Assembly: GCA_023101725.1 (NCBI GenBank)
Contig: JALJCO010003968.1
Span: 124,001 to 188,000, forward strand
Direction: 5' to 3'
DNA: 64,000 bases
Origin: Atherinomorus stipes
Lineage: Eukaryota > Chordata > Actinopteri > Atheriniformes > Atherinidae
How positions within the stretch are numbered: the stretch's first letter is position 1; every line of letters starts with the position of its first letter. Positions 1 to 64,000 of the stretch are shown piece after piece. The translations under genes and the position numbers were made by a program. The notes beneath the pieces are model-generated. The model was not told the origin of the DNA. It made no database searches and worked only from the letters and a program-made list of their open reading frames with translations.

Positions 1-3000
1 AGTGATGCATTGTACGTACAGTGCACCCATGTTCAGTCAAACCCCATTACTTTTTCTTTGTTATTGTTCTCCATGAGTATTGTTGTTTTTTTCCTACCAA
101 TGTTAGCCAGCAACAGTTTAAATACTGTTTTACTTTGCATAACATGTCTGAGCTGTGATTTCAGCAGTGATATGTAGTGATGTGTTCTCCAGTTACTGCA
201 GACATACATAACAGTGTACACTGTAAATGGAAGCACTTCACTGCATTAACTGTATGACATCATTTCTAAATGAAAGTTTACGTTTTCCTGTGTTAGGTGT
301 AAGTTCATATTAATGCAAAGTGCAATGCATGCACCAATTCAGAAAAAAGATATGGGAAAGGCTGAAAAAGACTAAAAGAAACAGCTGTAAACTGCTATGA
401 AGCTCTGTAACCCTGGGAGGAAATTCATAGTTGGGTCAGCATTTTCATTGGGGTGACAAGAGCAACGTTATTTGATTTATTGTTTACTGAACAAACAAAC
501 AAACAAAAAACATAAATCTTAAAGCAGATTCAAGTTTGAGTAAATATTGCTCATAGCTTTTTAAAGTTTGAAATCCAAAGTAAAATGTTCTTAAGTTTCA
601 CAAAGTGAAGAAACAAAGTGAATTATTAAAATGGGGTTTCATCGTGGTACAAAGAATATTTTCTCCCACAGCACAGAACTATCATAACTTACTTATCATC
701 CTGCAAATATGACTTTATTCGTATGCACAATGGACACCTCAGGCAACATTTCAATATTATTTGATAAGCGACTCGTGGGTAGTGATGCCTGAAATGATTT
801 AGGCCCAAGTGCATAGTGAGAGGATGAGTAGATAGGAACGACTGCCAAGTGCCTTTTCTCTCTTTTCACCTTAGTCCTGGTGTTTCAGTTTCCACTGATG
901 GCATTTCACACATTAAGAGCAGATGCTGTGGGTAGGAGGCTTTTGTTATGATTTACTGTCAACCTCTTCGTTTCCATGTTGGGAAGGGCAGATACTGCAC
1001 AGCAAGAACACCATTATCAGATCAGCAACTGAGTGTCACATATCAGGGGTAGTAAACTCTGTATTTCATCCCACCACCTGCAGTGCAGGAAAACAAATGG
1101 AACATGTGACTGCAAACCATTAGTAGTGAACTGTATGCTGTTATCATGAAAATGACACTGGGTTTTCTGCACCAGGGGTCTGCAGTGTCATTCCACAAGT
1201 TCTATTTTAATAAGATCACTCCGCTCTGAGAAGGGGATTTTTTCTCTTCTCCCCCATCAGTTGAGATTTTCTGCATCTGTCTTATTTCTCACTTTCAGTC
1301 ACACTCACAGCTGTCGTTTGTAATTGTGTTATGCCTCACATGTCAGTCCACTTTTATGTGAGAAATCTAATCAAGTATTGATATTTCTTATCGGCTATGA
1401 TCTTTCTGAATAAAGCCTCTTAATACAGGTGTCAATACATTGCCATCATCTCATCACTGCATGTCTAAAGTGGATACTAAAACCAAACAGATATATCAAG
1501 ACCATAAACTCCTCTTAAACATAAAATAGATAAATTTGTGTTAAATCAGTGTAGTGGAATGTGTTGAGGAAGCAGGTCACCTTTAACCTAACTATAGGAG
1601 ATAAACAATATTGTACAAGTAGTAAAACTAATTTAACTCAGTAGAGATGCTTGAATTACCATCAGCTGAATCTGACTTGGGGAGCAACATCACTAATTGT
1701 TAATTTACATCATATTGAATTTGTTTCTTTTTTGCACCGTGATGAGCAGCAAAGCAATGAAACGCTTAATTGAAAGTTGAATCAAGGCCATTTGCATAAT
1801 TCATTAGTTATCTTTTTTGTGACTTTAGTCAGATTGGGTGTGTTCCAGCTGTGACTGGAGGTCAGCTGGCATTGCTTCTGTGGCTCCTGTCACTGCTATA
1901 GAAATCCCTTGTGCCGTACTTTAAATCATGCCATGCTCTGCAGTGTAAGCTGGATTTTCTCAGAATTCTCTATTACACCATAACAATCCCATTCGTGACA
2001 CTGAACCCTGCCATTGAGTGTATTTATGTTATTTGCATTCGTTTTTAATTGCATGATTTTAATATTTCTACAGTGTCAAATTAAATGTTTTTTTTTTTTT
2101 TGTTTGTTTTTTTTACTAAAGAAAACCTTTAAGCAAGGAAAAAAAATAGACCAACAAAGAGAACAGGAAGAAACCCCACAACAGGGAAAGCAGCTGAGCA
2201 CACTTTTTTAAGAGCTTGCATCGCAAAGAGCGATTCAACTTAATGTATTATTTATATGCGGCTGCCTATTCACAATAATAATGGTTTGCAGCCACATTGG
2301 GTATATTAGCTACAAATCTGTCATCATCTTATGTTTGTGAGCATATTGTAAACTCTCAGACAGATGTGACTGAAAATCGTTTCAAACCCTTATTACCAGC
2401 TCTTTTATTCTGTAAGGACATATGCACTTGTGAAATCAAGTAGTCTGTTTTTTTTTGTGTGTGTGTGACATGTTTATTTGGACAATTTTTACCATGGGAA
2501 GTTAACTGGTTGGTACACAACTTCCTGTAAAGTCATGATATATACCGTAATGGGAAGAGTAGAAAATATTATTATTTGATATTCTAGACGGATAATTGAT
2601 TTAGAAACGTTTCATCTAAATCTTAATTACCAGGGTTACCAAACAGAACAGACAGGGTCCACAAATCAGGACGTGGCTGCATGTTTTCAATGATATTACT
2701 TCGATATTTGGTGGTATTCTGAATGTTCGTTGTGTAATCTGGTTTGAGATCTTGTTTCCTAGTGACAAAAAACTATTGTAGGATTTCAGTCATGTACAGG
2801 TATTGTGTAACAACTAGACTACAGCGGTTCAATGGCTATAACCAGCCGCTGTACTAATTTACTTGGATTAGCTTGAAAATAGAAAGCACCAAAAAATCCT
2901 GATGCTCAAATGCAATCCTAAATGTTCCTCTGGGACGATTTAGCCTGTTCTTCAATGCTTTAGTCATCAAAGACTTGACATAGTCTCACTTTTGGCGAGC

Positions 3001-6000
3001 AGCAGCCTCCATCCACCTTAATGATTCTTTATTATTTTAATCTTAAATCGCAGTACAACCATAAATAGCTATTTATAATGATTAAATATAGTTAAAACAG
3101 CTGCATTGTTTCAGGAGGAGTGTGAGTGACCCATCAGAAGGGTACAGACTGTACTCTCATCCCTCTAATGGCCACAAATTACCTGTAATGACATTTAGTG
3201 GCTTTTCTTACCAAGTCCTTTACTGTAAGTTGGTTTTAGTGTGACTGCAACATGAAGGTATAACTGAATCTGTAAAGTGAATTATATGATGAGCACTCCT
3301 GTTTTGGCTCCAATGTCTGGCAAAGCTGGGAAATCCTGACATCCATTACAATCGAACACCTATTAGTTTGTATCCATTAAATTTGCTCCAGATTTGGGGA
3401 TTCAAATCTCTATCAAATTTGGCTTACAGAGCTGAAAGTGCCTCATTAATTGTCAGCGATTAGTTAAAACACATTGCTTTGTGTAATTTTAATCATCTAC
3501 TTCTCTATGTCTTTGTTTTACAATACCAAGCATCACAGTAATGTAATTGTGCTACTGAACCAAACTTCTTCAGTATTTTACACCAACTTAAGTTACTGCA
3601 TGAATGCAGAACTCTACATTTTGTCTTCGAGACACGTCTAAGGATTGAGGAGCTGTCTGCATCTCCACTGTTTAGTGCTATGTGGCTGTAAACAGAGAAG
3701 GTATCCCCAAAGACTCCTAGAAGCTGGGATTTGTTCTATTGACCTCAGTGAGCATTTTGTGGAATAATCTTTGTATCGCGTCCATTTCTAAATGCCACAT
3801 TAAAACTGAATACTGATGAATATCTAAACTTTCTGATGTTTTTACATATCAGCATTACCTTCTTGAGTCACAATCTTTTTAGTTCAAAAAGATTATAAAT
3901 AATTATCATTTATGTGAGGATCTGTTCTCCTTTTCGTACAGGTTTATACATTTGTCATTCATTCGTTTTCTATCCTGCTTATATCAAATCAGAGTTGCGA
4001 GGCGCAACAGATTTATACAGAAATTCTCAAAATCCTCTTCCGAATCACAGGGTTGTGCTGAGGCATAAAAGCACTTTCTCTTTCATATCAGCCATTACAA
4101 AATCCTTTTAGGCATTTGGAAGAGTCAGAGGATGTTACAGGAGGGTGTGAACTGCGCGGTGTGGTGAGTTACTATTTTAAACATGCTTTTTACTTGGAAA
4201 ATATAGGTCTTATTTCAAAGAGCTTGGTCAAGTTAACAGCACACTGTATCTAAAACTTTCTTCTGCAGAGATCTGCAATCTATACAGCATAATTCAGCTG
4301 CCAGATATATTGTAGGTTTTGAAAAAAAAGAAGATTACACGTGATATTGTGCTGACTTTGCCTACTGTATGTAAGTTATTTTCATCCCTTTGTATTTGTA
4401 TTTCAGGGGCACATCTCCTTTGATGTTTGCTTTTATGACAATGATCACATTGAAACAATGCCTTTCTTCTTTAAAACATTCTTTGTGAGGATTAGTCATT
4501 CCATTATGTGTTAAAGCTTTGAGACAAACCCTGTGACAATCACAGCCACTCTGCGATTAGCAGGGTTAAACGTCAGCCACCGGGGTGAAAGATTTAGAAG
4601 AAGTCAAATACAATTCCTTTGTCTGGTATCAGCTGCATGTGTTTAAGAGCATGTGGCTCGGCGGTTGCTGTTGTGCAGAGCAGTGCGCCTTGTGACATGG
4701 ATAGGACATTGTTGATGCTAAGCAGATGCAGAGAGCTTGTGGCTCCCGCACAGACCAAGCTGAGTGAGGGTTTAGAGATTTATAATGCGGTCATGAGATG
4801 ACTAAGACAGAGGGATTAGAGCCTCTTAGATCTGGGTCTTTCTTGCCCTGAATTAGAGAAAGTAGGAGCTTTTGTGGACCACCAGGCTCTGTTGACATAG
4901 GATGCAGCAGCTGAATTCATTGCTATGTGAAGATTTGTTCAAACATGGCTAACACATTTGCGCTTCTTTTTCTGGTTGTGTACTATGGAATTCAGCGGCT
5001 TATTACTCTCAGATTTCATATCTTTTTGGAGTATGTCTTTCATATTTCAACATTTGCATTAGTGAGTAATTTCATACTTTAATGGGTAACTCTTACTGTA
5101 TCCTCTTTATGTTTATTATAAACTTACATAATGTACTTTGCTGTACATTCATATGAAAAAAACGGTGATATGTTGTGCTAATTAATTTGTCTTAATTCTT
5201 AGAGGCCTCCTATTAGATGCGTTTTGACCAAGAGCACCCAAAATGTGGCCAAATATATTTCCTCCAGGGCTTAAAAGATTATTTCAGACCTCAGTCTGAT
5301 GCATTATCACTAAGGTTCACGGTTCAGGTTAAATTCGGCTCCTGAAGTGTGTCATGTTTCTGGCAGTACTCATTGGAGTACAGTATCAGTACTTCCACTC
5401 TGAGCCTGCAAAAACAATAATACTAGAATGTCTGATTCAACTGTTTCAACTCAAAACTTGTTCACATTGAACACTTTTTCTCTCGGAGTTTCGGTACACG
5501 TATTGTCTAATTTGTGCATTAGAGAATACCTGCTGAAAAACAGTTGGACTATCACAACAGCAGGCTGTAAACAGGAAAGAGCATTCTAAATGTATTAACT
5601 TAAAATCTGTCTGAGTTACATATTTCTTTGGGGTCAGATGTCACTTTCAGCATAACCATTGTGAATCAGAGATTGTTTTATTGCTCCGATTCCACTATGT
5701 TCTTGTCACAATCTGAGTTCTCACCACTCATTCATCCCGTATCTTCCAAGAAAAATGTCAGAGTCTGAATGTTTTATTTACAGACAGTTCCAGCTATTCC
5801 AGTGGCTGATAAAGATTTTTTCACTGCAGCTGCATCATTAGAAAAGGATGCTCACCCTCATGTTGTGTGCCATCTTCATTTATTTTTCACTCTAACACAT
5901 ATACTCATGTTTATATGAGTGTTCCCTTTACTATGACTCCAAAATATTCAAATAGACCTTGTGGTTGCAGTGATGTACACATTTTATTATGGATAGTTTT

Positions 6001-7889
6001 TGTACAAAAGCCTAAAAAATGGGTGCAGGGTTTAGCAGGAAAGCAGATTCAGTAAGTGATCTCAAAGGTCCTATCTCCTTACCGTCGCCCTTTTATACTT
6101 CGATTTCTCTGCTGGGACCCTGTTTTGCCCCTGGTCCCTGTGGTCAAGGTGAAGGGCGCCAGGGAAGGGACCTCCGATAAGACCCATACTGTATATCTGG
6201 AGAAGGTTTTTACCAGGTTGATGCTGCTATCGTCTCACTGTTTTATGACAGGCAGTGAATAAATCGCTACAGCCTGTTACCACCAGATAATTGACCCACA
6301 CTGTTGAGGTTTTGTTTGGTTAATTCATCAAGAGGATAATATGGAAGAGCCCCTTCTCTCAAACAAAACATTTGTCTGGTCTTGATATGCTTGTGCCTGC
6401 GTCTCCTCATGTGCAGTTCTCAGTACTTGTCAACTGAATCTGATCTGTGTATGAAAGTTATTTCCTGTTCTTCTATCTGCACGGTTACAGGCAAGCTTTG
6501 ATTCTAAAAAAAAAAAAAAAAAAAGAGGGGGGCAGAAGCTTGATGTAATAAGCAGTTTTCTTTGTAGTTTTACATGATCTGGGCATGTTTTGCCCGACTA
6601 TGATTTTTAAATGGTTCAGGCAGTAGCTACAGCAGACTGTGTTGGCTTTTTGAGTTGCCACAAGATTTCTCACTTTTTTTTTTTTTTTTTTTAAATACTG
6701 CACATCGCCACCACAACCACATTGCTAAATATTTATTGAGTACGTCTTTGTCATTATTGCTGCCATGACAAACAAGAGCCCTACTTTCTGACTGGAACTC
6801 GTATATTTTACCTGTGAGAGAACATTGCATAAGCGGGTGCTCCGGGTTTATCATGTTTGAACCATCCCCGTCTATCACAATAATCACAAGAGCACTTGAG
6901 GCCCACATTAAATCTTTCATTTGCTGCGAGCACAACCACAACATCCCATAATGGTGCTTATGCACTTTTTTCCATTAGTGTCAGCCTTTCCAGTCATAAT
7001 ATTAAAGCAAAACATCCTTGGTTTTTTGTCTGTGGTAAACATTAAAACGAGTCTGCTCAGCAGGCTTTTTCATGGGGAAATATTTTAGCACACCTCCTGA
7101 CACAGGTGGGTTATTGGGGGGATTTGCATTAACAGTGAAAACTGAATGAACAGGAACTGCGCAATAGCTTTTCCTTTCTATGTCAAGTGCACACAGAGAT
7201 CAGTGCTCGCACTCAGGGCCACTCACTGCCACAGCCACAACTGTATGATGACCATTCACTCAGGAATCACTCATCTCATAGTAGAAATTACATCATGCTG
7301 CAGCAGGAGGCACCAGCACTGTTAGGCACCGAAGACAAACAAGTAAATTAAATATGAGAGCATTATGATGGAGGTTTATTGAAGCCTGTTGCCAGATTCT
7401 CTGATGCATACGCTCTGGATTGCAATGATATAAATATTCATTACTTTTTGTATTTGCAGGTTTTTCCAATACTGTGGTAATAACCATTCTACTTGGTTAC
7501 AATTCAGTGCCCTATGCAGCTGTGTCAGAATTTGAAAACAGGCGGCATGATTAAACGCAGTTGTCTGTTAGTTATTTTGATAAACCTGTCCAGTTGGGGT
7601 TCTTTTGTGTTGCTTTGGCAAAGTAAGTGCACTGGATTCATCACCTGTGTTGTACATGTTTGCTTTCTATGAATTCAAACCAAAGAATAATTGTTTGGGT
7701 TGATCTTAAATGAACAGGTTGCATTCGTAAAGACAGACTGCTTGTATTTATTGCCTATAGTAAATAAATATTTGATATTTAATTAAATGCAACAGGGAAT
7801 CCTCTTTTGATTTTTAGTACAACATTGATGTTACAAGAGGTCATTCCTGCTGACAGAAGTAGCCTTACATTATTAACACAGTGACTTTT
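1..7889. other. intronic stretch with no recognised gene; mostly unique-looking DNA
   Basis: I see only short homopolymers and microsatellites: (AAAC)n near 492-510, poly-T at about 2088-2101 and 2109-2114, poly-A at about 6507-6524, poly-T at about 6674-6692. A probable SINE-like remnant lies at 3954-4005. The short open frames here show no domain and no splice context. A sub-stretch at about 1660-1815 has the AT-rich, TAATTA-like texture of conserved noncoding DNA, which cannot be shown without alignment. Confidence 0.5.
3954..4005 (-). repeat. degraded 3' end of a teleost tRNA-like SINE repeat
   Basis: The stretch reads like the minus-strand tail of the family seen better at 60361-60485: CATTCATTC, TTTCTAT, then a decayed GCTTAT and GGGTCGCGG-like motif. 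Only about 50 nt is left, so assignment is tentative. Confidence 0.35.
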
Positions 7890-8075
7890 GTTTGAATATA
7901 TGGTTGAATATATTAATTATATATAATATATTGAATATATTATTGAATATATATTGGCTGCATGGTGCTTCCTCCCACCATCCAAACACATGCATGTTAT
8001 GTTAACAGGTCTTTTTCATTAATGAGACTGTGTATCTCGACTACCTTAATAAATAAAGGCTAAATAAATGTACAG
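7890..8075 (+). repeat. AT-rich microsatellite followed by a SINE-like repeat remnant
   Basis: The first 65 nt is an imperfect GAATATAT-type tract. From about 7956 the sequence GCTGCATGGTG, TTCCTCCCACC and ACATGCATGTTA follows the pattern of the tRNA-like teleost repeat seen at 26990-27268. It ends in AATAAATAAAGGCTAAATAAA, like the 3' variant found there. The middle, including the promoter-like B box, is deleted. Confidence 0.55.
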
Positions 8076-8397
8076 CAACATCATAATTTCCCTTTGGCGA
8101 TTAAAAAATTCACTATTAAATAATAATAATTTTTGAAAAGTAGCCATAATTTTGCAATACATGATTATGTTTTTATGTCTCATTGTTTTTCGCTCTTATG
8201 AAGCAGTATTATATATTTGCAGTAATTGGAAAACAGCCATTGTAAGGATATCCTGATTGGTCAAGCTGTAATGAAACAGGAAGTTGAGTTATTGTGGCTG
8301 ATAGTGTATATGCATTGGAATTGGAACACTAAAGTAAGTTTTGCCAGATACAAAATATAGTTAAGTAATTAAAGCACATTTAGAAATGATTCATTCA

Positions 8398-10170
8398 ATT
8401 TATTCAGCCGTATTTGTCTACTGCCAATTCATGACATTATCTCCAGGCACTTAACAGACAAATCAGTTCGAGTCAATTCATTGTCATCCAGTCAGTATCC
8501 ATACAACCCAATTCATAATAGATAATAACTTGCAGTCAGTAGCTAAGGAAACCAATGGGCTGTGTCAAGTCTTGACTTTGATTTAACCCCCAGTCCTCAG
8601 CGTGCACTGGGTTGGGGTAGCAGTGGAGAGGAAAAAACACTCCCTTTTAACACGAAGGAAAATTTTCCAGCTGAACCTGGTTAGCTCAGGGAGGAAACAG
8701 CCATCTGCCTCGACCGGTTGGGCTGGAGAGGACAAGAAAGAGAGGCCAACGGGCACCACAGCTTTCATCTAGCAAAACCTGCTGAGAGAGGAGAAATATA
8801 AGTTCATGAAACTAATACTGTCATAAGTTAATAGATGGAAAAGAAAGAACTAAGAGATGAAAAGGAAAGGAAGGGCTCAGTGCATCATGGGACGTCCCTC
8901 AGCAGTCTCAGCCTAAGGCATCATAACTAAGGATTGGCTAGCCACCCCTAAGATTCATCAAAAAGAGGTTTTAAGCCTAACCTTAAAGGTGAAGAGTGTT
9001 TGCTTCCTGAACCCAATCTGGGAGCAGGTCCCATAAGAGAGACCTGATAGCCAAAGGCTCAGCCTTCCATTCGACTCTTAGAGACTCTTGGAACCACAAG
9101 CAAATTAGTAGTCTAAGAATGAAACGCTCTGTTGGGAATATATGAACCTATAAGATCTTTGATACACAATGGAGCTTGGTGAAGAGTTGAGGAGTTCTAA
9201 ATGTGAGGAGAATTTCAAATTCTATCCTAGATTTACAGTAACAGAGAGCCAATGGAGAGAAGTTAAAACTGGAGAAACATGATTGCTTCCACTTGTTCTC
9301 TTTAGAACTCTTACTGCCTTTTGAAACAGTTGGAGGCTTTTCAGAGCATATCTGTGGTAGCCCAATAATAAGGAATCCCAGTGTTTCAATCTTTAAGTAA
9401 AAAGGCATGGTAACAGGGTGTCCCCAGTTATAGTAATATTTTGTAAGTGGAAGAAGGTAGTTCTAAAACTCTCCTGTTTTATATGTGAGTCAAAGGACAG
9501 ATCCTGGTCAAAACTAACTGGCACTGTAAGCCAAATTAATGCCATTCAGATCGATTGCGTAGATGGAAAATTTTGTCCTGAGTTTTTCCATATCCAAAGA
9601 CAAAAAACACTGGTCTTTTTTGAATTTAGAAGAAGAAAATTCAGAGTCATCCAGGCCTTTATTTCTTTAAGACATCTTTGTAATCTTATAAACTGTTATC
9701 AGGCTCTATTGATACTGTATGTACATCTGAGGGTCATTTGCATAGCAATGAAAGTTCATACAATTCTGTCTAAAAATATTACCCAAGGGAAGAATGTATA
9801 ATGTGAAAAGTACTGGTCCAAGTACAGAACCCTGAGGAACTCCATGATTTACTTTGGTGTATGAGGACAGCTTACTATTCACAAATTCAAATCTATCAGA
9901 TAAGCATGACTTAAACCACCCTATCACAGTTTATTGAATCCAGATAGCATGTTCAAGCCCCTGTAGCATTACCTAATGGTCAGTAGTGTCAAATGCAGCA
10001 CTGATATCCAACAAGATCAGACACAAGACCTTTGTCTGAGACCATGAGAAGATCATTGGTTACCTTGACATGACAATGTGGTCTCTGTGCTGTGATGAGC
10101 TCTAAGTCTTCAAACAGATTATTTCTGCTAAAATGGATACATAATTGAGTTTGAAACTGTGAGAGGTGAG
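8398..10170 (-). mobile_element. L2-type (Maui-like) non-LTR retrotransposon, 5'-truncated and decayed
   Basis: Read on the minus strand it contains reverse-transcriptase pieces in the correct order. Near 10000-9950 there is an A-F-D-T-T-D-H-like block. At 9927-9800 there is W-F-K-S-C-L-S-D-R-F, then G-V-P-Q-G-S-V-L-G-P and F-H-C-Y-A-N-D, where the catalytic YADD box has become YAND. A C-terminal region follows with Q-K-A-V-R-V-L, L-T-S-L-H-W-L and F-K-V-R-L-K-T. The 3' end runs through the well-known teleost segment (CTCGACCGG near 8708) to a terminal motif at about 8400. Many stops and frameshifts make it inactive. Known: L2 LINEs of fish share this RT signature. The right (5') boundary is approximate. 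Confidence 0.85.
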
Positions 10171-11189
10171 TAATGTTGTGTTTTAAAGAGTTAAAATGAA
10201 ATTTGAAGAGTTAAAATCTATTTTTTGTTTTTTCTTTTGGCATTTGGAGAGATTACTTGGTGGCATATGCTAAATCAAAAAATATATGAGTTGTAAATGT
10301 AATTCTTTTGTTCACTGTGACCTTAAGTAAAAATTAAAAACCAGTTTTCAGAATTGAAGAGTACTCCAGTAGGAACTGGATATGTTTTTTCATAGTAAAC
10401 TAAGGTTGTCTGTTGCAATTCAGCTTGTGGGGATGTATGGCGCGAGCATCTGGGCCAGAAGCACAGAGCGTGAATTACAGTCCTCTCAAAAGTCTCCTTG
10501 TCTCAGTGAACCACTGCCTTATGGTAATCGGTTGATGAATTGTCTCTGTATCTGTGAACTGCAGGTGGGTTGCACAGATAAACACAGAAGAGGAGAGAGA
10601 TAAGGCTCTAGCATCGGATGCTCACTGGGGTGTTTAGTCCGATCTCTTTCTATTTGGTATTTAGATGGAATCTCTTGCTCGTTGTTAGCCAAGTGCAGGC
10701 CAGTCTCAGAGCTCATGGTCATCATCTTCCATCATTACACCACCTTTGCTCCAATGCTGACTGATACCATTTCTCAGTAAATTCTAATGTATCTCAGGTC
10801 TAGTCATCGTGCTATTAAGAAAAAAAGAAAAATTCTTTCAAGTCTTAATAGTTTTGTTTGACATGCGTGGATTGTCTAAACGTGCATTTGCACGTGTGCA
10901 CATGTTTGTCCACGAGCAGCCTTGTTTAAAGTGGTAACAGGTTCATTTAAGCAGGGTAGCGTTGGGTTACACAGCAGAGTGGAGAAGTCGTGTTATGTTC
11001 CTGTGACGGGTGTGTTACGTATTAGATTTAAAAGCTGCTGCCATGTAGATATCAGTTTTACACTCTCGGGTAAGTTACGTACCTATGACGTAAGGCATTT
11101 TGGTTAATAAGTCTAAACATTGATGCACTGTGTAGCTGGAACTACCCCCTTCTGATTACCCACTTTATGTACTGGATGCTCTTAATAAT
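10171..11189. other. intronic stretch with nothing recognised
   Basis: No exon, RNA gene or clear mobile element was recognised. The short frames near 10382-10725 overlap on both strands and have no homology I know. Confidence 0.4.
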
Positions 11190-11372
11190 GGGTTGCTGTG
11201 GTTCAGTGGGTAAAGTGTGCCTGTCCACATACTAAAGTGTTCTTAAGCACTGAACCCTTTAACAGTAAGGTCAGCTCTGGAGCATGCAGCTGTTGGTGAG
11301 GAAGTGTGAAGGTGACTGGGATGCAAACTGTACAGAGCTGTAAGTGTGACTGCTTAAGGCTGCTTAAGGCTC
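11190..11372 (+). repeat. decayed tRNA-derived SINE
   Basis: Starts with an A-box-like GTGGTTCAGTGGGTAAAGT and continues with a CTTAAGCACTGAACCC block, GCATGCAGCTGTTGGTG, and GACTGGGATGCAAACTGTA. These match the layout of the common teleost SINE body. No clear tail or target duplication was found, so it is old. Confidence 0.55.
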
Positions 11373-13434
11373 CAGCTTTTTATGTTATTATTCAAATTGT
11401 TTATTTTATTGTATTGGCTTTAAAAACTGGAATTCTTTAATTAGCTGTTTAACAGATAAACTATCAGCAACTATCTTGATAAGTAATTAATCGTTTGAAG
11501 CCTGTACTCTTGGGTTTGTCTAATTTAAGTTAGACACATTTCACTTTTTATGTAACACTATATGTAGTCAGATAAAGTGAAACTCCTGAATTGATCACAT
11601 TGAACTGAACATTTCAAATGCATACTTTAGGATTTTTGGACATTTACAGTTAAGACCAGTAATAGATTGAAAAAATACTTGGCATATTGATAAGCAATTA
11701 TGATTAATTTTAGTAAAACAGACACACTACAAACAAAGAGGATCAATCTTTTTACGAACATCAAACAGTAACCTTTATAAAGGAATCAGTGGTGGATATT
11801 TTTCCCTATTTTTTTATTTCTCTTTTCCTTTCCTCTTTTTTGTTCACAGTTTGGGGTCCAGCTTGCCTTCTTGGTTTGTTTAAGGTCAATCAAATCATTT
11901 AAACACCATCCACTTTCTGTTTTCCGTCTTGCTGTGAGAGGGCCCAGCAAGTCTTCTGCAGCTGTATTAAATTTGGATATGACAGACCAATCTGCTGCCA
12001 TTCTAAATCTAATTAGGATGCGATAAGGTTATAAACATGAAGATTAAACAAATACTTCACGCAGGGCAGCTTGTTCACTCTGGCTATAATCATTAAAAAT
12101 AACATCCTTTTAGATCTAATTGATGAAGGCATGCAGTTACAGTTTTTCAGGTTTTATGATTACAGTTTGCTTTGCTTCCTTATCTGGTCATTTAATCAAT
12201 TAGTTGACATGACACTATTGTAAATGGTGATAAAAAAGGAGCAGGTAAAGATGCAATCTGGTGTTAATGTCAGACTGAGGAGTCTGAGGTTTCATTATCT
12301 GCATATTAATAAAAGGGGAGGAAGATGATGTGAGATTAATGAAGATGTCAGATCTGAGAATTGTTCATACGTTTCTCAACGGTTTATACGAGGCTCTTAG
12401 AATGTTTGTCAGTTTGAGATTCCAAAGTATTCAGGGTCTTCAGTGTGTTGCACAGTAGATGGACCGACTGTGCTGCCTGACTATATGGGAAAGAAATGAA
12501 GAAAACGTGCAGTTGCAGCATCAAAGATTGTAAATGAAATATTGTCCATCAATCCGTTTCCATGGATTAAATGAGTTGATTACTTTTCCGTGATGTTGAA
12601 AATACTGATACTGGACTGAAAAAGAGGAAAATGAATGTAGCGTGCCAAACAGCTTCTCTGGCTGGTTTATTTATGAGCTACAAACCGTGCACGTATCACC
12701 ACTTTAATTTGAACAAAGTCCACGCTCAAGCATGAAAGATTCAGTGACAATAAATCACATTTCTAAAAAAAGAGCAGATATTTTTGTCAGTTTGTTTGTA
12801 TGACAAAATACTGTATTAGAGGCATGCTAAAAAAAAAAATAAAAAAAAAATAGGAGGCTATTTTTTTTCTTTTTGCGGGGGTGGAAGGGTATATAATAGG
12901 AGGTGAAATATTGTTCTCTTTTTTAATTAAAAGCTAAAGAGTACATGTCCATGGTTTGAAATACAGTAAGAATATTAATAGACTTTATTGTGATTTTCCC
13001 CTTTTAACAGTTAACTTAAAGTTTACTGGTGTTTTTTATGCATAATAATGTTGAATTCAGCATTATTTTAGAGGACATTTCAAAGCATCAAGAGATATAT
13101 TACTTTGCACAGATAAAAGATCTTGCGTTATGTGCAGCAATTAATGAGATACACGTGAATTCCAGACACCTTACAAATTTAAACAGAGCTGTTTAACAAT
13201 TAAACTGTGGACTGTGTGTGATAGCTTAATTGACATTCAAGAAAAGGAACTGTTGGAGTGTTAAAATCAGTCACGTGTGTGTGTGTGAGCTTTGTCTTTT
13301 TCCTTCTAGACCATTTTCCACTGCTTTAGTGTTTGTGCATTTACATGTTTACATGTTGTCTTTAAAAAAAGAAAAAAAGTCAAGAAGTATCACACAGAAG
13401 ACGAGATGAATATTCTAGATGAGGTACATGTTTA
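11373..13434. other. intronic stretch with nothing recognised
   Basis: AT-rich DNA with an A-rich microsatellite at 12830-12851. No exon or element was recognised. Confidence 0.4.
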
Positions 13435-13595
13435 ACAGTCAGGGACTACTGTTTACTGACCTACAGAGGTCGGTAAGGCGCTACATTTACCTAAGTACAT
13501 TTTTACAAAAATTGTACTTTTAAGAGTAAATTTATTATAGTGTACTTTTTACTTTTCCTCAAGTAACTCTACTTCTACTCCATTACAATGGCATA
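13435..13595. repeat. teleost MITE fragment rich in ACTTNNACTCAAGTA words
   Basis: Contains TACATTTACCTAAGTACATT, GTACTTTTAAGAGTAAAT and CAAGTAACTCTACTTCTACT, the texture of a small hAT-like fish MITE. Ends are not resolvable. Confidence 0.45.
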
Positions 13596-13599
13596 CATC

Positions 13600-13700
13600 T
13601 AGGCTTGGGGCGATAATCAATAAATCAGTTCATTGCAAGATAAATGAAAATGAACTAGATATTTTTTCTGGCCTCGATATATAGACTTTTTTTCACACTT
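13600..13700 (+). mobile_element. possible left end of a hAT-type MITE
   Basis: Begins TAGGCTTGGGGCGATAATC, a variant of the TAGGGCTGGGCGATAT terminus of the complete element at 44063. Followed by CGATATATAGAC words. No matching right end or target duplication was found, so this is a truncated copy. Confidence 0.45.
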
Positions 13701-14255
13701 CCTTGGTTTTTGACCGGAAATGCGCAACCGACGCAGATCTTTACTTCCGACAACAATGTCTCAAGTTAGAGTGTTAAGTCAATATAGCGCACTGGGCTGT
13801 TTTTCTTTTGCTCTGAAGCAGTCCAACATCAATTTCCGGGAGTTTTCAACATCCATCAATGATAGACATTGATAGGGATGGAAAAAGTGAAGCCTCATGA
13901 AACGACGAGTCATTTTGGCACGACTGCTGTGAGCACAGATTGTTATACTGGCCATGACCACATCGATCCCCTGCTGTAAACATTTGATACAGTCAAAGAG
14001 CAAGAATTAATAAATAAAATAAAAAAATAAATTAATAAAACTAAAATAAAATAAAATAAATTATGTCCTCAGTCTCGCGTTACTGTTTTCATCTATCAGT
14101 GTTAAAATAGAAGAAGTTTTTTTTGTCCTTGCATGCATCAACATTTTTAACTGTGTTGTGTAAAGTTGTGGCCGCTGTTATCTGTGGGATCCTTCATGGT
14201 GAGATGGACTGTATTGAATAGCAGCACATGATGCAGCTTTGAAGCCGTGGATTAA

Positions 14256-14370
14256 TGTTCTCACATATGTTATAACTGAGAGGCTGAGATGAGGCAGTTC
14301 GGGTCCAGTAAAAGATCGCTGGACCCAAACTGCCTCGTCTCTGCCTCTCATTATAACATATGTGAAAACA
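14256..14370. repeat. large near-perfect inverted repeat (foldback hairpin)
   Basis: Left arm 14256-14308, loop 14309-14318, right arm 14319-14370. The arms are about 52 bp with only about five differences. They begin TGTTCTCACATATGTTATAA and end GGGTCCAG. It could be a foldback MITE, a local inverted duplication, or a transcribable hairpin. It is not recognised as a known microRNA. Confidence 0.8.
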
Positions 14371-14989
14371 TTGGTAACACTCAGCTATATATTAGAATAA
14401 TATGTGTACGTTACTCAAAGCTACAACAGAAGCATGTTAAACAAAAGCCACGAAATATACAGAATTATAGTTTTTAGTTTTTTTATTTTGTTCACGATCA
14501 TTTAAAAGCATTAATTTTAAAATCAAAGTGAATAGGTAAGTTTGACCAAACTCATACGTGCAATCTTGGAAAAACATAAAAAGAAAATTTCAGCAGAAGT
14601 GTTAATTTTGACAATATGAGGACATTATGCACGTACTGGTCACATTTTATTTCCTGCCAATGTTATTAGAGCGGCTCTGCAAATTTAATTCTAATCTGAT
14701 GCTTTCTCATGTCAGAAATGATGAATAATCGCTAGCAAAACCTCCTCTAAAAACCCTCATTTTTGCACGTGATTGAATTACATTTAGAGTGTAAACACAA
14801 TCCATTTTTGATGTTTGACTGAAGTCTCGCCCTCACAGGAAGACAAGATTCCTAACGGTTGTGTGCTTGCGGTTTTTGTGAAAGAGGTCTATAGGTTGGT
14901 TGCGCCATATGTCACGTTCATAAGACGCTAGCGTGCGAAATGCAGATGGAGGGCCAGAAGTAAAGTAGCTTGTAAAATCTGTGTGGACA

Positions 14990-15195
14990 ATGCCTCTGTT
15001 CTGTACAGTTTATGGCTGCTCCAATCGCAGAGAGAGGATACACGTTTTTTTGAGTACTGAAAACTATCATTCACAAAGGTGAAAAATGTAGAAAATTGAC
15101 AGAGCAACGCTGCAAAAAGTGGATTTTAAACCTCCACCTTTGGTCGGCAGGAGCAGAGTCTGCCAATGCCAGAGTTTACAGCGATGACTTTCCAA
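14990..15195 (+). pseudogene. decayed THAP-type zinc-finger domain, probably from a DNA transposon
   Basis: From an ATG at 14990 the translation starts M-P-L-F-C-T-V-Y-G-C-S-N-R-R, a classic THAP opening (C-x4-C near the N-terminus). After a frame change near 15040-15095 it continues L/M-T-E-Q-R-C-K-K-W-I and A-N-A-R-V-Y-S-D-D-F. A working THAP domain has C-S-D-H-F at the last point, so the third Cys and the His of the C2CH zinc site are both lost here (Tyr and Asp). Known: THAP domains are DNA-binding modules in P-element-like and Kolobok-type transposases and in host THAP proteins. It sits in a cluster of other DNA-transposon debris, so a transposon origin is favoured over a retrocopy of a host gene. 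Confidence 0.7.
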
Positions 15196-15272
15196 TACAG
15201 TTTTTTAGTTTATCATTATGTTGTCATTTATTGCTATGGCTATTTTCCCACTCTCTCTGGCTGCAAAACAGG

Positions 15273-15302
15273 TTTTTTTTTCGGGGGGGGGGGGGGGGGG
15301 GG
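15273..15302 (+). repeat. T9-C-G20 homopolymer tract
   Basis: A run of T, then C, then 20 consecutive G (15283-15302), followed by TCTGTGGATC repeated twice. A TTCG followed by a G run also occurs at 16862-16874, and in reverse orientation at 20110-20135. Confidence 0.9.
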
Positions 15303-15360
15303 TCTGTGGATCTCTGTGGATCTCTGTGACTGGTAGACCTAGATTGGAGAAATGTACATC

Positions 15361-15425
15361 CTACAATCAAATCAAATCAAAGATACTTTATCGGTCCCCG
15401 AGGGGAAATTCACTTGATAAGGAAT
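15361..15425 (-). repeat. 3' tail of a teleost SINE/LINE family
   Basis: ATCAAATCAAATCAAAG then TACTTTATCGGTCCCCGAGG and GGAAATTCAC is the reverse complement of a GAATTTCC...GGGATTAATAAAGTA-type 3' tail. The full-length SINE at 48547 ends the same way. The body is missing. Confidence 0.6.
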
Positions 15426-15639
15426 TTGGGATGACAGAAGTAAAATAAATTAAGTTACAAGGTCCAAACACATGAGAATACTCATTGTTAGCGTTAGCAA
15501 TATTAGGAGCTAGGTTAATTATTTGAAATAGCATAACTCACTATTACCCGGGCAGAAACAACGTGACAGCCATTCAAAGATTATTTTGATCCTAAATAGT
15601 CGACCCTAGTAGACAGAATAACTGTCGACTTCTTGGCTG

Positions 15640-16110
15640 CTGAAGGCTTTCATTTATTGAACACACAGAGGTAAAGTTATGAGTGTTGTTTTCTTTTTTT
15701 CTTTTTTTGTTTTTTTTTGCGGACCTGTGGATCTCTGCCCCGCTAGCAGCCTCATTCTGAGCTTTGCAGCACATGATGGGTTGGTCTCCTGATGAAGGAA
15801 ATTATGGTTTAAAAAACAAAAACACTTGATTGTCCTCAGTTATGATGTGTGTGATAGTGGCCGAGTCTCACACATCCTCTGCTGCACACAAACAGGTGAA
15901 CGCCAAAACAGTGTGGAAAATCCATAGCCTACTCTCAGGGAAAGAACGCAATATTGGAAAGGAAGCTCAGCCTCATGGGGGAGACAACTTCTTTATTTTG
16001 GACACCAGCTCCCCCTCCAATTGGAATTTTTAAGATTGGATGTCCAGAAGCAAAGTTATGAGCGTTGCTTTGTCAGTAGCAAGGTGGTTTGTGATGCCCC
16101 ACGGCCGGTT
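15640..16110. repeat. low-copy degenerate duplication within transposon debris
   Basis: AAAGTTATGAGTGTTG at about 15672 is echoed by AAAGTTATGAGCGTTG at about 16053. GTGGATCTCTG at 15726 echoes the doubled GTGGATCTCTG at 15304-15325. No coding meaning was found. Confidence 0.35.
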
Positions 16111-16151
16111 AATCCACAAGATTATGAGAAAAGTCTGATTTATTTAAACTA

Positions 16152-16195
16152 CATGGGTCACATGCTATACTGGGAGGTATAGTATGTGACCCATG
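16152..16195. repeat. short inverted repeat, 19-bp arms
   Basis: Arms 16152-16170 and 16177-16195 (CATGGGTCACATGCTATAC and its complement with one mismatch) around a 6-nt loop. Too short for a mobile element on its own. Confidence 0.75.
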
Positions 16196-16361
16196 GCTTC
16201 CTCACAGCTGATCTGTAGCGGGGCGGGTTGGCTGCACCTGTGGGAGTTAGAAACAGTTTATGACGTCATTTAGGAGAAACTGCTAGAAGTTCCGTTGTGG
16301 GTGTTTAAGTATTTTATGAGTTCTTTCATTACAGACCCATAATGTAACTTTTCAACCTTAA

Positions 16362-16890
16362 AGGCAGAGTCCAAAGTCCCTCCACCGTTTCTGTTTGCAA
16401 ACAACAGTATTCAAACTGAGTGCCCCTCCCTTTCAGGCTAATGGCCCCCTCATTCTTCAGCCTATTCAGCTTCAAGCCTCTCCTTCAGAGCTCAGGAGCG
16501 GGTAAAAGCCGAACTGATATTAGCCCTGGTTTTCCAACGTGCATTATCTAAAGCTCTTACCTTTTCTTCGGTGCATCCCCCGTTTTTCTTTGTTTTTTCT
16601 TTTTCCTTCGAGAGTTCGAGTGACTGGCGTCTGCTCCAATCCTTATTCCCACACAGCGTCATGGCCTTAGCTCTGTCACTGGCTGGCGATATAAACAGAA
16701 ATCTCCTCCCAGAAACGTCCCGACCAGACCATGACAAAGCGAAAGAGCGAATTACAGACGGGGGGAGAAGGAGTTGCATTCAAACTCACCACTGCACGAG
16801 AGTTAAGGCCCAAAGGCGCGGTTTGAGAGAAATTTCACGTGCACAAGTCTAACATTTATTTTTCGGGGGGGGGGACTTTGGACTCTACCT
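16362..16890. mobile_element. MITE with about 22-bp terminal inverted repeats bounded by TTAA
   Basis: Left end AGGCAGAGTCCAAAGTCCC and right end GGGACTTTGGACTCTACCT are inverted copies with one mismatch. TTAA occurs directly outside both ends (16358-16361 and 16891-16894), which would fit a piggyBac-type target, although the termini do not look like the piggyBac at 43374. A run of ten G (16865-16874) lies next to the right repeat. The short frames inside show no transposase motif, so it is non-autonomous. Confidence 0.65.
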
Positions 16891-16913
16891 TTAAAAATAT
16901 GTGTTTCTGACGC

Positions 16914-17305
16914 GTTTTGATGGGACGCCAACATTCATTATGAGCATTTATCAAGCCGCCACTGCCCAGCGGCGTCCCGAGGCTGAGAAACTGTACTATG
17001 AAAATGTTTCCGTCCGGGATGTGGCCATGGCGTTGCAGCTGAGTAATGGTTGTGCACCACTTCATTTGCTTACAGACCGAGATTAACACACAGGGTGTTT
17101 TGAATGTGCATCATTTGGCAAGAAAACAGTATAGAAGGAAGAGAAGAAAAGAAAGAAAGGAAGGGGCAGAACAGAAGATAAGACAAGAGTCAAGAAAAGA
17201 CTGTCTTTTACTGACTGAAGTGAGCTCACAGTATGAGTAGGATGTAAAATGGATGCCAGTTTCGGAGAGAAAATTGCAAAAAGTTCCGTAGTGCATCTTT
17301 AATAG
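16914..17305 (+). repeat. interspersed repeat, copy 1
   Basis: Contains CACTGCCCAGCGGCGTCCC and GAGGCTGAGAAAC, also present with few changes on the minus strand at 19874-20070. It ends in AAAAAGTTCCGTAGTGCAT then CTTTAA, a motif I recognise as a terminus of dispersed fish repeats. The shared stretch can be translated as T-A-Q-x-R-P-x-A-E-K in both copies. No gene family was recognised, and sequence descent from one repeat explains it. Confidence 0.55.
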
Positions 17306-19873
17306 TATTGAGCCAATGCTGGCCGTTAAAGTTGTGCTGTTGGCAAGGAAGTGGGCATTTGATTAAAAAACAAAACAAAAAACTCCTTCTAAACACAGAG
17401 CTTTGCTTTCCATATACTGTAGCTTCTATACAGCTATGATGATGCAACCAAATTATGATGTAAAGCAGAAATAAAAAGCCTTATTGTTTTTAAGAGAAAA
17501 GAGAGAGATTTTTCCCTCAAAGTTGAAATCTTGAGCCAAGTAACATGAACAAAAATAGGCAAAAAAAAGAAGAGTTTGTTGGACAAGATCCAAATATAAG
17601 AAATGGACACACAGAAAGCAGAGAAATGATTCCTTTTTCTTGTTCTTTAAGCACCTTTATGGAAGATTTTAGTTTTATGGAGGTAGGGAAGTACTTTTAG
17701 CCCCTTTGCTCCCAGTGTGGGGTTTCTGTCCTCTCCCAAAGTTAAATCTTTTCCTCTTTCACAAAAGACACAAGATGGCTGAGATTCCTTCTACGAATAT
17801 AGTGTTTTTTTCTCAGCAGACATTCAGCTTGCATGGAGCTGGCATTGAACTACTGTGACATGATATGCATTAAGGTCGATCAGAGTGGAACTGAAGTGTT
17901 GCCCCTGATGTTTCATCAGAGCATTGTGCTGTTTCTGAAAGTATGAGTTCCCATTCACATTGTGACCGTTGAGGCGACTGTTGAACGAATATCGGAGCCA
18001 TTTTTCTTTCATCACTCAGTCAGCAATCTCCAGTTTCCCTGTTCATAAAACCTACAGAAGGATTGTTGTCAGCAAATGTAAATGACATTCAGTGTTCCCA
18101 TGTCAACCAGGAGAAGATTTGCAGTAATCTGCGGGAAGCAATGACTTCTCTCTTCAGGGTGGCTGGTTGTTCAGGTCTGAGTTTTCTGATGTGAATAGGA
18201 TCAAAGCAATCATACTTAACCCCCTTAAGAAAAATGGATGTACGAAATGTGAGGAATCAAATCTGCTTCAAAAGGGAACACCACTGGGAGCTAGAGAGAT
18301 GAGAGGGCAGTGACTGAATGGGAAACCAGTGTGAAATCACTCTTGTTGTCACACTGAAAGGAAGGAGAACGCAGCAGTCTCCCGCTGTCTACACAGTCTT
18401 CATACTAAATGTTGAATAGGTGTAAAATGTGTTTGGGTGTATGTCTGTGCAATTTTAGAGAAAAGCAAGTAAACACTTACAGTGTAATGAATGTTTGAAT
18501 GTGTTGTACACATGCACCCCAAACTTTTTTGTAATTTGGTGCATTCCCGCCCCCAAATTATCTTGATTGTATCTGAGGGGACTGTTTATAAAAGTATAAA
18601 TGTCCAAAGCAGTCAGACAGACTTGGCAGTTTACCCTCACAGGTCTGCAGTCAACCTGTTGAATCTGTTGCTGAATCTGAAGGTTTTTAGTTTGATTGAC
18701 CATGATTGATTATTCAGGACAGGTATATCACATGTTGCTTAAGTGGTTTTTATAGATCATTTGAACACTGGCACAGACAATAACATCAAACTTATAGAAA
18801 TACCCACTGGCAAGGTTGCCATGTTAGCAACTTTGTTGCAAAATTGAGCTACTTTTCAGCTCCTCAGAGTTTCTTTTTATTAGGTCTCATTAAAAAAATG
18901 TGATACAATGCACCCGAGCATCCATTAAGACAATCTGCCACTGTTCTGCCCTTCAACAGCAAGGTCTCTCTCCTGCTGCAGAAATGCCTCTTTTTTGCCT
19001 TCACTTTGTCCTCTCAGGAGTAGATCAATACCATTCAAGGAAATAGTTACACTACTCAGCCAGCATGCCATCAGTGTGGGAGGTCGTCACTATTACTTAA
19101 AGATTATCTCCGTAGCTTTGCAGATATTTGCTCTATATAGCCCCTAAAGTCTTGGGATGGAACGCCCCTGTTGTTAAAAAAAAAAAAAAAATCTTGATCT
19201 GGGTGCTGCCTGTTGATTTCCTTACACCTGAAGATGCTGGTAGAGTAGATACACCACCAGGAAAAACCATAATGTAAGGACATAAGAATAAGACTAAACA
19301 TTTTCATATTCTATGATTTCATAGATGAACAAACACAAATCAATTTGGACAAATATGCACAGGTATTATGTAATTATTACATTTTTATAAGATTGATATA
19401 TTTGAAACCCTTGAATGCGGTGTAACAGTGCAATTTTATCATGAATTGTGTTGTTTATTACAGTGACTCGTATTTTAAGATGGAGAATCTTTTGAATGGC
19501 AGCACATTTTGATAGGATTATCATGAGATTTGAAGCATATGAAAATATTGCAGCTCGGTGGGTTGTATAAAACCAGAAGTCAGCATGTGCTTTCATGATA
19601 ATGAAAACAGCAACAATGGATTAGATTGATATACCGTTTGGACACCAAACATGTTTTATAGTTAATTCGTTGGCTCCAAATTCACATGTACTGTAGGTAG
19701 TGATAGGCTAAGCTCCATGTGTGGCCACTGTTGCACTGTGGCACCCTTACACGACTGTGTCAGCCCGTCTATGCTCACGGCCTCTTTGATCACCACTCAT
19801 TTATACAACTGTGTTGCAGACACTAGTGAACTTCATCATGACTGAGCAAACACGATAACGCTCTTACGCTCTG
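17306..19873. other. intronic stretch with nothing recognised
   Basis: No exon, RNA or clear mobile element was recognised. A poly-A tract lies at about 19176-19191. Confidence 0.4.
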
Positions 19874-20135
19874 TCACTTTCTCTGTTTCATTGCCTTGCT
19901 TCTTCTGATATTTTCTTGGGTTTCTCTTTGAATCAGCCAAGGCGCATGTCCCATATCCGCGATGTGCTCATGTCCGTTTGCCAGCATCTGATGCAAACGT
20001 TTTTCAGCCTGGGGACGCTGCTGGGCAGTGACGACTCCAGAAATGTGCCACCAAAGCAAGTCAGACACCCATTTTTAATGGTTGAAAAGTTATTAAGAGC
20101 ATCTGTAATCCCCCCCCCCCCCCCCCCCCCCCGAA
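19874..20135 (-). repeat. interspersed repeat, copy 2, adjoining a 23-C tract
   Basis: Reverse complement of the family at 16914 (CACTGCCCAGCAGCGTCCC, CAGGCTGAAAAAC). The C run at 20110-20132 is followed by GAATA, so on the minus strand it reads TATTCG and then 23 G, as in the other two G-tract sites. Confidence 0.6.
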
Positions 20136-22556
20136 TATGTACCATAACTTACACGCAAGATAAGCACATAGCCACTTAAAATATTCATTGATTCCAAATT
20201 TTTAGATCAGTTACGAATTTGCTAAAATGCTAGTTTTGTAAGAAGAAAAACTTCTCCTTTATGTCATTTTAAGATGTATGATAAGTCACAACCAATTTTT
20301 TGATCTGATCACTTGAGAGATAAACTAAAATAAAAACTGGTACACTTAGCTCAGAGATTATTTGTCTATAAAGTATAAACTGAAACCAGTGGGAGGCTAT
20401 GCTGCCTGTCACATTAAATAAAGTGGCTTATTTGTGGAAATATTTTTTTTTCTTTTATTAAATTATATGTGTACAAAAAAGTTGCCGTAACCTTTTCTTC
20501 ACTTTGGTATTTTCAAATTAAGTCGGCTCTGTAAATAGTGTAGTTTTGGAAAGCTGCAACACAGTCTATTTAAGCAAATTACATTTTGTCTATCCTGTCA
20601 GAACTCAGAAAATTAATTTTCTAAATCAGAATTGACAGGTCGCATTTTAGCAGAAGTTCTAAATTTAAACAGGACGAGAAATTAAAGTCTGTAAAAACTA
20701 ACTTTATGCAAATGAACCCATGTGTGAACAGAGAAGGTAACTGGTAAACTTTATTATCTAAGTGCATGTCCTTTACCCCTCCATAATTAACATGTAGTAT
20801 TAATTTTAAAGCAGAAACAGTCATAGTTACAGATAATTCATTAGCAGCATTCTCTGTACTCTACACAAGCGTCACTCCAGAGTATTTGCAATTATGGGGA
20901 AATACTCCCTCAGATGATAATCTCTGTCATGTTCCGTTGTACAAGTAAGGACGGGGAACTTTGGAGCGGTTTTCCACACTTTGTTTGTTGCTCACGTCTG
21001 AAAATGTCTGAAGTAAAACAGAGTTTTAAATACAGAAATGCTGATAGCGCGAGTCAGACATTTCAATTTTTCAAACATGCTTTGATTTGACAGCGTCAAA
21101 TCTTGCGAGCTGCTTCTTTTCCCTTAGCATAAAAGCTGATTTGAATCACAGTTTATCACCTGCTCTGAGAAGAAGCCCTGTTAGGAAGGTGCAACATGAA
21201 ATATTCCAGACCGACAGAGTCCTGTATCATTCATATTGACACTCATCCCTCCTCTCACTGGCTTTGTCTAAGTTGCACTGCAAGACCCAACCAATAATCT
21301 TTTTTTTTTTTTCCTCTAGAGCCCGAACAGCTGAATTTACTCTAAACTGGTCTGTTAGAATTATTAAACCTGGATTTATATGTTGTGGCTTGTTTTGAAT
21401 ATTCAGCTCCCATAGAGTTACAGTAAATATGTTTCTTAGAAGGTTGTAGTTCATTTGCTGATGAAGATCAGGTTGAGACAAGATTCTAATACCTCTCCCT
21501 CCGGCATATTATGTATATTAATGCATGTTTAGCTCTATTGAGAGTATTTTGCTCCTTGCACATGACAAGCTAATTAGCTAATTAGGCTTTTTCAGCCTTG
21601 TGGCCAGCCTTTGTTGTGTACTCACTTTAAAAAGACACACTGATGAGGAAGGAATTGGCCAGTGTTTGCCTGGGTGCACCACTCAAGATGAATCACACCC
21701 TCCTGCATTGTCTGTGTTACATAAGGGTAAAAGTGAATGCTACTTCTCTTGAATCATCCAAGGATAAACCAGAAAAGGTTTTTACCTAAAAAATGAGTTC
21801 TCAAAATAATTATCACAGGAGCAGATTTTAAGCATTTGTTGCCTTTATGTTTAAATTAATTTTTCAGCCTGTAGGGCGCAAATTAAAGAGAGACTGTAAT
21901 TTTTCTTTTAAATGCACGTTCAGTAAATAGAGATAAGGATTTATTTTAATCCATGACTTTTGTGATTGTTCATTTTATCCAGTGGATTATTATAAATGTC
22001 AGCAAAGTTGGATGGGAATATTCATTTGTTTTTCAAAAATCTAGCCTTGTGAAAATGATTTTGGAGGAGCTGAATGAGCTTGTGTGTTGGTCACAGCAGG
22101 AAACCTTTAGGGTTCGCTGAGACATAAATGGTGTATTTTTTTCTTTTCTCAACATATCTCTTCTTTCTTTTTTATGAAGGTGGGCAGGCAGTAAGGCTTG
22201 ACAGAAGATGCGACGGGGGTGGTGGCTCGTCAGATGGCTGGGGACAGGAATGGCAATCCTTTCTTTGCTCCCCCACAGCTGGGGACAGGACACAGAAGGT
22301 ATGAGCAGCCACTGAGCCCATCGCCTTCAGCCTTCCTCTTCGTCACTTATAACACTGCTCATAGAAACATGTTTCTTTTCACTGTCAGAGGTCCAGCATT
22401 GTGGAAAAGCTTGTTTTCCTTTTTTTTTTTCTATTTCACTTATTGCATCACATCATTGTTTCTATCAAATTACATGTCAAAGTGTTCAGCCTCTGAACAA
22501 CAAGCCAGAAACCTTGGTTCTGGGGTCAAAAACAAAGCTGTTAAGATTATTAAGTT
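20136..22556. other. intronic stretch with nothing recognised
   Basis: AT-rich sequence without recognised element. A longer + strand open frame starts at 22198 but shows no domain and runs on into the LINE 3' tail at 22557, so it is not called as a gene. Confidence 0.4.
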
Positions 22557-22905
22557 TCCAATTCAATTCAACTATATTTGTATAGCGTCAATTCATGACA
22601 ATGTTACCTTAACATCAAGTCAGATTCATAATAGCCTAGCTAAGGAAACCAACAATTTGGATCGAAACTTGACTTGACCTGTTCCAATCCCCCATCCTGA
22701 GCAAGCACGGAGTGGTGGTGACAGTGGGAAGGAAAAAAAACGTTTTAACAGGGAGGAAAAACCTCCGGCAGAACCCGGTTCAGGTAGGGCGGCCATCTGC
22801 CTCGACCGGCTGGGGTGGAGAGGACAGAAATAGAGACCAACAGATACTGCGACTTTTATCCAGCCAGACCTGCTGAAAGAGGAGAAACACAGTTAATGAT
22901 TCCAG
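22557..22905 (-). mobile_element. 3' end of an L2-type LINE, same family as 8398-10170
   Basis: CCAATTCAATTCAACTATATT, TCAATTCATGACAATGTTACC, GGAGGAAAAACCTCC and CATCTGCCTCGACCGG match the 3' part of the element at 8398-8790 in the same order and orientation. Severely 5'-truncated; no reverse transcriptase remains. Confidence 0.8.
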
Positions 22906-22997
22906 AGATCTCTTTTCACATCTGTTAGAATTAAATTCTGCATTGATGGCAGTTCTCTCAGCAGGAATTCAGCTTTATCAGTGGGGTTATGTAAATT

Positions 22998-23043
22998 TAT
23001 TTATATGTATATATATGTATATATATGTGTGTATATATAAATT
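22998..23043. repeat. TATATATG-type microsatellite
   Basis: Imperfect repeats of TATATATGTA with a TGTGTG patch. Confidence 0.8.
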
Positions 23044-23346
23044 TGAGGTGTAGTATTAAGATTCCCAGGTGACAATATGAGCTTCCAACATTGTGCACAA
23101 TTTTACAGAGGTAGTTGTAAATGAATTTGCTTTTACAATATTTTACTGTATTCCCTCTCAAAGGTACAAAACTCATTTATTCAAAACAGAGATTTAAATC
23201 CATCTTTCTCCCCACACAGCTGACTGATCATACGAAGAGGATTTCTCTTGTAGTTTTTAGTCTTTATTCACTGAGTATGTTCTAATCCAGAGAGATTAAT
23301 CTGTGAAATTATCTCATTTATTTTGAATAAACTAAACTATAACTTC

Positions 23347-23580
23347 ATATAACTTCTTTATATCCAAAGACATGCATGTTAGGTTAATTGATCACTCTAA
23401 ATTGCCCCTAGGGATGAATGTGAGCATGAATGGTTGTCTGTCTCTCTGTGTTGGCCCTGTGACAGACTGGCGACCTGTCCAGGGTGTACTCTGCCTCTCG
23501 CCTGATAATAGCTGGGATAGGCTCCAGTAACCCCCGCGACCCTGAACTGGATAAGCGGTACAGAAAATGACTGATGACTG
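23347..23580 (+). mobile_element. tRNA-derived SINE-like retroposon, 5'-truncated, with a 16-bp target duplication
   Basis: ACTAAACTATAACTTC occurs exactly on both sides (23331-23346 and 23581-23596), so this is a retroposition event. The body carries AAAGACATGCATGTTAGG, CTAAATTGCCCCTAGGG, GACTGGCGACCTGTCCAGGG and GGATAAGCGGTACAGAAAATG, ending in an ATGACTG-type tail. These mark a very common teleost repeat. The 5' half with the promoter boxes is missing. Confidence 0.88.
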
Positions 23581-23739
23581 ACTAAACTATAACTTCTGCC
23601 TAAGCCATTTTGAACAAAAACACTATATCTCCTTATTTATGAAGTTTATGATTTCTTCAAAGCCATGTGGCCGATTCCCACCAGGCCCGCTGGTTACCTC
23701 TGCGGCGCAGACTTGCTCACCTCACTCTGGAACAGTATT

Positions 23740-23905
23740 GTTTTTGTTAACGATGACAATGACGATGACAAAATCATTTCGTTGATGCCCCTTTTTTTCA
23801 TGACGATAACGAGACGATGACCAGCTAAACATGTCTCTATAATGACTAAAACATAACGCGATGTGTGTGAATTTTCGTTGATGAGACGAGTCTAGACGAA
23901 AATGT
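23740..23905 (+). mobile_element. hAT-type MITE fragment
   Basis: TTTTTGTTAACGATGACAAT, TTTCGTTGATG, GACGATAACGAGACGATGA and TTTTCGTTGATGAGACGAG are words of a widespread fish MITE. Ends are not clear. Confidence 0.5.
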
Positions 23906-24339
23906 CAGCAGCTGGTCTGTCAGATGTTCATAATGCAGGAAATTTCTGCTTAGTTTGCATTAATCTGTCTGTCAAAAGCTTGAAAAGTAGTTGCATCCTC
24001 TTGTTGTTTGGGCACGCCCACCACCACTTGGCATGCGGCCGCGTGCACATCAGAGTTCTGCACAGGTTTTACCGACCTGTATCTGCCCGAACCGAGACCC
24101 ACTAACCGCGGCTCTCCCTGTCAAACCTGACCTGCACATCAACACATTAAGTTACTAAATGTATAAATTTACTGTAGTGTCTGTCATTTTGCTACTTAGG
24201 GGCTTTATTTATTTGATTCAGAGATTCCTGCACAAAAGAACATCATCCCTGGCTTTAACTGTGTTCTTTGTTCCTACTTCGTATTACCAGCAGTGTCTCT
24301 GCCTGCGCTGGAAGTGATCCTGAACTGTGAAATTAATCT

Positions 24340-24488
24340 TCGCCATTTCTAGAGATTTCGTAGCAAAACGATGATATCTCGCGAGATTTCTTTATTGAAA
24401 TAGATAGATACCACGTTTCTAAATATAGATATGATATCGGCATATGAAAATATCACACTATTTCAGTGTATCAATATTTTTCCCCAGC
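24340..24488 (+). mobile_element. right end of a hAT-type MITE
   Basis: Ends in TTTTTCCCCAGCCCTA and contains many ATATCG/CGATAT words, as at the right end of the complete element at 44063-44489. A related AGATTTCGTA...CTCGC segment is found again near 60310. Confidence 0.5.
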
Positions 24489-24793
24489 CCTATTAATTAA
24501 ACTGTCTGGAAGCCAAAACCTTTACAAAGAGATCATGAAAAAACAGTCAATCTGTTAATTATCTTTAATTACTTTGATTTAACAAACATTTCAAACCAGT
24601 GTTTTGTCAGTTCCATCACTGCAGAGGAGCGATACCTTTACGCTAAACATGCTCCAATACTTAAAACAGTTGTTTGATATAAAAAATGAAACTTTCAGAC
24701 AAATAAGGGTCAAAATACCAGTAAATATTGTATATCATCATCTAAAATAAATATATTGTGATATGATATTTGGTCCATACCGCCCAGCCCTAC
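24489..24793 (+). mobile_element. right part of a second hAT-type MITE
   Basis: Ends in GGTCCATACCGCCCAGCCCTA, nearly the same last 20 nt as the element at 44063-44489. Its left terminus was not identified, and two right ends lie in the same orientation about 305 nt apart. Confidence 0.55.
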
Positions 24794-26988
24794 ACCTGAG
24801 TACATCAAATATTACCCTGTAACCTTGTTGGAGAGACATTTTTTTCTTCTGATTGTGAATGTGGAAGTAGCCTGTAATTTGAGCAGTTTCGGAGAGAAAT
24901 AATGATGAGACCTGCAAATGAGCTCTAATTGGGTCAGTGTGTGCCAGCAAGTGACCGGCGGTATTTTAGCAGGACGGTGTCTCAGAATGGATGGAGTGTT
25001 TGTTGCCTTATTTGTTTGTCACATTAGCCAGGGATGATCTTCATATTAAAATTAGCATGACATCCTCATCGTTTCACCCATAAATTTCCCGACTCTGTCC
25101 AACTCAAAGCGTTCTTGGCTTTTCCATTTGTAAGCTTGTTTATTCTCTGTCAATAGTAACGAGCTTTTAGATGGTGTTAAACTATGATGGGATAAGATTT
25201 TTTTAGTGGATGTCACAGATGTCACACGTGTGTTTAGAAGAGATTTTATCACTCTCATAGTTCTGATTAATGTAATTATGAACAGTGTGAGAAAATAAGC
25301 CAGACTTTTAGAAATCTGTGGTTTCTGTCATTTATCAATAAAACTAATGGAAATGGAGAGGGGTGGTGCTTGCGCTGGTGTTGGTGGTGATGGGTGAGTG
25401 CAAATAGTTGAATTATTTTTCTCCTCACATGAATCTTTTCATGCTGAGCCCTTATTTATGTGTTATTTTGTGTCACTTTTGTGTAATTGACTAAATTGTT
25501 CACTCACTGTGAGAAAGAGCTTAAGAAATTATCGCATCAGTCAAAACAAAAAATACATGATTAGTCCCCACCCCAAAAAGGAGAAAAATCAGATACTGTT
25601 CTCTTCTGTTCCTATCCAACACTGCATCTGTACTCTGTCATTTAATTTGATTCCTCAACACGTTTGCTGCTTTCAGATTCCAGTAATAATCCTCTTTTCC
25701 ATATGCCATGCTTTCATGCTTCACTCTTAACCTGCGGCATCTGGCTCTGACTCCGCTGCATTCTGGACCCAATAGTCTCTCACAAAAGAAACTAATTTTT
25801 GGCAGTACACATGCATGAAAAAATTGTGCTTCAAGCCCCCTTTTAAAGCAAAACATATTCCGTCCATTTCGTCACATCCCTGTTTGCCAGATGTTGGGGG
25901 GGAAAATAAAATGCATGTACACATGTGCTTAACCCTGTTTATGCATCTGTGTGTGGGGAGGGGATGAGGTGTGTATTAGTTAATACAGCTGTGAAGCCAT
26001 TGGCCCTTCTTTTTTAATTCTACTCCTATCTCAGCTTGCGACTCTCTTTCCCGTTTCCCCCATCTGCACATTCATTCTGACCCACAATTGTTTGTCTATT
26101 TTTGGGATAGTCTGATTAGGGGCCAGATGTGCAGACTGCGTCTGGCAGCAGCAGAGGACTGTGGAGTCAGGGAGCAGTGGAGTGACAGGGGGAAAAGGCT
26201 TTTAATCTGCTCACCACTACACTATAATCAGGCCCTGGGCTGCACAAGAAGGGAGGGGGTCCTCTTGGTAAGACAGGGCCTCGTGCTGCCTCAGGTCTGT
26301 ACCAACAGGCGCATCTTGCAGCTCAGTATGTGAGCATGCAAGTGCTGAACTGTGTGCTTGGAGTGTGATTGCAACCTTTGCACTGCTGTCTGTGTGGTTA
26401 ACCTCACAGAGGGACAAAGACAGGAGAGCAACGAGAGGGGAGTCTTAAGTAGAGAAGGAGAGGCTGCAAGGGATAACACATCAGTAAAGTACCCCCTCTG
26501 TCCTCCGTGATCAGCCACTAATAATTTACACAATGCTGCAGGCATTAATTTCTCATTTCCACCTCTGTCTCTGACATTCTTCCTACTTTTCCAGTCACAG
26601 CAGCTGCCCCCTCTTCTCCTCCTTTCACTACTTGTCTCCCATCTCCCATCTATTTCATACTATAAACACTTTCCACCCCCATGTGACCACTAAAAATGAG
26701 AGCATGCACACAATTACAGAAAGAGGCCACACATAAATAGCCACACTTCTAGCAATTTTTAAGGAAAAGGGCAGAAATACAAAGAGTCGGAGACAGTGAT
26801 TGCATTTGCTAAGCTTTGGCAGAGTGCAGAAAGAAGCACATTGCACAGCCTGTCTCCACATCGATTCAGCTGCTTTTTTCTCTCTCATGGAATAGCGAAT
26901 TGCCAAATGTCTTCATGTGGAGATGTGTTTCAATTTTGGTTGTGCACAAGGCAGAAATAATTTGCACAATCCCAACTATTCTCAAGCA
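24794..26988. other. intronic stretch with nothing recognised
   Basis: No exon or element was recognised. The overlapping short frames on both strands are not supported by splice sites or motifs. Confidence 0.4.
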
Positions 26989-27270
26989 CTGGGGTGCACG
27001 GTGCTTTGGTGTTTAGCGGCGTGGTCTCACAGCAAGGACATGAAGGTTGCTGGTTCGAGGTTTGGCTGGGGAGCCGTTTGAACAGCGGCCTTTTTGTGTA
27101 GATTTTGCATGTTCTCCCCGTGCATGTGTGGGTTCTCTCTGGGTACTCTGGTTTCATCCCACCATCTAAAGACATGTAGGTTAGCTGAATAGGTCTCCCT
27201 TGCAAGAAAGACTGCCTGTCTCAGTGGGACTTGTCTGTGTAAATGGGGGTTAAAATAAAAACAGAATAAA
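26989..27270 (+). repeat. tRNA-derived SINE-like repeat, 5' half with A/B-box-like motifs
   Basis: Starts GGGGTGCACGGTGCTTTGG. A B-box-like GCTGGTTCGAGGTTTGG lies at about 27048, then TTTTGCATGTTCTCCCCGTG, CATCTAAAGACATGTAGG and an A-rich end (AAAATAAAAACAGAATAAAG). Same family as 7956-8075. Not a functional tRNA: no acceptor or anticodon arm folds. Confidence 0.7.
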
Positions 27271-28379
27271 GCTTAGCTGTATTGAAGTTACTGTGGCAAC
27301 CATAGTAATGAAATGGGTTGATTATGTTTGAGAAATAAAATCCACAAGTTTCCCATAAATTGAATCTGATAAGTTGTAAAATTTTCTTAAGAGGTTGAAT
27401 ATGATTAGTCTCCCTCTAAAATTTTGTTTTTAAGGTAATTTCTTTTTAACCTTCTGTTATTCAACAGAAAAGTTTAATCAAACAGATGCTAAGACCTATA
27501 TATAAATGTAACTTGCATCAACATACAGCTGAAGCTATCCAGAAAACATAAATCAGACTACACAAAGGTGAAAAAGTATTGAAAAGCCCTCGTTCTGTCG
27601 CGCTGTTAAGATGGAAGAGAAATATCATTACATTCATCAAATAACCATGTACATGTACTTTTTTCATATCAACAGGCTTTTTTTTTCAATACAGTCATGC
27701 AGCCTTGACAAACAGCTGCATCTTTACCTGAATCTTTGTAAAAGTTCAAAAGGAGTGGGAAGAAGAAAACATATTTATCCCCACCACATATCTCATCAAT
27801 AGCTTGTCAAAAGGAAGTTTTAGTACTCAACTAAAACTCAAACTAGGACAATGATCAAAAATGGCCTGCACCAGATCGCAGTACACTTGTTAGATAAGAT
27901 TGACATTACTCATCAAACATGAAAATATAGATGCACATAGACCAAATGTTAAAATCAAAAACAAGGTAAAATTGCTGTGGTGTATCTGATGGTGGCAGGC
28001 ATGACTTCATGCGTGTCGTGCACTCGCATGAGCTGCTTCGACTGCATCGGTCTTTATTAGTTTAACCCACATTACACTCAGTCTGATCCCAGAGTTAGAG
28101 TCACGATGTCTACTGAAGTAATAAAGTTATAAATCTTCAACATTTAAACTTGCACAATGCACCTTTAACCCGAATATTGATGGCATATAAACCCAGTCAT
28201 CGAAGCCTGCTTAATTAAGTTTCACAATGCCTCCAGAGTAAGTTTATGTCCTTGTATTAAAGATGAAAAAAATTCTGATGTTTTTTCTCTTATTTATCAA
28301 GTCGTCATCGTATGGAAACGTGTGATGGTTTGTGATTACATGTGTTCATGTCATGTTTTTGTGTGACCCTCAAGTCTTT
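27271..28379. other. intronic stretch with nothing recognised
   Basis: No exon, RNA gene or mobile element was recognised. Confidence 0.4.
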
Positions 28380-28434
28380 GATCCGGGGGAACTAATTGTG
28401 AAAAGGGCCTTATTTAAAGTCTATTTCTTTTTGT

Positions 28435-28522
28435 TATGTGTTTTTTTTAATGTAAAGCACTTGATGTTGCATTTACATGTATGAAAAAGGTTTTCATAAA
28501 TGAAGGTTCATGATGATGATGA
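28435..28522 (+). repeat. probable LINE/SINE 3' tail with a (GAT)n end
   Basis: AATGTAAAGCACTTGATG, ACATGTATGAAAAAGG and a GATGATGATGATGG end resemble the 3' UTR of fish non-LTR elements. Confidence 0.45.
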
Positions 28523-28588
28523 TGGCATGCCATGTTTCTCACTGCATGTTGTCTGTATTGTGTCAACAGAGTTCTGCCTCGATGTGCG

Positions 28589-28643
28589 CACACACATACA
28601 CACACACCCACGCACACACCCACCCACACGCACGCACACACAT
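28589..28643. repeat. imperfect (CA)n microsatellite
   Basis: CACACA with C-rich interruptions (CCCACG, CCCACC). It joins the telomere-like repeat unit on its right. Confidence 0.9.
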
Positions 28644-28838
28644 CCTTGTACTTCTATCTTAGTGAGGACATTCATTGACATGATGCACTCCATAGCCCCT
28701 TACCCTAACCCTAACTACCACAACTGATTGCCTAAACCTAACCCTAACCCTTGCCCTAACCCTAACCTAAACCTAATTCTAACCTAAACTCTTAAACCAA
28801 ATCTTGACCCTCAAAAAAGTTTTTTTCTTCGGCTTTTT
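28644..28838 (+). repeat. left part of a teleost interspersed unit with telomere-like CCCTAA repeats
   Basis: CTTAGTGAGGACATTCATTG, then degenerate CCCTAA/CCTAAA repeats (28701-28790), then CTTGACCCTCAAAAAAG. Its right part (GTGGGGACAGGCC, GTCCCCACTTTG, GGTCCTCACAATG) resumes at 30567. Known to me as a dispersed fish repeat that often neighbours CA tracts. It has been split by a DNA element. Confidence 0.7.
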
Positions 28839-28840
28839 TA

Positions 28841-30564
28841 GGCCCTTTTCACATGGCATGCTCAGGCCCGTGTCCAAGCACGTTTGACCACAAATTTTGT
28901 CCATGTGAAAGCAAACAGGCCAGGCCCGGACCTGCACTCGAGCAGGGTAGAATTCGTTGTGAACACAATCCAGACCGTGCCGGATGTAACATTTGTGGGC
29001 TACCCACCCAACAAGCAGCAGCGACCAAATCAAAACTCGACCCTGTTGTCATTCATCTTCTCCTTTTAATTGTCATCGGTGGTTTAAAAGAGCTAAAATG
29101 CAAAATATGCGTGTCTGGCTGCATTAGAGATGGAGTGATTTTCAGTCGGATCGTCTGTCAGTGATGAGGGGATGATCATGATCTTTTTCTAAATGGCGAT
29201 CTTTAAAGCAACTTTTAATTAATTTACTACCATAAGATGATAAAGAAAAATCTCTAGAACTGCACTCTACTGTGTCGGCTACTTAAATGTTTCTAGTAGA
29301 TAACCACGTCTGCATACAGAGCCCTCTGATGTGCTTAACTGAGGAGTGAATATTAAACTCTTAATTCCACCGTGTTGTGTCTTTTTTTTTTCTCACTTTT
29401 TTGCAGGCTCTCTTCATCTCTGCTCATCTTCTCGCTTGTTGACCAAACGCTTCCCTGCACCACAAGTAGTGCTATATTATCTTTTTCTTTAATCACAAAA
29501 GAAATTACTATTAAATTGAGAAATCAGCGTAAATGATATACTCCTAACAAAAACCCAAACCAAAATTAAATTTTGAGCCGCTGACACTTCTGTCTTACAC
29601 GATCTTACACAGACTAAGTAAATAAGTGACTGCTTACAGCTGCCAACATAGTTATCACTCCAAACACAGCTTATAGCGGAAATTATTCGCCAAGAGGAGG
29701 CTCAGGCAGATGAGCCACAAAACCACCAGGCGTTTTTTTTTTTTTTTTGTGATTATGATGATAATGGCGTAACTGTGTACGGCCTATCGGCGATTGACAG
29801 TGACCGGTTTCACATCCCCAGCTTGGATCCATAGCAGACAAGCAATCTCAGTAACGAAACGAGCTTCTTTTCCTTGTTGATAAACTCACCCGTCGCTTAG
29901 CTGGTGACGTAAGGCAAGGCAAGTTTATTTGTATAGCACATTTCATGTACAGAACAATTCAAAGTGCTTTACATGAAACATTATAAGCAAAAGGGAGAGA
30001 AAACAATTAGAAGCATGATTCAAAATTAAAAGCATTTAAGATTAAAAAGAAAGAATATAGAGACGTGCAGATTTTAACTTTTGAATAAAATTACGTAAAT
30101 GCAGCTGAGAACAGGTGGGTCTTCAACCTGGATTTAAATAAACAAAGTGTTTCAGCTGATCTGAGACTTTCTGGGAGTTTGTTCCAGACATGTGGAGCAT
30201 AGAAGCTGAACACAGCTTCTCCATGTCTGGTTCTGACTCTGGAAACGGATAAAAGACCGGATCCAGATGACCTGAGGGGTCTAGTAGGTTCATAGTGGGT
30301 CAAGAGGTCACTGATGTATTTTGGGCCTAAACCATTCAGAGCTTTATAGACCAGCAGCAGAACTTTAAAGTCTAAAAACGTAAGGGTTTGTCGTTTCCTC
30401 GGTTAGCTATCAACGAAGTTTCCGCAACACTGCCACATACTGTTCTGGCACTGAAATTACCGAGCGTGTCCGAGCCTGGTTCAAGCACTGGCATGTGAAT
30501 GCAACACAAGAATCAACGATCCCGGGCCAGGCACAGGACCCAGCACGCCATGTGAAAAGGCCCC
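28841..30564. mobile_element. TIR DNA transposon remnant (Harbinger/ISL2EU-like?) with a LINE inserted in it
   Basis: Left end GGCCCTTTTCACATGGCATG and right end (GGGGCCTTTTCACATGGCGTG when read inward) are inverted copies. TA flanks both ends (28839-28840, 30565-30566). Without the LINE the element is about 1.25 kb. No transposase could be recognised, so the superfamily is inferred only from the terminus style and the short target. Boundaries are supported independently because the host repeat resumes right after 30566. Confidence 0.78.
29915..30377 (-). mobile_element. 5'-truncated LINE (L2/Rex1-type) C-terminal fragment with 8-bp target duplication
   Basis: ACGTAAGG occurs exactly at 29907-29914 and 30378-30385. 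The minus strand encodes the C-terminal tail of a non-LTR polyprotein: T-R-P-L-R-S-S-G-S-G-L, R-V-R-T-R-H-G-E-A, W-N-K-L-P-E-S-L-R and F-K-S-R-L-K-T-H-L-F, a signature of fish LINEs. The 3' end is a TTTATTTGTATAGCAC-type motif. It is nested in the DNA element 28841-30564. Confidence 0.88.
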
Positions 30565-30566
30565 TA

Positions 30567-30685
30567 GTGGGGACAGGCCAAAACGTCCCCACTTTGCAAA
30601 AATGTCCTCACTTTGTTGGTTAAAGACACAAAATGGTCCTCACAATGTAGCAAGTACAGGAACACACACACGCAGACACCTGTGT
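30567..30685 (+). repeat. right part of the split teleost interspersed unit
   Basis: GTGGGGACAGGCC, TGTCCTCACTTTG and GGTCCTCACAATG, then CACACACACG. Continuation of 28644-28838. Confidence 0.7.
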
Positions 30686-33109
30686 GGACACACATGTGAG
30701 CACATGCCTACTACTACTTAACAAAGGATGCACAGCGGGAAATATGTCACTTCAGCCACCTGAAAAGCAGAAAATTTGTATTTTTAAAACTCTCCTGGGG
30801 AGGTGAAGATGGAAATACTCATGTTACGCTGAGGCTTTCATGTCACAGCTCAACAAGCTGGATCTACCATCATTAAAGTCATTTCTGAATTAAATTACGG
30901 CTTAAAATGGGTATTTTCTAGGTTTTATTAAAGTTGTCAACACTTCTGAGAACTAAACTTGAAGAATCTTTAGAGTTAGTCCACTCTCTAAAAGGGTCTT
31001 TATTTAGTTCATCAGGGCATTTCAGAAGTTGGACTGTTATTGTTATCTATCCTTTGTTTTTATGTCACAGCATTTCTGTCATTGATTAGTCTTGGACGAG
31101 GTTTGAAAATGAGATGTGACTTTATTCATGAGTGTGGCTGTCAGATGATGTTTGAATGACTGCAGAATTACAGCTGAATTAGTTGATATGTAAAACTGTG
31201 GATTAGGTGCCATGTAATATAATTGCTTTTCTTGGAATTTGGTAACTGCAACGTTATAAATTGAAAATTCAAATCAACTAATCTTTCAGCTCGAGTGTGA
31301 AGCTAGAGAAAGACTAAACCAAACACTAAAAGAATGTAACAAACCACTTCTGAGAGAATTTATGGACAAGCCTAAAAATTGTAATTAAACAAGTACTTTC
31401 TTAACCAAAGGAGTGCTTTTTACCTAAGTGTTTATTTATTTGAAACAGCACTGATCAGAACTTTGTGTGAATATGGAAATGAGTGACACTCATGTACTCT
31501 GGCTCTTTGCACATACCAACAATAACAACTTAGAGCTTCTGCTAAGTGGTGTTGATGCCTCATTATTGAATGCTGGAATTTGTGAGAGTAAAAAGAGTTT
31601 TAACAAACAGCAGAATAATTTGAACAGAGAGACAATATACTGTAAAATGTAAATCCTTGATGGCATTATAATCAGAAAGGTAACCCCTGCAGACAAATAA
31701 CCTTAGCCCTGACTTTAAGGCAGACTGCTCCTCTGTTTTGACCTGCTGCCTGCTAATACAGCCGTTATCGGGCAGTGTATGTCCCCAGACAGCAGTCTGT
31801 TGCTAGGCACTACTGGACTTTCCTCAGAATGCCCGCCTTGGACTCTGGGGGGGCATTCTGGGATGGATCCATGCATTATAAACTGTATTATTCCAAAAGG
31901 TTTGCTCAGTCTCCACATCTCTATGTAGCTGCCTGCCACCCCAGGGATTGTGCATAATTGTTTCCGCCAACCTTCAAATTTTTTAGTGAATCCTGGTCAA
32001 ACCAGGGGTCAGCAGACTTTCCTGACATAATACTCCCCTAAGTGGACCACTGGTGCTGTGGTTGTAATCACAGGTATTTTTCCACTGAAATTTTTCTTTC
32101 CCTGTCAGAGTAATTTTCTGTTGGCCATTTTCTTATCATCACTACAGCTTGATATTTATGTGAAAGGGCAGAAGCATTTACGGGTCCATATGGACATAAC
32201 GGTATGAGATATTTTATGATAAGAGGAACATTGTGTTGAGTTGGCAGTTTGCCATCCATCTCAAGATGATAAATATGTTTCTACTTTTCTCTTCATTGCT
32301 TTTACCCTTTCTAGATATTTTTCATCTTTCTTTGTTCATTTTTTGCCAGTTCTTTGATGCTTTCTGTGCTAGTTTTTAATGACTGCCCACACCTAGACAT
32401 GACAAGCAGGTTTCTCTGTAGTTTGTGAAATTATTTGAATTTCAAAGTTACTAAAGGGGGGTGCAGTGTTACATGAGCCAATGTATTTCTTGTAAAGCTC
32501 TCCCAGATTGAGTGACACAGTCCTGCCCCTTGGACCACATTGCTTGTTAGGTTAGGTGTCCTTTAAAGTGTGCTTTTTTTTTTTTTTTTTTAAGATTTCT
32601 ACCCTGGGCAGCAGCAGTTTGATTTATTGGTTGTTAAGAAGGTGCTTTTATGGAGGAAGCCACAGGAAAGCACAGGCTATTGAATCGAGTGGCAGGTAAA
32701 AATGCCTTTTGAAAGTAAATGTCAGTGAGCAGAATCCACCTCGTCTCAGCCTTCTTGTTTCAGCAGTGTAACAGTTGATGAACTGTCTTGTAAAGATAAT
32801 TTGCTTTAGAGGTTGTCTCAGGATTTTCATTTGAATGTCTTAATTGAAAAATCGCAAACAGCCTGTATGATTTTTTTTGTTTTTAATATTTTTATTAGGT
32901 CATATGCAATCTGTATGAAGGCTTTCATTTTCTGGTACTATGCAGATACCATTTTCAAATGGTTCTTAACTCAAAATGTTTAATAAATGTGTCTGACAAT
33001 TGAATAGATATTAAACTATCATCTGAATTCCAACCCTAACTAGATCAAAGAGTCGTACCATGAACCACAGCCAGCCTGATCCATGGTTTAACAAAATGTA
33101 TTAATCAGA
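30686..33109. other. intronic stretch with nothing recognised
   Basis: A small hairpin lies at about 31826-31862 (CAGAATGCCC with its complement). Poly-T is at about 32574-32591. No exon or element was recognised. Confidence 0.4.
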
Positions 33110-33965
33110 GATTCGGTCCATCTTGTCACGATAGCGTCACAATTTCAGCAAATTTGTCTACTTAACATCTATAATGCTTATCGCATGTTCCATCACATGC
33201 CAAAAGTGCTCTATTGGACCGAGATTTAGTGACTGTGAAGGCCATCAGAATACAGTGATCTTATTGTCATGTTCAAAAAGTCAGTTTTAGATGATTTGAG
33301 CTTTGTGACGATCAGAAAATAAGGAAGAGATGGACATGGCCAGCAGCATTACTTATTTAGGTTGGCACTGAGTGACATTGTGCCAAGAAAATACCCCATA
33401 TACTATTGTACCAGAAGCACAGGCTGAACTGTAGATACAGTACAAGGCAGGGTGGATCCATGCTTTCATGCTGTTTTTGCCAAATTCTGACCCTACCATC
33501 CTTCATTTTAATCAGACTCATCAGACTAGGCAATGTTAGCCACTGTTGTCCAGTTGTGGTCAGCCTGTGCCTTGGTTTCCTGTTGTTAACCAACATAACC
33601 GGCACCTGGTGTGATCCTCCGCATTTTGGTCAAGACAACTGCAACCCACTGGATATTTTCTCCTTTTAAGACCATTCTCTGTAAACCCTGAAAATGGTTT
33701 TGCATGAAAATCTCTGTAAATAAGCAGTTTCTGGCTCCTGCCAACCCATCTGGCACCAGCAGCCATGTCCTGTTGTATATTCAATGTCACTTAAATCCTC
33801 TTCCTCCTCCTCTCATTCTGATGTTCAGTATGAGCTTCAGCAAGTCACATTGACCATGTCTACATGCCCAAATGCACTGAGTTGCTGCCATGTAATTGGC
33901 TGATTAGATTTCTGTTTTAACAAGCAATTAAACAGGTGTACATAATAAAGTGTCTGAATGCTCAG
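33110..33965 (+). repeat. long teleost interspersed repeat, nearly complete
   Basis: Contains in order CATGTTCCATCACATGCC, GTGACTGTGAAGGCCATC, TGGACATGGCCAGCAGC, GGATCCATGCTTTCATGCTG, GACCCTACCATCC, GACTCATCAGACTAGGCAA, GGATATTTTCTCC, ACCATTCTCTGTAAACCCTG, GACCATGTCTACATGCC and ACAGGTGTACATAATAAAGTG. I recall this block from many fish genomes but cannot name its superfamily with certainty. No intact reading frame. Confidence 0.65.
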
Positions 33966-36900
33966 CAACCAATATTCCAGAGCCACCCACCTCAGGTTAC
34001 TCTCAAGATGTCTTATGTCCTATAACAAGCTGTTTAAGCATTCAGTACAAGGTGGACCGAAAAAAACGTTTTTGATGTTCCCGACCGGGACATTCGTGTG
34101 ATGAATTCTCCTCACCTCTCCACCCTTTTATCAGATGTTACAGTTTGGCAGAAAAAAACTGTTATTTTCTACAACCGTAAGCTCTCAAATTGATTGAGGC
34201 TTGACTGCAATAATTTTTTCCACCTGAGTTGTCTCAAGTGTAGCAGCAATCATTTTGTAATTGAAGTTTTACAGCTTAAAGGCAGCATTGTTTGGTTGAT
34301 TAGTAAGATCATCTTTTTGGCTTGATGCAAATTATCCCAAGGTCAGAATTACAAGGTTTTGATTATTTTGAGTATGGTCTCTGAAGCATACAGTGCTGTG
34401 ATTACTAATTAGTAATTTGGATGCTGCTTATTTGATCTGTTCTAATTACTCTCCTCTTAAAGCTTTGACTCCACCAACACTTTAAAAAGTTTTGGAATTA
34501 TCATATATTCAAAGCTATTGGATGGTTATCTAATTTAAGTTTAGATCATTTAACTTTGTTTATTGATAAAACTTTTTCGTGTCACCTGAATCTGGAGGAA
34601 AATCACAGCAGAGTCAAAGCTTGTGATATATTGCGGGGGGATTTTTTTCATTGTCTTGCAATAAATTTTGAAGAATTTTTAGCCTACAACTGTTCAATTT
34701 GAGCACACCTTGGTGCTACATATCATTAGAAGCAAATTATGTATTTTGCAGTTATAGGAAGAGTGAGCCATCACTGCAATGGAACTTATAGGCTCGAATT
34801 TTGCCAATTCTTAGATTCAACTTGGAAGATGAATGAACAGATAAAATGTAGCAACCACTTAATTGTCTTCAGCTTTTGTCTGAATGGTAGTTATCCAGGC
34901 CGTGTAATAATGCTCAAGCAAAGAATGCGTGACTTTACCTGATTGGGTTTTGTATCTGCCATTGTCAATAATCTGGGCAGCTGTACAGTTACAGTCAACA
35001 TTACAAATGCATTGCATAACATGATACAGCATGAAGCTTCATGCATAATCAGATGCAGTATATGATATGCAACTAAATCTCATTGTTCAGGATGAATATA
35101 GTGTTAAGATCCTCATGACCCTAAACTCTAATGCACTGATGGAAATCATTTTTATAGGCTATTGGTCAAAGGATTTTCCAGTAAAATGATTGAAATAGAA
35201 AAGCATGCTGCTAGCCTGCAAGGCGCCTACATGGTTGCTGTAGCCAAAGGTTCAACATACAAGCTTGACTGATGAGTGACTTGTTGATAATCTGCAGACC
35301 TCTGTAGGTTGGGGCATCATGCTGCTGCATACCCCTCCTGCTGAGCTCTGCAATCAGCTGTATCTTCTCTGTAGCTCCCACCACTTGGCTCTGTGTTGTT
35401 TTTAACCTCTTACCATTTTTAACCTGCATCAGATATCTTCGGGAGATAAGATAAGAGTTATGAAATATTCACAGATCCCTTCCTTATCCGCTTTTTAGCT
35501 TACACTGCCAAATTTAACACATGTGCTATTGTGTATGCTTTTCATCTTTTTCTGTTTGAAATAAGATGGATATTTTGTTTTTACATACTTTTAAGTAGAC
35601 CTCAAATTATTCTCTTTAATTGCTATTCACTTTACACCCTGGTGCATGCTAACTCAAGGATATGGTTTGCTTCTGCTTCCAGTCTGCGCATTTTTAGCTG
35701 CGTTATTATAGTGAGCACTGAAAGAGTGGGTGCGCAGATTTGACACATTCTTGTGTGATGCCAAAGAGCCATGGGGAAATGTATGGGCCAGAAAACATCT
35801 TTTATATTCACTCAAATATCACCCACTGTTAAAATGTGTAAATGTAGCGAGAAATTGGGGCCGTTTCAATGTTGTTGCGAGCATGACTGTGAGCAGAAGT
35901 TGCTGCTTTTTAGTTTTTTTGTATTTGTATTCAGACGCATTTGAATGCAACATGTTTGTGCTCTGATCATAGTATAGAGGTGTTGTCACTGCAATGTAGG
36001 CGCTATTCTTTATCTCTGCATAGCTCTGTCTCTTGTTTTTTAAGCCACACTCTTCAGATCTTGCTTCCCCATTGCTACAACCGACAGCTAAAGCTGCGCA
36101 CACGTGCACTAATGAAACACACACACTCATATATATTTCTAGATCAACACACACATGCAAAGCTAACTAAACATACCCTGTGTGATCCCATGAAAAGCAT
36201 CTCAAAATGTGCACAAGTAACTTTTATAGCACACACACAAATGTGCTTCAAAGACGTTGTCTTCTCAGAGCAGACTTGCATATTATTTTAATCTTGCTTG
36301 TTGTTTATGAGTCATTTTCCAAAGTGTGACCCACTTGCTCTTTTCATCCTGTTGCTATAAGGAGATGCATGCAATTTTAGCATGCAGGTGCAGATTTGCT
36401 AATTGCTCTAAAATCACAAAAATGAGTAGCGACTGTATTACGAATGGGTGCATGATAATAATGAGTCAACAAGGATTTAGGATTAGGGATGGTTGTGTTT
36501 GCCTTTAAACATTGTGTCTCTCACTGAGGATGGATCTTCACAATTGCAGTGACATACTGCAAGCAGCGAGGGCATGGATTTCTGGATTGTTTATTAATGT
36601 GAGCTCTAGACATAATCTGTGACTAATTATGTTCAGATTGTGGTGCTCACTCATATTAAGGAAAGGAAAAGATAACCAAAGTGCAGCTAATGATTTTCAT
36701 TTTGAAAAAAATCTGTGATATCTTCAGGTTTTTATTATTTTCTTGCATTTTTGTGTGGGGGTAAACTTTTGAAAGAGGCATGACATGAATACAGAAACTC
36801 CAGATCTGGATTTTAATGTCTGATTAATGCGTGCTTTTAAAGCCACTGCATTAGCGGAGGCCCGTGGGCATGCATATTTAATAAGAAAACTATCCACTGT

Positions 36901-37568
36901 TTTGCACCTGGTAACAGGTGCACGGTTGCGCAACTAAAGTCGGCAACAGAAGGTGGGTGTGAAACTCTAGAGCAGTGACTGTTGATGTGCCGTAGTTCTG
37001 CCCATCTCTGATTACATGTGACTTAAGATGACACCACCTTACAACAAGCTGCTTGAGATTCGATATCTTAAAAGATGGAGGCAGAGCAATTTAAAAGAAG
37101 GATGGATGAGTTCTCTGTGTATATGGCAGTTGCTGCCTTTTGCTTTTTAAAGAAGATTCCACCTAAATTGGTTCTTTATTGCTTTTGTTCTCTTGTTTGT
37201 TTTTTTATTGTTTTTTTTGTTTTTTTTATCCATACTTGTAATACACTCCAAAGCTTCTCTTGTTAAACACTGTTAGCCAGCAGCTACTGGTAGAAAGAAG
37301 AGGTCTGCGGACCATATCTGCAGCATTGTATGTGGATCACTAACATCCACCATTTCTCTAATGAGAGGCTTTTCAATGTTTTCACCCCTGAATCTTTGTT
37401 CCTCTTCTGCCTCTTCTCCTCTATGGTCTAATAGTCCTTCTTATTTGCAGTAATGTTCTTTTCTTTCCGAACTTCAGAGCTGTTCCTTAACTCTTTCATG
37501 CTTCTTTTTTTCCCTCCCATGCTTCTGCTCTGCTTTCCTCTGGTTGCACTAACCCCTGACTCCTTCAG
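33966..37568. other. intronic stretch upstream of the 15-nt exon
   Basis: No mobile element was recognised. A minus-strand 72-codon frame at 35211-35429 has an even composition but no domain. The last 100 nt before 37569 is strongly pyrimidine-rich on the + strand, as expected of a splice acceptor region. Confidence 0.45.
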
Positions 37569-37583
37569 ACTGGCAGTATGAGG
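37569..37583 (+). CDS. pcdh15: protocadherin-15, 15-nt coding microexon (equivalent of vertebrate exon 3), partial gene
   Basis: Seen: a 15-nt exon with a strong acceptor (long pyrimidine tract, branch-like CTAAC at 37549-37553, CAG ending at 37568) and a near-consensus donor (AGG|GTAAGAG from 37584). In phase 1 it reads (x)AC-TGG-CAG-TAT-GAG-G, giving a split D/N/H/Y codon, then W-Q-Y-E, then a split codon completed by the 66-nt exon at 39755 as Glu. Known: mature vertebrate PCDH15 begins with an acidic stretch followed by WQYE, then Asp-Cys-Lys-Leu. The protein is a single-pass cadherin forming the lower end of the hair-cell tip link. Its EC1 domain binds cadherin-23, and it is also present in photoreceptors. 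As I recall, the human gene has a 15-bp exon 3 at this spot, skipped in some isoforms. Inference: symmetric phase 1-1 allows cassette skipping without a frameshift. An exon this short would score poorly alone; the identification rests on its join to the next exon. Confidence 0.86.
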
Positions 37584-38395
37584 GTAAGAGGGCAAGGATC
37601 TGTTTTTCTATTTTCATTTTGTATTATTGCCTTCCTGTGATTTGTCATTTCCCTCACTCTCCTTCTGTTGATATACATTTGATCCCAAACTTTCCTCACG
37701 TCAGCAGCATGATGCTTTGTTTTTTCCTCTAAAATAGACTTTCCTTTCTCCTGTCTCCTCCTCTCCATAGCTCCCCTGCTGCCCCATCTGGCGCTGTCTG
37801 TCAGGCTGTCATTACTTGTGTCCCATGTGTTTGTACCATCTAGCTGCTGTGACCTCCATCTGTGAAGCTGCACTCACCTGTGCTCTGCTCATGATGTTGC
37901 CTCATGTTTTCAGCAGTCAGTTTGTCTGGTGTCCCATTTATGTTTCTGCTGAAGCAGTCAATGATTTCACTTTACTGCAGAATGAGACACCATAAAATAT
38001 ACTTGCACTTTATTGTTTATTTCTGCACGACAATGAAATGTTTAATGTGTCTGTTTTTGCAGTTTTGGTTATCATATGTTGGCAATACAGCACTTGGATT
38101 ATCCCATATGACAGTTCTGAATTAAATGTTCGTTTTAAGTAAGCAAAACCACTAATGTATTAATTCTGTTGAACAAAATGCCGCCTGACTGAAATGTAAT
38201 TATGAGTTGCATTATGACATTTAAATAGAAATGTATTATAGACAGGCTTTTTATTGCTAAGAGTGTTTGTGGCAAAGCTGGATTTCACTACATTAAATCA
38301 GTTAGGTTTTTTAGAAAGTTTTTACACTAATTTGAAACTAGGGCAGGGGTGAGACTAAGGCTGAACTCAAATTATTTTACCAATAATAAGAGGAA

Positions 38396-38620
38396 TTTAT
38401 TCTTTGCACTTTATTAATCCCAATTGATAAATTCAACTCATCTTTTACTGCCATCTCAAGTCTTATTTGAAAGCAGTGGGCTGCCAATTACAGTGCTCGA
38501 GGAGCAGTTGGTGTGGGTTACGGACCTTGCTCAAGGGCCCATCGTGGTTCACCTGAGCGCCGTGTCGGGGACTCAAACCCGTGTTTTTCACGTCAAAAAA
38601 GTTGACAAACAAGGCTAACT
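38396..38620 (-). mobile_element. tRNA-derived SINE, minus strand, 5'-truncated
   Basis: Read on the minus strand: a B-box-like GGGTTTGAGTCCCCG, CCCTTGAGCAAGGTCCG, CCAACTGCTCCTCGAGCAC, and the tail TTGGGATTAATAAAGTGC. Same family as 48547-48792. Lies inside the 2.2-kb pcdh15 intron. Confidence 0.8.
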
Positions 38621-39042
38621 TCATTCAGTTAAAATGATAGAGAACAGATTACAGTCATGCGGAAATGGGGAATGTGGTTTCTTTAATTATCACAACATCA
38701 CGACAGTACTTTCATATTCGTAAGACACAATGCCTTTGAGGTCCAGATTACTATAGTTTTGAAAGTGAAAGCATTACCAATGTACAGTATGTATCCTCAT
38801 CAAGATAGAGGTCAGTTATTATATAAAATGATACAGTGATATTTTCAGACAGTCCTGTTGGAAATATGAATATATTTTCACTTTTTAACTTCAGTCTTTC
38901 ATTAAAAAAAATAAAATAAAAAGATTGAACTTTCAAAGCAAGACTTCGCAATCAATTTCAATGAAAAAATATTTTTTGTTTTAACAAGTGTGATCCTGAT
39001 TGTCAACAAAATTGATGTGATGCTTTCTTTGTCTTTGTTTTG

Positions 39043-39104
39043 TTTAATTTAATTTTTTAATTTAATTTAATTTAATTTAATTTAATTTAATTTAATTTAA
39101 TTTG
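39043..39104. repeat. (TTTAA)n pentanucleotide microsatellite
   Basis: About ten near-perfect TTTAA units, followed by T-rich sequence. Confidence 0.93.
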
Positions 39105-39754
39105 ATTTTTTTTTCTTTTTTTTTATTTTATGATATTCAATTTAGTCATTTTATTAAGAAATAGACGTTCAAACAGAACAAAACTACCCAGTCTCAGACA
39201 GTCGATACCATGTAGCCTAATCATCAACCTCTGAGGCTTATTGCTTTTACAGCTGTGAGGTTTGATTGTATTTGACTTCTAGAATAATAAGAAAGACTGA
39301 GGACGCGCTGTCATAACTCCACATGTTGCCTGGATTCAGTTAAAAAACAAAAAAAGAAAAAAGAAAGAAAAACATAAACATGCAATTTTTGCATAACAAA
39401 ACATGCTTGACTGAATATGAAAAAACCCTATTTGTGCAGTGGATAAGTAATTATAACAAACAGTAGAGAAGTGCTGTCACTTAGTGTACATACAGCATTA
39501 TCTCCAAAGTAAAGTATTTCCATTTGCATGCATGTCTTCAGGGGCTGGACAATCTGCAGGACTAGGGGACTAAATTACATGCAACTCAACAATGTGCTTT
39601 TAAGTTCCTTGATACAATTATTTATTATCTTAGATTTTACTGTAGCTAGTGCATAGCAGCCAAAAAACAGTTTCTGTTTTAAATTAAACAAACCATTCAG
39701 CAAACACTAATCCACATTATTTTGTATTAAATCACTTTCTTTGTGCATACACAG

Positions 39755-39820
39755 AATGTAAGCTGTCCCGACCAGGCCCCCCTGCAACCATAGTGACCAT
39801 TGACGAGGAGAGTCCTAACG
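39755..39820 (+). CDS. pcdh15: protocadherin-15, 66-nt exon encoding the start of cadherin repeat EC1, partial gene
   Basis: Seen: acceptor tttctttgtgcatacacag ending at 39754, 66-nt exon, donor GTATGT from 39821. Phase 1 in and out. It encodes (E)-C-K-L-S-R-P-G-P-P-A-T-I-V-T, then I-D-E-E-S-P-N and a split G/D/A/V/E codon. Known: this matches the PCDH15 N-terminus. The cysteine corresponds to mature Cys11, which forms an EC1 disulfide. The second Ile of A-T-I-V lies at about mature residue 22, in the cadherin-23 handshake interface. The D-E-E stretch is where the first acidic calcium-binding motif of EC1 is expected. Against the human protein from memory, the 27 residues over both exons differ at about five positions. 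Neighbours: 2,171 nt downstream of the 15-nt exon. The remaining EC1 exons, ten further cadherin repeats, the membrane segment and cytoplasmic tail lie beyond the window. Alternatives: none plausible; paralogue a or b is unresolved. Confidence 0.93.
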
Positions 39821-42799
39821 GTATGTACCTAACAGTTATCCATGATGCTCACTTATTCCTGGCTATGCTTCTCCCTGTATTACAGTGTAATAAATGCTGC
39901 TTTGGTCATGTGACTTGAACCCTGGTTGGATTAATTTTGTACTACAGTGAGCGCTGCTTTAGTAATATGATTATACATTGCCTCTTGAGACTGTTGAGCT
40001 TTGTGGTATAATGGTATTCAGTGGCTCAGCTACGAACTCTTGGCACAGGCTGATTGTTGAAGATGTTATGATAGGGCACATTAGGTTGTATTTTAAATTA
40101 AAATATATTAATTTGTAGTTGCACTTTGTCTGTTTGTGTTGCTCATGCAAAGTAAAGCAGAAATGTGTGGGTGCATCTGTGTGGTTCTTGGTAAATACAG
40201 ATGGTGTTTGGCAGAGGGAGCTGATGTGGGGCTTCATTAATGAGTTGTACGCTCCCTGCACAGGTTGTACTCTCTGTGTTACCTGTACTACAACAGCACA
40301 GGATTCACTGAAGCATGCACAAGACATGCAGCATTTGAATGGGTCACATCAAACTATTCTGCTCCTCCTTGTCCTCCCTTCCCTTCCCTTCTTTCTGGTC
40401 TGTCCATCACTTGCACGTATTCTTTATCTGTTTTTTTGATCTCCTTTTTTTCCCCCTTCTGCGTATCATTTTGGTTTTATCTTTGCAGAGTGTTTAGCAT
40501 AATCATTTTGTGGATGAGTGGGCGTGTTCTTCCAGATATGTGCATGTATGGCATGGGGGATGCTGACTGCTGCTTGGGGAGGAGCTATATGTTCATTAAG
40601 GGAATGAGAAATGCTTTTCTCTAAATGGAGCAGGTGTGTGTTTGTCTCTCTCAGTTCTCCCTGCTGATATTAGTACCGCAGGTTAACAGAGTTTAATGAT
40701 CAGCTCTCGCTACAGATGGCATCCAAAGCTTATTTATATAGTCAGAAAAGCATTCCACAGATGCTCTGTTTCTCTGCAGAACTGTATCTACACTCCGTGC
40801 TGCTTTGTGGGTGGCTGCATATCTCGTCAAGAGAAATTGTGAGCACATACATTATGTGCACGTATGTATACAAAGTGTATGAATAGGTGTCTGTGTGTCA
40901 AATCAAGGCACTCATTCGTCCGAGCTGGGGCCCACAATTCAGGCCATCACTCAGGCTCTGCTGCTCCTTCTTCTGTGTGTGTGGGGGGTGTGTGTGTGCA
41001 GCTGTGATTTGGGGCTTTGATCGATTACCAGGGGAATTTGTGAGATGGTGGTAGCCAAGTCTGTTTCCGAAAGCCTCTCTCACCCCACATGTTCCTATGC
41101 TCTGTGTGAGGGATTTGCACTAATCTTTCTCATAAAGCTCTCATTTACCTGGGATATGGGCCTCCTCTGGCTCCACCGTCGTTTTATTTATCTCTTCGTG
41201 ATGAAATGGGCCACAGCCCGTCCTCCCCATAATGGAATGTAAAACAGGCGACCTGCCATTATTGACCAAAGCAATTATCTTTCTAAATGTGTTTCATTTT
41301 CTCTATTCTGTCACACAGAAGCCATACAAATGGCACATAATAAGATCCCATCTTTCCTGACCATTGCCTTTATATTCATTCATGTGTAAGAATGGCATAG
41401 AAAACAGAATAATCACCTGTCTGTATGGCTTTGTTTTCAGGGTCAAAAGAGATAGATAAACATATGAATATATAATCCCCTTTCACTCGGATTCTCGGAA
41501 AAACGCATCTAATCTGAGACTTGAGCGAACAAAGTATAGGATTCCCTGTGGAGAACGTGTGCTGCTTATAAACTTTCATTACTGAAGTCATAACACTTTA
41601 ACATGTGTTCACTAACTGGTCGTCACTGCCTTTATTATTATATTTCAGGTAATTAAACCAACAGCCTGACATGACGAGGCTGAAAAATGAGCACCTTTGT
41701 TGCCACTTTTTCCATTTCATTTTGTTGTTTTTTATCTGAAAGGTTGAAAAAAGGGAAAGCCACAAGGGGATAGCAAGCCAGTTCCTCAAATGAAGCATAA
41801 CATGTTTAATTTATCTTAGCCTCTGCCACTGCAGACCCACTGACAGGTGCCATACACCACATATAAAGTCTCACTCGCTCAATCCAGGAGTGGATCTCTA
41901 TTGGGAAGACAGAGCTTGTTTTCTAAATGCGCCTTTGCTTATTCAGCCTATGAGCTAAATCCAAAAGCATTTAATCAGATTGAAAAGATTTTTATCTCAT
42001 TGTGTTGGGCCAGCTGCATGTGTGGAGCGAGAAAACGGTTAGAGAGAAGGAGTGGGAATTTCTTCATTGACAAAAAGCTTCCTGGAACAGCAGTGGGAAA
42101 TGAGGGTCCATAAATGAGGATGCTGTCTTCTAGCTTTTATCTTGTCTTTGCAAATTTATGATTTGTATCAACTGTTGCCTGCAGCTCATGAGCTTCCTCT
42201 CAGCCATCTTCATATTGAGCAGCAGCCGTTTATAGGATATCAGAAATGAGTGTCACTAAAGGGCTTTAGTAAAGGGAAGTCAATTTAGCACTATTTTATG
42301 CAGTGTGTTGCCAAGGAAGAGTCACTTGAAATGCTGATAAATAATTGCATTTTCATGAAAGCTGACACCAACTTGAATAAAAGAATCAAGATGAATATCC
42401 TTTACAGGCAGATGATGCAGGTAACCAAATGACTAGAATGTCTGCTTTTTGAATGGTAAGAAATCAAACTACATGCCCAGTTTTCTTCTCAGAAACTCAG
42501 GACAGGTGCTGACATGGAACTCTGTCTACTTTGATTAACTTAAATATGTACTCGTCCTCAAATTTATCCATACCTTCCTATTAAATAAAAGGCTAAATTC
42601 ACAGTTATAAAAAAAGAAACAAAAAAAAGTAATAGTTGATAAAAATTTACTAAATTATGATGTAATGAAATAGAATATTGCTATTGAATTGTAGTTGAAA
42701 AGAGTATTATAAAGAAAAAACAAACTGTTTCGGACATATTAGAGCACATTGCAAACAAACAGTGGACCAAAATACCTGTCAACAGGTGAAGAAGTCTCA
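39821..42799. other. intronic stretch with no mobile element recognised
   Basis: GT-rich patch at about 40972-41000. Overlapping short frames on both strands near 39971-40624 are not supported by splice sites or domains. Confidence 0.45.
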
Positions 42800-43361
42800 G
42801 TGGCAGTTAGAGAAAACACTTGATTGCCGCAATTGTTAGTGTTCAACAAAATTTTAGTTTAGGAGCCCCAAACCTCCATGGCCCTGGCTTAAGAAAAACA
42901 AAATGAAGACTTTGGAGTGGTCAGTAGTCAAAGTCCTGACCTGAATCCCATTGAGATGCTGTGGCATGACCTTAAAAAGGCGGTTCATGTTGAAAAAACC
43001 CGCCAATGGGGCTGAATTACAACTATTCTGCAAAGATGAGTGGAACAAAATTTCTCAACAGCGCTGTAAAAGACTCATTGCCAGTTATTGCAAATGCTTG
43101 ATTGCAGTTGTTGCTGCTATGGGTGGCCCAACCAGATTTTAGATTTAGGGGGCAATCACTTTTTCACACAGGGCCATAAAGGTTTGGATCCCCCCCCCTT
43201 TAAAAATGAATATTCTCATTTTATAAATGCATTTTGTGTTTTCTTGTGTTATTTTTGTCTCACATTTAAATTTGTTTGATGATCTGAAACATTTAAGTGT
43301 GACAAACATGCAAAAAAATAAAAAATCAGGAAGGGGGCAAACACTTTTTCACACAACTGTA
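42800..43361 (+). mobile_element. Tc1/mariner transposon, 3' part with decayed transposase
   Basis: The + strand carries the end of a Tc1 DDE transposase: S-Q-S-P-D-L-N-P-I-E-M-L-W-H-D-L-K-K, the block around the last catalytic acidic residue, then frameshifted K-D-E-W-N-K-I and R-C-K-R-L-I-A-S-Y. Downstream come GGGGGCAATCACTTTTTCAC and the terminal AAGGGGGCAAACACTTTTTC motif. The left end and the first two thirds of the gene are missing. The right end lies 13 nt before the piggyBac element. Confidence 0.88.
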
Positions 43362-43682
43362 TCAGATGTTTAACCCTCCTGTTGTCCTCGGGTCAAAATG
43401 ACCCGTCACTGTGTTGAAAACTTACAAAAAATCCCCTAAACAATATTTTTTCAACTTGAAATTTCATGACTTTTTCTAGATTGACCCAAACATTAGAAAA
43501 AGTGAACTGTTGCCTTTATTCACACTTTCATGTAAGCTGTACAAAAAAAGGTACAAAGATGTCCTTCGGGTCAAAATGACCCGTCAGTCAAATTCAGTTG
43601 AAATCAAAGTCACAGAGTTAGTTTCATGCCACAGAATGAGAGAATGTTTTAGTTTAGTCTCAGATCAATCAGTGAGGACAAG

Positions 43683-44613
43683 AAGCCAACCATCATCCTT
43701 GACTATAACTGCAACAAAGGAGGTGTGGACAACCTGGATAAGGTGATTGGAACCTACAGCTGCAGAAGGATGATGGCCCACTGGCCCTGGTCATCTTCCA
43801 CAACATCATTGATGTTTCCTCCTACAATGCATTTGTAATTTGGAGAGAGATCATGTCTAGTAAGCGAACAAGAGGAGGGTGTTCCTGGAGCAGCTCGGAA
43901 AGGCGCTTGTAACCCCGCTCATTGAAAGAAGGAAGCATGTCCCCCGCACAGAAGCCTTTGCAGCAGTTGTGAAAGCTATTCAGAGTGCCACATCTCCTGA
44001 TCGACCTGAGGAGCCAGCTGTCACAGCCGCTGCCCACGCTGGGGCAAGCAAGACGAAGAGGTTAGGGCTGGGCGATATATCGATATGAAAAATATATCAA
44101 TATATATTCAAATGAGATATGGAATTGGACCATATCGCCCATATCGAGATATGGAGTTCAATGTGTGTTTTTGTCTTTGTATATAAATGCTGACCTTACT
44201 AGGGTTTGTTACATTTAATTATGTGTAATGTTCCTTACTTGCATCTGCGAGTATTATTACATACAGTATTTTACAGTATTTCTGTTTACATTTTATCATT
44301 CTTTGAACAGCTGAGCGTTATTTCATCCGGTCTGGTTAAATTAAACTACTTGTAATGTCATATTTGGCTCTGACTGTAACAAAATATTTGATCTCACCTT
44401 GCGATAAAAATATTGAGATATATATCGTATATCGATATTCAGCCTAAATATATCGAGATATGACTTTTGGTCCATATCGCCCAGCCCTAGAAGAGGTGTC
44501 AGTTTTGCCCAACAAAGAAGGACTGTAAAACACATACTGTGTGCTACAGGTGTAAGAAATTTATCTGCAAAGGCTGTGCACTTGTATATTGCCCTACATG
44601 TGCTGTTGAATGA
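43683..44613 (+). pseudogene. piggyBac transposase, C-terminal remnant
   Basis: Begins K-P-T-I-I-L-D-Y-N-C-N-K-G-G-V-D-N-L-D, the conserved block holding the last catalytic Asp, followed by Y-S-C-R-R. After a one-base loss near 43784 it continues I-F-H-N-I-I-D-V and N-A-F-V-I-W. After another near 43877 it reads V-F-L-E-Q-L-G-K-A-L-V. A lysine-rich S-K-T-K-R just before 44062 continues across the inserted MITE into a Cys-rich end (C-x2-C, then further C-x2-C pairs) and a TGA at 44611-44613. Such a Cys-rich domain is normal for piggyBac transposases. The N-terminal half with the first catalytic residues is gone. Confidence 0.88.
44063..44489. mobile_element. complete hAT-type MITE (427 bp) nested in the piggyBac transposase
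   Basis: Termini TAGGGCTGGGCGATAT and ATATCGCCCAGCCCTA are inverted copies. GAAGAGGT is duplicated exactly at 44055-44062 and 44490-44497, an 8-bp duplication as expected for hAT. The interior is AT-rich with many ATATCG words and no coding capacity. Confidence 0.95.
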
Positions 44614-45344
44614 AATGTTTGTTGTTTGGTTCACATGTTCACATTTTTGTGCTGTACTATACATATTCTTACATTGTTCACTGGCGAAAAAAACAAACAA
44701 AAAAAAACTGACTCATTGGGATGAATGAAAAATGCATTAAAAACTCCTTTTTGCACATTTCTGTTATAGAAATACTATACAAATATTACTTACCACCTAT
44801 ACAGGAAACAATAATACAACTGACAATGGTAGTGGTGTCTTCAATAAAATACAGTTTTCTGCCAGATGACGAGGAAAAACACAAGTATTCACACAATTTG
44901 TGGTGAATGTTAAGTTGTTTCTTCAAGCAATATAATATTTTGTGTTTAAAATTAAATTAAACTGCTTATATTGGGGGTTTAATGACGACGGGTCATTTTG
45001 ACCCGGAGGACATAGGGTGTATACAGAAAATGAGGACAACAGGAGGGTTAAAATCAGACATGTAAACTTTTCATGGAAGATAGTTAATCTGAAATTTGAC
45101 GGCAGATTATTCAGGTTATGCTGAGGTAAAAAATAAAGGCTGGACAAATTCATGAAGCTAGAAACACCAGCTGAAGGAACGTCTTAGGATTAATTGGGTA
45201 CAAACAGGTGAAGAACAGGATTGATTAAAGAGACAGTCTTTCAGATAAGTAGAGATTCCAGATTTTCCATGTAACATATCACCAGGCAATTTCAGCATGA
45301 TGATTGTCAAAGACTTCGAATATCATTGTCTGTAAACACAGATC

Positions 45345-45886
45345 GTACCGTACCATACCGTCTTCTTCCGCTTATCCGGGATCGGGTCGGGGGGGCAGCT
45401 GCCTGAGCAGGGAAGCCCAGACTTCCCTCACCCCGGCCACAGCTGCCAGCTCATCCGGGGCAATCCCGAGGCGTTCCCAGGCTAGCCGGGAGACCTATTT
45501 CCTTCCAGCATGTCCTGGGTCTCCCCCGGGTCGTGTCCCGGTGGGACGTGCCTGGAACACCTCACCAGGGAGGCGTCCAGGAGGCATCCTGACCAGATGC
45601 CCGAGCCACCTCATCTGGCTCCTTTCTTTACGGAGGAGCAGCGGCTCTACTTTGAGTTCCTCCCGGATGACCGAGCTCCTCACCCTATCTCTAAGGGAGA
45701 GCCCGGCCACCCTGCGGAGGAAACTGATTTCGGCCGCTTGTACCTGCGATCTCGTTCTTTCCGTCATGACCCACAGCTCATGGCCATAGGTGAGGGTAGG
45801 AACGTAGATGGACCGGTAAATCGAGAGCTTCGCCTTCTGGCTCAGCTCCTTCTTCACCACGACGGACCGATGCAGACAGACGATAC
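45345..45886 (-). mobile_element. 5'-truncated LINE 3' end with 11-bp target duplication
   Basis: AAACACAGATC flanks both sides exactly (45334-45344, 45887-45897). The minus strand encodes the C-terminal part of a non-LTR polyprotein: L-T-Y-G-H-E-L-W-V-M-T-E-R-T, F-L-R-R-V-A-G-L-S-L-R-D-R-V-R, R-W-L-G-H-L-V-R-M-P and G-R-L-P-G-E-V-F. This GC-rich tail is abundant in fish genomes. The reading frame is almost uninterrupted over about 120 codons, so it is comparatively young. Exact clade not resolved. Confidence 0.9.
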
Positions 45887-45897
45887 AAACACAGATC

Positions 45898-48546
45898 CTC
45901 AAATGAAAATGAGCATGTTTAGGACGTTTTGTTGTCTCCTGTGTATAAAAGCTCTGAGAAAGGTTGTTTAAACTGAAGCAAAAGGGTACTGTAAACTGTT
46001 TTGTGGTAAAAAAAAACCTACAGGGATGCTACATCTTCTAGCATAAAGAAGAAATAGACTCCCTGACTTTTTATTAGCGCTCAGTTCAAAAGCTTGCATC
46101 TCTGATGGTATGAGGGTGCATTTCTGTCTATGGACTTGATTATTTCATTTGGAAAGATACTCTCATTGCTGAAATATACTGTATATGCAGGTTTTAAAAT
46201 GATATGACCTTTCTTGGAAGATGTCTTTTTCAAGGAAGATTTGGTCCATCGATCACAACAGCATGGCTTCATGGAAGAGTCCAGTCCAATATAGCCGAAT
46301 GAAAAGTAGTTTCAGCGTCCCTCCACCCAAAAGCAGGTCTTTATTCACTGTTTCTTATTTGTGATGGTGAAGCAAAACAACCACCACAACTTTATTGGTT
46401 CATTTTTCTCCAAGGGGCAGCCCAAGATCATGGTTAGATTGAATAAACTGCACTGGAGGAGATACATCTTATTAAGCCAACATTAGTTTATATTGAGGTA
46501 GGCAGCATCACCATAAACTTACATAATTACTGTACAGAAACTATCCATGTTTTAAACGGCATTAAGTAATAACACATTATCTTTTCAGTGTTTAACAGCA
46601 TGGATGATATGGTGTTTAGTTTTTATAAACTTCTAAGTGTTTTTTTGGTTCAGGCAGGATTTTTATTCAGTCCATTTTTACCCCATTATGTCTGCAAGGA
46701 AATAAGTCTTAGAACATTTCCATTGTCTAGAAAGGATTTATTGAAAGTAGATCTCTCTTAGAAAACTGTCTGGCTCCAAGGTCAACAGTCCACTTTTATT
46801 TGCAAGTTTGCAATTCAAATTGCAATTTAAATTTCAATAACCATCACATTTATGTAGAAATATGGATGTGGCTTTTTGGATGTTCTTCTTTTCAACTATT
46901 TAACCATTTGGCTTGACCTTTGAATGTGAAAACATTTCAGATGCAAAGTTTTTACTAGTCATCCTGTGTTGAAATCCAAGTTTGCCATTATCTTGGCAAG
47001 ACCAGCTGATTCTGGACATATGCATAGGTGCAGCTCCTCCTTATTTACATCAAGAGTCTGACTGTTTTTAAACTTATTATTTAAAGGCTGGCAGTCTGCA
47101 TGATGACCCATTTGTAAAATCACACAATTAACCGTATTTGTCTAGAACTGGATAATGTTAAAAACCTCACAATTGAATTTTAATTCAGTTCTGGTTGCAA
47201 CTCGATTCAGTCTCCATTTGATTTTGATTTAATTACTTCAATTTTTGATTTTCAAATAATTCAATAAGAAGTAGAAATACACATAACTGGAATTTCTGTT
47301 GCCAATTTTTAAGTATTTATTTGCTTCCCTATGTGAACATATTTGGTACATCACCTCATTTTGCTTTGAGCAATAAAACATTTGAAAATGAAAAATAGTT
47401 GCCATTTTGTTGCATGATCTAATTTTGCTTCCCTCCATACAATGTAAATAGCACCTACAGGGTGGAAAAACCTGCAAAATGTGTCAAAAATTAAATAAAC
47501 AAAGACAAAGAAAATCAATAAAAACCCTGTCGTTTGCAGGCTGAGCAGACAGTAGTTTTCGTTTCCCAGAAGCACCTCTGTCTCAGCATCAAGCATGATT
47601 TTGTTGCTGCAGTTTCAGGTTTAACTAGCTTTTGGCAGACTGTAAGCCAGGTGTTTACATTTTGAAATGTGATTAATCATAATTAATTGTAATTACTCCA
47701 CAGTTATCCTGTGATTGATCACATTGGAAATTGAAAAACATGCATTAATCAGAGATGCTTCTATATCAGCTGTTGTGACATTTACTTTTCCTCAATTCAG
47801 TTTAAGAAATGTGCAGATAACAGAACCTGGACAGAGTTATAAATAAAACTCTATTAAAATCAGAAACTGATAAAAACTGCTTAACATTGAAACTTCTGAG
47901 TTTTTCACATCTAAAAGAACGGTGGCACAAATATTTCTACTATTTTATGCTCTTTTGTTGCTGAAGTACTGAGATTATTTTTTCATGTGACAAACTACAC
48001 TCTTGAAAAAAAAAAAAAAGAAAGAAAGAAAACAACTGGGTCCCTTTCTTGCTTCATTTTCAGAAGCTGCAAAATCTTAGTGCTTAGAGACAAAATGAAG
48101 TGGCAAGAACACCAGAGTCTGTTAGATGAACAAAGTAAGCCACTTAAAACCTGTGCAGTCTTTCAGCTGTGTTCTTTGCTCTGTTGTCAACTTTTTCCTG
48201 ATTGTTGTCTCATATTTAGAATCTGCGTCTGTTTTTAGTCCCTTGTCAGTTCGCTTGTGTATCCTTGACGTGACATTAAAAGATTTGATAGGGCCGTAAA
48301 TATAGTCTCAAAGGTGAATATCATGTCTACTTAAAGGTCTCTCACCTCATCCTCTAGCTCTTTTCTTCTCCAGAAGTGTTTATTTTCCTCCTGAGCAAAA
48401 TATCAGGTCCATTTTTTTATCGATTAACTAAGATTCACAGAGCTTTGAGGTATTTTAAGTGAATAATGTGTTAGTTTAAACAATTAACATAAACCAGCTT
48501 ACCAAGTGTTTTTTTAAATTACAAGGACTCATTATTTCTCTCTTTT
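45898..48546. other. intronic stretch with nothing recognised
   Basis: Poly-A followed by GAAA repeats at 48007-48032. No exon or element was recognised. Confidence 0.4.
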
Positions 48547-48792
48547 AGGGGTGGTGGGTAGCGTAGAGGCAATGTTGCAGGCTTTGGCGCCGCAGACCTG
48601 GGTTCAAGTCCACAACATGGCACTCAGGTGTACTACTGCAGACCCTTGAGCAAGGTCCCCCACCAACTGCTCCTTGGGCGCTTTAATTAGCAGCCCACTA
48701 CTCTCAGCTTCAACCTGAGATGGGTTAAAATGCAGAAAATGAATTTCTTAATTGGCACACTAGTTGGGATTAATAAAGTATTTCTTAAAAAT
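48547..48792 (+). mobile_element. tRNA-derived SINE, near full length
   Basis: A-box-like GGGTAGCGTAGAGGC at about 48556 and B-box-like GGGTTCAAGTCC at about 48600 lie about 45 nt apart, as in a pol III promoter. The body has CCTTGAGCAAGGTCCCCCA and CAACTGCTCCTTGGGCGC. The tail is TTGGGATTAATAAAGTATTT. Both flanks carry a similar TCTC(A)CTTTTA, a possible imperfect target duplication. Confidence 0.82.
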
Positions 48793-51188
48793 CTCACTTT
48801 TAAAGTTATTACTGTTCATCACACCATTTCTCTCCATGCAGCATGACATTGCTTCATCCAAGCTTCCTTCCTTACATGTTGCATTGGTCTCTTTTAAGGT
48901 TTTCCCTTTCTTAATGTCCATTTATCTAATACTTTCTATATCGTTTAACACAGCACCCATGGGGAGCACTTGCTTGGGAAAACAACCCCAGAAAATATTT
49001 ACTTTAACTTTAGGGTCAGTTGCTTTAATTAATGTGACACTACCTGAGGAATCTGGCAACATGCTTTGTTAATTGTACCTAAAAGGCAACATTTTATCAG
49101 ATGTTAGCCCAGCGATGAGTTTTTGCACAGCAGAGTAGCTCACTTTGATGAATCTTCCAACACCTATAGCCATGAATGCTGCAGGATTCAAACAATAGTA
49201 GTTGCCAGCAGGAGTGCAGGTTGATAGATGCAGCTTTCAGTGTTGCCTTGTACAAATAGCATGGGCATAATTTGTAACTCTTTTACCAGGAGTGCTGAAA
49301 AGGTATTGATCTCTGAAATGAAGAGGATGAGCCAAAGTGTTCCACTGTTTTCCACTGTTATCTACCTGTCTTTTGACGTACTTTTGCCCAAGAAATTGAG
49401 ATGTTTGCAGATTTAGGTTACAAGTATTCACTGTGACAGTCCTGCATAGATACAACAAACATTGTGGCAAATAAAACCCTTGACGTCACTCTCAGCATCT
49501 TGTGATATTCTCTGTGGTTATTGGAACAGGAGAATGAATGGTTGAGGTTTTTTTTTTGTTTGTTTGTTTGTTTGATTTTGCTGCTCTGACTTTTTTCTTG
49601 ACCATTTTACAAAGAAGAGGTTAATGAGTTTCAACTTGTTCTGATGACGTTTAACTGCTCATAAAGCACAAGTTAATGAATAAAAGCAAATGTATACATG
49701 TACCTAAGCATAATAACAGTGTACACTGCACTGAGCTTTATGGGTAATTTTTTTCACCTAAGAACGTATTTTCTAATCTGTTATGAAATCACATTATTCA
49801 GTTTCTGCTATACGTTGTCATTTCTGTGTTGTTGTTGCCAAATAACTAAGGACATTGCTGTGAGGTTTGGCTAACAGGCTATGCTGGAGCTCAGAAGATC
49901 CTCAGGGTAGGGTCACATGAACACTTTTGTCACGAATAAAACGCTCTTAAGTCCAGAAAAAGGATTAGATCCGTATTTTTTGCTACCGCGCCAAAAGTCC
50001 GGAACAGTTTTCAGAACGGAGCGGTTGGAAGAGGCCGTCGGAACGCTTGACGCACTTTCTCACAATACTGTAATAGTGAATGATGTACTACTAAAAGGTG
50101 GAGAAGGGCATTACTGGCCATATCTAAGGAAGTGATGGCAACTGATGCTGGTTATTTAACTCATTCAGTCTTGATGCAACATGTGCTTGGAAGGCATTGG
50201 AAGACTTAATGAGTTTGTGGACTGATAACAACCAAAGCTGGTGGCCAGACGCTGAGTCTTGACAATCTCATTATCTGCTGTGAGTTTACCTTTAGTGTCA
50301 GTATATATAACTGACTATGTAAACGATGCAAAACAAGATTTTTCTTTCTCTCATTTTGGTAAGAAAATATATTTTATGTGGACTTTGCAATCACTTGATT
50401 TTCCCTTGATAATCATTTTTTCCATTATGCTGTATACATGTATTCTTCCAGGTTTTCTTTTTTTTTCCCTTTCCACTAATCTCAGGGCATTTTCATCCTT
50501 AAATGAGATCATTTTAAATGGCTCATTTCTTAAGCCCATATTGAAAATCTGTGATGATATTCTCGCAAGGTTAGCTCCAAATCTGCTGATCAGGGTTTTT
50601 CAGACATTTCTGCTGTGCTCAATACTTGCAACTTAGCAGAAGTGGAAACATATGGACAAATCACCCAAGTGGGAGGTACCCAAGTGGCCAATTTGACGGT
50701 GTGGATCTGTGAATCTGTTCCTTTGATGAAAAGAGCCTTGATGCCTTGTGTGCAAATGCATTTGTAAAGTGTGTTTACATCCATGCTCTTTTTTCTGTTC
50801 AGGTATATTTAGTGTTTCAGTGACTAATACATGAGTAGGGACATGTTGCAGTACTGGTAGCCTGACTTCTACTTTTTTCCCCAAACTATTATCTGCAGAT
50901 GTCTTATTAGAGTTTCAGTGCTTTCACTTTTTCCCTGTTCAGTTGTGCGATTGCATCGGGTTATGATGATTGCAAGATCATCAATTTATAATTAGAGTGT
51001 CGCTGAAAAGCCAGGATTAGTGCACAACACCTGCTCCTTGTGGATTAGAGAGCAAAACAAGAGGACTGAATATTCAGCGTGTCTCTATATAACGCTTCAT
51101 AGTGTGCACTGTGACTACCTTCGTACTGCACATAAAATTTATACACCTAACAAGCACTTATGAATGTGGCATGGTTTATAACTGTCTG
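48793..51188. other. intronic stretch with nothing recognised
   Basis: A CpG-containing patch at about 49910-50110 differs in composition from its surroundings and could be an old mobile-element piece. No termini were found. Confidence 0.4.
49548..49576. repeat. (TTTG)n microsatellite
   Basis: Poly-T then four to five TTTG units. Confidence 0.85.
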
Positions 51189-51902
51189 CAGGGCTGCCTT
51201 AACCTACTGTTAGACCCCTGGGCTGAGAAGTTTTGTAGACCCTGTTCCATCCTTTAAATTTACAGTCTCAACATAGAAAATATCTAGGGTCTACACTGAG
51301 TTTCTTGTATTTAGTTTGACATATATGATATTAACATATCAATAACATAAACATAATGAATAATAATGAAGGATTGATTAAATAAAAATAGCAGCAACAG
51401 ATCAAACCATAAGCCTTTAAAAGAGGATCAAACTGGCTAATTAGTTCCATGTTATCCAAATGATTGCCAATGTTACTGCCCCCAAATCGGTGGCAGTCAC
51501 CCCTGACTGCCACAGATTTGCCACAGTCAAATATTTTACAACAGCAACAACCCTCTGCAGAACCTGTATCCAGTATTCACATTTGTCATTGAACTGTTTG
51601 TTCAGTTTGGAGTCCACTGACCCACAGTCAGCTGCTTGATTGACATAAGCAATCATGGCTTTTCTGTCAGTGTCACTGGCTGCATTTCCATTTCCATGCA
51701 GATTGTATAGTTGATGCGTGTAAGTGATCATAAACATAATCATTGAGAATGAAAACCTGTTTTTTAGTTTGTCATGCTGCTTGTTTGACCCACTCCACCC
51801 ATGTGACTTTTTATGCAAACTTTTTCCTAAAACTTCTAGGCCCCTAAACTCTGTGGGCCTGTGGGCTTCAGCCCAGGTAAGCCCATGCATTAAGGCGCCT
51901 TG
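51189..51902 (-). mobile_element. hAT element with ZMYM1-like transposase fragment and exact 8-bp target duplication
   Basis: ACTGTCTG lies directly outside both ends (51181-51188, 51903-51910). The termini CAGGGCTGCCTTAA and, read inward from the right, CAAGGCGCCTTAA are inverted copies, both followed by a CTGGGCTG motif. The minus strand encodes W-I-Q-V-L-Q-R-V-V-A-V-V-K-Y-L and, after one frameshift, N-M-E-L-I-S-Q-F-D-P-L-L. That pattern is typical of the TTF/DUF4371 part of hAT transposases related to vertebrate zinc-finger MYM-type 1 proteins. Only about a quarter of a full transposase remains. Confidence 0.9.
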
Positions 51903-52228
51903 ACTGTCTGACATCCAGCAACAATGTTTGTGCCTTTATTTATCAGATTCAGTCTAGCATGCAACAGCCCTCATTTACATGCCCTTGTAAAGGCTACTGA
52001 ATATGTTAATGGTTTCTTTTCTTTAGAAGTGGTAACATATTTTAGTGTTTGATATGCAAATAAAGACAGCAATTACAGTACAATGCAGAGATAAATGGTA
52101 GTAATAATTACCTCTGTTTCTCTCCTAAACTTGTGTGCATATCCTCATTAACTCATAAAAAAAAGGCTTTTTGTGTGTTACACTGCACTTTATCATTAGG
52201 TGCATGACTGTTTTAGGATTGTTGGCAG

Positions 52229-52277
52229 TGTGCTTGTCTGCTTGTCTGCTTGTCTGCTTGTCTGCGTGTCTGCGTGT
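52229..52277. repeat. (CTTGTCTG)n octanucleotide microsatellite
   Basis: Five to six TGCTTGTC units passing into CTGCGTGT repeats and a GT-rich end. Confidence 0.9.
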
Positions 52278-53422
52278 GTGTATGTATGTGGGGGGTGGTA
52301 TAATTGAAAAACACGTTCCTATACTGTACGCATCCTAGTCAAATTAAATAATCGCATTAAATGTGTTTGTGTCATCAGATTAAATAACATAAAGTAAATG
52401 ATCTGTGTTTATCTCCTGTAACAGTGCTGTTTTCTTTCAGCAGCTTTTCTTTTGAAATAGCAAGAGGAGGAAATGGCTTTTTTTATGAGTGGTGCTAGTA
52501 GTGTGAGCACACAACCCTCACTATATTATGCAGCTGGCTTTTACCGGAATGTGGTGGGATTGTCACATTATATTAATGGTATCATAAAGGGATTTCATTT
52601 TTTGTTTTATTCACATCTCTCCAAGGGAATCCCAGCATTCTTTCATTGTGGCCTCTCCTTATGTGCGTGAAGAGACTTCAGAGCAGAATGATCATTGCTT
52701 GTTTTGCACATTTTACTGTAGCACAGACCAGTTGGGTAGCTGCAGTCCAATTGGACTCATAATTGTTAAGTCTGCAACAAACTGAAAAAAAGGAAAGCAA
52801 AGCTTTTATTCATTCTTTGTTCATACGAGTAATTCATCTTGACTAATCAGTTTTGTTTCATTTGAAGGAGGGTGATAGCCATGTATTCATTCTGAGGAAA
52901 CAGCTTTGCTATTTATGTGCATGTTTGCTGCTAAACATTTTAAAAAATATTTAAAATAGCATGCAGTATGAAATTGGCCTTCTTGTTGGATTCATTGTTT
53001 GTTGATTGTTAAATTGCATTGCTCTGGTATTAAGATGCAGAGGATTTATCAGTTAATTTCCAGCCCATTATGATTAGATAATGGGTTTGTTTAATCCTCT
53101 TATTAGGTTGAGCAGACATTAAAATGATTGGTCATTCATATTTTCAGTATGGAACTCATTTTCAGTCAACAGAAAGAGAACAGCATGTGCAGATCAACAA
53201 CAAAGAGGATGCTGCAGAGATTAGACGACCTGATCAGTTATGAAGATGGCCTGTCATCATGGATGTTTACGCTATGTTTAATTTCCTGATGATTGACCCA
53301 TCTACACACATGATAGGGCTGTTTTGGCTTTGATAAATTAGTTTAAGATTAATGTAGTCCCTCGGTTCATATGATTACCAACTCTGCCACCTGAGCTGCA
53401 GCCAGTCCATTTCTGGTTGAGA
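52278..53422. other. intronic stretch with nothing recognised
   Basis: The part at about 52975-53160 is AT-rich with ATTAGATAATGG-like words and reads like conserved noncoding DNA, but this is only an impression. Confidence 0.35.
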
Positions 53423-53430
53423 AGTGTCTG

Positions 53431-53875
53431 AAGCCGTTTTCCCACTGAAATTTTCACAGGTTTTTCAAACGTCGACCCGTTCATAATCGGCATAAGGCTC
53501 CTTTCCCATTGACAAAAAAAAGCCGGGTTTGATCACCTGCTGGCAGCTGCGTGTCCTCTGATCCCACCGCTGCGTGTCTGGTGACACCATCACACTGGCG
53601 TTGTTTTGGCGTGTTATATCACACGTGACTGGCGCGATGTTGTGACGTACGCACATTGCGCTCAACGTCGTCATGTAAATTCGCGGGTCAACCCGGGTCT
53701 GGTGTTCCCACTGCATGCCGATTGGAGCGCGCCGCTTGAAGGCGATTTTACCCCGCGTCACTTGCCGAGTCGTTTGATGTGGGTCGAAGCAGGTCGATGA
53801 GTCATTCCCACTGCCACCAAAAGCCGATTGTTCACGGGTTAAAACGGGTTTTTTGGCCAGTGGGAAAGGGGTATT
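53431..53875. mobile_element. GC-rich hAT-type MITE (445 bp)
   Basis: Left end AAGCCGTTTTCCCACTG and right end (read inward AATACCCCTTTCCCACTG) are inverted copies. AGTGTCTG at 53423-53430 and AGTGTTTG at 53876-53883 are 7 of 8 identical, consistent with an 8-bp duplication. Rich in CpG, unlike the intron around it. No transposase. An alternative is a Harbinger-type MITE. Confidence 0.75.
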
Positions 53876-54191
53876 AGTGTTTGGTAAGGACCATGATGAC
53901 TAGCCACTCCCTCCACCGCCCTATCATTGGTTTCAGTTGAAAAAGTTTGACCACCATCTTAATCACCATTAAAACCTAGAGAACCTTTCACCTAAAGAAC
54001 CTAAAGAAAGGTTTTATCGAGCAAAACCTTTTTCTTTTTTCTTTTGGTCTTTTTTATAGAAAACCATTCAAGTTAATTTTTTTCTGTTAAATATAGAACA
54101 ACACATTTCAAACTTGCAATATTTGGTGCAAATGTGAACACTGAACATCAGTATTTGTGCTCTTTGCGTGCAATGATTAGTTTCTTGCACA

Positions 54192-55415
54192 TCAGAGATT
54201 GTTTTTGTTTTTGTTTTGTTTTTTTTTTCATTTCATTCTTGTTACAATTAATACAATATAATTTTATTATTATACACCACAAATGAAAAAGAGCAGGAAT
54301 AAGATAAACTAGCAATGCCTGCCCTGTACAAATGTTTCTGTTAGATACCAAAAGTACACCAAATCACTCGTATAGAAGAAAGAAAATTAACATTAAGTAC
54401 AAGTACAAGTCATCTATTCCATCTGTCTTCCAGTACATCAAAGCAAATTTTTTATCTTTTTAAACATTTTTTCAAACAGAAAAAATACTTGTGCAACTCT
54501 TTAAGGCAACATTTTAAAAATTCCATGATTTAACTCTTGCAACGGAAATACACTTTGTTTCAACGTTAACTAACCAAACCTGGGTTGAAAATCCAACCTC
54601 AGTCTGCAGTTCTCCTCTTCTAATTCACATAGGTTTGAATTACTATTATAGTTTAAAGCTCAACTAAATCAATTATTTTCAATAAACGAGACAAAATAAA
54701 AAGTCTGTCCATATGTTTTTTATAACCTACTTTCTAATTCTTATGGCTCTTTTAAAAGCCATGGTGTAATACTATTACCCCACACAACCAAACAATACAT
54801 AAAATATGGTATAACCAGTGCATTGTCCAGTATTCTCAAAGTATTAGTATCCAAGACATGCTTTACCTTATTCAAAATAAAAGTGTTTAAATTTCAAAGT
54901 AATATGTATAATCCAACTGTACACCCAGAAACCTAACTTTGTGCACTCTTTCAATATTCACTTCATGTGTATAAAACACATTCAACACATAAAACATTGT
55001 ATTAGCAAAAACCATAAACTTAGTTTTTCTTTGTTTGTTTTTTCAAATGAAGAAATACCTTATTAAAATCAAACCATCTTTCAGGTTTCATAATTTGATT
55101 TATAAGGCTGTCTGTAATTGTTTTTAAATCATCCCCCATACAAAAAATAAGAGGTATCATCAGCAAACAAAAGGAGATGCAGCAATTTAGAAACATCACA
55201 AATATCATGTAAATAGAATAAAAAGATTTGGACCCAAAATGGAACCCATGGAACTCCACACTATAACCTTGTGGTCAGAAATATAATATCCTAACTGTGC
55301 ATATTGTTGTCTTTGTAAATAACTGCATAACCAGTCTAATACCACACCTCTCACACCATAATTGAGTGCTGTATGGTTGTTCAACAGGAACACAGTGTCC
55401 TTCCCTCAATAACAG
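54192..55415 (-). mobile_element. jockey-type LINE, 3' half, decayed
   Basis: On the minus strand: Y-G-V-R-G-V-V-L-D-W-L-C-S-Y-L, then a degraded G-S-I-L-G-P-N-L-F-I-L, then D-S-L-I-N-Q-I-M and W-F-D-F-N-K-V (after the YADD position, which is lost). Further on are frameshifted F-L-G-V, Y-F-M-Y-C-L-V-V-W-G and a K-M-Y-K-K near the end. The 3' end is a T-rich (+ strand) tail at 54192-54230. Multiple stops; no target duplication was identified. Confidence 0.8.
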
Positions 55416-58400
55416 GCCAAACACACCTGGATTAATCAGTTTGTCCAGTAATGAAAGACAGGAAGCAAAGGTGCTGTCTGAAGTTCAGGAAGCAGTGGAA
55501 CCGTGCATATAGCCCATTCAGAGAAGCGGGACATAATGAAGCCCACATGTAAAAAATGAATCAGCTGTAAAAGGATCTTAGCAGATTTTATGCTAATCAA
55601 AATCACTGGAAAAGGCTTCTCTTTTATGCTCTCATGTCGTCAAATGTCGTCACGTCAACCGCCAATTAGGGATTTCCATAACATTCAATGAGAGACCCTC
55701 TGCGTCATGTACGAGATGGGTATACCCCGCGCGTGAACAGGTGACACGGAGGGAGCCTGCCCAAGCGTCAACAGATGACGAGTTGGGAGTGAGAACGTGT
55801 TGTTCACGTGAAGAGCAGATTTCTGACAACAGATGTCTGTGTTGCTGGAGGCGATAATGCATCTTCAATTATGAAATTCTGACATTGTCATCATCAGCAT
55901 GCACGGTTGCTGTTGGCCAGTACAGTCAAAATCTCTACTGTTGACCAAATTTATTTGGTTTCCACTGTATATTGTTTATACCACCCACCCTGATACTCAC
56001 AGAAGAAAAAAAAAAACTTGCCTTGGAAACCATGACTTCAGTCATCTACTGTAACTCAGGGCAATGCTCTTTGAATGAGCACCGGTCTGAGATAGATGTC
56101 TAAATGAGGAAGGAAAAAAAATGTATATTTTTTTACAATGCCAAAGAGTGTATCAGAAGACAAAAGAGGTATCTGTGTAAACACATTGTGAACAAAACCT
56201 GTAAAGAGATAAAATAGGTTTTTCCTGAAACAGAGATAAGTCACAACAGATTACAAAGAGGTTAATTGGATTCATGGTGTAAGACAACAAACCTAATGTT
56301 ATGACAGAGTACATGGATTTCTTTAGATTTGGTACTGCCTTCCAAAGGTGATGTATCCATGGTGTTACCTGAGTTGTGACAACAACTATCCTCCACCTCT
56401 GAGGTTTTTTACCTGATTTAACCACTGTTGGCTTAACTACAGACATTTGAGGTGCTGAGATCCAGCTAGTTTCATTGCACACCGTTCTGATTTTTTGGTT
56501 GTTTTTCGGTTGTTTTTTTTGTTTTTTGTCCTCACTGGACCAGCTAAGGTGAAAAGTTTGGATGCTTGGTATTGATTTCATTATCTTTTATTTACTGTAG
56601 TTTGTGACTGTGTCTTGTATTGTAAATATTTGATTGATAATTAGTTTTGGCAGGTACTCAATCTTACATGACCCATATTGGTTCCGAAAAACAAAACAAA
56701 CAAACAAAAAAGAGACTTGATTGGGACAATCCTGGCACAAGGGCTCACAAAGCCCATCACAGGATACATAACTGGCTCAGTGTATTGCCTTCATTCATAT
56801 TAAAACAATGACTGTATTCCGCTTTGCTCTTGTTATTAAGTCTGAATCTATCAGCTTCCATGTGAATATTTCCAGTCTAACAACTAGAAAACTATTCAAA
56901 TCATTCCACTACTTTCTTCATAATTTCTGTTCCTTATGCCTGTTCATCACCATAGCAATGTGGATATAGCTATCTGCTATCAGGATAAATAAAAGCTATC
57001 TGCCATTAAAGAACTGATGGGACTTGAGTCATAGAGCAAGTCTGTGCATTCTTTGTTGAGGTGAATCAGGTCTCAGATACTTCTTCATGGTTATGGTAAT
57101 GTATGAACCTTGGCAACAGATTTCTTGTTTGGTTTGGACCAGAAAAAGCTCCAACTGCCTGCCAGACAACTGGGTTTCCCAGTTAAGAACCTTCTTGAGC
57201 CTAAAGAATAACCTTGAGATCTTACCAAAGAAGGGTTGCTAAGGACTGTTTCCCAGATGCCTTCTAAGTGGCATTCTAAAGGTCATTTTATTTAACTAAT
57301 ATAATCCCTAAATATTAGACAGATCAATATCAATTTTGTTGTGCTGTTTCACAACTCCAACCTGTGTGTATATTTACTTCTTTCTTTACTTGTTATGGCT
57401 GCACATATGTGCAATCGCTTGCTAAGAAGGGTTGAAAGACTGGATCAGAGTGTTCTTTCAGATCCTTCTCCGCTAAGATCTTCATCACGCTATGAACACA
57501 TTTTTCTTAAAAAGAAGCCAAAAGAACATTCTTAAGATGATCTTAGTGCTAACATTTTAAATGAATCTGGAAAACCCAGCCAATGTTTGTAACTTACTGC
57601 TACGTGGACGAAAATCTGTTTTCTTGTAACTCACGAGACCCTTGGACATTTCATAATTGCTTTACATCTTTTGATAAAATGTGAATATCATGTGCTGAAC
57701 TCAGAAGAACTGAGCTTCCAGGAAAGCACCAGGTGTCATTCTGTTAAAACGCATCTGATATGTCCAGTACTGTAGCTTCTTATTGCTGTATTTTGGCTGT
57801 AGAAATTATGAGCATGTTTGTTTCATTCGACAAAAGTTTTCAGTGCCAAGCACTACCTTAAGCGTTTTGTTTGTCACACTTCTGTGGAGTACAATTTTAT
57901 GATTTTAAAAGTTGCACTGTAGTTGTAATAGTTGCAAGATTTACATCACATCCTGCACTTACGATGATGCAGAGATTATAAAAATGATTAAACATTTAAG
58001 TCTGACTTGATTGTGGGTTGCTGTATGTGACTATTTGCAGCATATCTCCTTTTACTTAAACATCTTTCAGGCTGCTTACCACATCATATTGTTAAGACAC
58101 TGAAGTCAAACAAACTAAAACATTTTCTAAATTTATTAATTTAAACTGCAGCTTTAAAACTTAATTGCTGGGTGCATTTTGTTGAAAGGAATTTATTTTT
58201 TTTACAGTGTGACAAGTTTGGGTGAAACTGAAATGCAACTTGTGTTTTTGAATGATAACTATAGTCAGCTGTGTTTTATTAATTATTGTCTAACTTATTT
58301 TATGAATACTTTTAACTAATTTATTTGTTATCTTTTAATTCAAAGATTTAAATAAGGTTTTGAAGCCATTTTATAGAGATGATTTGATTTGACAATATCC

Positions 58401-58840
58401 ATTCCTTTATTTCTTTTCTTCAGCCTGGACATGGCATTATTATAAAAATAAGTTAAAAAAAAAAAAAAAACATAAAAAGGAGAGACAGAAAGAACATGAT
58501 GTCCCTGTATCTAGGCTTAACATTACACCATGACCAAAATAGTTGTCTTTGGGAAATATTTTCAGTTAAAACATTCATATCTGTTGAAGTGGAAACTGAT
58601 TAACTGCTCAGGTGCTCCACCATTGCAAGTAAACACTGTGTTAGCCACTGTGGTCAAATAACTACTTTAAACTCTTCATTGGCCCTCTGCCTGCACCCCC
58701 TGCTTGCAGTGTGCTCACATTGTTGATTAAAACTGTGTGAAACCGCCTATTTAGTTGGTAGCATTTTCCAAAGGTGAATGCTTTTAATGTGCAAGTCAGG
58801 TGTAAAAAGTTTCTTAATGTAAATGACAGCAAGGATAAAA

Positions 58841-58843
<3 letters not shown>
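55416..58843. other. intronic stretch with nothing recognised
   Basis: A CpG-rich patch at about 55640-55865 may be a mobile-element scrap. A-rich tracts lie at about 56008-56019, 56690-56711 and 58456-58471. No exon was found. Confidence 0.4.

Positions 58844-58882
<39 letters not shown>
58844..58882. repeat. (TA)n microsatellite
   Basis: About 19 uninterrupted TA units. Confidence 0.95.
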
Positions 58883-58887
<5 letters not shown>

Positions 58888-58970
58888 AATATACTGTATA
58901 TATTGAGAGATACAACAATATTCTGCTTTGAGAGCAAAGATCCCTAAAATAGCCTTAACTTAGCTGGAGG

Positions 58971-60029
58971 TAGGCTTTCCACCGATCAGATCGGTTTGAT
59001 CGGATCGGCCGATATTTCACATTTTTTTCATATTTTCTGATCGGCCCTTAACTTTTCATTCACCGATCCGATCAATGACGTCATTGTCATTTTGAATCTG
59101 CTCCGGTAAAACTCTCATTTACACCAATTAAACTTAGAAAACAAGCAAACAATCAAAGCAGAATAGACAAATACTCACTAGTATGTGTTTTATGTCTACG
59201 TGGCGTTTTTGTCGTGAGTTCTGTCACTATGTGCTGGACAATAAAGTTTTTACAATCCCAAATATGCCACACGTAAAGGATGGCGACGCTGGTTGCAAAC
59301 ATGTCAGCTCTTAGACTGAAAGGACACAGCACATTTCCTGCATTTCCGCAAACAACAGTTTACCTTAAACTGTTGCAGCACAAGTGTTTGTCTCCGTGTC
59401 TCCATCAGAGACTGTAAATAACAGGACTCCAGACCACGGAGACACCCAGTGTCGAGCGCTTCGGCCGCCGCATGCTCCAGCAGGTATGTACACAAACGCT
59501 CCTGATGCTGACGCATGCGTCCAGAGCAAATATATTCCAGCTCTACTGTAGCGATACCGGACTACTTGAGCTAAAGCGGGTTGTTCGTTCTCACGTCGAG
59601 GTTCTTCTGAGGAAACAGTCACTCGATTATTTTGACCACTGATATGACATCATCAGATGTGAGCCCCAACTTCTGAAGCAGCATTACTGCCTTCATTTGC
59701 ACTGTGACTGTAAATAATTTCAGTTATGACAGTTTAAGCTAGGCTGTTATTTGTGCCACTGGCTCAAATTATTTTGTTTGTCCTGATTAAACCTGAATGC
59801 CCGTTAGAGGTTACTGATGTTTAACCTTTTCATCTCAGTCAGTTCAGGACAAAAAATGGAAACAAAAATCCTTTTTATGATACTCAGTAAACTGTATAAA
59901 TACAGGTAAACGAGCTATTTAAATAGATATATTTGTTTTCTCACTTGATCGGATCGGTGATCGGTTTTTAAAAACTCTCTGATCGGTGATCGGTGATCGG
60001 CCCCAAAAATCCTGATCGTGTAAAGCCTA
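58971..60029. mobile_element. hAT-type element (1,059 bp) with exact 8-bp target duplication, non-coding
   Basis: GCTGGAGG lies at 58963-58970 and 60030-60037. Termini TAGGCTTT and AAAGCCTA are inverted. Subterminal regions are dense in GATCGG motifs on both sides (GATCGGATCGGCCGATAT left, CGGTGATCGGTGATCGGCC right), likely transposase binding sites. The interior has short frames only. A K-V-F-T-I-P-like start near 59245 could be a scrap of a BED-finger transposase but is not convincing. Confidence 0.9.
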
Positions 60030-60360
60030 GCTGGAGGAGTCCATTGTGGGCATCTGGCTGCCATATACAGTATCAGACACTAGCAGGTACTGTATTAGCC
60101 CACATGTGGCTAATTTTAATGTTTCTGACTTGATGACTTAACCAACAACTTAAAACTAGACATATTCTAAGCAGATTTAAACCAAGTCAGTCTGTAGCAG
60201 CTGCACTGTTGTCACGTGTCTCTAAAAGGAATGCTGAAATATGAAGTTCCTCCAGAAAACAGGGACTTTTCTACTCACTGGACTGATTCTACTGGAACAA
60301 GATCTCGGGAGATTTCGTAACGGAACAAACGGGATCTCGCAAGGCTTCTTTAGTAAAAAT

Positions 60361-60485
60361 CTCTCATTCATTCATTCATTTTCTATAACACTTATCCAGT
60401 TCAGGGTTGCAGGAGCCTATTCCAGCTATTATCAGGCGAGAGGGAGCGCACACCCTGGACAGGTCACCAGTCTGTCGCAGCATCA
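60361..60485 (-). repeat. 3' end of the tRNA-like SINE repeat, minus strand
   Basis: (ATTC)n then TTTTCTATAACACTTATCC, GGAGCCTATTCCAGCTATT and CACCCTGGACAGGTCACCAG is the complement of the 23347-23580 family. Confidence 0.8.
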
Positions 60486-60594
60486 CAGAAAATATTGGTC
60501 CAAGAAAACCAAAACCAATATTTTCCAAAATCACATTTTAATGCTGATATCGGCCAATAATATCGGTAGGCTGATAATATCAGGCATCCCTCGT
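60486..60594. mobile_element. hAT-type MITE end
   Basis: AATATTGGTCC, ATCGGCCAATAATATCGG and an end AATATCAGGCATCCCT are words of a common fish hAT MITE starting AGGGATG. The other end was not found; the SINE tail abuts it. Confidence 0.55.
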
Positions 60595-61355
60595 TTGCTC
60601 TAACCATCGCTGGGAGGGACTGTGGGGCTAGGCCACAATGAGCACCACTGCCATCAAAAGCACACCTCCTGTGAGTGCTTTGATGTGGGAGATGGGCCCA
60701 TAGCGGCACCGCTTCTCAGTGAGAAGTCAGCATCATAAGGCTTTCACCTCGGTGCTAGATTTGTCACAAGTTACTTTTGAAAAACAGTTGCTCTAGGGGT
60801 CCGAATACTTGCTAAATACAGCATTAAATTTGCAATAATGTTCACAGCAATGGCTGAAGTTCTGCTTTCGGTATTTGTCCGGATATGCCTTCAGAAGCAG
60901 TGGAAGTGGACATGTCATTTGAAAGCTATGACAAAAATGGAGGGCGTACTGTAATTGAAGAGTTCATTTGCAAAAACAGTTAACCACCATTTAGAAAAAA
61001 CGAAGTTAACTGCTTTTCGTCGCTGTCGGGTACAAACCTCCTATCTCCATTTAACACCAATAAAACCCTCCAATTCATGTGAGTATGATTTGGTGAAAAT
61101 ATTCAAAAAGTAAATGAGTTTATTTGCAGAAGCAGTAAACTCCATTTTTTTACGTTTCCCCTTTTGGTTTGAAATCATTCCGATTTAAGATTTCAGGGCA
61201 GCCATTTATATGAGAACTTATCTATTCCAATCTGGTGTATACATGCGCTAACATTTAAGCATAGTGATACTGTTTGACATGCACAGAAAGATGTGTACAT
61301 TACATGATTTATGAAAGACAGAGAGGTTTACAAACTGATCGTCACGATCGTGGTA
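60595..61355. other. intronic stretch with nothing recognised
   Basis: No exon or element was recognised. Confidence 0.4.
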
Positions 61356-61368
61356 TTTGCAGTACTTT

Positions 61369-62086
61369 CTTTTTTTTTATTTTCTTTATTGAAATACCAC
61401 ATCATCATAACAAAAATGGTTACAAAATTGCAATAAATATTTTTTTTTTTTTTTTTTTTTTTGTATATACAGCTCGCCCATGGAACATGGGTGCAAACAT
61501 AGAACCTGAGGTGTTCTTTCACTTTTGTCAAGAGTAAAGGGGACTGTTTGAAATTAAATAGACAAAGTATTAAAAATAATTTAAAACTGAATCAATTAGA
61601 TAAAGGAAGGGCACCTTGAAGAAATATATGTTTTCCCATAGATTCCAATTGGTTTCAAATTTTAATTTCTGTAACCTGATGGAAAAAGTAATTCTTTCCA
61701 TTATGAATGTTTTATAGATGATATCATACCAGTCCTCAATGGATGGGCTGCCAGCCATTTCTTAGTGATTGCTTTCCTGGCTGCTACACTCAGTATTCCA
61801 AATAAATATTTAGTCTTTGTGTTTGTCGATATTGAGTGTGATATTCAGAAAAGAAGTTCATCCCAGTTAAAAACAGTTTTGATCCAAATATAACTCTTAG
61901 TTCTGTGCAAATTTTTTGCCAGAATATAGTTACAACTGAGCAACCCCAAAAAAGGTGAGAGTGATTGGCTTCCTCGGAGCCACATTTCCTCCAGCAGCTA
62001 GATGAGTCTGACTGATGAGAACTCTGGTGTAATAAAGTACCTACAAAGATTTTTCCAGGCAAAAGTTCTCCATGAGGTTGAGTTTT
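61369..62086 (-). mobile_element. L1-type LINE 3' end with 13-bp target duplication
   Basis: TTTGCAGTACTTT occurs exactly at 61356-61368 and 62087-62099. A poly-A tail (T run on +) starts at 61369. The minus strand encodes the L1 ORF2 C-terminus: C-W-R-K-C-G then H-L-F-W-G-C and F-W-Q-K-I (the CCHC-like Cys/His box), then A-A-R-K-A-I-T-K-K-W and, after breaks, E-R-I-T-F-S-I-R-L-Q-K. A second 22-nt T run at 61441-61462 lies in the 3' UTR. Strongly 5'-truncated, as usual for L1. Confidence 0.93.
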
Positions 62087-62099
62087 TTTGCAGTACTTT

Positions 62100-64000
62100 T
62101 TAAGCAGCAGCATGATACTCATGCTGACAGAAAATCCTTTTGGTTCGGCACTTGTCACACATGGATCATTGTCATTCTGATAGAGCTTTCAAACCGATTG
62201 CAAGCAGTATATTTGGCTCCATGTAAACGTAGCTGGTGATCATATATGGCAGGAAGAAAACACATTCAATTAGATATCTTAGAATTTTTTAGAAATTTAC
62301 TACTTAGGAGGCTTTGGGGCAAATTGCCTCTTTACATTGATACAGAAATGTTTTCACTTAGTGTCACTTCAATACTTGCTCCTTCGTCCATGACATTTTA
62401 GGAGTGCAGTGATTTTTCTCTGTTAGATGTGTCTGGTGCAGATCATCCATCTTCCCTTTCCCTTGGTCATATCAAGCCCAATAAGTATGTCATATAATGT
62501 TTTTTCTGCATAGGCTTTATAGTGGAGTAGTAACGGCACAGTGCTGTATTTTGATTTAGAAATGTGAAGACTATTTGATTTTCTCTCCCTGTCTGCATCT
62601 TTATTATGCTTTCATTTTAGGGAAGGCCCCAGATGTAATATATTTTTTCCCCTTGGCTGAAAGAAAACAATGAAGAAATGTTTCACAAACAGTACAAAGT
62701 GCCAAACAAAGCTAAACTTATGAGAGGTAAAATCTGAGCACCTTTCATTAAGTTTGTGAATATTAATAAATATAAAGTGTTTATTTTGTTCAAATGTTTA
62801 ATTTAAAAAGCTGTCTGTTTGGTCTCAACTGAATTGATGCAAGGATCCAAGTGAGATTACCACAATCCAAAGCCAGGAAAAATCTTTTTACCTCTTCCAA
62901 ACATTAGTCATATAAAGTTTATATCAGCTTTTTCATGTGAGCAGATGAGTTCGAAACACAAGTGGAACAAGTCAGAGCCGGACTGGGGGGCGGGGCAAAT
63001 GACCAGGCCCTTAAAACCCAAATGATAAAGCTCATGATAACGTCACTTTACAACATACACATGCCCGCAATGGCCGTGCTTACGAGCACCATGGAGAGCG
63101 AGTAGCCTGTTATTTTGAAGTCCATCAAACAGGCATGAAGTAAACAAACCAAGAGAACAACATGATGCTACATGTCACTAATGAAATAACAACAGAAGTT
63201 CAAGCAGTTCAGCACCACGGAGAGCGACCGCGTCATTTTGACACCCACTGTATTTAACCATTTCAACTCAGATTCTTTATCAATAGCTCTAAAGTTTAGT
63301 AACGCTGGCACAGCGGCCCACTTTCACTGAAGCGCTGCAGATCTACTCACCACTATGTGAAGGGCATAAGATGAGCCTTGTGCTCGTAAATAGTCCACGC
63401 TGCTCTGTATGTCCATCCATTTTCTTTGCTCTCTCATGGACATAGCAGGCCCACTCAGTGTCTCCTGTTCCACTCCACTCCCCACACAGTGAGTATAATG
63501 ATTGTTAGAACTGCTACCTGTAATAAACCTGCTCCCTGGCTGTGCTGGCAGTTCTGGGCGGACCTGGATCATTGCCACCAAAAAAGTTGGGTTCATCTCC
63601 AGGACAGTGACCAAAACGTGTCCAGTTCCTGTAACTTGGCTCTTTTTTCCTTTTCTTTTCAGTTTGCCGCTCCACTTATATGCTAATGAAGTGCATCATG
63701 TCAACTTAGTCCGTTAGAATGACTATTTAGTGCACTTGAATACAAGCAGCACCACTAGAAAATGATATTTGTAGATAAACTGTAGCCTACAGGCCGCGCA
63801 GTGGTCAGTAAGCAGGTGTTCATGTAACATGAGATAGGATATTTACACAAAAAGATAACACAAACAAACAAACAAACAAACTTTTAGCTATTTTATACGG
63901 GTAACACGCATAGGCTAAATACTGTAAATGTTTTTCTTTCTGTCTAAACCTTGCCTGTAACGGGGCTGGTTTTAAAAAATAAATAAATAAAACTGATGTC
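62100..64000. other. intronic stretch with nothing firmly recognised
   Basis: A GC-rich patch begins at about 62976 (GAGCCGGACTGGGGGGCGGG) and may be the end of an old DNA element. (AAAC)n is at 63858-63881 and (AAAT)n at 63977-63991. Confidence 0.4.

Follow-up and report, generated by a model that had tools for sequence, protein, structure and literature searches.

A probable cassette microexon at the start of protocadherin-15 in Atherinomorus stipes

Two short exons of the protocadherin-15 (PCDH15) gene lie on the + strand within a 64,000-nucleotide stretch of DNA from Atherinomorus stipes, which is referred to in its entirety as the window (Table 1). PCDH15 is a known deafness gene. Its product comprises eleven cadherin repeats, a transmembrane helix and a cytoplasmic tail, and the N-terminal tip of the protein grips cadherin-23 in the tip links of hair cells. 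The gene is already known, variation at its N terminus is visible in solved structures, and the exons described here are no new discovery. A stretch of 64 kb with 81 coding bases was enough for the gene to be recognized without tools.

Table 1. Features of the PCDH15 locus, in positions of the window.
Feature	Position	Strand	Evidence
15-nt probable cassette microexon, protocadherin-15	37569..37583	+	sequence, splice sites, block match
66-nt protocadherin-15 exon, start of cadherin repeat EC1	39755..39820	+	tblastn, PDB match, weak Pfam match
Intron separating the 15-nt and 66-nt exons, 2171 nt, GT...AG	37584..39754	+	
Microexon 3' splice-site region, four TGC motifs	37509..37568	+	

A preliminary description of this DNA had proposed two exons at these coordinates, both of phase 1-1 and with consensus splice sites, and both exons are real in each of these respects. 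Each is bounded by AG and GT, with the contexts TTCAG/ACTGGCAGTATGAGG/GTAAGA for the 15-nt exon and ACACAG/...CCTAACG/GTATGT for the 66-nt exon. The 15-nt exon encodes (D/N/H/Y)WQYE plus one base of the codon that follows, and the 66-nt exon encodes (G)ECKLSRPGPPATIVTIDEESPN(G). Read together, the joined exons yield (N)WQYEECKLSRPGPPATIVTIDEESPN(G), with an incomplete codon at each side, and this translation agrees with the peptide given earlier, in which WQYE is followed by a sequence beginning with E. Because the 15-nt exon is in phase 1 at both ends, either its inclusion or its skipping preserves the reading frame. Moreover, the 66-nt exon begins with AA, so a preceding G creates a Glu codon whether it is supplied by the microexon or by an upstream exon. 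The sequence ECKL within the 66-nt exon contains the cysteine of the N-terminal region of EC1, presumably C11 in the numbering of mature PCDH15.

Assignment of the exons to PCDH15, as also proposed in the preliminary description, is supported by comparison of the joined peptide with solved structures and Pfam, which together were the scope of the identity comparison. Nine distinct PDB chains match at E values up to 10. Seven of these belong to PCDH15, with E values from 1.2e-11 to 4.1e-6, and are the only significant matches, and the other two are integrin beta-4 (E 2.3 and 2.5); among solved structures, no rival protein was found below an E value of 2. The joined peptide carries the signature of the mature PCDH15 N terminus and the start of EC1 (WQYExCKL...GPPATIV..IDEES). 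In addition, a 27-residue piece matches the Pfam family ECD (PF18432) at profile positions 1-22 of 110 with 13.3 bits versus a cut-off of 25, and the sole other Pfam line for this piece, zf_topless, scores lower. On sequence grounds the gene call is solid, although the ECD match falls below the Pfam cut-off.

Searches of the window for other PCDH15 exons, conducted by using tblastn with queries for human EC1-2, exon 5 and the signal peptide, returned only the 66-nt exon as a significant match. The next-best matches have E values of 5.8 for EC1-2, 1.1 for exon-5 and 0.14 for the signal peptide. The window thus shows no sign of the signal-peptide exon expected upstream or of the EC1 exon expected downstream, both of which may lie beyond its ends. 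Because neither flanking exon was detected, the connection of the pair to the remainder of the gene depends on 81 nt. The negative result for the signal-peptide exon carries little weight, because signal peptides diverge. One candidate (positions 55575-55616, + strand) has 14 residues, ILADFMLIKITGKG, that resemble the beginning of the PCDH15 exon due next (E 2.1) and lie in the right order, but it was taken as a chance match because its edge lacks an acceptor AG and the resemblance does not extend beyond these 14 residues. The preliminary description further held that only 81 nt of the window is coding, which is consistent with the tblastn searches for PCDH15 exons and with Pfam scans of 17 distinct stretches, but falls short of proof.

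The Pfam scans covered 20 stretches, 17 of them distinct and two of them short pieces selected by a motif, which are a small part of the 447 stop-to-stop stretches of at least 50 amino acids in the window. The first 10 open reading frames (ORFs) matched no family at an E value of 0.01. The second 10 stretches, which include three ORFs of the first batch in extended form, yielded two matches, both below the Pfam cut-off. One of these (RVT_1, E 4.1e-5) is to a reverse-transcriptase remnant on the - strand at 9751-9912 that contains GVPQGSVLGPVLF, and the other (zf-RVT, E 0.02) is to a possible LINE tail, CWRKCG...HLFWGC, on the - strand at 61793-62188. No stop-free stretch in the window is longer than the one at 45498-46028 on the - strand (177 amino acids), which contains SIYVPTLTYGHELWVMTERTRSQVQAAE and has no Pfam match; we take it to resemble common fish LINE or retroelement ORFs. 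No Rfam family reached its gathering score in the window, and no tRNA was found in it by ARAGORN with the bacterial code. Among repeats of at least 60 nt, the window contains three inverted pairs and no direct families. A 77-nt inverted pair (23457-23533 and 60404-60480) is 90% complementary across 36.9 kb. A diverged inverted pair (38451-38597 and 48583-48723), whose two pieces are 71 and 79% complementary and of which one copy falls within the 2171-nt intron, is likely an interspersed repeat. An array of about six copies of TGCTTGTC with 97% matches is present at 52231-52277.

The two exons differ in how much evidence each can provide by itself. When the EC1-2 query is compared with the window by using tblastn, the 66-nt exon is the best match (44.3 bits, E 8.75e-8), whereas the best match per window in 100 simulated windows ranges from 18.9 to 25.0 bits. 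By contrast, 15 nucleotides hold little information, and by itself the 15-nt block does not reach significance (E 23), so the case for it is built on its order, strand and phase, on its splice sites and on its uniqueness. One could therefore propose that the 66-nt exon is genuine PCDH15 and that the 15-nt block is a look-alike that arose by chance, and a loose microexon pattern, in which 3-30 nt are allowed between a pyrimidine-rich YAG and GTRAG, indeed fits eight + strand sites in the window. However, the block precedes the 66-nt exon as it should, on the correct strand and in the correct phase. Also, a six-frame translation of the 64 kb contains WQYE at a single place, position 37571, and when exactly 15 nt are required between the pyrimidine-rich YAG and GTRAG, the microexon is the only + strand site in the window. 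A pattern comprising the microexon and its flanking AG and GT, with synonymous third bases allowed, is found once on the + strand of the window and in none of 100 simulated windows, which were generated as first-order Markov sequences with the same dinucleotide frequencies and were also searched on the + strand. A chance resemblance is thus exceedingly improbable.

An alternative that applies to both exons is that they belong to a PCDH15 duplicate that is decayed or partial, such as a lost copy from a genome duplication, and that has kept this pair of exons without yielding a functional protein. The failure to detect a flanking PCDH15 exon in 37.5 kb upstream or 24 kb downstream would fit such a duplicate, and any judgement is possible on 81 nt only. 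However, both exons have open frames, none of their four splice sites is damaged, and the joined peptide agrees with a solved PCDH15 chain at 24 of 26 residues. Moreover, very long introns are usual for PCDH15. A decayed duplicate is therefore very unlikely, if somewhat less so than a chance 15-nt block. We are almost certain that the window instead lies inside a large PCDH15 gene on the + strand, in which an in-frame 15-nt microexon, probably a cassette, is followed by the 66-nt exon.

The interpretation of the 15-nt exon as a cassette is suggested by differences among solved PCDH15 chains. The chains 4apx_B, 6n22_A, 6cv7_A, 6mfo_A and 11iy_C read (Q)YDDDWQYEDCKL and contain a five-residue block. 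The block is missing from 4xxw_B, which reads QYDDDCKL where the other chains have QYDDDWQYEDCKL. Over the 35 positions compared, 4xxw_B is identical to the query throughout, and it therefore lacks the DWQYE block. The short form represented by 4xxw_B is thus PCDH15 without the five residues that a 15-nt exon of phase 1-1 encodes. Because the five-residue difference equals the gain from such an exon, the microexon is the genomic counterpart of the variable block, and because it encodes what 4xxw_B lacks, it has the look of a cassette whose skipping would leave the frame intact. On the basis of sequence, it is probably a cassette microexon of PCDH15.

The TGC motifs in the 3' splice-site region are located at -49, -43, -38 and -24 relative to the microexon acceptor, so that four occur within 60 nt. 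Across all 60-mers of the window the mean is 0.97, and a count of four is reached by 1360 of 63940. The window has 187 acceptor-like sites that are pyrimidine-rich, with a mean of 1.13, and eight of them, including that of the microexon, have at least four. Since the motif was picked after the sequence had been seen, this enrichment is suggestive at best as a lead to regulation. UGC motifs upstream of microexons are a hallmark of regulation by SRRM3/SRRM4, a family tied to hair cells. Perhaps the microexon is regulated in hair cells or neural tissue by an SRRM3/SRRM4-type factor that acts through the upstream UGC motifs, and so sets the strength of the tip-link grip, as may hold in mammals, but we regard this as a doubtful proposal. 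Local RNA folding in the region of the microexon shows nothing unusual (z 0.25).

The microexon and the 66-nt exon are predicted to supply the N-terminal tip of mature PCDH15 together with the beginning of EC1. Inclusion of the microexon would produce ...DWQYEECKL..., as in the usual solved form, whereas skipping would join the 66-nt exon to a presumed upstream exon ending in G and produce ...ECKL... with the frame kept, as in the shorter solved form. Narui and Sotomayor reportedly observed that a short form, N2, bound cadherin-23 several-fold more weakly, and we take 4xxw to be this form. Given this weaker binding, the likely role of the microexon is that of an affinity switch at the end of the tip link. 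We infer the same role for Atherinomorus stipes, where the microexon may likewise be skipped and skipping may tune tip-link affinity. The exon pair is the cassette structure expected to underlie the two solved N-terminal forms of PCDH15, and it is present in Atherinomorus stipes. If the animal is a fish, a lateral-line model could test a splice switch that tunes affinity.

The encoded peptide closely resembles the solved chains that have the full N terminus. In PCDH15 EC1-2 structures of this kind (PDB 4apx, 6cv7, 6n22, 6mfo and 11iy), the sequence follows the pattern WQYE-[DE]-CKL-x-R-x-GPPATIV-x-IDEES-x-N, and the window presents these elements in the same order. The best PDB match, 8e51_C, is the chain to which 24 of the 26 residues of the joined peptide are identical (E 1.2e-11), and it shares EECKLSR and EESPN with the window, which differs by having P for T and T for A. 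These shared residues and the fish-like retroelement ORF at 45498-46028 make a teleost origin plausible. A hybrid query aimed at further 8e51_C sequence returned this chain as the last of seven. The chain 4apx_B is identical at 21 of 26 residues (E 1.7e-9), and relative to it the window has E for D, S for A, P for G, T for A and P for R. The window reads IVT where the PDB chains displayed read IVA.
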